DNA of 64,000 bases from Alphaproteobacteria bacterium (GCA_023150455.1 JAKLKW010000001.1:1-64000), one strand, 5' to 3'; counted from the stretch's first letter, positions 1-64,000 are shown. Numbers and translations: made by a program. The notes: generated from the sequence alone by a model not told the origin.

Positions 1-1
1 T

Positions 2-1036
2 GCGCAGGCGGTCTACTGGTTCGGCACCGGTGCCGGCATCGGCCTGATCCTGATCGGGCTCGTCGCCGCCTGCTGGGCGGCGCTGCGCCGGCCCGGCGGC
101 TGGAGCGCCGGCCTGGCGCTGGCGGCGGCGCTGGCCGTGGCGGCCCTCGCGCCGCTCGGTCTTCTTGGCCCGCCCCATCGCCTCGGCGCGGCCGCGCCCG
201 GGCTGTGGCTGGCGGTCGCGGGCCTTGTCTGCCTGGCCTGGCGCGCGCTCGAGACGCTGGCGCGTCTCCCGGCCGGGCGCCTGCTGGGCCTGGTCGTGCC
301 GGGCCTGTTCGGGCTCGCCGTCCTGTTCCTGTGGGAGATGCTGGTGCGCGGCTTCGAGATCCCGCGCGTGCTGCTGCCGAGCCCGAGCCGGATCGGCGAT
401 GTCATGGCGGCCGGCGCCGACACGCTGGCACAGGATTTCCGCCAGACCTTCCTCAAGTCGGTGCTGGCCGGGTTCGCGCTCGGCTCGGGCCTGGGATTCG
501 CCGCGGCGGTCATGATCGACCGCTCGCCCTTCCTGCAGCGCGGCCTGCTGCCGCTGGGTGCCCTGGTCAGCGCCATCCCGATCGTCGGCATCGCGCCGAT
601 CATGGTGATGTGGTTCGGCTTCGACTGGCAGTCGAAGGCGGCGGTGATCGTCGTCATGACCTTCTTCCCCATGCTGGTGAACGCGCTGGCGGGCTTGAAC
701 GCGGCCGGCGGCATCGAGCGCGACCTGATGCGGTCCTACGCCGCCGGCTACTGGAGCACGCTCGTGAAGCTGCGCCTGCCCAACGCCTTGCCCTTCGTGT
801 TCAACGCGCTGAAGATCAACTCGACCCTGGCGCTGATCGGCGCCATCGTCGCCGAGTTCTTCGGCACGCCGATCGTCGGCATGGGCTTCCGCATCTCGAC
901 CGAGGTCGGCCGCATGAACATCGACATGGTCTGGGCGACCATCGCGGTCGCGGCCGTGGCCGGGTCGGCGTTCTACGGCCTCGTCGCGCTGATCGAGCGC
1001 GGCTTGACCTTCTGGCATCCGTCGTTCCGCAGTTAG
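2..1036 (+). CDS. ABC transporter permease, SsuC/ThiX/TauC-like (5' end outside the window)
   Basis: The ORF is open to the window start (AQAVYWFGTGAG...). It contains the binding-protein-dependent permease segment LVSAIPIVGIAPIMVMWFGFDWQSKAAVIVVMTFFPMLVNALAGL and ends at TAG 1036. Confidence 0.88.
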   Translation, partial: AQAVYWFGTGAGIGLILIGLVAACWAALRRPGGWSAGLALAAALAVAALAPLGLLGPPHRLGAAAPGLWLAVAGLVCLAWRALETLARLPAGRLLGLVVPGLFGLAVLFLWEMLVRGFEIPRVLLPSPSRIGDVMAAGADTLAQDFRQTFLKSVLAGFALGSGLGFAAAVMIDRSPFLQRGLLPLGALVSAIPIVGIAPIMVMWFGFDWQSKAAVIVVMTFFPMLVNALAGLNAAGGIERDLMRSYAAGYWSTLVKLRLPNALPFVFNALKINSTLALIGAIVAEFFGTPIVGMGFRISTEVGRMNIDMVWATIAVAAVAGSAFYGLVALIERGLTFWHPSFRS

Positions 1037-1075
1037 ACAGATCAACCACGAGCTCGAACCAGAGGAGGCAGGTAC

Positions 1076-2089
1076 ATGAGGAAATTCGCCATGCTGGCCG
1101 GCGCCGCCGCGCTGGCGCTCGCCGGGGTCTCGGTCGGCACCGGGGCCCAGGCGCAGGACAAGCTGACGCTGCAGCTCAAGTGGGTGACGCAGGCGCAGTT
1201 CGCCGGCTACTACGTCGCCAAGGACAAGGGCTTCTACAAGGCCGAGAAGCTGGACGTCACGATCAAGCCGGGCGGCCCCGACATCGCCCCGGCGCAGGTG
1301 ATCGCCGGCGGCGGCGCCGACGTCATCATCGACTGGATGCCGTCGGCGCTGGCGACGCGCGAGAAGGGCGTGCCGCTGGTCAACATCGCCCAGGTCTTCA
1401 AGCGCTCGGGCATGATGCTGACCTGCCGCAAGGACAGCGGCATCAAGAGCCCGGCCGACTTCAAGGGCCGCACGCTGGGCGTGTGGTTCTTCGGCAACGA
1501 GTATCCGTTCCTTTCCTGGATGGACAAGCTGGGCCTCAAGACCGCCGGCGCCAACGCCGACATCAAGGTGCTGAAGCAGGGCTTCAACGTCGACCCGCTC
1601 CTGCAGAAGCAGGCCGACTGCATCTCGACCATGACCTACAACGAGTACTGGCAGGTGATCGACGCCGGCATCAAGCCCGACCAGCTTCTGGTCTACAAGT
1701 ACGAGGACCAGGGCGTCGCCACGCTCGAGGACGGGCTCTACACGACCGAGGCGAAGCTCAAGGACCCGGCCATGGCCGACAGGCTCGTGCGCTTCGTGCG
1801 CGCCTCGGTCAAGGGCTGGGACCACGCGATCAAGAACCAGGCCGAGGCGGTCAGGATCGTGCTCGACAACGACGCGACCGGCGCGCAGAAGGAGGCGCAC
1901 CAGAAGCGCATGATGGGCGAGATCGCCAAGCTGGTGGCGGACCAGCCCAAGGGCATCGGCTACCTCGAGCCGGCCGACTACGAGCGCACGGTCGCCACGC
2001 TGCTCGGCGGCAAGTCCGACCCGGTCATCACCAAGAAGCCGGAAGGCGCGTGGACCCACGCCATCATCGAGAAGGCGCGGAAGAACTAG
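1076..2089 (+). CDS. ABC transporter substrate-binding protein, NMT1/THI5-like
   Basis: Signal peptide MRKFAMLAGAAALALAGVSVGTGAQAQ, then LTLQLKWVTQAQFAGYYVAKDKGFYKAEKLDVTIKPGG, typical of the NMT1/ThiY family. RBS aggaggcag upstream. Confidence 0.92.
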   Translation: MRKFAMLAGAAALALAGVSVGTGAQAQDKLTLQLKWVTQAQFAGYYVAKDKGFYKAEKLDVTIKPGGPDIAPAQVIAGGGADVIIDWMPSALATREKGVPLVNIAQVFKRSGMMLTCRKDSGIKSPADFKGRTLGVWFFGNEYPFLSWMDKLGLKTAGANADIKVLKQGFNVDPLLQKQADCISTMTYNEYWQVIDAGIKPDQLLVYKYEDQGVATLEDGLYTTEAKLKDPAMADRLVRFVRASVKGWDHAIKNQAEAVRIVLDNDATGAQKEAHQKRMMGEIAKLVADQPKGIGYLEPADYERTVATLLGGKSDPVITKKPEGAWTHAIIEKARKN

Positions 2090-2097
2090 GCGCCGGC

Positions 2098-2153
2098 TCG
2101 CTGCGCTGTCTTTGCCCCCTTCCGCGCCGCCGGGCGCGGAAGGGGCGGCGCAG
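2098..2153 (+). terminator. Strong stem-loop downstream of the NMT1-like gene, candidate terminator
   Basis: GCCCCCTTCCGCGCC-gccg-GGCGCGGAAGGGGC (2114-2146) flanked by an outer CGCTGCG/CGCAGCG pair. Confidence 0.6.
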
Positions 2154-2353
2154 CGATATTCCGCCCGCTCGAGGCGCTGTCCGGTCCGTCCATGCGACGC
2201 ATCCGGCGCATCGATTTCACCGCGGTGCAATCACGGCGCTGGCATCGGCGTTGACTTCCCCGAGTCGCAGCGCGGCGAACTCGCCGTGGTGGTCGCTCCG
2301 CGGGGCACGGACTCGGCGGGCATGGATCGGGCCGGTCGCGACGCGCTAATCTG

Positions 2354-2815
2354 ATGCCGGGGGCGGCGGTGCGGGTCTTCTGGAAGCAGCAAGACGTCTG
2401 GGCCGGACTGCTGATCATGGCGCTGGGAGGACTGGCGTTGTGGCTGGCCGGCAATCTGGCCATGGGACAGGCCGTGCGCATGGGTCCCGGCTACGTGCCG
2501 CGCATCCTGGCGGGTGTGGTCGTCGCGCTCGGCGCCGTCGTCTGCGGCCGCGGCTTGGTTGCCGGCGGGGTCTCGGCTGGTTCCTGGGCGCTGCGGCCGC
2601 TCGCGGTGATACTGGCCTCGATTGTCGCCTTCGGCTTCCTGATCGAACGCCTGGGATTGGTGCTGGCCTCGATCGCGCTGGTGACGGTCGCGCGGGTCGC
2701 GGCTGGCAGGGAACGCCCCGTCGAAACCGTCGCACTGGCGATGGCGCTCGCCGCCTTCGCCGCGGCGACGTTCGTCGGGCTGCTCGGCCTGCCGTTCAAG
2801 CTGTGGCCGGCCTGA
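2354..2815 (+). CDS. tctB: Tripartite tricarboxylate transporter TctB family small permease
   Basis: Four hydrophobic segments and the AMGQAVRMGPGYVPRILAGVVVALG motif of TctB; directly upstream of tctA. Confidence 0.85.
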   Translation: MPGAAVRVFWKQQDVWAGLLIMALGGLALWLAGNLAMGQAVRMGPGYVPRILAGVVVALGAVVCGRGLVAGGVSAGSWALRPLAVILASIVAFGFLIERLGLVLASIALVTVARVAAGRERPVETVALAMALAAFAAATFVGLLGLPFKLWPA

Positions 2816-2821
2816 GGCGCG

Positions 2822-4321
2822 ATGGACCTGCTGGTCAACATCGCGCATGGGTTTTCCGTCGCCCTGACGCCGGCCAACGTGTTCTTCTGTTTCCTTGGCG
2901 CGCTGTTGGGAACGCTGATCGGCGTGCTGCCCGGCATCGGGCCCCTTGCCACGATCGCCATGCTGCTCCCGATCACCTTCGCGCTGCCTCCCGTCGGGGC
3001 GCTGATCATGCTGGCGGGAATCTACTACGGCGCGCAGTACGGCGGCTCGACCACGGCGATCCTGGTCAACATCCCCGGCGAATCCTCGGCGGTCGTGACA
3101 TGCCTCGACGGCTACCAGATGGCGCGGCAGGGGCGCGCCGGACCGGCGCTCGCCATCGCGGCGCTCGGCTCGTTCCTCGCCGGATGCGTGGCGACGGTGG
3201 TGATCGCCCTGGTGTCGGAGCCGCTCACGGTCCTCGCGCAGCGCTTCCAGGCGCCCGAGTACTTCGCCCTGATGACCCTGGGCCTGGTCGGGTCGGTGGT
3301 GCTGGCCAAGGGCTCCGTGCTCAAGGCCGTTGCCATGATCTTCATCGGCCTGCTGCTGGGCACGGTCGGCACCGACGTGAACACCGGGCAGATGCGGATG
3401 ACCTTCGGCATCCACGAGCTGGCCGACGGCATCGGCTTCGTGCCGCTCGCGATGGGCCTGTTCGGCATCGCCGAGATCGTGGCGAACCTGGGCGCGGCGG
3501 GCGGCCAGCCCGTGCGGCCGGAGCGCGTCGACCGCCTGATGCCGTCGCGCGAGGATCTGCGCCGTTCGACGCCTGCCGTGCTTCGCGGCACGGCGATCGG
3601 CTCGGCGCTGGGCGTGCTGCCGGGCGGCGGCGCGCTGGTGGCCGCCTTCGCGGCCTATACCGTGGAGAAGAAGCTCGCGGCCGATCCCAGCCGGTTCGGG
3701 CGGGGCGCGATCGAGGGGGTCGCCGCCGCGGAGTCGGCCAACAACGCCGGCGCGCAGACGTCGTTCATCCCGATGCTGACCCTCGGCATCCCGCCCAACG
3801 CGGTCATGGCGCTGATGATCGGGGCGATGGCGATCCACGGAATCACGCCCGGTCCCGAGGTGGTGACCAAGCAGCCCGACCTGTTCTGGGGCATGGTCGC
3901 CAGCATGTGGATCGGCAACCTGATGCTGGTCGTCATCAACCTGCCGCTGATCGGCATCTGGGTCCGGCTATTGCGCGTGCCCTATCGGCTGCTGTTCCCG
4001 GCGATCATGCTGTTCTGCGCCATCGGCGTGTACAGCCTGAACAACTCGGTGGTCGAGGTCATGCTGATGGCGCTGTTCGGTCTGCTTGGGTATGTCCTGC
4101 ACAAGCTCGATTGCGAACCGGCGCCGTTGCTGCTCGGCTTCATCCTGGGGCCGCTGATGGAGGAGAACCTGCGTCGCGCCATGCTGATCTCGCGCGGCGA
4201 CCCGCTGGTGTTCGTCACCCGCCCGATCAGCGCCGGGCTGCTGCTGCTCGCAGCACTGCTGCTCGTCCTCGTCATCGTGCCGGCGATCCAGCGCAAGCGT
4301 GCCGAGACGTTCGTCGAGTAG
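2822..4321 (+). CDS. tctA: Tripartite tricarboxylate transporter TctA family large permease
   Basis: GTLIGVLPGIGPLATIAMLLPITF, IYYGAQYGGSTTAILVNIPGESSAVVTCLDGYQMARQGRAGPAL and PGGGALVAAFAAYTVEKK are TctA hallmarks. Confidence 0.96.
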   Translation: MDLLVNIAHGFSVALTPANVFFCFLGALLGTLIGVLPGIGPLATIAMLLPITFALPPVGALIMLAGIYYGAQYGGSTTAILVNIPGESSAVVTCLDGYQMARQGRAGPALAIAALGSFLAGCVATVVIALVSEPLTVLAQRFQAPEYFALMTLGLVGSVVLAKGSVLKAVAMIFIGLLLGTVGTDVNTGQMRMTFGIHELADGIGFVPLAMGLFGIAEIVANLGAAGGQPVRPERVDRLMPSREDLRRSTPAVLRGTAIGSALGVLPGGGALVAAFAAYTVEKKLAADPSRFGRGAIEGVAAAESANNAGAQTSFIPMLTLGIPPNAVMALMIGAMAIHGITPGPEVVTKQPDLFWGMVASMWIGNLMLVVINLPLIGIWVRLLRVPYRLLFPAIMLFCAIGVYSLNNSVVEVMLMALFGLLGYVLHKLDCEPAPLLLGFILGPLMEENLRRAMLISRGDPLVFVTRPISAGLLLLAALLLVLVIVPAIQRKRAETFVE

Positions 4322-4327
4322 CCGCCT

Positions 4328-5119
4328 CTAGGGGATGCAGATCTTGTCCGACTCGATGTCGGAGATGAATCCGTAAGACGGCGCCGAGGTGATCATAAGC
4401 TCGGTTCTGGCGGCGACCGCGACGGTCTGCGGCGTTACGCTGCAGGCCCAGAAGGTCGGCACCAGGCCCGGCGGCACGGGCGGCACCGGCGTCCCGGTCA
4501 TCGGATGCTCCAGGTCGCAGCCCAGCGCTGCCGGATCGCCGACATGGATCGGCGCGCCGTGGTTGAAGGGGAAGCGGCTGGTCAACTGCGTCGCGATGAT
4601 CAGCTCGGCCGGAGTCAGCCAGCGCATGGTCACGACCAACGGCCCGCGGAACGGGCCGGACGGGTCGGTTTCGACCCTGGTGCGCAGCACCCAGCGGTTC
4701 TTCCCGGTCTGCACCCCGGCCCGGCGCAGCGCCAGGTCGCAGCTCGTGTTCGAGCCGATGAAAAAGCTGACGAAGTCGTCGCGCCACAGCGGGCGGATGT
4801 CGGCTACGTCCTCGACCCGCTCGCCGTGGCGGTAGACCGAATAAAGCGGCAGATCGGTGCGCAGGTCGGCGCCGGGGGCCAGCCGCTTCGGCTCCCATTG
4901 CCCGGCCTCGACCACCTCCAGCACCGGACAGGGCTTCTGGTTGCGCTGGCAGAACACCATGAAATCCAGTGCTTGCGCCTTCGGCAGCACGACCAGGGCG
5001 CATTGCACGTAACCGGGCGCCACATTGCGCGTGATGCGGCGGAACGTGCCCGCGCGGCATTCCATGCGCACCTGCTGCGCCGGGGTCAGCGCCGGCCGGT
5101 CGACCGTGTCGGGACACAT
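4328..5119 (-). CDS. Putative hydro-lyase, DUF1445 / YcsI family
   Basis: 263 aa; CRAGTFRRITRNVAPGYVQCALVVLPKAQALDFMVFCQRNQKPCPVLEV and GSNTSCDLALRRAGV...MRWLTPAELIIATQLTSRFPFNHGAPIHVGDP are diagnostic of this family. Confidence 0.88.
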   Translation of the reverse strand: MCPDTVDRPALTPAQQVRMECRAGTFRRITRNVAPGYVQCALVVLPKAQALDFMVFCQRNQKPCPVLEVVEAGQWEPKRLAPGADLRTDLPLYSVYRHGERVEDVADIRPLWRDDFVSFFIGSNTSCDLALRRAGVQTGKNRWVLRTRVETDPSGPFRGPLVVTMRWLTPAELIIATQLTSRFPFNHGAPIHVGDPAALGCDLEHPMTGTPVPPVPPGLVPTFWACSVTPQTVAVAARTELMITSAPSYGFISDIESDKICIP

Positions 5120-5126
5120 CGGGCGA

Positions 5127-6110
5127 TTACTCGGCCTTGAGGCCGAGCTGCCGGATCATCTTCCCCCAGCGGTCGAATTCCATCCTGGTCGTCTTGTCGA
5201 GCTCGGCACCGGGCGCGCCGATGCCCTCGGCGAACATGTCGGCTAGGCGCTTGCTCATCGCCGGGTCCTTCATGGCGATCTGCGCGGCTTGCTGCAGCTT
5301 GGCGATAACGGGTGCCGGGGTGCCGACGGGCGCATAGATCCCGGTCCAGGAATCGGTCACGAAATCCTTGTAGCCGGCATCAACCATCGTCTGCGTGTCG
5401 GGCAGCGCAGCCGAGCGCTTGGCCGACATCACCGCCAATGCCTTCACCTTGCCCGCCTGGATATGCGGCAGTGCCGTTTGAAGGTTATCGACGATCAGCG
5501 GCACCTCGCCGGCGATCACACCCTGGAGTGCCGGTCCCCCGCCCTTGTACGGCACGTGCACCAGGTCGATGCCGGCCTGGGCCTTGAGCATCTCGGTGGC
5601 CAGGTGGGCATGAGTGCCATTCCCGCCGGTGGCGTAGTTGTACTTGCCGGGGTTCGCTTTCGCGAGCTTGACCAGATCGGGAACGTTGGAAACGCCGAGG
5701 CTCGGATGGGCGACCAGCACGATCGGTGCGATGGTCATCAGGGCCACGGGCTGGAATGCCTTGAGGCTGTCGTAGGGCAGGTTCTGGTAGAGGTTCGGTG
5801 CGATCCCGTGCGTCGACACCGTGCCCGCCATCAGCGTGTATCCGTCCGCCGGCGCCTTGGCGACATAGGCTGCGGCGATGGTGCCGCCGGCGCCGCCGCG
5901 GTTTTCAACGATCACGCGCTGTCCGAGCGGCTCGGCCATGCGGTCCGCGAACAGGCGCGCCATCACGTCGGTGGCGCCGCCTGGCGGGAACCCGACGACG
6001 ATCGTGACAGGCTTGCCGGGGTACGAATCCTGCGCCATCGCCGGTGCACATGCGATCGCGCCGGTCAAGACGGCAAGCCCGGCCATGGTCAGCGAGCGAA
6101 CGCGGCGCAT
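5127..6110 (-). CDS. Bug/TctC family tripartite tricarboxylate transporter receptor (substrate-binding) protein
   Basis: Signal peptide, then DSYPGKPVTIVVGFPPGGATDVMARLFADRMAEPLGQRVIVENRGGAGGTIAAAYVAKAPADGYTL. Confidence 0.96.
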   Translation of the reverse strand: MRRVRSLTMAGLAVLTGAIACAPAMAQDSYPGKPVTIVVGFPPGGATDVMARLFADRMAEPLGQRVIVENRGGAGGTIAAAYVAKAPADGYTLMAGTVSTHGIAPNLYQNLPYDSLKAFQPVALMTIAPIVLVAHPSLGVSNVPDLVKLAKANPGKYNYATGGNGTHAHLATEMLKAQAGIDLVHVPYKGGGPALQGVIAGEVPLIVDNLQTALPHIQAGKVKALAVMSAKRSAALPDTQTMVDAGYKDFVTDSWTGIYAPVGTPAPVIAKLQQAAQIAMKDPAMSKRLADMFAEGIGAPGAELDKTTRMEFDRWGKMIRQLGLKAE

Positions 6111-6189
6111 GAGGACCCCCCTGTCTGATAGGATGAAGCAAAAGTCTAGCCGACTCTGGCCATGCTGTCAGCGAACGGGGCGGCCGAGC

Positions 6190-7650
6190 TCAATGGATGT
6201 CTTCCTTGCGTGCATATCGATATGGCAGCGCACGCAAATCGACCCCGGCGGGACCCGGCGTGTCGACCTCGACGAAGCCGCGGCAAAGCGGGGCGAACGC
6301 GCCGCGAAAATGGTTCTTGCCCTTGACGCAGAGCAGGCGCAGCGCCCGCACGTCGATGCCGTGCAGATCGAAATAGGCCGTGTCGTTGACCGGCTCGCGG
6401 CGACTGGTGACGATGGTTTGGATGCCCGCGACGTCGAGCACGGCCGTCGGCCCCATGCGCACGGTCAGCCCCTTGTGCATCGGACCGCGATTGGTGAACA
6501 CGCCGTCGGTCAGTCTGCGCACGCTGGCGGTGACCGGCACCGGCGGGCCGAACTCGCGCGTCACCTGGCCCCCGAGGGTGCAGTCTAGCCGCGTGCCGAC
6601 GCCGGCCTCCCGGGCGCGTTCCACCAGCGCGGCGTCGCAGAAATAGGCGAAGGCGGTCGGCTTGTCGGGCTTCATGTCGACGAGCGCTCGAAACAGTCCC
6701 GGCGTATCGGCGATTCCGCCCGAATAGGTGTTGTCGGCAGACTCCAGCGTCACGGCCGGACCGACGCCCTGCAGCGACATCGCCCGCTGCAGTCCTTCGG
6801 CTGCGCCGGGCAGGGAGACGGAGAAGCGCGAGGCGCGCGCGCGCATCGCCTCGGCCAGCGTCTTGGCCGCACGATCCGCCGCCGTCGCATCGCCGTCGGC
6901 GTGGACCATGATGGACGCGCCGGTGCAGGGCGTGTCCGCATAGGGAAACCCGCCGAACGGCGTCACATCGAGCACGGCGCCGACCTCGGCGGCGCGCGCC
7001 ATGGCCTCGAGCTCCATCATCGGGCCGTCGGTCGTGCGCATGTTGAAGCTGTGCAAGATGCAGCCCGGTCGCACCAAGCGCCCTACCGGCCGCAGTCGCC
7101 CGGCGACCGTGGCTTCGAGCATCGACAGCACACGTGCCGCGGTTTCGCGCATATCGAGATGCGGCAGGGTCTTGTAGCCGGCGCCGACGTCGATCACCTC
7201 GACCATCTCCGGGCCCAGGTTTGCGTGCATGTCGAAACTCACGCCGAGCGGCGTGGTACCGATGATCCGCCGGACCGCGCGCAGCAGCTCCAGTTCCGGC
7301 TGCGGCCGCCTTGCCGTCGCGAGCGCCCCATGCAGCGAGAGGTAGACGGCGTCCCATCGCCGCTCCGCGAGGTCGGCCAGCACTTCGCCCTTGAACGCGT
7401 CGAACAGCGCGTCATCCATCGGTCCGCCGGGCTGCGCGGAAGCGCAGCGCGAGACTGCGACCGCCCAGTCCGGGCTGCGGTCGGCAAAGTCTGTCACCGC
7501 GGCCAGTTCGGTCGGCGTATCGCGGAAGGGCCGCAGCGCCGAGGCTCCGCGAGCCCATTCCGTGCCCTCGAACTCGGCGAGATCGGTGGGCAGCGGCGAG
7601 AATGAGTTCACCTCGAGCCACAGCCGGGCGACCAGCAGATGCCTTGGCAT
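6190..7650 (-). CDS. M81 family metallopeptidase (microcystinase C / MlrC-like)
   Basis: 486 aa; LWLEVNSFSPLPTDLAEF...YLSLHGALATARR...GVSFDMHANLGPEMVE..GYKTLPHLDMRETAARV. Confidence 0.92.
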   Translation of the reverse strand: MPRHLLVARLWLEVNSFSPLPTDLAEFEGTEWARGASALRPFRDTPTELAAVTDFADRSPDWAVAVSRCASAQPGGPMDDALFDAFKGEVLADLAERRWDAVYLSLHGALATARRPQPELELLRAVRRIIGTTPLGVSFDMHANLGPEMVEVIDVGAGYKTLPHLDMRETAARVLSMLEATVAGRLRPVGRLVRPGCILHSFNMRTTDGPMMELEAMARAAEVGAVLDVTPFGGFPYADTPCTGASIMVHADGDATAADRAAKTLAEAMRARASRFSVSLPGAAEGLQRAMSLQGVGPAVTLESADNTYSGGIADTPGLFRALVDMKPDKPTAFAYFCDAALVERAREAGVGTRLDCTLGGQVTREFGPPVPVTASVRRLTDGVFTNRGPMHKGLTVRMGPTAVLDVAGIQTIVTSRREPVNDTAYFDLHGIDVRALRLLCVKGKNHFRGAFAPLCRGFVEVDTPGPAGVDLRALPYRYARKEDIH

Positions 7651-7663
7651 GATATCGTTCCGA

Positions 7664-8116
7664 TCAGGTTGCGGTCGGCGGCAGGAACGCTATCACGGCC
7701 TCCACCGGCAAGCCGCGCTGAATGCCGGTCTGTCGATCCGGCGCGCGCAGCACGATGTTCTGATGATTCGGCATATGCGACTCGTCGAAACCAACGATAT
7801 GGCCCAAGGTCTCGCCCGCGACGACCACCCGGTCACCCTCGGCCAGGATGCCGCCCACGGTGAACTCGACGAAAGCGATTCCGGCGACGCGGTCGACCCG
7901 GCCTCCCGGTGCGGCGCTCGGCTCGTCGGTTGCCATCAGCTCGTGGATCTCGCCCCGGCGGACGGCGCGCGTGTTCGGCCGGATCAACTGCAATCCGCGC
8001 TGGTCGCGCACGAATTTCAGCACGGCGACCAGCACCCCGCGCAGCGGTCGGCGTGGATAGTCGGGCGGCGGAATGCGCTCTGCCGCGCAGAACGGATCGC
8101 CGCGCTCATCCTTCAT
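7664..8116 (-). CDS. Conserved hypothetical protein, ~150 aa
   Basis: ATG at 8116 (MKDERGDPFCAAERIPPPDYPRRPLRGVLVAVLKFVRDQRG...). Sits between the M81 and FAD genes, same strand, tight spacing. Confidence 0.65.
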   Translation of the reverse strand: MKDERGDPFCAAERIPPPDYPRRPLRGVLVAVLKFVRDQRGLQLIRPNTRAVRRGEIHELMATDEPSAAPGGRVDRVAGIAFVEFTVGGILAEGDRVVVAGETLGHIVGFDESHMPNHQNIVLRAPDRQTGIQRGLPVEAVIAFLPPTAT

Positions 8117-8130
8117 GGTTCCCCCCCGGG

Positions 8131-9366
8131 TCAAAACCGGTCGGCGCGGTAGGGCGTGAGGTCGACGCTCGGTCGACGCCGCTGGGCCAACTCCGCGACC
8201 AGCTTGCCAGTGATCGCGGCAAGCGCAAGCCCTACTTGATCGTGCCCGAAGGCGAGCAGCACATTCGGATGGCGCGGCGCCCGGTCGATGATCGGCAACG
8301 AGTCGGGCAGGGAGGGTCGCGGTCCCATCCACGGCACCCCTTCCTCATCGCAGATCGCCGGCGCCAGGGAGCGTGCATGGTGGAGAATGCGCCTGGCCTG
8401 TCGGAAATCCGGGGCCGCATCCGGCGAACCGAACTCGGCGATGCCCGTCACTCGCAGCCCGCTGCGCATCGAAGTCAGCACGACATGTCGTTCCGGCGCA
8501 TTGATCGGCCGCCGGAAGCGTGCCTTGGAGCCGGCCAGCTCGACGTTGTAGCCACGCTCGGCAACCAGCGGCACGCGAACGCCGAGGTCGGCGGCGAGTG
8601 ATGCGGACCATGCCCCGGCCGCGATTACGAACTGATCGGCCTCGTGTCTTCCTCCATCGCTGAGCGCGGCCCGGGGGCCGTCTTCGGTCATTTCGAAGCC
8701 GTGGACCCGCGCACGCAGCAATTGCCCGCCGCCGCGCACGAAATGCTCTGCCAGGGTGCGCACCAGCAGCAGCGGGTCCGTGGTGTGACCGACCTGAGGC
8801 AGCATCACGGCGTGACGGATGCTCGGCGACAAGGCGGGCTCCAGCTCGCGCGCCTCGTCGCCGCTCATGGTCTCGACCGCGATGCCGCGCCGCCGCCGCA
8901 TGTCCAGGCCGTAGCGCGATGCCGCCAGGCCTTCGTCGGTCTCGTACACGAGCAGCAGGCCTTCGCGCTCGACCAGGTGGCCGGCTCCCGCCGCTTCGAT
9001 CAGCGGCGCATAGGCGTCGAAGAGGTGCCGCTGCAGGGCGTGGCGGGCGTCCGCCGATGCCTCGGCGACTTCGCGGCGCGCATTGGCGAGGACGCCGGAA
9101 AGGAATCGCCAGGTGCGCGGCAGATCGCGCCAACGGACCGTGACGGGCGATCTCCGGTCGAACAGCATCGCCGGCACACGCCGTCGCAGGCCCGGCACCG
9201 CGGCTGGCACGCAGCTCGCGTAGCCGAACCCGCCGGAATTGCCGGCGGAGCATCCCGCGCCCGGCGCGTCGCGATCCACCAGGGAGACGGCGAATCCGGC
9301 ACGCTGAAGGTACAGCGCGCAGCACGTGCCGACGGCGCCGGCGCCGATGACCAGAATGCGGCGCAT
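8131..9366 (-). CDS. FAD-dependent oxidoreductase, D-amino-acid dehydrogenase (DadA)-like
   Basis: MRRILVIGAGAVGTCCALYLQRAGFAVSLVDRDAPGAGCSAGNSGGFGY Rossmann/FAD motif; C-terminal GHDQVGLALAAITGKLVAEL. Confidence 0.92.
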   Translation of the reverse strand: MRRILVIGAGAVGTCCALYLQRAGFAVSLVDRDAPGAGCSAGNSGGFGYASCVPAAVPGLRRRVPAMLFDRRSPVTVRWRDLPRTWRFLSGVLANARREVAEASADARHALQRHLFDAYAPLIEAAGAGHLVEREGLLLVYETDEGLAASRYGLDMRRRRGIAVETMSGDEARELEPALSPSIRHAVMLPQVGHTTDPLLLVRTLAEHFVRGGGQLLRARVHGFEMTEDGPRAALSDGGRHEADQFVIAAGAWSASLAADLGVRVPLVAERGYNVELAGSKARFRRPINAPERHVVLTSMRSGLRVTGIAEFGSPDAAPDFRQARRILHHARSLAPAICDEEGVPWMGPRPSLPDSLPIIDRAPRHPNVLLAFGHDQVGLALAAITGKLVAELAQRRRPSVDLTPYRADRF

Positions 9367-9486
9367 GTTGGAAGGCTAGATCCATCCATGTTCATGGGCC
9401 AGGCGATGCGTCGCTGTATCGCCGGGCCCGATCACCGCCGGTGACGGCGCGGGGCGCGTGCCAGGTCTTGGCGGCCTCTCTTGCCG

Positions 9487-10941
<1,455 letters not shown>

Positions 10942-11148
10942 TCACCTCCGTTGGAGCATCCCTGCCAGGCCCCTCGCGCGGAACCTGATCGTTTGGTCAA
11001 GTCTAGCGCGGGGAGGCGGGGCGGGCCAGCGGGAAGGGGGGCGCGGCCTGCGACCGCGATGCGGGCGGCCGCGCGTTGCGCTATCCTGGCCCTGCGAACC
11101 GGGGCGGACGGGCCGCATCGGGAAGTCGGACAGGGGCCAGCCCAGGAA

Positions 11149-11667
11149 ATGATCGGCTCGCGCGCAAAACGCCGCCTATCGGCATACGCCTTGGCGCTTG
11201 CCTCGACAACGCTCGCGTTCGCCACCGAGGCAAGCGGCTGCTCGCAGGACAGGGTCGCCGCCTACGTGCGCGACCTGAGCGAGATGTCGAGCTCCTCCGA
11301 GAAGTCCATCCGCTACCTCGTGCCGATGTTCCGCGATTGCGGCCAGGCCGCCATCGCCTCGGAGCTCGAGACCACGCCCGAATGGCTCGCGTCCATGCGC
11401 CGGGAGCTGCAGTCGCGGACGAATTCCGTGCCGGGCCTCAGGGAAACCATCGACAAGGGCCTGGCCGACCTCGGCAAGGCGGAGGCGACGCTGCAGCAGC
11501 GCTACGAGCTGGTGCTGGGCGGAATCGACTCCATGTACGATACGCGCTTTCCGCCCAAGTGCCGGCGCGAGCGCAACCAGGTCGTCTCCTCCATGAAGGC
11601 GGTGCGGCCGATGGTGCCGGACGCGATCCGCAAGCTCAACGAGTTCAAGGCGTGCCTGGCCCAGTGA
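11149..11667 (+). CDS. Hypothetical exported protein (~172 aa)
   Basis: ATG 11149: MIGSRAKRRLSAYALALASTTLAFATEASGC (signal-peptide-like), then a helical region with conserved-looking Cys residues. Confidence 0.6.
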   Translation: MIGSRAKRRLSAYALALASTTLAFATEASGCSQDRVAAYVRDLSEMSSSSEKSIRYLVPMFRDCGQAAIASELETTPEWLASMRRELQSRTNSVPGLRETIDKGLADLGKAEATLQQRYELVLGGIDSMYDTRFPPKCRRERNQVVSSMKAVRPMVPDAIRKLNEFKACLAQ

Positions 11668-11752
11668 GCGGCGGCGATGCTCCGATGATCGTCGACAGCG
11701 TCACGCCGGGCGGGCATTCCGGCGCGCGCGGACGCGATGCGGCCGGGCCGGC

Positions 11753-12496
11753 TCAGGCGGCGATCTGGATCAGGTTCCGCACCGTCAACAGCACGATCAC
11801 GACGGCGACCAGGACCATCAGCAGACGGTCCGGCAGCCGGCGGGCGGTATAGGCGGCGAGCGGCGCGGCCATGATGCCGCCGATGATCAGGCCGGCGATG
11901 ATGGGCCAGAGTTCCAAGCCGACCGTGAAGACGAACGTTCCCGAGACCGCCAGCGCAACGAAGAACTCGGCGAGACAGACCGAGCCGATCACGAGCCGCG
12001 GCGTGTCGCCGCGACCGATCAGCGTCGAGGTCACGATCGGTCCCCACCCGCCGCCGCCCGCGGCATCGAGGAACCCGCCCACCAGGCCGAGGGGAACAAG
12101 GCGGCGCGGCGCGGTCGTCGACACCGGGCGCCAACGTATGGCCCGCCACAGGATCACCATGCCCATGACCAGAAGATAGGCCGTGACGTAAGGCCGGATC
12201 GTCGAACCCGGTATGTTGGCCAGAAAAAAGGCGCCGGCCACGCCGCCGATCATTCCCGGGACGGCAAGCCTGCGGAACAGGCGAAAGTCGATGTTCCCCA
12301 TCCGCCAATGGGCAAGGCCGGATGCGGCCGTCGTGAAGACCTCGGCGGAATGCACGCTGGCGCTGGCGATCGCCGGCGCGATGCCGAGGGTCAACAGCGC
12401 CGTCGTCGAGGACGTGCCGAACGCCATTCCAATGGCGCCGTCCACAAGCTGTGCCAGGAACCCCACGGCAACGAAGACCGCAACGTCACGCCACAT
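11753..12496 (-). CDS. Sulfite exporter TauE/SafE family protein
   Basis: MAFGTSSTTALLTLGIAPAIASASVHSAEVFTTAASGLAHWRMGNIDFRLFRRLAVPGMIGGVAGAF is the TauE/SafE signature. Confidence 0.93.
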   Translation of the reverse strand: MWRDVAVFVAVGFLAQLVDGAIGMAFGTSSTTALLTLGIAPAIASASVHSAEVFTTAASGLAHWRMGNIDFRLFRRLAVPGMIGGVAGAFFLANIPGSTIRPYVTAYLLVMGMVILWRAIRWRPVSTTAPRRLVPLGLVGGFLDAAGGGGWGPIVTSTLIGRGDTPRLVIGSVCLAEFFVALAVSGTFVFTVGLELWPIIAGLIIGGIMAAPLAAYTARRLPDRLLMVLVAVVIVLLTVRNLIQIAA

Positions 12497-12620
12497 GACG
12501 GTCGATCCCGCATGGGCAAATCGACATGCGTGCTGTCGGGGCCCCGTCCGCGGGAGCGCCGATCATCGTCCGCAGGCAACCCGCCGGGGACTCTCGGAAA
12601 TCCAAGGCGGGCGCAACGGC

Positions 12621-13055
12621 CTATTTGATGAGGGTGACCGGACGCTTCGTGAGGTGCACGACCTTGGTCGCGACCGAGCCCAGCACGAGATTGCCGATCG
12701 CTCCCATGCCCCGCGAACCCATGATGATGCTGTCGCAGTCGAGCTTGTCCGCGTGCTTGGCGATCGCCGATGCCGTGTCGCCGACGAGGATCTCGCTCTT
12801 GTAGGGCACGCCGGCCTTCTTCGCCGTATCCTCGGCCGGCCGCAGGATCTCCCGGCTCTGCTTCTTCAGTATCTCCGCCCATTGCTCTTGCGAGATGTAG
12901 AGCTGGACCTCGCCGTACACGACCGGCTCGGGTTGAACCGTCACGAGGTGGATCTCGATCTCCTTGTCGGCCTTGGCGAGCTTCAGCGCATAGTTCAACG
13001 CGCGGGCGGCGCTTTCGGAACCGTCCATCGGCACCAGGATCTTGCGCACGGACAT
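12621..13055 (-). CDS. Universal stress protein (UspA family)
   Basis: MSVRKILVPMDGSESAARALNYALKLAKA...SIIMGSRGMGAIGNLVLGSVATKVVHLTKRPVTLIK, with ATP-binding G-x2-G-x9-G(S/T) motif. Confidence 0.95.
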   Translation of the reverse strand: MSVRKILVPMDGSESAARALNYALKLAKADKEIEIHLVTVQPEPVVYGEVQLYISQEQWAEILKKQSREILRPAEDTAKKAGVPYKSEILVGDTASAIAKHADKLDCDSIIMGSRGMGAIGNLVLGSVATKVVHLTKRPVTLIK

Positions 13056-13101
13056 CCTCCCCTCTGATGTGGTCGCACTATGCTGGGCGGCCCCGCGCCG
13101 T

Positions 13102-15438
13102 TCAAGCGGGACCGAGCCGCAGGATCGTGCGGGTCGCCGCGGCGACGGCCGGCGCCGAATACGCAAGCGGCACGTAGCGGCCCGCGGCCCAGGCCGCGGC
13201 GAGGGCGCCGGCTTGCGCGTCGCCCGCCACGCCCGACTGGCCGGGCGCGTTGATGCAGCGGCTCCGGTCCCAGTCGCCGACGTCGATCACCAGCCGCATC
13301 GCGGCGCCGTGCGAGACGGCAAAGTCGCTGCGATAGGTGGCGTTCATCACCGTGGTGGCGCCGCCGCCGAGCGGGAAGGGGCCGACCGACCACGAGGGAT
13401 CGGCCCCGACGGGATCGAGCGGATGCGCGAAGCGCATGCGATGGAGATCGCCCCAGCGCCAGGCAGCCGGGTCTTGGCCGAGCCGGGCGGCGCAGTCCCG
13501 CCAGGCGGCGGCGAGCGTGGTGCCGAGGAAAGCCGCGCGCCCGCCGGCCTGCCGCCAGAGCGGCGCCGCGGCATCCTCGAGCAGCGTGATCACGGCCTGG
13601 TTGTGCGGCGGCGTCGCCAGCGTGGCCTCGCGCGCATCCCCGGTCGCGAGCGCGACGAGGCCGGGCTTGAGATGGCGCGACCACCAGACCTCGTACAGCG
13701 CCGCGGCGGCGCTGTCGCGGTCCAGGCGATGGTCCCAGCGCGCCAGCAGCGCGCGCGCCGCGTCGGCGTCGCGAACCGGCGAGCCATCGCGATCGAGCGA
13801 CGCGACCACGGCCGCGGCGCGGCGTGCCGTGACGGAGACCTGGTCGGTCTGCAGCGCCATCGAGTCCTCGAGCCGGTGCCATGCGATGCCGGGCAGGACC
13901 TCGCGGACGCGCAGCGAGCGCGCCTCGTCGGACCACTCGAAGCCGATCGGATCGCGCGCGTGGTCCCAGTCGGCCGGCAGGTTGCACTCGTTCGCGGTGA
14001 AGACGAAGCCCGCCGGCGGGTCGCGGTCCTCCGCCCGGTCGGCCATCGGCCGGTTGCCCTGCCACTCGAAGCCTCCGTCGCCCGGCACCGGCAGCACGCC
14101 GTTCCAGTTCCGCCGCAGCGGCAGGTAGCCGGCCGTCAGCCGCGCGACATGGCCGTCGAGCCCGGCATAGGTCATGTTGACCGCGGGCGCCTTCCAGCGC
14201 GCGAGCGCGGCGCGGAACTCATCGAGGTTGCGCGCGCGCATGCCGGTGAGGCTCGCGAGATAGGGCGCGGCGCCGGGCTCGGACCAGACGCTCCGCAGCG
14301 CGAAGGCGCGCTTGCGCTCCGGCTCCTCCAGCAGCACAGCGCCGTGCCGCGAATAGGCCAGCGTCACGGCCTGGTCAGCTTCGCCCTTGACGGGAATGCG
14401 CTCCTCGACGCGCTCGAACCGCTCCCAGCCGCCGCGATGGCGGTAGCGCTCGGCGCCGTCGGTCTCGTAGACCATGATGTCTTCCTGGTCGGCGTCGAAG
14501 ATCGTCAGGCCGAAGGCGATGGCGCCGTTGTGGCCGAGCGAGATGCCCGGCACGCAGGGCTCGCCGGCGCCGACCGCGTCGAAGCCCGGCGCGGCCAGGT
14601 GCACGAGATAGCGCAGCGACGGCAGGGTGAGCGCGCGGTGCGGGTCGCTCGCCAGGATCGGCCGCCCGCTCGCGGTGCGGCTGCCATGGACGGCCCAGCT
14701 GTTCGATCCGTCGCTCGCGTCGACCGGCGCGATGCCGAGCTCGGTGACGCGGCTCCAGCGTCCCGCATCGGCAAGGGTTGCCGCCAGGCGCTCGCGGCCG
14801 AAGCTGACCGGCGCGGTCGCGAGCTTCATGATATCGAACAGCGCCGGCGGCGGGTCGGCGAGCTCGGGCGGCAGCTTCGTCGCGTCGAAGCCGGGATGGC
14901 GATGATGGCGCAGCCGGTCCGCCTGGTCGCGGCCGCGCCCGACGAGCTCCGCGCGCGCCGCCTCCGACGCGGCGTTCTGCGCCAGCCCGTGCGTGCGGAT
15001 GCGCACGACGTCCTCGGGCGCCCAGCGTGCCGGCCGCGTGCCCATCAGCGCGAACTCCGGCGGCAGGGCGGCGGCTCCGGCATCGATCAGGTCGAGCCAG
15101 GCGTTGATGCCCTCGACGAAGCGCGTGCAGATCATGCGCGCATCGTCGGCATAGGACGACCATTCGGCATCCATGTCGCCGCGGTAGAGGAAGCGGCGCG
15201 CGACCCGGTCCTGCGCCAGGTAGCCCGGGCCGAAATCGCCCGCCAGCAGCCCGAGCCCGCGCTTGCGCCAAAGGTCGATCTGCCACAGGCGGTCGCGCGC
15301 GGCGTTGAAGCCCTGCGCGAGGAAAAGGTCCTCGAGCGACTCCGCGGCGATATGCGCGATGCCCCAGGCGTCGACGCGGATGGTCGCCGGCCGCTCGAGG
15401 CCGGCGACGCGAAGCTTCTTTTCGGAGGGGTGCTGCAA
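13102..15438 (-). CDS. Penicillin acylase family protein (Ntn hydrolase), probable TTG start
   Basis: IRVDAWGIAHIAAESLEDLFLAQGFNAARDRLWQIDLWRK; nucleophile region DGSNSWAVHGSRTASGRPILASDPH; C-terminal family features. TTG at 15438 follows aggaaaag at RBS spacing; no ATG start fits the homology start. Confidence 0.88.
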   Translation of the reverse strand: MQHPSEKKLRVAGLERPATIRVDAWGIAHIAAESLEDLFLAQGFNAARDRLWQIDLWRKRGLGLLAGDFGPGYLAQDRVARRFLYRGDMDAEWSSYADDARMICTRFVEGINAWLDLIDAGAAALPPEFALMGTRPARWAPEDVVRIRTHGLAQNAASEAARAELVGRGRDQADRLRHHRHPGFDATKLPPELADPPPALFDIMKLATAPVSFGRERLAATLADAGRWSRVTELGIAPVDASDGSNSWAVHGSRTASGRPILASDPHRALTLPSLRYLVHLAAPGFDAVGAGEPCVPGISLGHNGAIAFGLTIFDADQEDIMVYETDGAERYRHRGGWERFERVEERIPVKGEADQAVTLAYSRHGAVLLEEPERKRAFALRSVWSEPGAAPYLASLTGMRARNLDEFRAALARWKAPAVNMTYAGLDGHVARLTAGYLPLRRNWNGVLPVPGDGGFEWQGNRPMADRAEDRDPPAGFVFTANECNLPADWDHARDPIGFEWSDEARSLRVREVLPGIAWHRLEDSMALQTDQVSVTARRAAAVVASLDRDGSPVRDADAARALLARWDHRLDRDSAAAALYEVWWSRHLKPGLVALATGDAREATLATPPHNQAVITLLEDAAAPLWRQAGGRAAFLGTTLAAAWRDCAARLGQDPAAWRWGDLHRMRFAHPLDPVGADPSWSVGPFPLGGGATTVMNATYRSDFAVSHGAAMRLVIDVGDWDRSRCINAPGQSGVAGDAQAGALAAAWAAGRYVPLAYSAPAVAAATRTILRLGPA

Positions 15439-15675
15439 GACGAGGACGCTTTTCCTGTCGGATGGCCAGGTCGCGCCGGGGGGGGGGGCCGGTCGGCGCG
15501 TCGAAAAGAAGATCGAATCCCAATATTGCACGAGACGGCGCGCGGCAACTGTGTCCGATTTCGCACATCCGGCCTTCGCGATGCCGGCCGGCCGGCCAAC
15601 GCCGCTAAAATTAACCTTTTGCCAACCCTGTTGGCCGAAGCTGCGGCCCCAGCGCGGCAGGACGGCGCGCCACCG

Positions 15676-16647
15676 ATGTCGGTTCGCGAGATCGATATGC
15701 TCATGGAAGGTAAGGACGAACTCGCCCGGTCGGCGATCGCCCAGCGGGTCGGCCACCGCCTGTCGACGGAGGGCGTGGACGAGGCCGAGCGCCGCGGCGC
15801 CGAGGCCCTGGCGAAGCTGCTGGCCAACGACGCGGTGGAGCGCGTGCGCTCGGAGCTGTCGAAGGCCATCCGGCACGCCAAGTACCTGCCGCGCGACATC
15901 GCGCTCAAGATCGCCCATGACGTCGATTCGGTCGCCTGCCCGTTTCTCGAGGTCACCGAGGTCTTCTCCGAGAGCGATTGGCATCAGATCGTCCTGACGA
16001 TCTCGCGCACCGCCATGGTCGCGGTCGCCCGGCGCGCCAGCATGCCGGAGAGCCTCGCCGTCACGCTGGCGGAGCTCGGCGACCTCACGGTCGCGGAGAC
16101 GCTGGTGGAGAACAAGGCGGCGCCGATGACGGGTCTCGTCTGCGGCACGCTCATCAACCGCTTCGAGACCGACGTGTCGTTCCTGGAGAAATTGGCGCGG
16201 CGCGAGGACCTGGTCATCGAGATCGTCGTCCGGCTGACGAGCAAGGTTTCGGCCGCGGCGCGCGAGAAGCTGCTGCGCGCCTACAACATGGCCGACCATA
16301 CCGAGGTGATCGGCGCCGAGGCCGAGGTCGGATCGCTGCTTGCGGTCGTGCGCGAGACGCCGCTGACGGGTATGACGGCGCTCGTCCGCTCGCTGCGCCG
16401 CGAAGGCAAACTCACGGATCTCCTCATCCTGAACGCCGCCGACGAGAACCTGGTCGAGTTCGTCGCCGCCGCGCTGTCGGATCGCGTCGGCATCCGCGTC
16501 GAGCAGGTCCGCGGCGTCCTGCTGCACGCCGCCCATCGCAACGTCATCGACCTGCTGGCCAAGGCCGGGATCCCGGCCGCGCTGCACGAGAACTTCTGGA
16601 ACGCGCTGGCGGACGCCCGCCGCAAGGAGCAGGGCCAGCCGCGCTAG
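15676..16647 (+). CDS. DUF2336 domain-containing protein
   Basis: ARSAIAQRVGHRLSTEGVDEAERRGAEALAKLLANDAVERVRSELSKAIRHAKYLPRDIALKIAHDVDSVACPFLEVTEVFSESDW is the DUF2336 signature. Confidence 0.85.
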   Translation: MSVREIDMLMEGKDELARSAIAQRVGHRLSTEGVDEAERRGAEALAKLLANDAVERVRSELSKAIRHAKYLPRDIALKIAHDVDSVACPFLEVTEVFSESDWHQIVLTISRTAMVAVARRASMPESLAVTLAELGDLTVAETLVENKAAPMTGLVCGTLINRFETDVSFLEKLARREDLVIEIVVRLTSKVSAAAREKLLRAYNMADHTEVIGAEAEVGSLLAVVRETPLTGMTALVRSLRREGKLTDLLILNAADENLVEFVAAALSDRVGIRVEQVRGVLLHAAHRNVIDLLAKAGIPAALHENFWNALADARRKEQGQPR

Positions 16648-16832
16648 CCCGCCCGGCTTCCCTCCAGGAACTCGCGATAGCAGCCCAGCTCGATCTCGCC
16701 GAGCAGGTTGTCGCGCTTCGGCGCCTTGTCGGCGGCGCGCACAAGGCCGGAGACGCGATGGCCGGCGGCGAGCAGCTTGTGCGCCACCGTGCCGCCGATA
16801 GAGCCGCTCGCTCCGGTCACGAACACATGCAT
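16644..16832 (-). pseudogene. Truncated NAD(P)-dependent epimerase/dehydratase (atypical SDR) remnant
   Basis: 62 aa: MHVFVTGASGSIGGTVAHKLLAAGHRVSGLVRAADKA begins like an extended SDR Rossmann fold, then runs into unrelated sequence and a stop. Confidence 0.6.
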
Positions 16833-16864
16833 GGCGATCGCCTCCTTGACCCCACAGGTCGGAA

Positions 16865-18162
16865 CTATCCGCGCGCGTCCTGGAAGCGATAGTAGGCCGT
16901 CGCGGCCGCGGAATAGAACCGCCGCAATCCCGGAAACGGGATGCGGGCGATGGGTTCGATCGGCAGCGGCATATCGCGCTCGGCGCCGCCGAGCGCGAGG
17001 TCGGCGAGAACCCGGCCGAAGGCGCTGGCCCAGGCGACGCCCTTGCCGTTGCAGCCCATCGGGATGATGAGCCCTGGCGCGGGCTCGTGCAGGCGCGGCC
17101 AGCGACCCGGAGTGACCGCGACGAAGCCGCCCCAGGCATGCGGCAGGGCCGTGCCCCGGAGCTCGGGATAGAGTTTGTCCAGCATCAGGCGCTGATGGCC
17201 GAACGAACCGGGCCCGCGGGCCGGCGTCTGCGTGCCGCGGCCGCCGACCACGAGCCGATGATCGCGATCGACCCGGAAATAGCGCAGCAGGTTGCGCATG
17301 TCCGACACGCATTGACCCTGCGGCAGGATGCGCCGGCGCTGCTCGCCCGAGAGCGGCGCGGTGGCGATCTGGAAGCTCTGCACCGCCACGAAGCTGGCGG
17401 CGAGGCCGGGCACCAGCCCGTCGCTGTACGCGGTCGTCGCCACCACGACGCGCTCGGCGGTCACGGCGCCTTGCGCCGTGCGGCAGGTCCAGCCCGCGGC
17501 GCCGCGTTCGAGCGCCGTGACGCGGCTGCCGCAGTGGATGCGCACGCCGAGGCCCAAGGCGCCGCGCGCGAGCCCGCGGGCATACGCGAGCGGCTGCACC
17601 GAGCCGCCGCGCCGGTCGATCCAGCCGCCGACGTATCCCGCCGCGCCGGTCAGGCGTCGCATCGCGTCCCGGTCGAGCATTTCCACGGGCGCGCCGAACC
17701 GGCGCCAGGCCGCGACGCGCCGCTCGGACTCGGCGAGCGACGCGCCACCATGCGCGGCCTGGATCCAGCCTGTGCGTATCGGGTCGCAGGCGATCGCGAA
17801 GCGGTCGACCAGGCGCCACACCGCGTCGGCCGTCCCTGCGCCGAAGGCGTAGAGGCGCTCGCCGCGCGCCGCGCCGTACACCGCGTCCAGGTCCCGGCGG
17901 AAATGGCGCAGGCCCGGGATCACCTGGCCGCCGTTGCGGCCCGACGCACCGGAGCCCGGCTGTTCGGCCTCGAGCACGGTTACCGAAGCGCCGCGATCGG
18001 CGAGATGGATGGCGGTGCCGAGGCCGGCGTAACCGGCGCCGATCACCGCGACGTCCGCACGCGCGGCGCCGGCGAGCGGTGGGCAGTCCGGCGGCGGCTC
18101 ACGCGCGGTCTCGGCCCAGAGCGGGCGGGAATGGCGGTCCCAGTCCGCCGAGCGGCCGTGCC

Positions 18163-18166
<4 letters not shown>
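16865..18166 (-). CDS. FAD-dependent oxidoreductase, gamma-glutamylputrescine oxidase (PuuB)-like
   Basis: ADVAVIGAGYAGLGTAIHLADRGASVTVLEAEQPGSGASGRNGGQVIPGLR; C-terminal HAWGGFVAVTPGRWPRLHEPAPGLIIPMGCNGKGVAWASAFGRVLADL. Start ATG overlaps the stop of the upstream gene (18163). Confidence 0.9.
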
Positions 18167-19763
<1,597 letters not shown>

Positions 19764-19767
<4 letters not shown>

Positions 19768-20576
19768 GCCGCTGCCATGCGCGGGTCGAGCCGGTCGCGC
19801 AGCGCGTCGCCCAGGAGGTTGACCCCGAGCAGGGTCAGCGCAATGCAGGCGCCCGGCGCGATGCTGAGCCAGGGCGCGGTTTCCATGTAGGGGCGCGCGG
19901 CCGAGAGCATGTTGCCCCAGGTCGGGGCCGGCGGCGGCACGCCGAGGCCGAGGAAGCTGAGCGCGCTTTCCGCCAGCACGACCCAGCCGAACATGCTGGT
20001 CGCCAGCACGGTCAGCGGCGCGATGCAGTTCGGCAGGACGTGGCGCAGCACCGTGTAGACCTCGGAATTGCCCATGCTGCGCGACGCCTCCACGAACTCG
20101 CGCTCGCGCACCGACATCACGGTCGCGCGCACGACCCGCACGACCGACGGCGCATAGGCGAGCCCGAGCGCCAGCACGATGCCGTACTTGTTCGGCCCGA
20201 TCACCGCCATCAGCCCGAGCGCCAGCAGGATGCCGGGAAAGGCGAGCAGGGCGTCGTTGACCGCCATCAGCGCGCGGTCGGTCCAGCCGCGCGCGTAGCC
20301 GGCCAGGAGCCCGAGCGCGGCGCCGGCGGTCACCGCGAAGGCCACGGTCAGGAGTGCGACGAGCGTGCTGGTCGCCGTGCCGGCCATGATGCGGCTCAAG
20401 ACGTCGCGGCCGAACTCGTCCGTGCCCAGCAGGAAGGCCGGGGACGGCGGGTGGAGACGCGCGCGCAGGTTGGGCATCAGCGGCGCGACGGGCGTCCAGA
20501 CGGTCGCTAGCAGCGCCACCGCGGCCAGCAAGGCCATCAGCATGCCGCCGAGCAGGGCGTTGCCGCGAAGCCTCAT
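19764..20576 (-). CDS. Dipeptide ABC transporter permease, DppC-like
   Basis: LLGTDEFGRDVLSRIMAGTATSTLVALLTVAFAVTAGAALGLLAGY; EFVEASRSMGNSEVYTVLRHVLPNCIAPL. Confidence 0.94.
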
Positions 20577-21517
20577 TCCGCCGTCACCCGCGGATCGAAC
20601 AGCGGGTAGAGCAGGTCGATCACGAGGTTGACCAGGACATAGACCAGGATGGCGAGCAGCATGCAGCCCTGCACGACGGGGTAGTCGCGCGCGAAGATGG
20701 CGTCGACTAGGAGCCGGCCGAGGCCGGGCAGGGTGAACACCGTCTCCACGACCGCGATGCCGCCCAGGAGATTGCCCAGGATCAGGCCGATCAGCGTCCA
20801 GGTCGGCGCGAAGGCGTTGGGCAGCGCATGGCGCCACAGCACGCCCGACTCGGGCACGCCCTTGGCGCGGGCATGGGTGATGTACTCCAGCCGCAGCACC
20901 TCGATCGTGCTCGCGCGCGCCATGCGCGTGATGACGCCGCTCTCGATCAGCGCAAGCGTGACGACGGGCAGGATCGTGTATTGCAGCGCCCGCCACGGAT
21001 CCTCGACGAAGGGCACGTAGCCGATCACAGGCAGCCATCCGAGCTTGACGCCGAACAGCAGCAGCAGGAGCAGGCCGAACCAGAAGCTCGGGACCGACAG
21101 CAGCAGGGTCGAGCCGGCGACGATCGCGAGGTCGGCGAGGCTGTTCTGCCGCCAGGCCGCAAGCAGCCCGGCCGGTACGGCGATGCTCGCGGCGATCGCG
21201 ACGGCGACCAGCACGATGCCGGCCGTCACCTGGAAGCGTTCGACCAGGAGCGGCAGCACCGGCAGGTCGTTGGCGAGCGAGCGGCCGAGATCGCCGTGCG
21301 CGACGTTGCGGAGCCAGATCAGGTATTGCACGGGCAGTGACCGGTCGAGGCCCATGGCGCGGCGCAGCTGATCGAGCTGCGCCGGGTCGCCCTGGTCGCC
21401 GAGCATGAGCTGGGCCGGATCGCCCGGCACCAGCCGCATCAGCACGAAGACGGCGATCGAGACGAGCAGCAGCGTCGGCACGGTCATCGCCACGCGCTTG
21501 GCGATGTAGGCCCGCAT
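20573..21517 (-). CDS. Dipeptide ABC transporter permease, DppB-like
   Basis: MRLVPGDPAQLMLGDQGDPAQLDQLRRAMGLDRSLPVQYLIWLRNVAHGDLGRSL; EYITHARAKGVPESGVLWRHALPNA. Confidence 0.95.
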   Translation of the reverse strand: MRAYIAKRVAMTVPTLLLVSIAVFVLMRLVPGDPAQLMLGDQGDPAQLDQLRRAMGLDRSLPVQYLIWLRNVAHGDLGRSLANDLPVLPLLVERFQVTAGIVLVAVAIAASIAVPAGLLAAWRQNSLADLAIVAGSTLLLSVPSFWFGLLLLLLFGVKLGWLPVIGYVPFVEDPWRALQYTILPVVTLALIESGVITRMARASTIEVLRLEYITHARAKGVPESGVLWRHALPNAFAPTWTLIGLILGNLLGGIAVVETVFTLPGLGRLLVDAIFARDYPVVQGCMLLAILVYVLVNLVIDLLYPLFDPRVTAE

Positions 21518-21545
21518 CGGCGCCGCGGTCCCGCCGCCGCCTGCG

Positions 21546-23102
21546 CTACTCGATCGAAACGCCCCACAAGCGCGGCACGCCGATGACGAACGACGCGTAG
21601 CCCTTGACCTGCTTGCGCGTCACGCCGGTCTCCATGCCGTTGTAGAGCACGATCATCGGCCGGTCGGCCTGGAACCTGGCATAGAGCTGGTCGAAGATCG
21701 CCTGGCGCTTGGCGCGGTCGCCGACCGCCAGCGCGTCCTGGATCATCGCGATCGCCTCGGGATTGTCCCAGACCTTGCGCGGCTGCGTCGCTTTCGGGCC
21801 CGTGATCATCTCGAAGCTGAGCGCCGGGTCGAGCCGCGCCGAATAGAGGAACGACATCATCTGGTAGTCGCCCTTGCTGTACTTGTCGAGCATCGTCGCC
21901 CAGTCCAGCACCTCGATCTCGGCGTTGATGCCGGCCGCCTGCATCATCGCCTGGGCCAGCACCGCCGTGTCGAAGCTGGTCGGATAGCGCTTGGTGGCGA
22001 CGATCTTGATCGCCTGGCCCTTGTAGCCGGCCTCCGCCAGCAGCTTCTTCGCCAGCGCCAGGTCCTGCTTCGGCACGGCCTGGTGCGCCGCGGTGTGGAA
22101 CGGGCTCGCGGTCGGGATCGGCGAGGCGTTGGGCCTGGCCTCGCCTTCGGTCACGGCCTTCACGATCTCGGTCGTGTCGAGCGCGGCCAGGATCGCCTTG
22201 CGCAGGCGCACGTCGCCGACCTGCGGGTCCTTGGTCTGGAACAGGATGCCGCTCATGCTCATGGTCTGCGTCTCGTGGACCGCGACCTCGGGCCGCTTCC
22301 TCAGCTCCGCCGCGTCGGCGTTGTTGGTATCGGGCAGGAGGTCGACCGAGCCGCTGAGCAGCGCCGCCTTCGCGGCCGCGGCGTCGGGGATGACGACGAA
22401 GCGCAGCCTGTCGACCAGCGGCGTCTTGTTGCCGGTATAGCCGTCGCGCCGGCCGGGCCGGGCGGCGTAGGCGGTGTTGCGCAGCAGCTCGACGTATTCG
22501 CCACGCTTCCATTCGCCGAGCTTGAACGGGCCGGTGCCGATCGGCTGGACCCACTTGCCGTCCGGGCCGACCGAATCGCGGTGGTAGATGCCGGTGCTGC
22601 CGCAGTCGACGCGCGCCATCACCGTCAGGAACAGCGCGCTGGGCTTGGCCAGCGCGAAGACGACCGTGCGCGGGTCCTTGGCCTCCACGCCGGTCACCTT
22701 CATGAGCCCGCGCCCGTCGAAGTCCGGCGCGCAGCGCCACTTGGTCGCGGGGTCGGCATAGCGCTTCCAGGCCCAGACCACGTCGTCGGCCGTCAGCTTC
22801 GCGCCGTTGTGGAAGGTCACGCCGTCGCGCAGCGTGAAGGTGTAGGTCGTCGCGTCTTCGGAAACGGCGATCTTCTCCGCCAGCATCGGGCCGACCGTGG
22901 CGTCTTCCTTGAACGCGACCAGGCCCTCGATCATGTGCTGGACCACGGCGTCGGTGTTCTCGTCGCGGTTGGTCCCCGGATCGGTCGAGCGGATGTCGGA
23001 GTTCAGCCGCACGCGGATCGTGCCGGCTTGCGCCCAGACGTCGCCCGCCGCGGCCGCGATCAGGGCCGTCGCGGCCACCGCCGCCGTCATCCAGTGCCTC
23101 AT
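21546..23102 (-). CDS. Peptide-type ABC transporter substrate-binding protein (SBP family 5)
   Basis: Signal peptide, TIRVRLNSDIRSTDPGTNRDENTDAVVQHMIEGLVAFKEDATVGPMLAEKIAVSEDATTYTFTLRDGVTFHNGAKLTADDVVWAWKR. Confidence 0.95.
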   Translation of the reverse strand: MRHWMTAAVAATALIAAAAGDVWAQAGTIRVRLNSDIRSTDPGTNRDENTDAVVQHMIEGLVAFKEDATVGPMLAEKIAVSEDATTYTFTLRDGVTFHNGAKLTADDVVWAWKRYADPATKWRCAPDFDGRGLMKVTGVEAKDPRTVVFALAKPSALFLTVMARVDCGSTGIYHRDSVGPDGKWVQPIGTGPFKLGEWKRGEYVELLRNTAYAARPGRRDGYTGNKTPLVDRLRFVVIPDAAAAKAALLSGSVDLLPDTNNADAAELRKRPEVAVHETQTMSMSGILFQTKDPQVGDVRLRKAILAALDTTEIVKAVTEGEARPNASPIPTASPFHTAAHQAVPKQDLALAKKLLAEAGYKGQAIKIVATKRYPTSFDTAVLAQAMMQAAGINAEIEVLDWATMLDKYSKGDYQMMSFLYSARLDPALSFEMITGPKATQPRKVWDNPEAIAMIQDALAVGDRAKRQAIFDQLYARFQADRPMIVLYNGMETGVTRKQVKGYASFVIGVPRLWGVSIE

Positions 23103-23127
23103 CGTGCTCTCCTCTGTTCGCGCTTTT

Positions 23128-24288
23128 CTACGCCGCCGACCGCTCGGAGCCGGAGGGGTGCAGCCGGTAGATCGTGAAGTCGCGCTGCAGCGCCGGCAGC
23201 GGGCAGATCTCGATCACGCCGGCATGCGGCTGCATGAGGATCATCGCCACGGTCGCCGACAGGTTGCCCTGGAAGGTGGTGCGCGGCGGCCGGCAGACCG
23301 ACCACGGCGCGGCGAAATCGTCGAACAGCGCGGTGCGCAGATGCTCGACCGTCAGCCGACCGCGCTCGCGCGCCAGAGCCTGGCGCACGCGCGCGTCGCG
23401 ATAGAGGCTGTCGGGCGTGTTGACCAGCCCGGTCTCCTTGACCTTGCCGAGCGCGACCGGGCTGATCCAGTGGTTGGCGTGCACCAGGATGCCGCCGTCC
23501 GGATGGATCGCGAACGCCTCGTCGGGCGCGCATTCGAAGTCGATCGCGTAGCCTTCGGCGGTCGAGACGATCATGTTGTTCGAGGCGGACTTCGGCGTCG
23601 TCGCGACGACGCGCAGCGCCAGCGCGAAATGCGCCTGCTCCAGCACCTTGCGGCGGATCAGCGCCAGCGGCACGCCGGCCTGCATGTAGTCGAGGTTCGA
23701 TTCCAGGTAATTGGCGCTGATCGCGATGCCGGCGGCGTTGAGCCCGGCGCGCGCGAGCCCGCCGGCTTCGGTGAAGGTCATGAAGTCCGGCCCGTCGTCT
23801 CGCCGCACCTTGAGCACGACGCCCGTCTCGGCACAGTCGACTTTCCAGTCCCAGTTCTGGCCGTGGATCAGCCTGCCGTCGAGCGTCGCCTCGGGCAGCA
23901 GCACGGCGCCGGTGCAGCCGTCGTCCTCGCCGGCGCCGTCGTCCTTCACGACCTCGCTCGGCTTCACCGGCTTGGCCGCCTTGCGCCGCGCCATCTTGAG
24001 GATCTCGGTGCGCGCGTTGAGCAGCGCGATCTGCTCGAACGGCTGCTCGGCGCCTAGGGCGATGCCGCGCATCTCCTCGACATAGGCGGGGTCGAACGCC
24101 TCGATGACGGGCACGAAATCGCGCACCATGGCGGCGATCTCGGCGTCCGAGAGCCCGATGCGCGCAAGCTCGCGACCATAGTGGCCGATGCCGCGCCGGA
24201 TCCGCAGCGCCGCCTGACGGCCGTATTGCCGGCCGCGCTCCTGCGGCGGTCCGCTGACCTCGACAAGCGGAAACGGCTCTACGGCCAT
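23128..24288 (-). CDS. C45 family autoproteolytic acyltransferase/hydrolase (isopenicillin N acyltransferase-like)
   Basis: VSGPPQERGRQYGRQAALRIRRGIGHY; nucleophile DDGCTGAVLLPEATLDGRLIHGQNWDWKVDCAETGVVL; CAPDEAFAIHPDGGILVHANHW. Confidence 0.9.
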   Translation of the reverse strand: MAVEPFPLVEVSGPPQERGRQYGRQAALRIRRGIGHYGRELARIGLSDAEIAAMVRDFVPVIEAFDPAYVEEMRGIALGAEQPFEQIALLNARTEILKMARRKAAKPVKPSEVVKDDGAGEDDGCTGAVLLPEATLDGRLIHGQNWDWKVDCAETGVVLKVRRDDGPDFMTFTEAGGLARAGLNAAGIAISANYLESNLDYMQAGVPLALIRRKVLEQAHFALALRVVATTPKSASNNMIVSTAEGYAIDFECAPDEAFAIHPDGGILVHANHWISPVALGKVKETGLVNTPDSLYRDARVRQALARERGRLTVEHLRTALFDDFAAPWSVCRPPRTTFQGNLSATVAMILMQPHAGVIEICPLPALQRDFTIYRLHPSGSERSAA

Positions 24289-24317
24289 GGCGTGCGCTCC
24301 GGCGATGGGTCGGGTCG

Positions 24318-24345
24318 AGTGTTGTCTTTCTAGAAACAAAATGCA
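24318..24345. promoter_or_regulatory. Candidate operator in divergent C45/GntR intergenic region
   Basis: Imperfect palindrome GTTGTCTTTCTAGAAACAAAAT, containing the perfect core TTTCTAGAAA, immediately upstream of the GntR start at 24357. Confidence 0.4.
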
Positions 24346-24356
24346 ATACCTTTGCC

Positions 24357-25253
24357 ATGATCCAGGCTTCCAGCACCGCCCGTCTGCCGGCCGGCTTGGC
24401 GCGTCGCATCCTGGCGATCGCCCGCGAACGGGCGTTGCCGGCCGGCGCCCGGCTGACCGAGCTGGGCCTGGCCGCCGACCTCAAGGTCTCCCGCACGCCG
24501 GTGCGCGCGGCGCTCAAGGCGCTGGAGGCGACCGGCTGGGTCAAGGCGGGCCCGAGCCGCGGCTTCGTGCTGAAGCGGCCGGTCAAGGCGCTGCCGGAAG
24601 GGCACGAGGCGGTGGCCGACGACGATGCCGCGCTCTACGTGCGCATCTCGCGTGACCGGCTCGAGGGCGAGCTTGGTGCGGCCGTGTCGGAAGCTGATCT
24701 CGTGCGGCGCTACGGCGTCAAGCGCAGCCTGCTGCTCCGCGTGCTGGGTCGCCTGGCCGAGGCCGGGGTGATCGAGCGGCGGCCGGGCTACGGCTGGGAG
24801 TTCCGGCCGGCGATCGATTCACCGGCAGCGCGCCGCGAAAGCTACCGCTTCCGCATGCTGATCGAGCCGGCCGGGCTGCTCGAGCCCGGCTTCCGGCTCG
24901 ATCCCGCCTGGGTCGAGGCGATGCGCGCGCGTCACCGCGCGGCGCTGGCCGCGCCCTGGCGCGACACGTCGAGCGTCGCCTTCTACGAGATGAACGCCGC
25001 GTTCCACGAGGGGCTGGCGACCGCGTCGGGCAACCGTTTCATCCTGATGGCCGTCCAGCAGCAGAACCGTCTGCGGCGCTTCCTCAACGTGCACTGGACC
25101 TACGGGCACCAGCGCGTGCTGGTGAACTGCCGCGAGCACCTGGAGATGCTGGATCGGCTCGAGGCGGGCGATCGCGACGTGGCGGCGGCGCTGATGCGCC
25201 GGCATCTCGAAGGCGCCGCGCGGCTGGTGCCGCAATCCTTTGTTGCCGCCTGA
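24357..25253 (+). CDS. GntR family transcriptional regulator
   Basis: N-terminal wHTH (RERALPAGARLTELGLAADLKVSRTPVRAALKALEATGWVKAGPSRGFVLK); FCD-like C-terminus (YEMNAAFHEGLATASGNRFILMAVQQQNRLRRF). Confidence 0.88.
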   Translation: MIQASSTARLPAGLARRILAIARERALPAGARLTELGLAADLKVSRTPVRAALKALEATGWVKAGPSRGFVLKRPVKALPEGHEAVADDDAALYVRISRDRLEGELGAAVSEADLVRRYGVKRSLLLRVLGRLAEAGVIERRPGYGWEFRPAIDSPAARRESYRFRMLIEPAGLLEPGFRLDPAWVEAMRARHRAALAAPWRDTSSVAFYEMNAAFHEGLATASGNRFILMAVQQQNRLRRFLNVHWTYGHQRVLVNCREHLEMLDRLEAGDRDVAAALMRRHLEGAARLVPQSFVAA

Positions 25254-25345
25254 TCAATGTATTTCATCGACTTGAAGTGCCAAGTCTTGCAGCCGCGGGA
25301 CGACGGAGCCGCCGAACGGGCAACCCCGTCGCGCCTCGGCTGCCC

Positions 25346-25756
25346 TCAGGCGCTGGCGGCGACCGGTGCGGCCCGCCGCACGCCGAAGAACTCGAGCTCC
25401 GCGAAGGCGGCGACGACGGCTGCCTGCGCGACGACGAAGGCGTAGCCGAACGGCGTCGGCGCGACCCAGCCGGAGACGAGCAGCAGCACGCTCTCGACCG
25501 CCCAGGCCGCGTTCAGGACGATCACGGCCCAGACGGCGGGCCGCACGACATGCACGCGCGTGGCGATGACGGCCACGATCGCGGCGAAGGGCAACAGGGC
25601 GATCCCGGCCGCGCGCAGCAGGGCGGCGGGGAGGCCGAGCAGCGGCTCGAGCATGCCGGCGCCCGCGCCCATCAAGAGGCCGCAGGCCGCGCTGGTCGCC
25701 GCGTCGGCCAGCAGCACGTTGCGCAGGAAGTTGGGGCTCGAGATCAGCTTGGTCAT
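25346..25756 (-). CDS. Small integral membrane protein, unknown function
   Basis: ~136 aa with four hydrophobic helices (NVLLADAATSAACGLLMGAGAGML... AVWAVIVLNAAWAVESVLLLVSGWV); divergent from the XRE regulator. Confidence 0.7.
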   Translation of the reverse strand: MTKLISSPNFLRNVLLADAATSAACGLLMGAGAGMLEPLLGLPAALLRAAGIALLPFAAIVAVIATRVHVVRPAVWAVIVLNAAWAVESVLLLVSGWVAPTPFGYAFVVAQAAVVAAFAELEFFGVRRAAPVAASA

Positions 25757-25828
25757 GGTCGCCTCCATCGGCTTGCGGGGACATCGATCGGCGGGGGCAT
25801 CATTTGCGATGCCGCGGCGCCAAGTCGA

Positions 25829-25864
25829 TTACGTCGGAGGTAATTGGATGCGGGTTTTGCATCC
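25829..25864. promoter_or_regulatory. Candidate operator(s) between membrane protein and XRE/MmyB regulator
   Basis: Two adjacent inverted repeats: ATTACgtcggagGTAAT (25829-25845) and GGATGCgggttttGCATCC (25846-25864), just upstream of the regulator start at 25879. Confidence 0.35.
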
Positions 25865-25878
25865 GCTATCGTCCGGCC

Positions 25879-26675
25879 ATGATGGATACGCCCGCACGTC
25901 CGGTCGGCGAGCTGCTGCGCGAGTGGCGGCAGCGCCGGCGCATGAGCCAGCTCGGGCTTGCCGTCGAGGCCGACATCTCGTCCCGGCACCTGAGCTTCCT
26001 CGAGACCGGGAGGTCGATGCCGAGCCGCGAGATGGTGCTGCACCTGGCCGAGCGGCTCGACATTCCCTTGCGCGAGCGCAACGTGCTGCTGGTCGCCGCC
26101 GGCTATGCGCCGATCTATGCCGAACGCAGGCTCGCCGATCCGGCGCTCGAGCCGGCGCGCAAGGCGATGGAGCTGATCCTCGCGGGGCACGAGCCGTTCC
26201 CGGCCCTGGCGGTCGACCGGCATTGGACGCTGGTCGCGTCGAACAAGGCCGTGCCGCCGCTGCTGGCCGGCATCGATCCCGCGTTGCTGAAGCCGCCGGT
26301 CAACGTCCTGCGCCTGAGCCTGCATCCGGCCGGGCTGGCGCCGCGCATCGCCAACCTCGCGGAATGGCGCCGGCACCTGCTCGAGCGCCTGCGCCACCAG
26401 GTCGACGTCACGGCCGACGCGGCGCTGGTCGCGCTGATGGAAGAGCTGCGCGCCTACCCGGCGCCGGCCGGCGCCCGGCCGCCGGTCGAGCGCGACTACG
26501 CCGGCGTGGTCGTGCCGTTCCAGCTCAAGACCGACCTCGGCCTGCTGTCGTTCTTCAGCACCACCACCGTGTTCGGCACGCCGGTCGACGTCCGTTCTAT
26601 CCCGCCGATGCCGCGACGGGCGAGGCGCTGCAGCGCCTGGCGGCAGCGGCGCCGGATTCACGCCGCGCGCATTGA
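25879..26675 (+). pseudogene. XRE family transcriptional regulator with MmyB-like C-terminal domain, frameshifted near its 3' end
   Basis: Frame A: MMDTPARPVGELLREWRQRRRMSQLGLAVEADISSRHLSFLETGRSMPSREMVLHLAERLDIPLRERN...FFSTTTVFGTPVDV. Frame B then supplies FYPADAATGEALQRLAAAAPDSRRAH* (stop 26675). The expected linker between the two blocks is missing. Confidence 0.7.
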
Positions 26676-26682
26676 CGCGCGA

Positions 26683-28260
26683 TCACGCCTGCGGCTGCAC
26701 CGCCGGCGCCCGCGCGCCCGGCCGCACGCCGTGGAAATGCTCGAGATAGGCGCGGTACCGGCGCACTTCCTCCTGCACCCGCGCTGCGTCCCATCCCATC
26801 TCGGCGGCGACGGCCTCGGCCGCCCTCTCCGCCGCGCCGTAGCCCATGGTCTGGGTCCAGGCGGCGCCGACGCGCCGGAACATCAGGTCGACAAGGCTGG
26901 TCGGATGCTCGTGCGCGGCGGCGTGCTTCAGGTCGCTGAGCTTGATCTGGGTGTAGTCGTCGAGCAGCGGCGGCGAGTTCTGGTTCTCCGGGAAAGGGCG
27001 CGCGGCATAGGACAGCGCCCGCGGCGCGCGCGACGGCTTGATCTTCGCGGCGACCAGCCGGGTCAGCTCGGCCCCGGCCGAGCGATGCGTCATGATCGGG
27101 CCGGCGGTCATTGCATAGACGCCCGGCATGCCCTCCGCGGCGAGGTCGTGCACCTCGCGCGAGCGCTTGCCCTTGGGGAAGTCGGGATCGGCGCCGAGCG
27201 GGCGCACGCCGGCCCAGGTGGACAGCACGTGCTCGCGCTTCAAGCCCAGCGCCGGCAGCATGTGGTTGGCCTCGTCGATCAGCCAGTCGATCTCGTCGTC
27301 GGTCACGCGGATGTCGTCTGGGTCGCCGTCATAGAGGGTCTCGGTCGGCCCGAAATAATGCAGGCCACGCCAGGGGATGCAGTAGAACGGCTCGTCGATG
27401 CGGTTGATCGTGGCGATGCCGTGGCTGGCGCAGTCCGGCGGCAGGCGCACCACGATGTGGCTGCCCTTGGTGCCGTTGATGCGCCGCCTGGCGCCGGATC
27501 CGGCGAGCGCGTTGACGCGGTCGATCCAGATGCCGGCCATGTTCAGGACGATGCGCGCCTTGACCTTGGCTATGTCCTGCGGCCGCAGCTGGTCGCTCAA
27601 GGTCAGCGTCCAGCCGCGCTCGCCGTCCTTCTCGAGGCCCGAGACCGACGTGTAGTTGCGTGCCACCGCGCCCAGGCGCTCGGCGTCCAGCACCGCGTCC
27701 ATGGCCAGGCGCTCGGGCCATTCGAAGCGGTACTCGCGGAACATGGCGACGCTCGAGAGCCGGCCGCGGTCGCGCAGCCAGCGCACGAGCGGCGTGCGAC
27801 CGATCTCCGGGCCCGCGATGTTGCGATAGTCGAGCGGGACGGACGCCGGCCCGAGCCGCTCGAGCAGGCGGAAGGCGAGCGCCACCTGCCAGGGCGCATA
27901 GGCGCCGCCGCGATAGACCGGAAAGCAGAAGTTCAGCTTCTCGACGCGCTCGGGCGCCGTCTCGACGATCTGCGCGCGCATCTGCATGGCCTGGCGCGCC
28001 ATGCGCACGGCGATCCCGAGCGCGTTCGGATTGCGCGCGAAGTCCCAGATCGAGCCGCCGGGGGCGAGGTAGCGCAGGCCGCAATGCAGGAGGCGACTGG
28101 ACCGGCTGGACGAGCCGGAGGCGAAATCGCCCTTGTCGACGACGAGCACGGCATAGCCGGCGGCGGCCAGGTGCTGCGCGGCGGCGGCGCCGTTGGCGCC
28201 GGCGCCGACCACGGCGACGTCGAACGACTTTCCCTCCAGATCGGTCAGCGATGCGCGCAT
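26683..28260 (-). CDS. FAD-dependent oxidoreductase, glycerol-3-phosphate dehydrogenase (GlpD/GlpA)-like
   Basis: FDVAVVGAGANGAAAAQHLAAAGYAVLVVDKGDFASGSSSRSSRLLHCGLRYL; RRINGTKGSHIVVRLP; TWAGVRPLGADP. Confidence 0.92.
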   Translation of the reverse strand: MRASLTDLEGKSFDVAVVGAGANGAAAAQHLAAAGYAVLVVDKGDFASGSSSRSSRLLHCGLRYLAPGGSIWDFARNPNALGIAVRMARQAMQMRAQIVETAPERVEKLNFCFPVYRGGAYAPWQVALAFRLLERLGPASVPLDYRNIAGPEIGRTPLVRWLRDRGRLSSVAMFREYRFEWPERLAMDAVLDAERLGAVARNYTSVSGLEKDGERGWTLTLSDQLRPQDIAKVKARIVLNMAGIWIDRVNALAGSGARRRINGTKGSHIVVRLPPDCASHGIATINRIDEPFYCIPWRGLHYFGPTETLYDGDPDDIRVTDDEIDWLIDEANHMLPALGLKREHVLSTWAGVRPLGADPDFPKGKRSREVHDLAAEGMPGVYAMTAGPIMTHRSAGAELTRLVAAKIKPSRAPRALSYAARPFPENQNSPPLLDDYTQIKLSDLKHAAAHEHPTSLVDLMFRRVGAAWTQTMGYGAAERAAEAVAAEMGWDAARVQEEVRRYRAYLEHFHGVRPGARAPAVQPQA

Positions 28261-28338
28261 TTCGTCCTTCCCTCTGAAATCGCCTCTGCCCTATAGATCG
28301 GTCCCGGCATCGCCCCGGATCGCTGACAGGGACCGACC

Positions 28339-29244
28339 ATGTTCGTGCGACAACTCGAGGCCTTCCGCGCGACCATGCTGGCGGGCACGGTCAGCGGCGC
28401 GGCGGTGCTGCTGGGCGTGTCGCAGCCCGCGGTCAGCCGGCTGATCGGGCGGCTGGAAAAGGAGCTCAAGCTCACGCTGTTCGACCGCGGCAGCGGGCGC
28501 CTCGCGCCGACCGCCGAGGCGCAGATCCTCTACGACCAGGTCGAGCGCACCTTCGTGTCGGTCGACAAGATCCGCGAGGTCGCCGCCGCCATCGGCACGG
28601 CCCAGGCCGGGCATCTGCACGTGGCGACGCTGCCGGCGATCGGGCTGGGCTTCCTGCCCGCGGTGATCGAGGAGTTCCACCGCGCGCATCCGCAGGTCAC
28701 GGTCACCGCGGAGGTGAACATCTCGGCCCGCGTCGAGGAGGCGGTCGCGGCCCAGCATGTCGACCTGGGGATCGGCGAATTTCCGTTCCGGCGCACCGGG
28801 CTCGAGACCGAGGTGTTCTGCCGCGCGCCGGAATACCTGGCGGTGCCGACCGGGCATCCGCTCGCCGAGCGGCCGCATATCCGGCCGGGCGACCTGCACG
28901 CCATGCCGTTCATCGCGCTGACGCGCGACCAGGTCGGCCGGCACATGCTCGACCGCGTGTTCGCGCGCGCCGGCGTGGTGCGCCGCATCGTGGCGGAGAC
29001 GCAGGTCAACGCGGTGCTGTGCGACATGGTCGCGCGCGGCATCGGCGTCGGCCTGATCGATCCGTTCACGGCGGCGGATTTCGTCGGCCGCGGCATCGTC
29101 GCCGTGCCGTTCCGGCCGCGCGTCGAATTCCGTCTCGGCATCCTCTACCCGACGCACCGGCCCCTCTCGCGCGTCGCGCGCGCCTTCCTCACGGTCCTGC
29201 GCCGGCGGCGCAACGATCTGCTGCGCACGGCGCCGCGGCGCTGA
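28339..29244 (+). CDS. LysR family transcriptional regulator
   Basis: MFVRQLEAFRATMLAGTVSGAAVLLGVSQPAVSRLIGRLEKELKLTLFDRGSGRLAPTAEA; divergent from 26683..28260. Confidence 0.95.
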   Translation: MFVRQLEAFRATMLAGTVSGAAVLLGVSQPAVSRLIGRLEKELKLTLFDRGSGRLAPTAEAQILYDQVERTFVSVDKIREVAAAIGTAQAGHLHVATLPAIGLGFLPAVIEEFHRAHPQVTVTAEVNISARVEEAVAAQHVDLGIGEFPFRRTGLETEVFCRAPEYLAVPTGHPLAERPHIRPGDLHAMPFIALTRDQVGRHMLDRVFARAGVVRRIVAETQVNAVLCDMVARGIGVGLIDPFTAADFVGRGIVAVPFRPRVEFRLGILYPTHRPLSRVARAFLTVLRRRRNDLLRTAPRR

Positions 29245-29450
29245 AGAGCTTGCCACAGCGCGGGGCGCCAAAGGTATTACATCGCGGTATACTCCCGTCA
29301 TGCGCCGGCATTTGACCCCCTTGCCGCCGGCCGACTAGCAAGGAGAGGCGGCCCGCGCCCCGTTCCACAAGGCGGAAGCGTCGCGCGCCGACGGGGACAT
29401 CCGCAAGCCCTCGGGCCGGAACGAGGCACTCACGCAAAGGGGAGATCGTC

Positions 29451-31025
29451 ATGTCAGGAAAACGGGACTTCGCCATCCATCGCCGCACGGTCCTCGGCGC
29501 CGCCGCCGCGGCGGCCGCCGCCGGCGTCGCGCCGCCCTGGCTCGCGCGCCCTGCATCGGCCGCGGCGGGCACGCTGCGCGCCGGCATCACCGGCTACAAC
29601 GTCATCAACACGCTGGACCCCGGCAAGCACTCGCTCATCCCGGAGTCCTACCTCATCTGGGCGATGTTCAACTCCCTGCTGAAGTTCAATGCCAGGATGG
29701 AGGTGGTGCCCGACCTCGCGGAGTCCTTCGCCGCCAAGGACAGCACGACCCTTTCGTTCAAGCTGCGCAAGGGCGTGAAGTTCCACGACGGCAGCGAGAT
29801 GACCGCCGACGACGTGAAGTTCACGATCGAGCGCCTGCTCGATCCAGCCCTCGCCTCGTCCAACAAGGGCAAGGTGTCGGAAGTGAAGGAGGTCCGCGTC
29901 GTCGATCCGCACACGGTCGAGATCGTCACCAAGCAGGCCTTCGCGCCGCTGATGGCCTTCCTCACCAACGCGCGCACCGGCACGCAGATCGTGCCGCGCA
30001 AGGTCGTCCAGGCGGTCGGCAACGACGCCTTCGGCAAGCAGCCGGTCGGCACCGGCGCCTACAAGCTCAAGGCCTGGAAGCCGGGCGAGAGCGTCACGCT
30101 GGCGGCGCACGAGGGCTATTTCGTCGCCGGACAGCCGAGCATGGCCACCATCGAGGTGCCGCTGATCGCCGAGGAGTCGAGCGGCGTGACGGCGCTCAAG
30201 GGCGGCCAGATCGACCTGACCAGCACGGCGCCCTTCGCCGACATCCCGACGCTGGAGCAGGACAAGACCCTCAAGGTGCTGAAGCAGCCGGGCATGAACT
30301 GCCGCTTCATCGCCGTCAACCACAGGAAGCCGCCGTTCGACGACGTGCATTTCCGCCGCGCCGTCTCGATGGCGTTCGACCGCAACGCGATGGTCAAGGT
30401 CGTGCTGTTCGGCGAGGGCGTCCCGGCGCACGGCCTCATCCCGCCTTCGCTCGCCTATGCGTACGAGGGCAAGGCGCGCGCGACCTCGGTGTTCAACGCC
30501 GAGCGCGCCAAGGCGGAGCTGGCGAAGTCGAAATACGCCAAGGAGAAGATCAACGTGCCGATCCTCACCTGGGGCTCGAGCTGGTGGAAGCGCATCATCG
30601 AAGTGTTCGCGCTGCAAGTGAACCAGACGCTCGGCACCAACTTCACCGTCGAGGTGAACGAGGCCAACACCGTGTATGCGCGCCAGAAGTCGGGCGACTT
30701 CCAGGGCAGCGTCTGGGGCTGGCTCGGCCTGGTCGATCCGGACGAGTATGTCGGCGAGGTCCTGAGCACGAAGGGCTGGCGCAACTTCTACGGCTACAGC
30801 AATCCGAAGGTCGACGCGCTCGCTGAGCAAGGCCGCGCCGAGCTCGACATGGCGAAGCGCGGCGCGCTCTACAAGCAGGCCGAGGACATCGCGATCGAGG
30901 AAGCGGCCGTGCTGCCCTGCTTCACCTCGAACATCCACAACCTGATGACGATCAAGGTACAGGGCTTCACGCAGCTGCCCTATTCGAACTTCGGCGACCA
31001 GTTCGCCAGCATCAAGATGGGGTGA
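29451..31025 (+). CDS. Peptide-type ABC transporter substrate-binding protein (SBP family 5), Tat-type signal
   Basis: HRRTVLGAAAAAAAAGVAPPWLARPASA leader; LSFKLRKGVKFHDGSEMTADDVKFTIERLLDPALASS. Confidence 0.94.
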   Translation: MSGKRDFAIHRRTVLGAAAAAAAAGVAPPWLARPASAAAGTLRAGITGYNVINTLDPGKHSLIPESYLIWAMFNSLLKFNARMEVVPDLAESFAAKDSTTLSFKLRKGVKFHDGSEMTADDVKFTIERLLDPALASSNKGKVSEVKEVRVVDPHTVEIVTKQAFAPLMAFLTNARTGTQIVPRKVVQAVGNDAFGKQPVGTGAYKLKAWKPGESVTLAAHEGYFVAGQPSMATIEVPLIAEESSGVTALKGGQIDLTSTAPFADIPTLEQDKTLKVLKQPGMNCRFIAVNHRKPPFDDVHFRRAVSMAFDRNAMVKVVLFGEGVPAHGLIPPSLAYAYEGKARATSVFNAERAKAELAKSKYAKEKINVPILTWGSSWWKRIIEVFALQVNQTLGTNFTVEVNEANTVYARQKSGDFQGSVWGWLGLVDPDEYVGEVLSTKGWRNFYGYSNPKVDALAEQGRAELDMAKRGALYKQAEDIAIEEAAVLPCFTSNIHNLMTIKVQGFTQLPYSNFGDQFASIKMG

Positions 31026-31053
31026 GGACGATCGTCGTCTGATCTTTCTTCCG

Positions 31054-31217
31054 TCCCCCCTCCCCTTGCGGGAGGGGGTTAGGGGGAGGGGCTCGCGCGT
31101 CAGCGCGAATACAGGTGTCTGACGACGTGTGGCGATGCCGCGCTATTCGCTGGCAACATCACCCCGCTGGGCCGCATACCCCTCCCCCCAATCCCCTCCC
31201 GCAAGGGGAGGGGGGAC
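31054..31217. repeat. Large imperfect inverted repeat between SBP and permease genes
   Basis: Left arm CCCCCCTCCCCTTGCGGGAGGGGGTTAGGGGGAGGGG and right arm CCCCTCCCCCCAATCCCCTCCCGCAAGGGGAGGGGGG are reverse complements with about two mismatches over 37 bp, separated by ~90 bp. Confidence 0.85.
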
Positions 31218-31245
31218 AAACTCGAATTGGGTGTGAGAATCCTTC

Positions 31246-32202
31246 GTGCCGCGCGCCGCTCTCTATATCGCCGGCCGGCTGGCGGGGGCGTTGGCCACCA
31301 TCGCGGTGGGCGCCCTGGTGGTGTTCTTCGTCATGCGCGCGGCGTCGGGCGACCCGGCGCTGGCGGTTCTGGGCGAGAACGCCACGCCCGAGGCGGTCGC
31401 CGCCTTCCGGGCGAAGCACCATCTCGACGCCCCGCTGGTCGCGCAGTTCCTGATCTGGCTCGCCGGCATGCTGCGCGGCGATTTCGGCCTGTCGCTCACC
31501 ATCGCGGGCGGCATCCCGATCGCGCAGCTGATGGCGGCGCGGCTGCCGATCACGGCCTTCGTCGGGCTCTATGCCGTCGTCATCGCCGTGCTGATCTCGC
31601 TGATCATGGGCACGATCGCCGCGCTCAGGCGCGGGCGCGCGGTCGACACGGTGGCGACCTCCGTGGCCGTGCTCGGCATCTCGATGCCGGATTTCTGGCT
31701 GAGCTACGTGCTGGTCTTCGCCCTGGCGCTGGGCTGGAAGCTGTTCCCGGCCTACGGCTTCACCTCGCCGGTCGACTCGCTGGCAGGCGCGCTCTACAGC
31801 GGCTTCCTGCCGGCGCTGGCGATCGCGGCGCCCATGGCCGCCGTGTTCGCGCGCATGCTGCGCACCTCGCTGCTCGAGACGGCGAGCCGCGAATACGTGG
31901 TCGTGGCGCGCTCGCTCGGCTTCAGCAAGCCCTTCATCTTCCGCCAGTACGTGTTCCGCAATGCGCTGATCCCGTACGTGACGGTCATCGGCCTGCAGAT
32001 CCGCTACCTGCTCGGCGGCGTGGTGGTGATCGAGCGCATCTTCGGCATCCAGGGCCTGGGGTCGCTTGCGGTCGACGCCGCCTTTGCGCGGGACTATCCG
32101 ACCGTGCAGGCCTGCACGGTCGTGTTCCTCGGCATCGTGCTCCTGGTCAACGTCGTGGTCGACCTGGTCTGCGTCGCGCTCGATCCCCGGAGGACATTGT
32201 GA
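31246..32202 (+). CDS. Dipeptide ABC transporter permease, DppB-like (GTG start possible)
   Basis: FVMRAASGDPALAVLGENATPEAVAAFRAKHHLDAPLVAQFLIWLAGMLRGDFGLSLT; EYVVVARSLGFSKPFIFRQYVFRNALIPYVTVIGLQIRYLLGG. Confidence 0.93.
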   Translation: MPRAALYIAGRLAGALATIAVGALVVFFVMRAASGDPALAVLGENATPEAVAAFRAKHHLDAPLVAQFLIWLAGMLRGDFGLSLTIAGGIPIAQLMAARLPITAFVGLYAVVIAVLISLIMGTIAALRRGRAVDTVATSVAVLGISMPDFWLSYVLVFALALGWKLFPAYGFTSPVDSLAGALYSGFLPALAIAAPMAAVFARMLRTSLLETASREYVVVARSLGFSKPFIFRQYVFRNALIPYVTVIGLQIRYLLGGVVVIERIFGIQGLGSLAVDAAFARDYPTVQACTVVFLGIVLLVNVVVDLVCVALDPRRTL

Positions 32203-33080
32203 GGCCGGACGCCGCGAGCGCGCTTGGCGGTCGGCGCGGCGCACGCCTGCTCCGCTCGTTCCTCGGCAACGCGACGGCGGTGATCGGGGCGTCCATCACG
32301 CTCCTGGTCCTGCTCGCGGCTTCCTTCGGCGCCGTGCTGATGCCGTACGGGCCGAACGAGGCCGACTTCCTCAACATCCTGTCGCCGCCGTCGCTCGCGC
32401 ATCCCTTCGGCACCGACAGCTTCGGCCGCGACGTGCTGACGCGCGTGCTGTACGGCGCGCGCGTGTCGCTGGTGGTCAGCGCCGCCGGCGTCGCGCTCGC
32501 CGCCTGCGTCGGCACCTCGGTCGGCATGGTCTCGGCCTACAAGGGCGGCTATGCCGACCTGGTGCTGATGCGCTTCGCCGACCTTCTGTTCGCCTTTCCG
32601 GCCTTCGTGCTGGCGCTGTTCCTGATGGTCGTGCTGGGCTTCGGCACGGTCAACGTGTCGGTGGCCATCGCGCTGACCTACTTCCCGATCTTCGCGCGCC
32701 TGTCGCGCAACATGACCCTGCTGCTGCGCGAGGAGCCCTATGTCCAGGCCGCGCGGCTGATGGCGCAGCCGACCCCGCGCATCCTGGTGCGCGAGATCCT
32801 GCCGAACATCGCGGCACCGCTCATCGTGCAGGCGACGATCGGCGTCGCCTTCGGCATCATCATCGAGGCGGGCTTGAGCTTCCTCGGCGTCGGCGTGCAG
32901 CCGCCGACGCCGTCGCTCGGCGTCATCATGGCGGACGGGCGCGAGTACTTCCAGCGCGGGCCCTGGGTGCTGACGCTGACGGGCCTCGCCATCTCGATCG
33001 CGCTGCTCGGCCTCAACCTGTTCGGCGACGGCTTGCGCGACCTGATGGACCCGCGCCTGCGCCAAAGGGCCGGGCAATGA
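32199..33080 (+). CDS. Dipeptide ABC transporter permease, DppC-like
   Basis: GTG start overlaps the previous stop (GTGA). HPFGTDSFGRDVLTRVLYGARVSLVVSAAGVALAACVGTSVGMVSAYKGG; LGVGVQPPTPSLGVIMADGREYF. Confidence 0.93.
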   Translation: MRPDAASALGGRRGARLLRSFLGNATAVIGASITLLVLLAASFGAVLMPYGPNEADFLNILSPPSLAHPFGTDSFGRDVLTRVLYGARVSLVVSAAGVALAACVGTSVGMVSAYKGGYADLVLMRFADLLFAFPAFVLALFLMVVLGFGTVNVSVAIALTYFPIFARLSRNMTLLLREEPYVQAARLMAQPTPRILVREILPNIAAPLIVQATIGVAFGIIIEAGLSFLGVGVQPPTPSLGVIMADGREYFQRGPWVLTLTGLAISIALLGLNLFGDGLRDLMDPRLRQRAGQ

Positions 33081-33090
33081 GGGCGGGGCA

Positions 33091-34056
33091 ATGACGGAAG
33101 CGGTGCTCGAAGTGCGCGACCTGCGCACGCGCTTCGCCATCCACGGCGCCTCGATCGAGGTCGTGCGCGGGGTCGACCTCGCGGTGGCACCGGGCGAGGT
33201 GCTGGGGTTGATCGGCGAGTCGGGCTCGGGCAAGACCGTGACGGGCCTGTCGATCCTGCGCCTGGCGCCCGAGAACGCGCGCGTCAGCGCCCGGTCGATC
33301 GCCGTCCAGGGCCAGGACCTGCAGGCGCTGTCCGACGCCGCGTTCGACGAGCTGCGCGGCCGCCGCCTGGCGATGATCTTCCAGAACCCGGTCGGGGCCT
33401 TCAACCCGGCCAAGCGTGTCGACTGGCACCTGCGCCAGGTCGTCATCCGGCGCCAGGGCCAGGACGCGGGCTGGGCCGAGGCCGCGCGCGCGGCGCTCAT
33501 CGGCGTCGGCATTCCGCATCCGGATCGCGTGCTCAGGCTCTATCCGCACCAGCTCAGCGGCGGCATGGCGCAGCGCATCCTGATCGCCATGGTGCTGGCG
33601 CTCGAGCCCGACCTGATCGTCGCCGACGAGCCGACCACCAATCTCGACAACATCGTCGAGCGCCAGATCCTGGCGCTGTTCCGCCGGCTGCAGGGCCGGC
33701 TCAGCGCCGCCTTCATCTTCATCACGCACGACATGTCGATCGCCGCCGCCTTGTGCGACCGCATCGCCGTGATGTATGCCGGCCGGATCGTCGAGGTCGG
33801 CCCGACCGCCGAGGTGTTCGCGCGGCCGCGCCATCCCTACACCAAGGGCCTGGTCGCGACCGCGCTGGCGCTGAAGCACAAGGCCGAGCGGCTGAAGGAG
33901 ATCGCGGGCGAGCTGCCCAACCTCGCGGCGCCCCCGCCCGGTTGCCTGTTCGCGCCGCGCTGCGCCGAGGTCATGGCGCGCTGCCGCGGCGAGGAGCCGC
34001 CGGCACTGGGGCCGGCGTCGCACCGCGTGCGCTGCTTCCGGGTGGAAGACGCATGA
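33091..34056 (+). CDS. Dipeptide/oligopeptide ABC transporter ATP-binding protein, DppD/OppD-like
   Basis: Walker A GESGSGKTV; HQLSGGMAQRILIAMVLALEPDLIVADEPTTNLD; C-terminal oligopeptide region PGCLFAPRCAEVMARC. Confidence 0.95.
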   Translation: MTEAVLEVRDLRTRFAIHGASIEVVRGVDLAVAPGEVLGLIGESGSGKTVTGLSILRLAPENARVSARSIAVQGQDLQALSDAAFDELRGRRLAMIFQNPVGAFNPAKRVDWHLRQVVIRRQGQDAGWAEAARAALIGVGIPHPDRVLRLYPHQLSGGMAQRILIAMVLALEPDLIVADEPTTNLDNIVERQILALFRRLQGRLSAAFIFITHDMSIAAALCDRIAVMYAGRIVEVGPTAEVFARPRHPYTKGLVATALALKHKAERLKEIAGELPNLAAPPPGCLFAPRCAEVMARCRGEEPPALGPASHRVRCFRVEDA

Positions 34057-35048
34057 CCGCCGCCGCGTCGGGCCTGCTGCGCCTGGAGAACCTGTCCGTT
34101 ACCTTCCCGGGCAGGGGCCTCGGGCCCGAGTCGTCGCGCCGGCTGCGCGCCGTCGACGACGTGACGCTGCACATCGCGCCGGGCGAGGTGCTCGGCCTCG
34201 TCGGCGAGTCGGGCAGCGGCAAGACCACGCTGGCCAAGGCGCTGCTGCGCCTCTACCGGCCGAGCGACGGCCGCATCCTGTTCCGCGGGGCGGACCTGGC
34301 GGCCTTGGGCGAGCGCGCGCTGAAGCCCTTCCGCCGCGACCTGCAGATGGTGTTCCAGGATCCGCTGTCGTCGTTCAACCCGCGCCAGACCGTGTTCGAG
34401 GCGCTGGCGACGCCGCTCCGGCTGCACAAGGTCTGCGCCCGGGCCGAGATCGCCGGCCGCGTCGCCGAGCTGCTGGCGCAGGTCGGCCTGTCGCCGTCCT
34501 TCCGCGACCGCTTTCCGCACGAGCTCTCGGGCGGGCAGCTGCAGCGCGTGGCGATCGGCCGCGCGCTGGCGCTCTCTCCCAGCCTGCTGGTGGCCGACGA
34601 GGCCGTGTCGAAGCTCGACGTCTCGGTGCGCGCGCAGATCCTCAATCTCTTGAAGGACATCCGCGAGCGGCACGGCGTGTCGATCCTGTTCATCACGCAC
34701 GACCTGCACGTCGCGCGCTATCTCTGCGACCGCGTCGGCGTGATGTATTTCGGCAAGCTGGTCGAGCTCGGCGGGACCGAGCGGGTATTCGGGCAGCCGC
34801 GCCATCCCTATACGCGGGCACTCCTCGGGACGCTCGAGGACGCGCTCGGCGGCGGCATCGAGGAGCAGATCGCGCCGCCGTCGCCGGCCGGCTGCCGCTA
34901 TGCCTCGCGCTGCCGCCATCGCATCGATGCCTGCGGCGCGGCGCACCCGGCGCTCGAGGCGGCAGCGGATGCAGGCGGCGGCCACGCCGTCGCCTGCATC
35001 CGCTGGCGCGCGCTTCTGGACAGCCACACGACGGACAAAAGCGAGTAG
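34053..35048 (+). CDS. Dipeptide/oligopeptide ABC transporter ATP-binding protein, DppF/OppF-like
   Basis: Walker A GESGSGKTTLAKA; FPHELSGGQLQRVAIGRALALSPSLLVADEAVSKLDVS; ATG overlaps the previous stop. Confidence 0.95.
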   Translation: MTAAASGLLRLENLSVTFPGRGLGPESSRRLRAVDDVTLHIAPGEVLGLVGESGSGKTTLAKALLRLYRPSDGRILFRGADLAALGERALKPFRRDLQMVFQDPLSSFNPRQTVFEALATPLRLHKVCARAEIAGRVAELLAQVGLSPSFRDRFPHELSGGQLQRVAIGRALALSPSLLVADEAVSKLDVSVRAQILNLLKDIRERHGVSILFITHDLHVARYLCDRVGVMYFGKLVELGGTERVFGQPRHPYTRALLGTLEDALGGGIEEQIAPPSPAGCRYASRCRHRIDACGAAHPALEAAADAGGGHAVACIRWRALLDSHTTDKSE

Positions 35049-35053
35049 GTACG

Positions 35054-37126
35054 ATGGTCGCAAACACGAACATGCCGGCGGGCAAGCCCGCCTCCGCCGT
35101 CCGGGATCCGCTGCTGCAGCCGTTCCGCATCCGGCACCTGAACCTGAAGAACCGCGTCATGAGCACCAGCCATGCCTGCGGACTCGAGGTCGACGGCATG
35201 CCGGTCGAGCGCTACCAGCTCTACCACGAGGGCAAGGCGCGCGGCGGCATCGCGCTCACCATGTTCGGCGGCTCGTCCAACGTGGCGCCCGACTCGCCCA
35301 ACGTCTTCCGCCAGCTCAATGTCGGGATCGATGCGGTCATCCCGTATCTCCAGCAGTTCTCCGCGCGCATCCACAAGCACGGCGCGGCGCTGATGTGCCA
35401 GATCACGCATCTGGGGCGCCGCGGCGAGCCCTACGCGTCCAACTGGCTGCCGACCATCGCGCCGTCGCCGATCCGCGAGACGCTGCACCGCAGCTTCCCC
35501 AAGGAGATGGACGAGAACGACATCGAGCGCGTGGTCAAGGCCTACGGCGCGGCGGCGCTGCGCTGCAAGCAAGGCGGGCTCGACGGCATCGAGACGCTGG
35601 CCGGCGGCCACCTGATCGGCCAGTTCCTCTCGCCCAAGACCAACAAGCGCACCGACAGGTACGGCGGCTCGCTCGCCAACCGCTGCCGGTTCGGGCTGAT
35701 GGTGTTCGAGGAGATCCGCCGCCGCGTCGGCGACGACTTCATCGTCGGCTTCCGCTACGTCGTCGACGAGGGCGGCGCGCAAGGAGGCCTCGGCTTCGAG
35801 GAATGCGTCGAGATCGCGCGCGTGTTCCAGGACACCGGCACGATCGACTTCTTCAACGCGATCTACGGACGGATGGACACCGAGATCGGCCTGGCCGTCG
35901 ACAACATGCCGGGCATGGCCTCGCCGATCGCGCCCTGGCTCGAGGCGGTCGGGCGTTTCAAGCGCGAGGTGAAGCTGCCGGTGTTCCACGCCGCGCGCAT
36001 CGCCGACATCGCGACGGCCAGGCACGCGATCCGCGAGGGGCTGCTCGACATGGTGGCGATGACGCGCGCGCACATCGCCGACCCGAATATCGTCGCCAAG
36101 CTCGAGGCCGGCCAGGAGGACCGCATCCGCCCCTGCGTCGGCGCGACGCACTGCCAGTCGCCGTACCGGCCGCACTGCCTGCACAACCCGGCGACCGGGC
36201 GGGAAACCAGCCTGCCGCAGTCGGTGCCGCGGGCGGAGAAGCCGGGCAGGAAGATCGTGGTCGTCGGCGGCGGACCGGCGGGCCTCGAGGCGGCGCGCGT
36301 CGCGGCCGAGCGCGGCCACAAGGTGATGCTGTTCGAGGCTGCCGACCGCGTCGGCGGCCAGGTGCTGCTGGCGGCGCGCGCGAGCTGGCGCAAGGACCTG
36401 GTCGGCATCGTCGACTGGCGCAAGCGCGAGCTCGACCGCCTGGGCGTCGAGCTGCGGCTCAACACCTACGCCGAGATGAAGGACGTGCTGGCCGAGAAGC
36501 CCGAGGTGGTGATCGTCGCCACGGGCGGCGTCCCCGATCTCGCCTGGCTGCCGGGCGCCGAGCTCGCCACCAGCGTGTGGGACGCGATCGGCGGCAGCGT
36601 GACGCTGGCGCCCGAGGTGATCGTCTATGACGGCACCGGCCGCCATCCCGCGCCGCAGGTGGCGGAGCTCGCGATCGCCCAGGGCAAGCGCGCGCAACTC
36701 GTGTCGATCGACGGCATGATCGCGCAGGAGCTGACCTACGCCGAGCGCGTGATCTGGAAGAAGCGCGCCTACGAGCTGGGCCTGCCGGTCACGCTCGACC
36801 ACGAGATCGAGAAGATCGAGCGCCGCGGCAACCGCCTGGTCGCAACCTTCCGCAACCTGGTCACGCACCAACCGGTCGAGCGCGAGGCCGACCAGGTGAT
36901 CGTCGAGCACGGCACCGCGCCGGCCGACCACGTGTTCCAGGAGCTGAAGGCCGCCTCGTCCAACGACGGCGTGACCGACATCGACGCGCTGCTGGCGCTC
37001 CGGAAGCAGCCGCGCGGTCGCCGCGCCGATGCGCCGTTCGAGCTCCACCGCATCGGCGACGCCGTCGCCAGCCGCAACATCCAGGCCGCGGTGCTGGATG
37101 CGCTGCGGCTGTGTTTGGCGTTGTGA
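35054..37126 (+). CDS. FMN/FAD NADH:flavin oxidoreductase, OYE/trimethylamine dehydrogenase-like (N-methyl demethylase subfamily likely)
   Basis: N-terminal OYE barrel (LLQPFRIRHLNLKNRVMSTSHACGLEVDGMP..., GHLIGQFLSPKTNKRTDRYGGSLANRCRF), Cys segment RPCVGATHCQSPYRPHCLHNPATGRE, C-terminal FAD/NAD domain KIVVVGGGPAGLEAARVAAERGHKVMLFEA. Confidence 0.93.
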   Translation: MVANTNMPAGKPASAVRDPLLQPFRIRHLNLKNRVMSTSHACGLEVDGMPVERYQLYHEGKARGGIALTMFGGSSNVAPDSPNVFRQLNVGIDAVIPYLQQFSARIHKHGAALMCQITHLGRRGEPYASNWLPTIAPSPIRETLHRSFPKEMDENDIERVVKAYGAAALRCKQGGLDGIETLAGGHLIGQFLSPKTNKRTDRYGGSLANRCRFGLMVFEEIRRRVGDDFIVGFRYVVDEGGAQGGLGFEECVEIARVFQDTGTIDFFNAIYGRMDTEIGLAVDNMPGMASPIAPWLEAVGRFKREVKLPVFHAARIADIATARHAIREGLLDMVAMTRAHIADPNIVAKLEAGQEDRIRPCVGATHCQSPYRPHCLHNPATGRETSLPQSVPRAEKPGRKIVVVGGGPAGLEAARVAAERGHKVMLFEAADRVGGQVLLAARASWRKDLVGIVDWRKRELDRLGVELRLNTYAEMKDVLAEKPEVVIVATGGVPDLAWLPGAELATSVWDAIGGSVTLAPEVIVYDGTGRHPAPQVAELAIAQGKRAQLVSIDGMIAQELTYAERVIWKKRAYELGLPVTLDHEIEKIERRGNRLVATFRNLVTHQPVEREADQVIVEHGTAPADHVFQELKAASSNDGVTDIDALLALRKQPRGRRADAPFELHRIGDAVASRNIQAAVLDALRLCLAL

Positions 37127-37136
37127 CGTCTTGCCC

Positions 37137-37216
37137 CCGCCCACCGAAGGTGGGAGGGGGTGGCGAGCGAAGCGAGCCGGGTGCCCCTCTCCCGCCTGCG
37201 GCGGGCGAGGGGACTC
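37137..37216. repeat. GC-rich intergenic hairpin cluster, REP-like
   Basis: CCCCCGCCCACCgaaGGTGGGAGGGGG, GGCgagcgaagcgaGCC and CCCCTCTCCCGCctgcGGCGGGCGAGGGG in tandem. Confidence 0.6.
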
Positions 37217-37220
37217 CGCG

Positions 37221-37264
37221 TTGACGCCGCCGGCGCCGCTCGTATACTACTGACATATCACAAG
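37221..37264 (+). promoter_or_regulatory. Promoter plus shared 23-bp motif upstream of PhyH gene
   Basis: TTGACG (37221-37226), 16 bp, TATACT (37243-37248). Motif GTATACTACTGACATATCACAAG at 37242-37264. Confidence 0.55.
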
Positions 37265-37298
37265 CGCGGCGCCCGAACGCCGCGAGGGAAGGGACGAG

Positions 37299-38213
37299 AT
37301 GACGCCGGAGGACATCCTCAAGCACCGTCCGCGCGTGCTGAGCCGGAAGCAGCGCGAATCCTATTTCGAGAACGGCTATATCCTGCTGGAGAAGATCGTC
37401 CCGCCGGACATCGTCGAGCGGCTGCGCGCGACGACGACGGAGATGGTCAACCGCAGCCGGTCGGTCACGAAGTCGGACGCGGTGTGGGACCTGGAGAACG
37501 GGCACAGCGCGGCGCGGCCGCGCCTCAGGCGGCTGTCCAGTCCCTGCGACCATCATCCGGCCTACTGGGACTACGTGTCGAAGAGCCTGCTCGCCGACAT
37601 CGCCGCCGACCTGCTGGGCCCGGACGTCAAGTTCCATCACTCGAAGCTCAATTTCAAAGCATCGGAGGGCGGCACCGAGGTCAAGTGGCACCAGGACATC
37701 CAGTTCTGGCCGCACACGAACTACTCGCTCTTGACGATCGGCACCTACATCTATGACTGCGGCCTGGAAAACGGCGCGCTGGGCGTGTTTCCGGGCAGCC
37801 ACCTGGGGCCGCTCCACGACCAGTACAACGACAAAGGCCAATGGACCGGGTGCCTCGGCGACGGCGACGTGGCGAAGCTCGACCAGTCCAAGGCCGTCTA
37901 TCTCTGCGGCCCGGCCGGATCGCTGACCATCCATCACTGCCGCACCATCCACGGCAGCAAGCCGAACGATTCGGCCGTGGACCGGCCGCTGTTCCTGGTC
38001 ACGCTGGCCTCGTCGGACGCCCATGCCTACACGCCGAACCCGCTGAAGTCGCGCTACGAGCGCGTGCACATCAGGGGCGAGAAGGCGCGCTGGGCGCATC
38101 ACGATCCGCGGCCCTGCCTGGTGCCGCCGGACTGGTCGGGCGGCTATACCTCGATCTTCGCGCTGCAGCAGGGCGAAGAGGGAGCCGAGCCGATCCGCGC
38201 CTATGCGGGCTGA
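37299..38213 (+). CDS. Phytanoyl-CoA dioxygenase (PhyH) family Fe(II)/2OG-type oxygenase
   Basis: VKWHQDIQFWPHTNYSLLTIGTYIYDC (HxD), ENGALGVFPGSHLG, distal His in TIHHCRTIHGSKPNDS. Confidence 0.93.
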   Translation: MTPEDILKHRPRVLSRKQRESYFENGYILLEKIVPPDIVERLRATTTEMVNRSRSVTKSDAVWDLENGHSAARPRLRRLSSPCDHHPAYWDYVSKSLLADIAADLLGPDVKFHHSKLNFKASEGGTEVKWHQDIQFWPHTNYSLLTIGTYIYDCGLENGALGVFPGSHLGPLHDQYNDKGQWTGCLGDGDVAKLDQSKAVYLCGPAGSLTIHHCRTIHGSKPNDSAVDRPLFLVTLASSDAHAYTPNPLKSRYERVHIRGEKARWAHHDPRPCLVPPDWSGGYTSIFALQQGEEGAEPIRAYAG

Positions 38214-38217
38214 ACGT

Positions 38218-38409
38218 TCAGCCGCAGCGGCGGCAGCGCACCTGCTCGAAGATCGTTTTCCACTCGCCGTCCGTGGCGGCATAGTCGAGCAGGCAGCGCA
38301 GCGCCTTGGACGCGTCCGGCATGCCGTATTTGCGCGCCACGTCGTTCAGCATCGCGAGCGAGTCCGGATAGATCTCGAAGGTGACGCGCAGCTTCGGCAG
38401 GTCGGACAT
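38218..38409 (-). CDS. Small ribbon-helix-helix-like protein with C-terminal CxxCG
   Basis: 63 aa: MSDLPKLRVTFEIYPDSLAMLNDVARKYGMPDASKALRCLLDYAATDGEWKTIFEQVRCRRCG; beta-alpha-alpha pattern; tail-to-tail with PhyH. Confidence 0.65.
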   Translation of the reverse strand: MSDLPKLRVTFEIYPDSLAMLNDVARKYGMPDASKALRCLLDYAATDGEWKTIFEQVRCRRCG

Positions 38410-38493
38410 CCGGCGGCTCCTCTGCGGGCGCCCGTATCACTATAGCAACGCGGCCGGGGAGTCGCGGTCGAAGGCGAAGGGGAGGGAAGCATC

Positions 38494-38793
38494 ATGAAAG
38501 TCTACGAGGGCGGCCGCAGCCTGGCCGGCGCCGTCGTCACGGTCGACGGGCGCAAGCTCGACCCGCGCTTCGACCTGAAGCGCCTGTCGCCGGCGGGATT
38601 CGAGTGGACCTACGAGGGCACCGGACCGGCGCAGCTGGCGCTGGCGCTCCTGGCCGACCATCTCGGCGACGACCAGAAGGCGCTCCGCCTGCACGAGGCG
38701 TTCATGCGCGCGGTCGTGGCCGAGCTCGACAATTCCTGGCGCATGACCTCGGCCGACATCGACGAGGCGCTCGCGCGGCTCGGCGGCGGCTGA
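38494..38793 (+). CDS. DUF6166-like small protein
   Basis: 99 aa: VTVDGRKLDPRFDLKRLSPAGFEWTYEGTGPAQLALALLADHLGDDQKALRLHEAFMRAVVAEL; RBS ggaggga upstream. Confidence 0.75.
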   Translation: MKVYEGGRSLAGAVVTVDGRKLDPRFDLKRLSPAGFEWTYEGTGPAQLALALLADHLGDDQKALRLHEAFMRAVVAELDNSWRMTSADIDEALARLGGG

Positions 38794-38843
38794 GGCGCGC
38801 CCGATCATTGACGCGCCGCGGCGCCGTCCGTAGGATGCCGGAG

Positions 38844-38867
38844 ATATATTTGTCGTATACCACGACA
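38844..38867 (+). promoter_or_regulatory. Shared 23-bp motif upstream of TRAP operon
   Basis: ATATATTTGTCGTATACCACGAC, containing inverted repeat TGTCGT-atacc-ACGACA. Confidence 0.5.
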
Positions 38868-38912
38868 CACAACAGGCGGCGCAAAGTCGCCAAGCCCTTG
38901 GGAGGGAACGGT

Positions 38913-39986
38913 ATGAAGACTCGGAATCTGACTCGTCGCACCGTGTTGGCCGGCACCGGCGCCGGCGTCGTCGCCGCGCCGATGATCGTCCGCGAGGCCA
39001 GGGCGCAGAGCGTCTCGTGGAAGATGGCGACGGCCTGGGCCGGCGGCCCGCTGATGGAGATCGGCGCCAAGGCGTTCTGCGAGCGCGTCGAGCTGCTGAC
39101 CGACGGCCGCGTCAAGGTGCAGGCCTTCCCCGGCGGCGCGCTCGGCAACGCGCTCAAGGTGTCGGAGACGGTCAAGAACGGCGTCGCCGAGTGCGGCCAT
39201 ACCTGGATGGGCTACGACTGGGGCGCCGACACCACGACCGTCGTGTTCGGCGGCTATGCCGGCAGCTTCGACACCGAGCGCATGCTGCACTGGATCTACG
39301 AGGCCGGCGGCATCGACCTGCAGCGCAAGTTCCGCGACGAGACGGCGGGCGTGGTGTCGATGCCGCTGTTCATCCGCACCGCCGAGGTGTTCATGCACTC
39401 GCGCAAGCCGGTCAGGTCGCTGGCGGACCTCAACGGCCTGAAGCTGCGCACCGCCGGCGCCTGGCTCGACATGGCGAAGTCGATGGGCGCGGCGCCGGTC
39501 ACCACCGCGGGCGGCGAGATCTACACCGCGCTCGAGCGCGGCGTGATCGATGCGACCGAGTGGGGCACGCTGTGGGAGAACATCGAGCCCGGATTCTACA
39601 AGGTCGCCAAGTACCTGATCATCCCGGGCGTGCACCAGCCGACGGCGCCGTTCGAGCTGTGCATCAACAAGGCCGCCTGGGCCAAGGTTCCGCCCAAGGA
39701 CCAGAAGCTGGTCGAGCTGGCCGCCAAGCTCGTCACCTTCGAAAGCTGGACGCGCATCGGCCAGGAGGACGCGAAGTCGCTCGACGTCTACCGCAAGGCG
39801 GGCAACGAGATCATCGAGCTTGCGCCCGAGGTGCAGTACGAGACCAAGAACGTGGCCCTCAAATGGGCCGCGGCCCAGGCGGAGAAAAACAAGTGGTTCA
39901 AGCAGGTGCTCGACCACCAGCTCGCCTTCGAAAAGCTGTGGACCGGCGCCGACCGCTACCGCAAGGTGCTGGTCAAGCAGAGCTGA
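38913..39986 (+). CDS. dctP: TRAP transporter substrate-binding protein, DctP family
   Basis: Tat-like leader MKTRNLTRRTVLAGTGAGVVAAPMIVREARA; VEVFMHSRKPVRSLADLNGLKLRTAG; GVIDATEWGTLWENIEPGFYKVAKY. Confidence 0.95.
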   Translation: MKTRNLTRRTVLAGTGAGVVAAPMIVREARAQSVSWKMATAWAGGPLMEIGAKAFCERVELLTDGRVKVQAFPGGALGNALKVSETVKNGVAECGHTWMGYDWGADTTTVVFGGYAGSFDTERMLHWIYEAGGIDLQRKFRDETAGVVSMPLFIRTAEVFMHSRKPVRSLADLNGLKLRTAGAWLDMAKSMGAAPVTTAGGEIYTALERGVIDATEWGTLWENIEPGFYKVAKYLIIPGVHQPTAPFELCINKAAWAKVPPKDQKLVELAAKLVTFESWTRIGQEDAKSLDVYRKAGNEIIELAPEVQYETKNVALKWAAAQAEKNKWFKQVLDHQLAFEKLWTGADRYRKVLVKQS

Positions 39987-40000
39987 GAGCAGCCACGAGA

Positions 40001-40040
40001 ATCCGGTCCCCCCTCCCGCAGGGGGACGGGGGAACCGGAT
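40001..40040 (+). promoter_or_regulatory. Intercistronic stem-loop between dctP and dctQ
   Basis: ATCCGGT-CCCCCC ... GGGGG-a-ACCGGAT inverted repeat. Confidence 0.5.
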
Positions 40041-40048
40041 AGTCTCCC

Positions 40049-40564
40049 ATGCGGGCGCTCTGCCGCTGGATCGACCGCGTCAACGCGGCCACCGGGACGG
40101 TCGCGGCCTGGCTGATCGCGCCGCTGATCGGCGCGATGTGCTACGAGGTGGCGGCGCGCTACCTGTTCAACGCGCCCACCATCTGGGCCTACGAGCTCGC
40201 CTATCTCCTGACCGGCTCGGGCTGGCTGCTCGGCATGGCCTATACGCTCAGCCGGGGCGCGCATATCCGCATCGACGTGCTGTACGTCAACCTGCGGCCG
40301 CGCGGCCAGGCGCTGGTCGACCTTGCCGGCTACGTGTTGCTGCTGCTGCCTTTCATCCTGTGGCTGACGTCGACGCTCGACGACCGGGCGATCGCCGCGT
40401 TCCAGAGCGGCGAGAAGACCGGACAGTCCGCCTGGAACCCGCCGCTCTGGCCGTTCCGCGCCGTGTTCTTCGTGAGCTTCGCGCTGCTGGCATTGCAGGT
40501 CGTGGGCGAGATCCTGCGCAAGCTGCCGGTCGTCTTCGGCCGCGCCGGGGCGGGGGCGCGCTGA
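40049..40564 (+). CDS. dctQ: TRAP transporter small permease, DctQ family
   Basis: Four TM segments; MCYEVAARYLFNAPTIWAYELAYLLTGSGWLLGMAYTLSRGAHIRIDVLY. Confidence 0.93.
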   Translation: MRALCRWIDRVNAATGTVAAWLIAPLIGAMCYEVAARYLFNAPTIWAYELAYLLTGSGWLLGMAYTLSRGAHIRIDVLYVNLRPRGQALVDLAGYVLLLLPFILWLTSTLDDRAIAAFQSGEKTGQSAWNPPLWPFRAVFFVSFALLALQVVGEILRKLPVVFGRAGAGAR

Positions 40565-40565
40565 G

Positions 40566-41882
40566 ATGGGCTATTCCTCGCTGCTGATCTTCCCGTTCCT
40601 GCTGTTCCTGCTCTTCGTCGGCTTCCCGGTCGCCTTCTCGATGATGGCGACGGCCTTCGTGTTCGGCGTGTGGACCTTCGGCTGGTCCTTCGTGTTCCAG
40701 GCGGCCGAGAAGATCGAGGACGTCGCCTCCAACTTCGTCCTCGCCGCCGTGCCGCTGTTCGTCTTCATGGGCTCGATGCTCGAGCGCTCGGGCGTTGCCG
40801 ACCGCCTGTTCGAGGCCATCCACATGTGGGCGCGCCGCCTGCCCGGCGGCCTCGCGATCGGCACGATCATCATGTGCATCATCTTCGCGGCGTCGAGCGG
40901 CGTGGTCGGGGCGACCGAGACGGTGATCGGCCTGCTCGCGATCCCGGTCATGATGCGGCACCACTACAACAAGGAGCTGATTGTCGGCACCATCTGCGCC
41001 GGCGGCTCGCTCGGCACCATCATCCCGCCGTCGGTCGTCGCCGTGGTGATGGGACCGCTCGCCGGGATCTCGGTCGGCGACCTGCTCGTCGGCATGGTCT
41101 TTCCCGGCCTTATCATGGCCGGGCTCTACATCGCCTACATCCTGGCGCTGTGCGTGGTCTCGCCGACCGCCGGGCCGCGCATCGCGCCGTCGCCCGACGA
41201 TCCGCCGTTTCAGGTCAAGCTGCGCGTCACCGCCGTCGCCCTGGTGCCGCCGCTGTTCATGATCTTCGCCGTGCTGGGCTCGATCATGCTCGGCTGGGCG
41301 GCGCCGACCGAGGCGGCGGCGATCGGTGCGGCCGGGGCGGTGCTGCTGACCCTGTTCTACCGCACCTTCACCTGGCGCGTGCTGCACGAGGCGGTGATGA
41401 AGACGCTGACGATCACGGCGATGATCATGGCGATCATCCTCGGCGGCAGCATGATGACCGGCGCCTTCGTCGGCTCGGGCGGCATCGCGGTGGTGCAGAA
41501 CCTCGTCAACTCCCTGTCGCTCGGCGCCTGGGGCGTGATGCTGATCGTGCTGCTGCTGGCCTTCCTGGCCGGGTTCTTCCTCGACTGGATATCCATCGTG
41601 CTGATCCTGCTGCCGATCTTCACGCCGCTGCTCAAGGCGCTCGGCGTCAACATGGTGTGGTTCTGCATCGCCATGCTGGTGGTGATCCAGACCAGCTACC
41701 TGTCGCCGCCGATGGCGCCGGCGATCTTCTACTTCCGGGCGATCAGCCCGCCCGAGATCACGACGATGCACATGTACCGCGGCGTGATCCCGTTCATCGT
41801 GCTGCAGGTTGTGACCCTGGCCATCGTGCTGGTCTGGCCGCAGACCGTGCTGTGGCTGCCCTACAAGCTGCTGGCGCCGTGA
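40566..41882 (+). CDS. dctM: TRAP transporter large permease, DctM family
   Basis: FVGFPVAFSMMATAFVFG; AVPLFVFMGSMLERSGVADRLFEAIHMWARRLPGGLAIGTIIMCIIFAASSGVVGATETVIGLLAIP; GGSLGTIIPPSV. Confidence 0.96.
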   Translation: MGYSSLLIFPFLLFLLFVGFPVAFSMMATAFVFGVWTFGWSFVFQAAEKIEDVASNFVLAAVPLFVFMGSMLERSGVADRLFEAIHMWARRLPGGLAIGTIIMCIIFAASSGVVGATETVIGLLAIPVMMRHHYNKELIVGTICAGGSLGTIIPPSVVAVVMGPLAGISVGDLLVGMVFPGLIMAGLYIAYILALCVVSPTAGPRIAPSPDDPPFQVKLRVTAVALVPPLFMIFAVLGSIMLGWAAPTEAAAIGAAGAVLLTLFYRTFTWRVLHEAVMKTLTITAMIMAIILGGSMMTGAFVGSGGIAVVQNLVNSLSLGAWGVMLIVLLLAFLAGFFLDWISIVLILLPIFTPLLKALGVNMVWFCIAMLVVIQTSYLSPPMAPAIFYFRAISPPEITTMHMYRGVIPFIVLQVVTLAIVLVWPQTVLWLPYKLLAP

Positions 41883-41923
41883 CGGCGATGCGCCGCGCGC
41901 CGATCCTTGTATGATGAGGGGCC

Positions 41924-42619
41924 ATGGCTCCGCGTCGCAAAACCACGAAGCCCCGCGCCCGTGCCGTCCTGGCCACGGCCCCGAGCCTCACCGACAAGGC
42001 CTACCGGCGGCTTGAGGAGATGATCGTCACGCTCGAGCTCGCGCCCGGCGAGGTCGTGTCGGAAACGGCGCTCAGCCGCAAGCTCGGTATCGGCCGCACG
42101 CCGATCCGCGAGGCGCTGCAGCGCCTGGCGCGCGAGAAGCTGATCGTGGTGCTGCCCCGGCGCGGCATCATGGTCTCGGAGGTCAATGTCCGCTCGCAGC
42201 TCCGGCTGCTCGAGGTCCGGCGCGAGGTCGAGCGCCTGCTCGCCCGCACCGCCGCGCGGCGCGCCAACGAGCAGGTGCGCCAGCGCTTCCGCGAGATCGC
42301 CGACGGCATGGAGGATGCGGCGCGCAAGAACGACGACGTCACCTTCATGCGGCTCGACCGCGAGTTCAACCTGCTGGAGCTGGAAGGCGCGCAGAACGAG
42401 TTCGCCGCCGGCGCCATGGCGCTGATGCACGGGCTCTCGCGGCGCTTCTGGTACATCCATTACAAGCAGGTCGCCGACATGCCGCTGGCCGCGCGCCAGC
42501 ACGCCGACATCGCCCGCGCCATCGCCGCCGGCGACGAGAAGCGGGCCGCGGCCGCGGTCGACGCCCTGATGGACTACATCGAGGCGTTCACCCGCGCCAC
42601 GGTCGACGCGGGGACGTGA
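41924..42619 (+). CDS. GntR family transcriptional regulator, FCD subfamily
   Basis: TDKAYRRLEEMIVTLELAPGEVVSETALSRKLGIGRTPIREALQRLAREKLIVVLPRRGIMVSEVN; FCD domain C-terminal. Confidence 0.94.
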   Translation: MAPRRKTTKPRARAVLATAPSLTDKAYRRLEEMIVTLELAPGEVVSETALSRKLGIGRTPIREALQRLAREKLIVVLPRRGIMVSEVNVRSQLRLLEVRREVERLLARTAARRANEQVRQRFREIADGMEDAARKNDDVTFMRLDREFNLLELEGAQNEFAAGAMALMHGLSRRFWYIHYKQVADMPLAARQHADIARAIAAGDEKRAAAAVDALMDYIEAFTRATVDAGT

Positions 42620-42661
42620 GAAGGGCCGGTGACGGGGCTGGACGCCGGGCCCCGGGGCCGA

Positions 42662-42684
42662 ATATATTGCTGATATATCACGAG
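42662..42684 (+). promoter_or_regulatory. Shared 23-bp motif upstream of fatty-acid-hydroxylase-like gene
   Basis: ATATATTGCTGATATATCACGAG, containing the perfect palindrome TGATATATCA. Confidence 0.5.
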
Positions 42685-42722
42685 CGGCCGGGCAGGCCGC
42701 CCTGCAATCGGGGAAGTGCGTC

Positions 42723-43487
42723 ATGAGCATGCCGAAACGACAGGAAGCCTTCCGCGGCGACTACCGCGGGAAGGTGTCGCGCTGGTACAGCGGGCCGGGC
42801 CATGTGTTCCTGATCTATGCGATCGGGCTTGCCGGCATCTTCTACTTCACGCGCCAGATCCACGACGTCCGCTGGTACGAGTGGCTGACGATCCCGGTCG
42901 CCTTCGCCATCGCCAACTGGTTCGAGTGGTGGATCCACAAATACGTGATGCATCGCCCGATCAAGGGCTTCATGGGCATCTACAAGCGCCATACCCTGGC
43001 GCATCACCAGTTCTTCACCGAGCACGAGCCGTCGGTCGACAGCAACCGCGACTTCCGCATCGTGTTCTTCCCGCCCTACGCGCTGGCGGCGTTCATGACC
43101 GGCACGGCGGTGCCGGCGATGCTCCTGAACTGGGCCGGCTTCCCCAACATCGGGTGGCTGCTGCTCACCACCAACACGGCGATCTACCTGAACTACGAGC
43201 TGTTCCACTACTGCTGCCACGTGAAGGACGACTCGATCGTCCGGCACATCCCGTTCGTCAACACGATCCGCCGCCACCACATCGCGCACCACAACACCGC
43301 GATCATGATGGAGCGCAACTTCAACCTGACCTATCCGATCGCCGACTGGTTCTTCGGCACCAGCGATCTCGACCGCGGCGTGATCGGCCACATCTTCAAC
43401 GGCTACGACACCGCCCACGTGCGCAAGAACCTGAAGAAGGTCCGCTCGACCGCCGACGATCCGCGCGTGGCGATGGTCCGCGCGTAG
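42723..43487 (+). CDS. Sterol desaturase / fatty acid hydroxylase family membrane di-iron protein
   Basis: Histidine motifs HKYVMH, HTLAHHQFF, HYCCH, RRHHIAHHN between hydrophobic helices. Confidence 0.85.
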   Translation: MSMPKRQEAFRGDYRGKVSRWYSGPGHVFLIYAIGLAGIFYFTRQIHDVRWYEWLTIPVAFAIANWFEWWIHKYVMHRPIKGFMGIYKRHTLAHHQFFTEHEPSVDSNRDFRIVFFPPYALAAFMTGTAVPAMLLNWAGFPNIGWLLLTTNTAIYLNYELFHYCCHVKDDSIVRHIPFVNTIRRHHIAHHNTAIMMERNFNLTYPIADWFFGTSDLDRGVIGHIFNGYDTAHVRKNLKKVRSTADDPRVAMVRA

Positions 43488-43501
43488 CAGGGGAGAGCGC
43501 C

Positions 43502-43693
43502 ATGGCCCAGATGCAGGGCGAGATCAAGCGCAACGTCGCCTCGCTGGTCGGCGGCATCGCCATCGCCATCGTCGTGTTCGTGCTGTGGATGCTGGTGACG
43601 GGCGAGCTCGGCTGGGCCGGCACGGCCAACGTGCTGGCCGGCCTTGTCGTCGCCGGCTTGACCGGCGGCTATGTGCGGCTGGCCGATCTCTGA
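43502..43693 (+). CDS. Small two-TM membrane protein
   Basis: 63 aa: MAQMQGEIKRNVASLVGGIAIAIVVFVLWMLVTGELGWAGTANVLAGLVVAGLTGGYVRLADL; ggggaga RBS; in operon with flanking genes. Confidence 0.65.
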   Translation: MAQMQGEIKRNVASLVGGIAIAIVVFVLWMLVTGELGWAGTANVLAGLVVAGLTGGYVRLADL

Positions 43694-43742
43694 ACGCCGA
43701 TAGCACCGGCCGCGGCCTACGCGGCCGCAAGGGGAGGGAGGA

Positions 43743-44672
43743 ATGAACGACGCGGCGAAGAAGCCCGCTTCCGCCGACGCGCCGAAAAGGCCGGCCGGCG
43801 CGGAAGCGCCGAAGAAGCGCGAGAAGCGGACCATCACCGAGATCCGCGACTCCAAGCACACCGGCGAGAAGATGGTCTACATGTCGGTGCCCGACTACAC
43901 ATCGGCGCGCTGGGCCGAGATGGCGGGGGTCGACGTGGCGGTGGTCGGCGACAGCCTGGCCATGGTGGCGCACGGCCATCCGAGCACGATCCCCGCGACC
44001 ATGGACATGATGGTGATGCACGCGCTCGCCGTGCGCCGCGGCGCGCCCGGCACCTTCGTGCTCGGCTGCATGCCCTACCAGAGCTACAACACGGTCGACC
44101 GGGCGCTCCAGAACGCCACGCGCTTCATGCAGGAATCCCTGTGCGACGCGGTCAAGCCGCAGGGCGGCAAGAGCCAGGCGCATATCCTCAAGGCCCTGGT
44201 CGACGCCGGCATCCCGACCGCCTCGCATATCGGGCTGACGCCGCACACGATCGCCATGTTCGGCGGCTTCAAGATCCAGGGCCGCACCGCCGAGGCGGCG
44301 ATGAAGATCCTCGAGGATGCGCTGGCGATCGAGGACGCCGGCTGCTTCATGCTCGAGTTCGAGGCCGTGCCGGCCCGGATCGCCGAGGTGATCTCCAAGC
44401 AGCTCACCATCCCCACGATCGGCATCGGCGCCGGCGTCGGCACCGACGGGCAGATCCTGCTCTGCTACGACCTGCTCGGCGTCTTCACCGACTTCAAGCC
44501 CAAGTTCACCAAGCGCTACACGAACCTGACCGAGGTCGCCGTCGGCGGCATCAGGCAGTACGTGGCCGAGGTCAAGGCCGGCAAGTTCCCCGACGACGAC
44601 CACAGCTACACGGTCAAGGACGAGGAATACGAGAAGTTCCTCGAGCTGGTCGAGAAGCGCAGGCAGGTGTGA
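43743..44672 (+). CDS. 3-methyl-2-oxobutanoate hydroxymethyltransferase (PanB)-like protein, divergent active site
   Basis: MAGVDVAVVGDSLAMVAHGHPSTIPATMDMM; SHIGLTPHTIAMFGGFKIQGR; IPTIGIGAGVGTDGQILLCYDLLGV. Metal-ligand positions altered (see findings). Confidence 0.9.
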   Translation: MNDAAKKPASADAPKRPAGAEAPKKREKRTITEIRDSKHTGEKMVYMSVPDYTSARWAEMAGVDVAVVGDSLAMVAHGHPSTIPATMDMMVMHALAVRRGAPGTFVLGCMPYQSYNTVDRALQNATRFMQESLCDAVKPQGGKSQAHILKALVDAGIPTASHIGLTPHTIAMFGGFKIQGRTAEAAMKILEDALAIEDAGCFMLEFEAVPARIAEVISKQLTIPTIGIGAGVGTDGQILLCYDLLGVFTDFKPKFTKRYTNLTEVAVGGIRQYVAEVKAGKFPDDDHSYTVKDEEYEKFLELVEKRRQV

Positions 44673-44951
44673 GCGAGGGATAGTGCCCGGCGCCGAGCCC
44701 CGTGCGGTCGGGATCGCCGCGCTGATGACCTGAAGGTCGCGGACCACGATCGATTCCCGCGACGGTCTTTGCCCGCCGGATCAAGTGGCTGGCCGCGCCG
44801 CGGCCTCATGCAACGAAGCTGCTGTTGCAGCGCGCAATCGCCTCCGCGTGGCACCAAAGCCGCCGGAGCCGCTCGGGTCCTATGACCTGGATCAATGCTT
44901 TCGGCCAACGCTCGACCTAGGTTTTCGACCTGAGCCGTGGTGGAGGGTGCA

Positions 44952-45371
44952 ATGCCCTTGCTGCATTGGAAGGACGAGTACGAGATCGGTATTCGTTCCG
45001 TCGATCACGAGCACCTCGCCTTGATTGGCGTCATCAATCTGCTGGGCGATCACCTCGATCCAAGATGCGGGGCGGTGGAGATTCGCGGGACGCTCGGCGA
45101 GATCTGCACGCTGGTGGCGACGCACTTCGCTCATGAAGAATCCATCATGCGCGACCTGGGCTACGATCAATACGCCGAACACAAGGCCGACCACGATCGG
45201 CTGCTCGGGGAGATCCGCGAAATCCAGCGCGAAATCGGCGCCGGCTCCGCGGTCGATTTTCGCTCGCAACTGGGAGAGCGCATCGGCCGTTGGTTCGGCC
45301 GCCACTTCGAAACCTTCGATGCGCGCCTGCACGCCCTGACCGACGGTCCCGGGCTGAGCATGAGAGAGTAG
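44952..45371 (+). CDS. Bacteriohemerythrin
   Basis: MPLLHWKDEYEIGIRSVDHEHL; ATHFAHEESIM; EHKADHDRLL; RHFETFDARL: complete hemerythrin di-iron ligand set. Confidence 0.93.
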   Translation: MPLLHWKDEYEIGIRSVDHEHLALIGVINLLGDHLDPRCGAVEIRGTLGEICTLVATHFAHEESIMRDLGYDQYAEHKADHDRLLGEIREIQREIGAGSAVDFRSQLGERIGRWFGRHFETFDARLHALTDGPGLSMRE

Positions 45372-45943
45372 GAGCTAGGCCGCAGCTCGCCGCTCTCGAT
45401 TCGGGCGTCGCGCGCCGGCACGCGGCATGGCGATGCGCCCGACCAGCCGTCAGGCCGGCTTGCGGTCGATCGGCTCGAACGCCGGCTCGCGCGCTCATCC
45501 GCGAACATCGCGCCGCCGGCGATGTCGAACCACCTGAGGTGCTCCAGCTGCGCCAGCACGTCGAGCTGCGACAGCCGGTCGTGCGGCTTCGGCGCCGCAT
45601 CGAGCGCGCCTTCGTGCCCGAGCCGCAGGGCGGCGGGGTCGGCGTGGAACAGCCGTTTCTCCACCGCGTACTCGATGGCGCCCGCGTGCGACGGGTCGCC
45701 GAGCGAGACGCTCTCGGCGGTCGCCGGCGGCACGACGTAGCGGACGTCGCGCATGACACAGGATACCGACCGGAAGGCGGGACGATGCCAAGTGAACATC
45801 GCTGACCGGCGCGCCGGGAGTGATCCGCCCCATTCCCGGTCGACGACGGTGATGCGCTTGCTATATGCTGCCGGCGCGAACTTCGATTGCAGCGAGGGCC
45901 GGCCGGCAACGGCCGCATTCGCGACCGTGCGGCAGGAACATCC

Positions 45944-46330
45944 ATGACCCGACGCACCCTTCCCCTGGTCTACTCCTGCTCGGGATGCTCGAGCGCGGCT
46001 CAGCTTGCCAATCACGTGGCGATCCAGCTGGACCGCGCGCATCGGGCAGAGATGTCCTGCATCGCCGGCGTCGGCGGTGGGGTGCCGTCTCTGGTGCGGA
46101 TCGCCATGTCGGGGCGGCCGGTCGTCGCGATCGACGGCTGCCCGCTGAAGTGCGTCGAAAGTTGTCTCGGCCGACACGGAATCAGGCCGGCCATCCACTA
46201 CGACCTGAGCAAGATGGGGATCAAGAAGCGATTCAAGACCGACTACGATCCCCAGCAGGCCGAAGATCTGCTGCAGCGCATCACTGCGGACCTGGATCTT
46301 GTCGGTCTTGCGTCCGGCAACCGAACGTAG
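45944..46330 (+). CDS. Putative zinc-binding protein, DGC domain
   Basis: YSCSGCSSAAQLANHVAIQLDRAHRAEMSCIAGVGGGVPSLVRIAMSGRPVVAIDGCPLKCVESCLGRHGI (CSGC...DGCPLKC). Confidence 0.88.
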   Translation: MTRRTLPLVYSCSGCSSAAQLANHVAIQLDRAHRAEMSCIAGVGGGVPSLVRIAMSGRPVVAIDGCPLKCVESCLGRHGIRPAIHYDLSKMGIKKRFKTDYDPQQAEDLLQRITADLDLVGLASGNRT

Positions 46331-46797
46331 AAAGCGCGTTCTCGGCCGATCGCAAGCCTTCACCGCCCCATTCCCGCAGCGATCGGCCCCGTCGGCAGGG
46401 ACCGAGCCGGTCGACGAGCCTGTCGCTTGGGTGTGCCGTTACGACCACCGGCGTCGCCCAGGAAATCTCGCCTGCCACGGACCATCGCCACGGCGCGGAC
46501 GCGCGCTTGGGTGCGGCGTCGACAGCTCGGCCACATGCCGGCAGGCGGATTTCGCCGCGACCGGGCCCTCGCTGCGGGGAATTCGCCTGCAGCGACGGAT
46601 CGAGTGAAGTCGGGCGGTCCCCCGCAGAGCAAGCGCCTATCCCCTGCCGACGCGCCACGCGATGTCGAGCCGCTACTGCAGCCACAGCTTGCCGGCGATT
46701 GCCGCTTCCGTTCCGCCGAAATGTCGTGCGCGTGATTTCCCGCTCGCCGGTGCTATTCTGCGCGCCTTGATTCCGGTCGAAAAGGGACAGTCGCCGC

Positions 46798-47511
46798 ATG
46801 TTGGATCCCAAGGGCCGCGTCGTGATGGTGAGCGGCGCCAATCGCGGCATCGGGCTCGCGATCGCCCGGTCGCTGCACGACAAGGGCTACACGCTGAGCC
46901 TGGGCGCGCGCGACCAGGCCGCACTGGAACGGGCGACGGCCGGCTTCGACGCCGGCCGCGTGCTGCGATGCGCCTACGACGCGGCGAAGCCGCCGACCAA
47001 CGAGGCCTGGGTCGCGGCGACGGTCGATCGCTTCGGCCGCATCGACGCGGTGGTCAACAACGCCGGCATCGCGCCGCTGGTCAAGATCGAGGATGCGGAC
47101 GAGAGCAAGCTCGATCAGCTGTGGGCGATCAACGTCAAGGCGCCGCTGCGCATGATCAGGCTGGCCTTGCCGCATCTGCGCAGGTCCGGCTCGGGGCGCG
47201 TCGTCAACGTCGCCTCGCTCTCGGGCAAGCGCGTCAAGAACGAGAATGTCGGCTACGCCATGTCGAAATTCGCGCTCGTCGCCATGACCCACGCGCTGCG
47301 CCTGATCGGCTGGTCCGACGGCGTGCGCGCGACGGCGCTCTGCCCGGGCTTCGTCGCCACCGACCTGACCGCCGGCGTCACCAGGGTCGCGCGCCACGAC
47401 ATGATCGACCCGGCGGATCTCGCGGAGCTGGCGGCGGCCGTGATCGCGCTCCCGAACAACAGCGTCGTGGCCGAGCTGCTGGTCAACTGCCAGCTGGAGG
47501 AAATGCTGTGA
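46798..47511 (+). CDS. SDR family NAD(P)-dependent oxidoreductase
   Basis: GRVVMVSGANRGIGLAIARSLHDKGY; NNAGIAPL; catalytic region VASLSGKRVKNENVGYAMSKFAL. Confidence 0.95.
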   Translation: MLDPKGRVVMVSGANRGIGLAIARSLHDKGYTLSLGARDQAALERATAGFDAGRVLRCAYDAAKPPTNEAWVAATVDRFGRIDAVVNNAGIAPLVKIEDADESKLDQLWAINVKAPLRMIRLALPHLRRSGSGRVVNVASLSGKRVKNENVGYAMSKFALVAMTHALRLIGWSDGVRATALCPGFVATDLTAGVTRVARHDMIDPADLAELAAAVIALPNNSVVAELLVNCQLEEML

Positions 47512-47521
47512 GGGAGAAGCC

Positions 47522-48664
47522 GTGAGCCGATCGCTGACGGCCGACGTCGTCATCGTCGGCGGGGGCACGGCCGGCTGCTCGGCGGCGCTGCATCTCAGGC
47601 AGCGCGGCGCCTCGGTCGTGCTGCTCGAGGCGCGGCTGTGCGGCAGCCAGGCCAGCGGCGTCAACTACGGCGGCGTCAGGCGGCAGGGCCGCGCCTATGC
47701 CGAGCTGCCGCTCGCCGCACGCTCGCGCAGGCTGTGGGACCGCCTGCCCGAGCTGATCGGGCATGACGGCGAGTTCGTCGTCAGCGGGCACCTGAAGCTG
47801 GCGCGCGACGAGGCCGGCATGGCGGAGCTCGAGCGCTGGGCCAGGGGCGCGCGCGACTACGGCGTCGAGGCCGAGCTGCTCGGCCGCAACGCCGTGCGCG
47901 CACGCTACCCGTGGCTGGGCGACGTCGTCGCGGGCGCGTCGCTCGTCGCCGACGACGGACAGGCCAATCCGCGGCTGGTCGCGCCGTACTTCGCCCGCGC
48001 CGCGCGCCGCGCCGGCGCCGACATCCGCGAGAACACCAAGGTCGTCGCGGCGGCGCGCGACGCGGGCGGCTTCCGCGTCGGGACCGACACGGGCGTGACG
48101 GTGCGGGCCGGCACGCTGATCAACGTCGCCGGCGCCTGGGGCCACGAGATCGCCGCCCTGTTCGGCGAGCACGCGCCCGAGGAGCTAATCTCGCCCAACA
48201 TGTGCGTCAGCGAGCCGCTGCCGTACTTCGTCGAGCACAATCTCGGCGTTGCCGGCGGCAGCATCTACCTGCGCCAGATCGCGCGCGGCAACGTCATCTT
48301 CGGCGGCGGGCGCGGCGCCGGCGACCGCGCGACCTGGCTGTCGCGCCCCGCGCCCGGCGCGACCATCGCCTCGCTCGCCGAGGTGCTGGAAGCGGTGCCG
48401 CGGCTGAAGGCCGCGCGGCTGATCCGCACCTGGACCGGGCTCGAGGGCAACATGCCGGACGAGATCCCGGTGATCGGGCCGAGCCGCACCACGCCCGGCC
48501 TGGTCCACGCCTTCGGCTTCTCCGGGCACGGTTTCCAGCTCGGCCCCGGCATGGGCGCGATCCTGGCCGAGCTGGCGCTGGACGGGCGCACCGACGTGGA
48601 CCTGCGCCCCTTCGCGATCGACCGCTTTGCGACCGATATTGCCCGGGAAGCGACCAGCGGCTGA
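47522..48664 (+). CDS. FAD-dependent oxidoreductase (DAO family)
   Basis: ADVVIVGGGTAGCSAALHLRQRGASVVLLEARLCGSQASGVNYGGVRRQGR; GFSGHGFQLGPGMGAILAELALDG. Confidence 0.93.
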   Translation: MSRSLTADVVIVGGGTAGCSAALHLRQRGASVVLLEARLCGSQASGVNYGGVRRQGRAYAELPLAARSRRLWDRLPELIGHDGEFVVSGHLKLARDEAGMAELERWARGARDYGVEAELLGRNAVRARYPWLGDVVAGASLVADDGQANPRLVAPYFARAARRAGADIRENTKVVAAARDAGGFRVGTDTGVTVRAGTLINVAGAWGHEIAALFGEHAPEELISPNMCVSEPLPYFVEHNLGVAGGSIYLRQIARGNVIFGGGRGAGDRATWLSRPAPGATIASLAEVLEAVPRLKAARLIRTWTGLEGNMPDEIPVIGPSRTTPGLVHAFGFSGHGFQLGPGMGAILAELALDGRTDVDLRPFAIDRFATDIAREATSG

Positions 48665-48778
48665 GCGACCATTCGGCGCAACCTTCGAGCTTGCATCGGA
48701 CCGGCAAAACCGGCAACCATCCGGCCCACGCCGCGCGGCCTTGAGCGCCGCCGGCCGATAGGCACGGGGGTTAATCGA

Positions 48779-50344
48779 ATGACGATGAGAACGCTGACAA
48801 CGGCGCTGCTGGCAGGCGCAGCCCTGCTGGCCGCGGCGCCCTTGGGCGAAGCGAAGGCGCAGGGGCAGAAGACGGTGCTGAACTACGGCATGGCGTCCAA
48901 GGACATGGGCCGGCTGGACCCGCACCTGACCGCCACCACGCCGGACAAGGCGCTGCTGCAGATGATCTTCAACGGCCTGGTGCGCTTCAAGCCGGGCTCG
49001 CTCAGCCTGGAGCAGATGGAGCCCGATCTCGCCGAGAAGTGGACGCGGTCTGCCGACGGCAAGGAATGGGTGTTCATGCTGCGCAAGGGCGTGCAGTGCC
49101 ATCGCGGCTACGGCGAGCTGACCTCGGACGACGTGGTCTATTCGCTGAAGCGCGCCTCCGACACCAAGACCTCGTCGTTCGCCAGCGACTACAAGGACAT
49201 CGACAAGGTCGAGGCGCCCGACAAGTACACGGTCAAGATCACGCTGAAGAGCGCGATCCCCAGCCTGCTGCTGTTCGTCGCCAACCTGCACGGCGGCAAC
49301 ATCGTGTGCAAGAAGGCCGCGGTGGAGGCGGGCGAGAACTTCAAGGTCAAGCCGATCGGCACCGGCCCGTTCATGTTCGAGGAATACAAGCCGCAGCAGT
49401 CGGTGACGCTGGTCGCCAACAAGCAGTATTTCCGCGGCGCGCCGAAGCTGGAGCGGATCGTCTATCGCTACATCGAATCCGACGCCAGCCGCGACCTGGC
49501 CTTCGCCTCGGGCGAGCTCGACCTGGTCTACGGCCGCCAGGACGAGACCTGGGTCGAGCGCACCAAGAAGGTGAAGGATGCGGTCGTGGCCGTGATCGAG
49601 CCGGCCGAGCTGTCGTCCATCTACCTGAACACGAAGCACGAGATCCTCAAGGACATCCGCGTGCGCAAGGCGATCGCGCACGCGATCGACCGCAAGGCGA
49701 TGGTGCAGCTCAAGGGGGCTTCGACCGCGCGCGAGGCCAGGTCGATCGTGCCGATCGGCTATCTCGGCCAGGCCGACGACGTGCCGCTGCTGCCGTTCGA
49801 CCTCGAGAAGTCGAAGGCGCTCTTGAAGGAGGCCGGTCACCCGAACGGCTTCACGCTCAAGATCATCCACACCAACCTGTCGGGCATGCTGCCCACCATG
49901 CAGGCCTGGCAGGCGATGCTGAAGAAGGTCGGCATCAATCTCGAGATCGACGTCGTCGAGCACGCCACGTTCCACGCCCAGATCCGCAAGGACCTGAGCC
50001 CGATCGTGCACTACGCGGCGGCGCGGCCGCCCGTGGCGGACATCTACCTGACGCAGTTCTTCCACTCGCGCAGCCAGGTGAACACGCCGACGGCGGTGAC
50101 CAACTTCACGCACTGCAACCAGGCCGATGCCGAGATCGACGCCGCGCGCAGCGAGCCCGACCCGGCCAAGGCCAAGGCGCTGTGGCGCACCGCGCAGATC
50201 AAGCTGATGGAGAACGTCTGCGCCGTGCCCAGCCACGAACAGCTGCAGACCTTCGCCTACAAATCCAACCTGGTGTTCGGCTACGACCTCAAGGGCAGCC
50301 TGAGCCTGGGCCCGCCGATCCTCGAGACGACGCATTTCAAGTGA
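48779..50344 (+). CDS. Peptide-type ABC transporter substrate-binding protein (SBP family 5)
   Basis: Signal peptide, KTVLNYGMASKDMGRLDPHLTATTPDKALLQMIFNGLVRFKPGSL; WVFMLRKGVQCHRGYGELTSDDVVYSLKR. Confidence 0.95.
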   Translation: MTMRTLTTALLAGAALLAAAPLGEAKAQGQKTVLNYGMASKDMGRLDPHLTATTPDKALLQMIFNGLVRFKPGSLSLEQMEPDLAEKWTRSADGKEWVFMLRKGVQCHRGYGELTSDDVVYSLKRASDTKTSSFASDYKDIDKVEAPDKYTVKITLKSAIPSLLLFVANLHGGNIVCKKAAVEAGENFKVKPIGTGPFMFEEYKPQQSVTLVANKQYFRGAPKLERIVYRYIESDASRDLAFASGELDLVYGRQDETWVERTKKVKDAVVAVIEPAELSSIYLNTKHEILKDIRVRKAIAHAIDRKAMVQLKGASTAREARSIVPIGYLGQADDVPLLPFDLEKSKALLKEAGHPNGFTLKIIHTNLSGMLPTMQAWQAMLKKVGINLEIDVVEHATFHAQIRKDLSPIVHYAAARPPVADIYLTQFFHSRSQVNTPTAVTNFTHCNQADAEIDAARSEPDPAKAKALWRTAQIKLMENVCAVPSHEQLQTFAYKSNLVFGYDLKGSLSLGPPILETTHFK

Positions 50345-50364
50345 GATAGGTCCAAGGCAACACG

Positions 50365-50400
50365 CGGGCCGGCGGCAGGTGCGATCCTTCCGCCGGCCCG
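50365..50400 (+). promoter_or_regulatory. Perfect intercistronic stem-loop between SBP and permease genes
   Basis: CGGGCCGGCGG (50365-50375), 14-nt loop, CCGCCGGCCCG (50390-50400), followed by palindrome CGTTCCGCGGAACG (50404-50417). Confidence 0.6.
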
Positions 50401-50425
50401 TGCCGTTCCGCGGAACGCCGCAGCG

Positions 50426-51367
50426 ATGCTGCAATACCTGATCAAGCGCCTGCTGTACGCCGTCCCGACGCTGCTGGCCGTGCTGACCGTCGTCTTCTTC
50501 GTCGCGCGGGTGCTGCCGGGCGACCCGGCGCAGGTGATGCTCGGCGAGCAGGCGGGGGCCGAGGCGATCCAGGCCCTGCGCGTCCGGCTCGGTCTCGACC
50601 GGCCACTGGTCGAGCAGTACGTCGATTTCATGCAAGGCGCGCTCAGCGGCGACTGGGGCACGTCGCTGGTGACGGGACGCTCCGTGCTGGGCGAGGTGCT
50701 GAACGTCATCCCCTTCACGATCGAGCTGACGCTGGCCTCGATCCTGCTGGGCGCGCTCATCGGCGTGCCGCTCGGCGCGTGGTCCGCGCTCCATCGCAAC
50801 AGCCTGGTCGACTACGCGACACGCATCGGATCGCTGTTCGGCCTGTCGTTCCCGGCCTTCGTCATGGCGATCATGCTGCTGCTGGCCTTCGCGATCCAGC
50901 TCGACTGGTTTCCGGTGATCAGCTCGGGCGGCGGCGGCTCGGTGTCCGAGCGGCTGCTGCACCTCGCGCTGCCCGCGGTCAATCTCGGCATCATCATGGC
51001 CGCCTACATCACGCGCGTGACGCGCTCCTCGATGCTCGAGGTGCTGGGCGAGGACTACGTGCGCACGGCGCGCGCCAAGGGCGTGCCGCATCGGGCCGTG
51101 GTCTGGCAGCACTGCCTGCGCAACGCGCTGATCCCGGTCGTCACCGTCGTCGGCCTTTATCTCGGCATCCTGATCGGCAATTCGGTGCTGACCGAGATCG
51201 TGTTCAACCGGCCGGGCCTCGGCAAGCTGATCGTCGGCGCGCTGACGCAGCGCGACTACACGATGCTGCAGGGGCTCATGGTGGTCTACACCTTCATCAT
51301 CGTGGTGGTGAACCTGCTGACCGACCTGACCTACGGCTTCATCGATCCGCGGGTGAAGTACCAGTGA
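50426..51367 (+). CDS. Dipeptide ABC transporter permease, DppB-like
   Basis: FVARVLPGDPAQVMLGEQAGAEAIQALRVRLGLDRPLVEQYVDFMQGALSGDWGTSL; YVRTARAKGVPHRAVVWQHCLRNALIPVVTVVGL. Confidence 0.95.
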   Translation: MLQYLIKRLLYAVPTLLAVLTVVFFVARVLPGDPAQVMLGEQAGAEAIQALRVRLGLDRPLVEQYVDFMQGALSGDWGTSLVTGRSVLGEVLNVIPFTIELTLASILLGALIGVPLGAWSALHRNSLVDYATRIGSLFGLSFPAFVMAIMLLLAFAIQLDWFPVISSGGGGSVSERLLHLALPAVNLGIIMAAYITRVTRSSMLEVLGEDYVRTARAKGVPHRAVVWQHCLRNALIPVVTVVGLYLGILIGNSVLTEIVFNRPGLGKLIVGALTQRDYTMLQGLMVVYTFIIVVVNLLTDLTYGFIDPRVKYQ

Positions 51368-52252
51368 GCGCCGTGACCGGCGATATGGCCGCCGCTCCGC
51401 CGCGCGCCAATCGCGCCCTGCGGCAGCTGCTGGCCGCGTTCAACACGAACAAGACCTCGTGGGTCGGGCTCGCGACTTTCGCGGTCGTCGTGGCGATTGC
51501 GATCCTCGCCCCGGTGCTCGCGACGCACGACCCGATCGAGCAGAACATCCTCGAGAAGCTTAAGGGCCCGTCGGCGGAATTCATCCTCGGCACCGACGGC
51601 TTCGGGCGGGACATCTGGTCGCGCCTGGTCTACGGCGCGCGCCTCAGCTTGTGGATCGGCGGCGTGTCGATCCTGATCGCGATGGTGGTCGGCTCGCTGA
51701 TCGGCATGGTGGCGGGATACTTCGGCGGGCGGCTGGACATCGCCATCATGCAGGTGATGGACGTGCTGCTGTCCTTCCCCTCGCTGATCCTGGGCCTGAT
51801 GGTGGTGGCGATGATGGGGCCGAGCGTCGGCAACCTGATCTTCGCCATCGCGCTCACGGCGATCCCGCCCTTCGCCCGCATCGCCCGCGCGCCGACGGTC
51901 AGCGTCAAGGAGCGCGACTACATCGAGGCCTGCCGGGCGCTCGGCTACTCGCACCCGCGCATCATGGCCGTGCACATCCTGCCCAACATCTTCCCCGAGA
52001 TCCTGGTGATGGGCAGCCTGTGGCTCGCCACCGCCATCCGCGTCGAGGCCAGCTTGAGCTTCATCGGGCTTGGCGTGCGGCCGCCGACGCCGACCTGGGG
52101 CGGCATGATCCGCGAGGGCTTCGAGAACATACTGGACACCTGGTGGCTGTCGATGGCGCCGTCGGTCGCCATCCTGGTCGTCGTCTTCGCCCTCAACATG
52201 ATCGGCGACGGGCTGCGCGACTTCGTCGATCCCAAGCTCAAGGGGGAGCGCG

Positions 52253-52260
<8 letters not shown>
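51364..52260 (+). CDS. Dipeptide ABC transporter permease, DppC-like
   Basis: GTG start overlaps the previous stop. FILGTDGFGRDIWSRLVYGARLSLWIGGVSILIAMVVGSLIGMVAGYFGG; FIGLGVRPPTPTWGGMIREGFENI. Confidence 0.95.
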
Positions 52261-54212
<1,952 letters not shown>

Positions 54213-54216
<4 letters not shown>

Positions 54217-54449
54217 CGACCCGTCTCGTGCGGCCGATTGGTGCCGGCGCCCGAAGCCCATTCGATGTGGAAGCGGCTGCCGCGCTTGCGGCCCTGAACC
54301 AGGACCTGCGACTGCTCGCCCGACCAGCGCGCAAAGACGATGACCTTGCGAATGGCGGCCTCCGGGTCGTCGAAGGGCGCGGAGAAGCGGTCGTTGTGCT
54401 TGATCCGCCAGGCGCCGTCGTGCTTCAGCACGTAGAAGCGATGGCCCAT
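54213..54449 (-). CDS. DUF2188-like small protein
   Basis: 78 aa: MGHRFYVLKHDGAWRIKHNDRFSAPFDDPEAAIRKVIVFARWSGEQSQVLVQGRKRGSRFHIEW; shares CTAG stop overlap with dppF. Confidence 0.72.
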
Positions 54450-54594
54450 TCCGTCCCTCCTGGAACGAACTCCTCGGAACTCCTTCGCGCCGACATACGC
54501 CCGCTTGATGGCCGATTCCAGGGGCGATTCTACGCTCGCCGGACGGTTTCTGTGGAAAATCCGGTTGCAGTGCGGCGTGCCGCGCTGCGCTGCG

Positions 54595-55653
54595 TCATGA
54601 CGGGTGAATGACGCCCTTGCCGTCGCTCTGGCGATCGAACAGGCGATAGGCTTCCTCGGCCTGGTCGAGCGTCCAGCGGTGGGTGAACAGCCGGTCGACC
54701 GCGATGCCGCGATCGGCGATGTACTGGGCGCACTCCGCCTGGCCGACCGACGAGAAGGTCCAGGAGCCGATCAGCGTGACCTGCCGGCGCAGCAGATCGT
54801 TGCTGACGTCGAGCGTGACGGTGTCGCCCTCGCCGACGAAGCAGGCCTTGCCCCAGGTGCGCACGCAGCGCACGGCCTCGGCCCGCGCCTGCGGCGACGA
54901 CGAGGCATCGAGCGACAGGTGCGCGCCGCGCCCGTGCGTCAGGTCGCGGATGGCCTGCACCACGTTGTTGGTGGTTTTCGGGTTCAGCAGCACGTCGGCG
55001 CCGAATTCCTTGGCGCGGGCAAGGCGCTGGTCGTTGGTGTCGAGCGCGATGACGCGCGCGCCCATGGCAGCGGCCAGCATCGTCGCCGACAGCCCGACCG
55101 GGCCCTGGCCGAACACGGCGATCGTGTGGTGGCCTTGCAGGCCGAGCCGCTGCAGCGCGCCCCAGGCCGTGCCGGTGCCGCACGAGATCGCCGCGCCCGC
55201 GTCGAAGCCGAGCTGCTCGGGCAGCGGCACGAGCGTGCGCGCCGGGCATTTCATGTAGCGCGCATGCGCCCCGTGGCCGGTCACGCCATAGACCTCGGCC
55301 ACGCCCTCGACGCAGAGCTGCATCCAGCCGGTGGAGCAATGCGGGCAGACGCCGCAGCCGCGGTAGTGGTGCTGCATGACGCGCATGCCCGGCCGCGCCT
55401 GGTTCGCCGGCACCCCGGCCCCGACCGCCGCCACCACGCCGCAGGGCTCGTGCCCGGCGATGACCGGCCCCTTGCCGCCGCCGAGGCCGAGCGACGCCGC
55501 GCCGGACGACGCGCTGGCGCGGTAGAACTTCAAGTCGCTGCCGCACATGCCCGAGGCCTTGATCTCGAGCACGACTTCGCCGGGCCCCGGCGTCGGATCG
55601 GGAAACTCCCTGAGCTCGATCCGGCGCTCGCCGGGAAACACCACGCCCTTCAT
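54595..55653 (-). CDS. Zinc-dependent alcohol dehydrogenase (MDR family)
   Basis: IKASGMCGSDLKFYRA; VIAGHEPCGVVAAVG; CRGCGVCPHCSTGW-like structural zinc region; VAVFGQGPVGLSATMLAAAMGARVIALDT-like Rossmann motif. Confidence 0.94.
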   Translation of the reverse strand: MKGVVFPGERRIELREFPDPTPGPGEVVLEIKASGMCGSDLKFYRASASSGAASLGLGGGKGPVIAGHEPCGVVAAVGAGVPANQARPGMRVMQHHYRGCGVCPHCSTGWMQLCVEGVAEVYGVTGHGAHARYMKCPARTLVPLPEQLGFDAGAAISCGTGTAWGALQRLGLQGHHTIAVFGQGPVGLSATMLAAAMGARVIALDTNDQRLARAKEFGADVLLNPKTTNNVVQAIRDLTHGRGAHLSLDASSSPQARAEAVRCVRTWGKACFVGEGDTVTLDVSNDLLRRQVTLIGSWTFSSVGQAECAQYIADRGIAVDRLFTHRWTLDQAEEAYRLFDRQSDGKGVIHPS

Positions 55654-55750
55654 CGCCTCCCCCCAACCGTTCGCCTTGTATGGCCGCAGATTGAAAGGTC
55701 GCGCCGGCTGGCGTCAAGCCGTGGGCCGGGGGACAGGTGCGGGGATAGCG

Positions 55751-56319
55751 CTGGTCCAGCTCGTCGATCAGGCGCTCGGCCGCGTCGCGGTCGACGGCGC
55801 GACCGTCATGCTCGGGTTCCGCGCCAAGGGCGGCAAGGCACACCATGTCGCGCTGCGCGACCCCCGCATCGCGCGCATCGTCCGGTCCTGCCGCGGTCTG
55901 CCCGGCCAGCGCCTGTTCCGCTGTTTCGACGAGACCGGCGAATGCCATCCGATCTACCCGCAGGACGTCAACGACTACCTCGAGGCGGCCACGGGACTGA
56001 TTTCACGGCCAAGGACTTCCGCACCTGGTCGGCCACGCTGCCGGCGACGACGCTGCTCGAGCGCGAGGCGCCGCCCCGGGGCACGGCCGCGGCCAGGCGG
56101 ACGATCAATCGCTGCATCGGCACGGTTGCCGCGGCCCTGGGAAATACGCCGGCGGTCTGCCGCAAGTCCCATGTCCATCCCGGAGTGTTCTCGGCCTTCG
56201 TCGATGGCAGGCTGAAGGGTGCGCGTCCGTGCCGGATCGCCGCCAAGATCGCCGTGCAGCCCGCGGACATCGTGCGCGCGCGTCAGTCGCTCCTGCGGCT
56301 CGCCGCCGCCGCGCCGTGA
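55751..56319 (+). pseudogene. Degraded DNA topoisomerase IB (poxvirus/bacterial type), 5'-truncated and frameshifted
   Basis: Frame A: VDGATVMLGFRAKGGKAHHVALRDPRIARIVRSCRGLPGQRLFRCFDETGECHPIYPQDVNDYLEAATG. Frame B: TDFTAKDFRTWSATLPATTLLEREAPPRGTAAARRTINRCIGTVAAALGNTPAVCRKSHVHPGVFSAFVDG. Confidence 0.82.
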
Positions 56320-56411
56320 TCGATTCGGGGCGCCGCGAACGGGTCAACGCGGCGCATGCGGGGAACGTGCCCCTACCGGCGCCCGTTTTGGACGAACGGC
56401 ATGGTCCTGCA

Positions 56412-56777
56412 ATGGAGGTTTCGATGGCGGCGCGCGGCGACAAGGCCAAGCGGTCAGGCACAAGGCGTGGCGCGGGGCGCGGCGCGGGCACGGCACGCCC
56501 GAGCGGCCTGCCGCCCGATCCGCAGGACCTCGGTCGGCCGATGACACCGGACGAGAAGATCGACGAGGCGTCGCTCGAGAGCATGGTCGCAAGCGACCCG
56601 CCGGCGCGGCCCATGAGCACCGGAGCGCCGCCGCGGCGCAAGGGGCCGGCACAGCCCGGCGACGAGACGATCGAGCGCCGCGAACGCGAGCTGTGGGAAG
56701 CCGACGGCCGCCCGGCCGGGCGCGACGAGGACTACTGGCGTCGCGCGGCGAACGAGATCCGGCCGCGTCACCCATGA
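56412..56777 (+). CDS. DUF2934-like small basic/hydrophilic protein
   Basis: C-terminus ETIERRERELWEADGRPAGRDEDYWRRAANEI resembles DUF2934; start 56412 or 56424. Confidence 0.6.
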   Translation: MEVSMAARGDKAKRSGTRRGAGRGAGTARPSGLPPDPQDLGRPMTPDEKIDEASLESMVASDPPARPMSTGAPPRRKGPAQPGDETIERRERELWEADGRPAGRDEDYWRRAANEIRPRHP

Positions 56778-56860
56778 CGACCGGCCGGCGCGAGGACGAG
56801 CGACCCTCGTCCTGCACGATCGAGCAGCTCTGAAGCCCGCGGGTCGGGGGCAGCGCCCGG

Positions 56861-57073
56861 CTAGAACCCCCGCGCGACGGTCTGCGCCAACAGCCCGATG
56901 CCGCCGCCGCCGAGCAGGCCGATCAGGAACCCGACCAGCGACGACCGCGCGCCGCCGCGCCGCGGCCTCGGCGGGCCGAACCAGGAGATCGGCTCGGCGT
57001 CATGGATGTGCGGCGCGAGACGGTGCGCGTCGGGCACACCCCAACATGTGTGCGAAACGGTACGGCGACCCAT
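56861..57073 (-). CDS. Small hypothetical protein with one C-terminal TM helix
   Basis: 70 aa: ...GGARSSLVGFLIGLLGGGGIGLLAQTVARGF. Confidence 0.45.
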   Translation of the reverse strand: MGRRTVSHTCWGVPDAHRLAPHIHDAEPISWFGPPRPRRGGARSSLVGFLIGLLGGGGIGLLAQTVARGF

Positions 57074-57352
57074 CGAGAGCATGGCTGTTTGCCTCGTGCA
57101 TGCGGACGACAAGCGGAAGGACAAGAGACAAATGCGGAATATCACCTTGGGGTTCCCGCTGACGGCGTGATCACCCCGAGGCGCGCTACCTTGTGGAGGG
57201 ACCCGCACCTATCTTTGTGGGTTTGGGCGGTCTACTCTTTGCCGCGCATCGGTCGCGGGCTCGGGGGCGGGCCTGCGAGGGAAAGGGGGTCGGTCGACCC
57301 CGGCCGAGCAGGGCCAGGTAGAGGGGAGGGGCATGACTCCCGGGGCGGGGCG

Positions 57353-59119
57353 ATGAAGCGGGTCGAGTCCGAGCTGCTGCAACCAACCGTCGAGGAGCGG
57401 TTCCGGCTGCTGGCCGACGCGGCGCCGGTCATGGTCTGGGTCAGCGGGCCGGACAGGCTGCGCTCGTGGTTCAATCAGTTCTGGCTGGCGTTCCGCGGTC
57501 GCACGATGGAGGAGGAGCTCGGCGACGGCTGGTCCGAAGGCGTGCACCCCGAGGATCACGACCGCTGCGTCGCGACCTACGCGACCGCCTTCGAGCGCCG
57601 GGCGCGCTTCGAGATGGACTACCGCCTGCGCCGTTCCGACGGCCAGTTCCGCTGGGTGCTCGACCGCGGCGTTCCGCATTTCGATGCGGCCGGCCGGTTC
57701 GCGGGCTACGTCGGCAGCTGCATCGACATCCACGAGCGGCGCGAGGCCGAGCAGCGGGCGAAAGCGAGCGAGCAGCGCCTGGCGCTGGCGCTGGCGCAGC
57801 TGGAGCTCGTGCTCGAGGCGACGGGCACGGGCACCTGGGAGACCGACCTGCTCACGGGCCGCACCATGCGCTCGGAAGTGCAGACCAGGCTGTTCGGCCT
57901 GAAGCCGAGTCCGAGCCCCGAGCGCTGGGAGGACGGCTTCGATCGCGTCCATCCCGAGGACCAGCCGGAGTTCCGCGCGATCTTCGAGGCGGCCCGCCGC
58001 GGCGAGATCGAACGGTTCGAGCAGGAATGCCGCGTCGTCTGGCCGAGCGGCGAGCTCAGGTGGCTGCACCGGCGCGGCATCGTGGTCCGCGAAGCCGACG
58101 GCCAGCCGCGCTGGATCCGCGGCGTCGCGCTCGACGTCACCGAGCGCAAGCGCTCGGAGGAGGCGAACGGTCACCTGGCGGCGATCGTGGCGTCGTCCAA
58201 CGACGCCATCATGAGCCTGACGCTCGAGGGCCGGATCATGTCGTGGAATCCGGCGGCCGAACGGCTGTTCGGCCACGGCGGCGACGAGATGCACGGCCGG
58301 CTCCTGGCGAGCCTGGTTCCCGAGGACAGCGTCGCGGCGGTGACCGAGCGGATCGCCGCGGTGCGCGCCGGCGACAGCACGCGCCTGGAGACGACGTTCC
58401 GGCACCAGAGCGGCGAGCCGGTCGCGGTCGCGCTTTCCGCCGCGCCGGTGCGCGCCTCGGCCGGGACGGTCTTCGCCATCTCGGTGGTGGCGCGCGACAT
58501 CGGCGCGAGCAAGCGCCAGGAGGAGCGCCGCAATGTCCTGATCCAGGAACTCAATCACCGCGTCAAGAACACCCTGTCGATCCTGCAGTCGATCGCGATG
58601 CAGACCTTGAAGGGCGTCGATGCTGCGAAGCGGCAGGACTTCCTGTCGCGGCTGATGGCGCTGTCGCGCTGCCACGATCTCCTGACCGATACGGCCTGGG
58701 AGAACGCCGAGCTCGGCGCGCTCCTGCTGCGGACGCTCGCGCCCTACCGTTCGGACCGGGCGTCGGAGCGGCTCGCCTTGAACGGACCGCTCGTGCGCCT
58801 GCCGCCGAGCACGGCGCTGTCCCTCGCGCTGGCGCTGCACGAGCTTGCGACCAACGCGGTCAAGTACGGCGCCTTGTCGGTGCCGGCCGGCCGGGTCGCG
58901 GTCGACTGGCAGATAGAGCCGCGCGAGTCCGGCCAGGCCCTGCGCATCAACTGGCGGGAGCACGACGGGCCGCCGGTCGTGCCGCCGCAGGAACACGGGT
59001 TCGGGTCGCGCCTGCTGCGGGGCCTCGGCACGCAGGCCGGCGCGTCGGTGCAGCACGAGTTCCGGCCGGACGGCGTGGTATGCGCGATCGCGCTGCCGCT
59101 CAAGCGGGAGAAACCCTAG
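57353..59119 (+). CDS. Multi-PAS sensor histidine kinase, HWE family
   Basis: Three PAS/PAC units (FRLLADAAPVMVWVS...; VLEATGTGTWETDLLTG...; IVASSNDAIMSLTLEGRIMSWNPAAERLFG); ELNHRVKNTLSILQSIAMQTL H-box; INWREHDGPPV. Confidence 0.93.
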   Translation: MKRVESELLQPTVEERFRLLADAAPVMVWVSGPDRLRSWFNQFWLAFRGRTMEEELGDGWSEGVHPEDHDRCVATYATAFERRARFEMDYRLRRSDGQFRWVLDRGVPHFDAAGRFAGYVGSCIDIHERREAEQRAKASEQRLALALAQLELVLEATGTGTWETDLLTGRTMRSEVQTRLFGLKPSPSPERWEDGFDRVHPEDQPEFRAIFEAARRGEIERFEQECRVVWPSGELRWLHRRGIVVREADGQPRWIRGVALDVTERKRSEEANGHLAAIVASSNDAIMSLTLEGRIMSWNPAAERLFGHGGDEMHGRLLASLVPEDSVAAVTERIAAVRAGDSTRLETTFRHQSGEPVAVALSAAPVRASAGTVFAISVVARDIGASKRQEERRNVLIQELNHRVKNTLSILQSIAMQTLKGVDAAKRQDFLSRLMALSRCHDLLTDTAWENAELGALLLRTLAPYRSDRASERLALNGPLVRLPPSTALSLALALHELATNAVKYGALSVPAGRVAVDWQIEPRESGQALRINWREHDGPPVVPPQEHGFGSRLLRGLGTQAGASVQHEFRPDGVVCAIALPLKREKP

Positions 59120-59219
59120 CGGCACCGTGCCGGCGAAGGGGCGGCCGGCGAGGCGGGGCAATGAGCATCGGACAACCGGGGGCGAGCGCGACCGGTCGCG
59201 CGGAGAGGGGACGAAGCGG

Positions 59220-59588
59220 ATGTTGATCGATTGGGAGAAGGTTCCGGTCGTCGCGGGCATGCGGGCGGGATCGACGCGCCGTGGCGTATGCGGCGACAAG
59301 ATGTCGGCGGTCCTGGTCACCACGACGCCCGATGCGAAGTTCGACGGCAAGACCCACTGGCACGACAACGAGCAGATGCTGATCGTGGTCTCAGGCAGCA
59401 TCACACTCAAGATCGACGACCGGACCGTCGAGGCGAAGCCCGGCGACCTCGTGTTCTTCCCGCCGGGTTGCCGCCACGCCGCCATCGGCGTGGGTCCCGA
59501 GGGCTGCGTCTACTACGAGCTGTTCGCGCCGGCGCGCCCGGACCAGCTGCCGGGCTGGGTCGGGCGATCGGTGCTGCGGTTCGACTAG
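59220..59588 (+). CDS. Cupin domain protein
   Basis: THWHDNEQMLIVVSGSITLKIDDRTVEAKPGDLVFFPPGCRHAAIGVGPEGCVYYELFAP. Confidence 0.9.
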   Translation: MLIDWEKVPVVAGMRAGSTRRGVCGDKMSAVLVTTTPDAKFDGKTHWHDNEQMLIVVSGSITLKIDDRTVEAKPGDLVFFPPGCRHAAIGVGPEGCVYYELFAPARPDQLPGWVGRSVLRFD

Positions 59589-59651
59589 GAAGGCGCCGCC
59601 ACGATATCGGCCGGCCGCGCCTGCTGGGGCGCGGCCGGCGGATCGCGGTAG

Positions 59652-61496
59652 TCAGGTCGCCGGCAGCTCCCGCAGGAGGCTTACGGCATATTCGAAGCCG
59701 TGGATATCGGCCGCGGCGTCGCGCGGCCGCTTGTTGCCGAGCTCCCGACACGGCTGCTCCAGCCATGCATCGGCACGGGCCGCGTCGCCGAAGCACTTCT
59801 GCGCTTCCGCCCGCAGCGCCCGCATCCGTTCGGCGCGCGCGCCGTCCAGCGGGTGGGTCCCAGCGGCGGACGCGGCGTCGGGGATACACAACCCCAGCAC
59901 GGCGCCGATGGTGACGCTGGCCGCGCTGGCGACGGCGATGTTGTCCATCGCCAGGGCCGCATGGCCGAGCAGTAGGTTGAACGAGACCGACGCGGCCATG
60001 AATCCGACGGTGCCGGTGGCCAAGCCTTGCCATCCTATCTCGGCCGGGCGCGACGGCCGCCGCTGCATTGCCACGTTGTCGAGATGGTAGGCATAGAATC
60101 CGCCCGTCACCATTGCCGGCAAGGCGAACGGGGCGACAATCAGCGCGCCGGTAATCGTGAACTCGCCGAACACGCGTCCCCACAGCACCGACGCCACGAA
60201 CCCGGCAATGCCGCAGGCGATGGCGACCCGAAGCTGGCAGGCGGCGATGGCCAACCGGCTGCCATCGGCGGCGGCTGCCCACGAGCCCCGCTTCATCATG
60301 CGCCTGCGCATGAGGTCCGCCACCAGGATCGCCGCGACGTGCGGAACGAGAATCGACGTCGTGTCGACGAACGGCTGATACCACTGGCGGGGAAACAACG
60401 CCGAGCGCGTCCACAGGTCGAAATTGCCCAGCACCACGGCCGCGAACTCGATCAGCGCAACGGCCACCGTCACGACGACGATGCCGACGAGCAGCAGGTC
60501 GGCATTGCTCGGCTGTGCCGTGGCATCGGTTAGGCTGAAGCCCAACGCCCGCAGCCTCGGGTCTATGTCGGTGTACGGCTGCTTCTGCATGCGCACTGCG
60601 CAAGCGATCAGGATATAGAGCTTGTAGAGGCAGCCGCGGATTTCCGCGTGCAGTGCGGCATTCTCGTACGCCTTGTTCCGACGCCGCTCGGTTCGGTACG
60701 CCGCGATGTCGTCTTTCATGGCGTCGCGCTTGTCCTCGATGCTTTGCAGGTCTGTTTCGTAGGCCCGCAGCAGTTCGGCGGCGAGGCCGCCGAAGTCGCC
60801 TGACTGCCGTAGCAACCTGAGGGCGTGCACGAGGCAGCTGAGCCGTGCCCAATTGTGCTCGAGGCTCCGGCGCGGCCGGTCGAAATCGGACTTCTCGACT
60901 CCGTCCATGTCCGCCGCCTGGAGCGCTTCCTTGGCGTATATGGAAAACTCGAAATCAGCGGCGGCGAGACGCTCGGCCAGGGCTTTGGCGGCGGCCGGTA
61001 TATAGGCGCGCTCGTGGGCGAATTTGCGCACCATCCGCTCGATGACGAGGAGCCCGGGAACCATCGGCATCACTCCCACCAGGATGAAGGCGATGGCGAT
61101 CGGAACGATGGCGTAGCCGGCCTTTTCACCGATTTCCTTCGGCAGCGGGATGCCAATCGCGCCGAGATTCTTCGGCCCTATGAGCGACAGCAAGACCACG
61201 GTTGCGGCCATCGCCCCGAAATAGGTCATGAATCCCGTCGTGTATTCCTGGTGCGTCGCCAGCTGGCGTGGCAGCAGCTGATAGACGAAATCGTCGCCGG
61301 GCTCTGTGCTGCGCTCGTTGAATTTCTGGCGACAGAAGAGAAACACGTACGCAATGGCGGCGATCAGGCAGCCGAAGAAAAGCGGGCTCCAATGGTCGAG
61401 CGGGACGCCGAATTCCATCGGCTGCGTCGCCGCGGCGGCGGGCTGGGTCGGCTGGTTCGGCAGCATGGCGAGCAGGTCGATCGATCGCGACTCCAT
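59652..61496 (-). CDS. Multi-pass membrane protein of unknown function with C-terminal DUF2384 (Xre/MbcA/ParS toxin-binding)-like domain
   Basis: ~614 aa; about nine hydrophobic segments (e.g. SPLFFGCLIAAIAYVFLFC, AGYAIVPIAIAFILVGVMPMVPGLLVI, LLLVGIVVVTVAVALIEFAAVVLG, ITGALIVAPFALPAMVTGGFYAY). C-terminus AEAQKCFGDAARADAWLEQPCRELGNKRPRDAAADIHGFEYAVSLLRELPAT. Confidence 0.75.
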   Translation of the reverse strand: MESRSIDLLAMLPNQPTQPAAAATQPMEFGVPLDHWSPLFFGCLIAAIAYVFLFCRQKFNERSTEPGDDFVYQLLPRQLATHQEYTTGFMTYFGAMAATVVLLSLIGPKNLGAIGIPLPKEIGEKAGYAIVPIAIAFILVGVMPMVPGLLVIERMVRKFAHERAYIPAAAKALAERLAAADFEFSIYAKEALQAADMDGVEKSDFDRPRRSLEHNWARLSCLVHALRLLRQSGDFGGLAAELLRAYETDLQSIEDKRDAMKDDIAAYRTERRRNKAYENAALHAEIRGCLYKLYILIACAVRMQKQPYTDIDPRLRALGFSLTDATAQPSNADLLLVGIVVVTVAVALIEFAAVVLGNFDLWTRSALFPRQWYQPFVDTTSILVPHVAAILVADLMRRRMMKRGSWAAAADGSRLAIAACQLRVAIACGIAGFVASVLWGRVFGEFTITGALIVAPFALPAMVTGGFYAYHLDNVAMQRRPSRPAEIGWQGLATGTVGFMAASVSFNLLLGHAALAMDNIAVASAASVTIGAVLGLCIPDAASAAGTHPLDGARAERMRALRAEAQKCFGDAARADAWLEQPCRELGNKRPRDAAADIHGFEYAVSLLRELPAT

Positions 61497-61543
61497 GAGA
61501 CTTCTCCCCCGGGTTATGGTCCATGGAAGGCGGAGCGAGGTCG

Positions 61544-61732
61544 CTAGTAGCAGCGCCCGTTGAAGCAGCGACCTTGCGCCACCACGAACGACCCGGGCGC
61601 TGGCTGGCTTGCCACCGACGGCTCCGAGGCCGGCGGTCCAGCCCAACCGGGCGCGGCGGGCGGGATCGCGAGCGCAAGCACGACGATCGCGGCGAAGGAA
61701 CGGAACACGAAAGCGGCACGACGTCCTGGCAT
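61544..61732 (-). CDS. Tiny exported peptide with terminal CFNGRCY
   Basis: 62 aa: MPGRRAAFVFRSFAAIVVLALAIPPAAPGWAGPPASEPSVASQPAPGSFVVAQGRCFNGRCY; signal-peptide-like N-terminus, 47 bp upstream of the membrane protein, same strand. Confidence 0.6.
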   Translation of the reverse strand: MPGRRAAFVFRSFAAIVVLALAIPPAAPGWAGPPASEPSVASQPAPGSFVVAQGRCFNGRCY

Positions 61733-61916
61733 GGCTGCCTCCTTGGAACGACGGTGCGCTCCGGGCCGCGCAATCGGGCCGGTCAGGGGAGCCTCTTCCA
61801 TGACACTACAGGAGCGCACAATCCGGCTCCCGTATGCATCTTATGGTGGTCGTGACGCGAACTCTGTGAACTGGTTCACTGACTCCCCGGCCACGCGCCG
61901 GGGCGGCGACGCGCCG

Positions 61917-63089
61917 CTACCGAGCCGGCCGGCGCGCCTGCTGCCGCTCGCGGTACTGGAGCCACCAGCCGTAGTTGGGCGGCCAGTAGCCGAACTGGCG
62001 CTGATTGTCGGGCTTGCCGGCGAGCGCGATCGCGGCGTGCAGCGGCCAGTTGGGGTCGTAGAGCGCCTCGCGGCCGATGGCGACGAGGTCGGCCTGGCCC
62101 TGCGCCAGGATGTCCTCCGCGTGCGCGGGCTCGGTGATCAGGCCGACGGCCATGGTCGGCATGCCCAGCCTGCTGCGGATCTCCGCGGCGAAGGGAACCT
62201 GGTAGCCCGGCGGCGGTCCGCCGATCTTGTCGAAGACGGCGAGCGAGTTCGCGCCGCGGATGCCGCCGGAAGAGCAGTCGATCGCGTCGATGCCACGGGC
62301 GCGCAGCTCGGCTGCGAGCACCAGCGTGTCGGCCATGTCCCAGCCGGAATCGACCCGGTCGATGCAAGACAGGCGGAACAGGATGGGCTTAGGTGCCGGG
62401 AAATTGGCACGCACGGCCGCGGCGACCTCGAGGGCGAAGCGCATGCGACCGTGGCGGTCGCCGCCATAGGCGTCGGTGCGCTTGTTGGCGACCGGCGACA
62501 GGAAGGTGTGGATCAGGTAGCCGTGCGCCGCGTGGATGTCGAGCACGTCGAAGCCCGCCGCGGCGACCCGCCGTGCGCCCTGGCCGAACGCGTCGACCAC
62601 GGCGGCGATCTCGGCGAGCGTCAGGGCGGCGGGCACGTGATAGCCCTCGGCCGAGGGCTCGGCGGTGCTCGCGACCGGCGTCCAGGGCGGCTCGCCGCGC
62701 GCCGCGTCCTCCGCTCCCAGCGGGCGCAGGCCGTCCCACGGCTTCTGGCGCGCCGCCTTGGGCCCGCAATGCCCGATCTGCGCGCCCGGCACCGAGCCGC
62801 AGCGCCTGAGCAGCTCGGCGATGCGGCCGAGCGGCGCGATGTGCTCGTCCTTCCAGATGCCGCAGTCGCGGTAGGTGCTGCGGCCGCGCGGCTCGACGCA
62901 CAGCACTTCCGTGAACACCAGCCCGGCGCGCGCGATGGCGAAGCGGCCGAGATGGGCGAGGTGCCAGTCGTTGGCGAACCCGTCCTCGGCCTCGTACATC
63001 TGCATCGGCGCGATGACGATGCGGTTGGGCAGCGTGACGCCGCCCAGCGTGAACGGCGAGAACAGATGCGAGTTCGCGATATCCTGCAT
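61917..63089 (-). CDS. NADH:flavin oxidoreductase / old yellow enzyme (YqjM-like)
   Basis: LFSPFTLGGVTLPNRIVIAPMQMYEAEDGFANDWHLAHLGRFAIARAGLVFTEVLCVEPRGR; GAQIGHCGPKAA; DVLDIHAAHGYLIHTFLSPVANKRTDAYGG. Confidence 0.94.
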   Translation of the reverse strand: MQDIANSHLFSPFTLGGVTLPNRIVIAPMQMYEAEDGFANDWHLAHLGRFAIARAGLVFTEVLCVEPRGRSTYRDCGIWKDEHIAPLGRIAELLRRCGSVPGAQIGHCGPKAARQKPWDGLRPLGAEDAARGEPPWTPVASTAEPSAEGYHVPAALTLAEIAAVVDAFGQGARRVAAAGFDVLDIHAAHGYLIHTFLSPVANKRTDAYGGDRHGRMRFALEVAAAVRANFPAPKPILFRLSCIDRVDSGWDMADTLVLAAELRARGIDAIDCSSGGIRGANSLAVFDKIGGPPPGYQVPFAAEIRSRLGMPTMAVGLITEPAHAEDILAQGQADLVAIGREALYDPNWPLHAAIALAGKPDNQRQFGYWPPNYGWWLQYRERQQARRPAR

Positions 63090-63115
63090 GGGGCTCCCCC
63101 GGAACGCCGGCAATC

Positions 63116-63931
63116 TCAGGTCGGCGCGCTCATGTGCTTCAGGCCGTAGATGCGCTCCACCACCAGCAGCGCGAATACGGCCAGCAGCATCTGCACGGCG
63201 CTGAGCGCGGCGATCGAGGGGTCGAACTGGTGCTCGATGTAGCTCAGCATCACGACCGGCAGCGTGTTGGTCTCGGCGCTGCCGAAGAAGAACGAGATCG
63301 GCAGGTTGTCGAACGAGATGAGGATCGAGAACAGCGCGCCGGCGAAGATGCCGGGGCGGATCAAGGGCAGGGTGACGTACCAGAAGGTCTGCGGCCGGTT
63401 CGCCCCCAGGATCGAGGCGGTCTCCTCGAAGTCGGACGAGACGCCCCGGTAGACGCCGGCGACCGTGCGCATGATGTAGGGCAGGCCGACCACGGTGTGC
63501 GAGATGAGCAGGGACAGGAAGGAGACGCCGAGGCCGAGCGCCGAGAGGTAGAACAGAAAAGCGAGACCGAGCACGATCAGCGGCATGGCGAGCGGGGACA
63601 AGAGGAAGGTTGCGATCGCGTTGGCGTAGCGCGACCGGCCGCGCACCAGCGCCAGCGACGCCGGCACGCCGAGCAGGCAGGCCACGAGCGTCGAGGCGAA
63701 GGCGAGCTCGAGGCTGACGACGAAGGAGTCGAGGAAGGGCCGGTACTCGACGATCCGGTAGAACCAGCGCAGCGAGTAGCCGCGCAAGGGGAAGGCGACG
63801 AAGTTGGCGTCGTTGAAGGCGACGATCACGACGATGAGGATCGGCGCCAGCATGAAGGCGAAGAACAAGACGACGAAGGCGCCCAGCATCGGCGCTTCGG
63901 GATTGCGCTTGAACCGCCGCCAGAGGCGCAT
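63116..63931 (-). CDS. ABC transporter permease, PotC/YdcV-like (polyamine/opine type)
   Basis: FMLAPILIVVIVAFNDANFVAFPLRGYSLRWFYRIVEYRPFLDSFVVSLELAFASTLVACLLGVPASLALVR; EETASILGANRPQTFWYVTLPLIRPGI. Confidence 0.93.
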   Translation of the reverse strand: MRLWRRFKRNPEAPMLGAFVVLFFAFMLAPILIVVIVAFNDANFVAFPLRGYSLRWFYRIVEYRPFLDSFVVSLELAFASTLVACLLGVPASLALVRGRSRYANAIATFLLSPLAMPLIVLGLAFLFYLSALGLGVSFLSLLISHTVVGLPYIMRTVAGVYRGVSSDFEETASILGANRPQTFWYVTLPLIRPGIFAGALFSILISFDNLPISFFFGSAETNTLPVVMLSYIEHQFDPSIAALSAVQMLLAVFALLVVERIYGLKHMSAPT

Positions 63932-64000
63932 CAGCCCTTGACCCCGCGCCGGCGTATGAGCCGGAGCTGCAGGTAGAGGCATCCGACGGCCGACAGCAGC
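63931..64000 (-). CDS. ABC transporter permease (PotB-like), C-terminal fragment cut by window end
   Basis: Minus-strand frame LLSAVGCLYLQLRLIRRRGVKG* ends in TGATG overlap with the PotC-like start. Confidence 0.6.
   Translation of the reverse strand, partial: LLSAVGCLYLQLRLIRRRGVKG

Follow-up and report, generated by a model that had tools for sequence, protein, structure and literature searches.

Three repeats around a gntR gene, in a 64,000-nucleotide stretch of DNA from an alphaproteobacterium (the window), are very probably the operators of the local FCD-type GntR protein, which would act on them as a ligand-released repressor with two dimers to an operator. Each operator comprises two 10-bp palindromes (ideal TGATATATCA) at an 11-bp pitch, 21 bp in total. 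We regard the repeats as GntR sites with this degree of confidence because the same sites precede the same genes in many distant bacteria. They lie in the window as follows, with scores from a matrix built on orthologous loci only:

37240..37260, plus strand: operator A, TCGTATACTACTGACATATCA, with the PhyH start codon 38 bp downstream; score 23.0, rank 3 in the window
38842..38862, plus strand: operator B, AGATATATTTGTCGTATACCA, with the dctP start codon 50 bp downstream; score 24.8, rank 1 in the window
42660..42680, plus strand: operator C, GAATATATTGCTGATATATCA, with the FAH start codon 42 bp downstream; score 24.0, rank 2 in the window

The genes of the cassette in the window are:

37299..38213, plus strand: PhyH-family Fe/2-oxoglutarate oxygenase, 304 aa (PF05721, 114.5 bits; orthologues in other cassettes)
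38494..38793, plus strand: DUF6166 protein, 99 aa (PF19663, 112.9 bits; recurs in cassettes)
38913..39986, plus strand: dctP, TRAP substrate-binding protein (PF03480, 156 bits)
40049..40564, plus strand: dctQ, TRAP small membrane subunit (PF04290, 90 bits)
40566..41882, plus strand: dctM, TRAP large membrane subunit (PF06808, 231.7 bits)
41924..42619, plus strand: gntR, FCD-domain regulator, 231 aa (PF00392, 63.4 bits; PF07729, 73.4 bits; orthologues)
42723..43487, plus strand: FAH, membrane hydroxylase-like protein with a possible fatty-acid-hydroxylase fold, 254 aa (histidine motifs; structural model)
43502..43693, plus strand: small protein with a hydrophobic stretch, 63 aa (homologue beside FAH in G185 and in some Acetobacteraceae)
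43743..44672, plus strand: PanB-like protein, 309 aa (PF02548, 316.5 bits; TIGR00222, 284.1 bits)

Neither FAH nor the 63-aa small protein has a match in Pfam. The FAH histidines are invariant across 25 homologues, and in a structure comparison the predicted model of the protein was similar to Scs7p, a hydroxylase of yeast (probability 1.00, TM about 0.5, E 0.03). Between PhyH and the DUF6166 gene lies a 63-aa reading frame on the minus strand (38218-38409); two genomes of the same genus have homologues of it beside the cassette. Upstream of PhyH, positions 33091-37126 hold a gene for an ABC transporter of the oligopeptide type and one for a 690-aa FMN/pyridine-nucleotide oxidoreductase; the matrix scan found no operator of the GntR type at these genes. 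The DUF6166 gene has no operator directly before it in the window, and has one directly before it at L121, L060 and other loci.

The initial annotation had reported a 23-bp repeat at 37242-37264, 38844-38866 and 42662-42684. The sequences are present there and the repeat stands, with the conserved block beginning 2 bp earlier and stopping 4 bp earlier than claimed. Two of its details fall away: the terminal CRAS of its consensus is not conserved in the orthologues, and a palindrome described at the dctP site (TGTCGT-N5-ACGACA) lies outside the orthologue consensus and is peculiar to that one site. With up to three mismatches the consensus matches the three sites alone in the window, where shuffled sequences lead one to expect 0.01. 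The whole 5.86-Mb genome was scanned by pattern only: at no more than one mismatch the consensus finds the three window sites and no others, and its five further matches genome-wide each carry three mismatches, the reversed-pattern control giving four. A pattern derived from the orthologues finds in the same genome the three window sites and two weaker ones, C146:15822 and C111:7289. The latter, where an unrelated dipeptidase-like reading frame begins, was rejected as a regulon member and judged a chance match because the reversed control yields similar numbers.

Phylogenetic footprinting recovered the motif independently of the window. Orthologues of GntR, approximately 56-74% identical, came from relatives and a species-genome collection; around them PhyH, dctPQM, FAH, panB-like and DUF6166 genes recur in variable order. 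De novo discovery in 96 upstream regions at these orthologous loci, with the window left out, returned a 21-bp motif, TGATATAtnacTgATATATCA, with a log-likelihood of 387 against 39-61 for shuffled sequence. The resulting matrix, blind to the window, places 37240, 38842 and 42660 in ranks 1-3 (23-25 bits); the next match in the window reaches 11.9 bits and overlaps site B, and 4 Mb of simulated sequence held no match of at least 23 bits. At the orthologous loci the sites mark the first genes of transcription units, and the same gene lacks one where it is operon-internal. In the closest homologous locus among the regions fetched (G185) the gene order is that of the window, and PhyH, dctP and FAH are each preceded by a site.

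Independent loci were sought through the panB-like and FAH proteins instead of GntR, and eight regions were fetched. A gntR gene is present in six of the eight, and all six of these have strong sites. On L135, a short contig found by its panB-like match, gntR and a site likewise occur together. In the two regions that lack gntR (L154 and L156), FAH has no site before it. One observation counts against the association, a single 17.8-bit match in L156 approximately 7 kb from FAH with no gntR nearby. Altogether the held-out loci gave 12 matches at 17 bits or more, with about zero expected. The claim of one regulon under the local GntR is thus well supported by genome scan, footprinting, held-out loci and co-occurrence with gntR.

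Aligned over 60 unique sites, the operator has a sharp-edged 21-bp profile that reads as TGATATATCA, one free base and TGATATATCA again, with both boxes conserved, the second nearly equal to the first in match (7.2 and 7.9 of 10), and no third box. The outer half-sites are better conserved than the inner ones in this set, as they would be if a single GntR dimer, rather than two, gripped the two outer half-sites of a 21-bp inverted repeat. We consider such an arrangement rather improbable. The inner bases A10 and T12 are themselves conserved (0.96 bits) and complete both boxes, and binding of an FCD dimer to a palindrome of 10 bp is already documented (PMC7797058). Moreover, some cassette loci of the Acetobacteraceae have single instead of double boxes, for example CTGATATATCAG before FAH, which departs from the two-box operator and is consistent with one box per dimer. 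On the preferred reading two repressor dimers would sit next to each other on the same DNA face, one to each box.

The GntR protein itself lies above both curated cut-offs (PF00392, 63.4 against 27; PF07729, 73.4 against 24.3), and the short palindromic operator near target promoters that goes with an FCD-type regulator is present as 10-bp boxes conserved in the orthologues. Its FCD motif is D-x-x-x-N (LDREFN), the Asn being conserved in close orthologues; in many FCD proteins the corresponding motif is the D-x-x-x-H of a metal site. When discovery was run on gntR flanks alone, the close and far clades were captured by conserved coding sequence, and only the result for the H/T clade was used. 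In this related clade, which has His or Thr for Arg at residue 58 in the recognition helix, the 21-bp layout of the sites is kept but the boxes are TGGCATGCCA-like, a change that fits GntR as the probable binder. A one-residue specificity code at position 58 was dropped, since L092 has Arg yet TGG-type boxes.

A paralogous GntR, 41% identical, is encoded on contig C146 of the same genome with TRAP genes of its own. Beside it, at G000:C146:15822-15842 (L132:1501-1521), a double-box-like sequence, TTGTATACAGACTGTATATGA, precedes a divergent TRAP dctP. The relatedness of that site makes cross-binding conceivable, and hence also that the window sites serve this or another regulator with the local GntR incidental, but this is very unlikely: the window-type sites accompany the gntR orthologue across alpha- and betaproteobacteria, and the site of the paralogue differs in its outer bases (TTGT/ATGA).

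Matches to consensus -35 and -10 elements were taken as promoters; five were found in the region against 0.4 expected, and they are predictions only. Three of them bear on the operators:

37221..37248, plus strand: predicted PhyH promoter, TTGACG-16-TATACT, with its -10 within operator A
38808..38836, plus strand: predicted dctP promoter, TTGACG-17-TAGGAT, ending 5 bp upstream of operator B
42639..42668, plus strand: predicted FAH promoter, TGGACG-18-TATATT, with its -10 within operator C

The initial annotation had read the first part of the repeat as a -10 box. The predictions fit this at the PhyH and FAH sites, and at dctP they do not, the predicted -10 lying outside the motif; a geometry like that at dctP occurs at several betaproteobacterial promoters. 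Because the repeat is a double-box operator, its TATACT/TATATT part should be seen primarily as the left box of the operator. The partial coincidence of two sites with predicted -10 hexamers could suggest that the repeats are merely similar AT-rich promoter elements, or chance resemblances, which we find barely credible in view of the 0.01 matches expected in the window, the sharp edges of the 21-bp profile conserved across loci and the position of the dctP -10.

Repression is the expected outcome of binding because each operator overlaps a predicted -10 or the region just after it. GntR (41924-42619) would bind all three 21-bp operators and, once bound, would block RNA polymerase at PhyH, dctPQM-gntR and FAH-TM-panB-like; polymerase blocking would be the simplest mechanism for this repression. 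The repressor would be freed from the operator by a small molecule, probably the substrate of the TRAP importer or a product of it. GntR is probably autoregulated through operator B, since gntR is the last gene of the dctPQM-gntR unit. Some GntR proteins, FadR among them, activate as well, and with that precedent GntR might bind here as an activator, or as activator or repressor depending on the promoter. This we think unlikely, since all three operators overlap the predicted -10 or directly follow it, and such a placement speaks for repression. Binding, the two dimers, repression, the inducer and the shared pathway are all elements that we infer from the DNA and protein sequences.

The closest described parallels are two VanR-group regulators: Atu1419 of Agrobacterium fabrum, of which an FCD dimer binds a 10-bp palindrome (ATGTATACAT) overlapping the -10 region (PMC7797058), and AlkR of Pseudomonas aeruginosa, of which an FCD dimer binds a 13-bp palindrome (ATTGTCAGACAAT) also overlapping the -10 region (PMC12042122). 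Like these, the window has an FCD-type GntR protein and short palindromes that it would bind. In contrast to them, the window operator has TGAT/ATCA half-sites and typically two boxes at an 11-bp pitch, where 190 bp separate the Atu1419 palindromes at atu1418-1419 (PMC7797058). In the FadR-subfamily regulons that Suvorova et al. (2015) reconstructed through comparative genomics, the operators of many groups are reported to have additional, weaker boxes at 7-12 nt from their centre, and the common consensus is TKGT/ACMA (PMC4494728). The window operator is likewise palindromic, but reads TGAT/ATCA, with a second box nearly equal to the first.

Several dimers of E. coli NanR bind cooperatively on adjacent repeats (PMC8012715), and NanR too is a GntR-type protein, resembling the putative repressor described here in governing a set of uptake and catabolism genes. 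The operator of the window has adjacent repeats at a fixed spacing (11-bp pitch), as in NanR. NanR, however, binds three direct GGTATA repeats asymmetrically and has a 32-residue N-terminal extension (PMC8012715), whereas the window operator has no direct GGTATA repeats and consists of two palindromic TGATATATCA-type boxes. At most, therefore, the operator works like that of NanR, and we do not class it as NanR.

The PanB-like protein passes the curated cut-off of TIGR00222 (284.1 against 207.55) as a full-length family match, and is 76-91% identical across cassettes. Of D45, D84 and E114, which we take to be the metal ligands of PanB, D45 alone is kept. Compared with E. coli PanB (PDB 1m3u), the protein of the window retains D45, S46, K112, H136 and E181, but all cassette orthologues that cover the two positions have Cys in place of D84 and Gln in place of E114. 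Elsewhere in G031 and G107 there is a canonical panB that keeps D84 and E114. A role of the PanB-like protein in pantothenate synthesis is possible in the window's genome and in G185, because these carry the variant only. A further PanB-like paralogue (48-54% identity), which lies beside another PhyH at several loci, carries Ala or Ser in place of D84 and Gln in place of E114.

Relatives extend the range of genes that follow the operator. In some betaproteobacteria it precedes corrinoid-protein genes and is followed downstream by a gene run that includes RACo, MTHFR, a URO-D-type methyltransferase and a pterin-binding methyltransferase. These neighbours and the glycolate-oxidase-like ones noted below hint at one-carbon or 2-hydroxyacid chemistry as a possible theme of the pathway. 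Particular substrates such as methoxyacetate or a methylated amine were considered and dropped, as no gene is specific enough.

Three loci were recorded separately. At L057:258-13192 (betaproteobacteria), the cassette adjoins genes for RACo, MTHFR, a pterin-binding methyltransferase, DUF1638 and a corrinoid protein whose N-terminal part is URO-D-like. At L064:8873-12821, in Pontibaca salina, an operator stands before genes whose products have FAD-oxidase and Fe-S CCG domains and are glycolate-oxidase-subunit-like. At L049:1292-3808, in Azospirillum oleiclasticum, the genes beside operators appear from their translations to encode an iron alcohol dehydrogenase and a protein of the isocitrate-lyase/PEP-mutase type, and that stretch showed no panB-like gene.

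The initial annotation had tied the three units into one pathway. The support extends only to co-regulation of the genes, which is conserved in both alpha- and betaproteobacteria. The make-up of the cassette, with a TRAP importer, PhyH, a membrane hydroxylase, the PanB variant and, in some relatives, corrinoid demethylation genes, suggests that it may be an undescribed catabolic route. A search of a limited literature collection turned up no paper on this regulon, so that one may still exist. We offer tentatively, at somewhat less than even confidence, an undescribed alpha- and betaproteobacterial pathway in which TRAP or ABC import would lead to PhyH and membrane hydroxylation, then to a C-C bond made or broken by the PanB variant, with one-carbon units passing to tetrahydrofolate.

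What emerges is an ordinary kind of regulator over an uncharacterised gene set. Its operator of two adjacent 10-bp palindromes offers a clean case for studies of FCD dimer cooperation. The operator would mark the members of a single uncharacterised pathway, which turns the substrate into a testable question. Among the genes so marked are one for a PanB relative that may catalyse something other than pantothenate synthesis and, in some relatives, genes for corrinoid demethylation or glycolate-oxidase-like genes.
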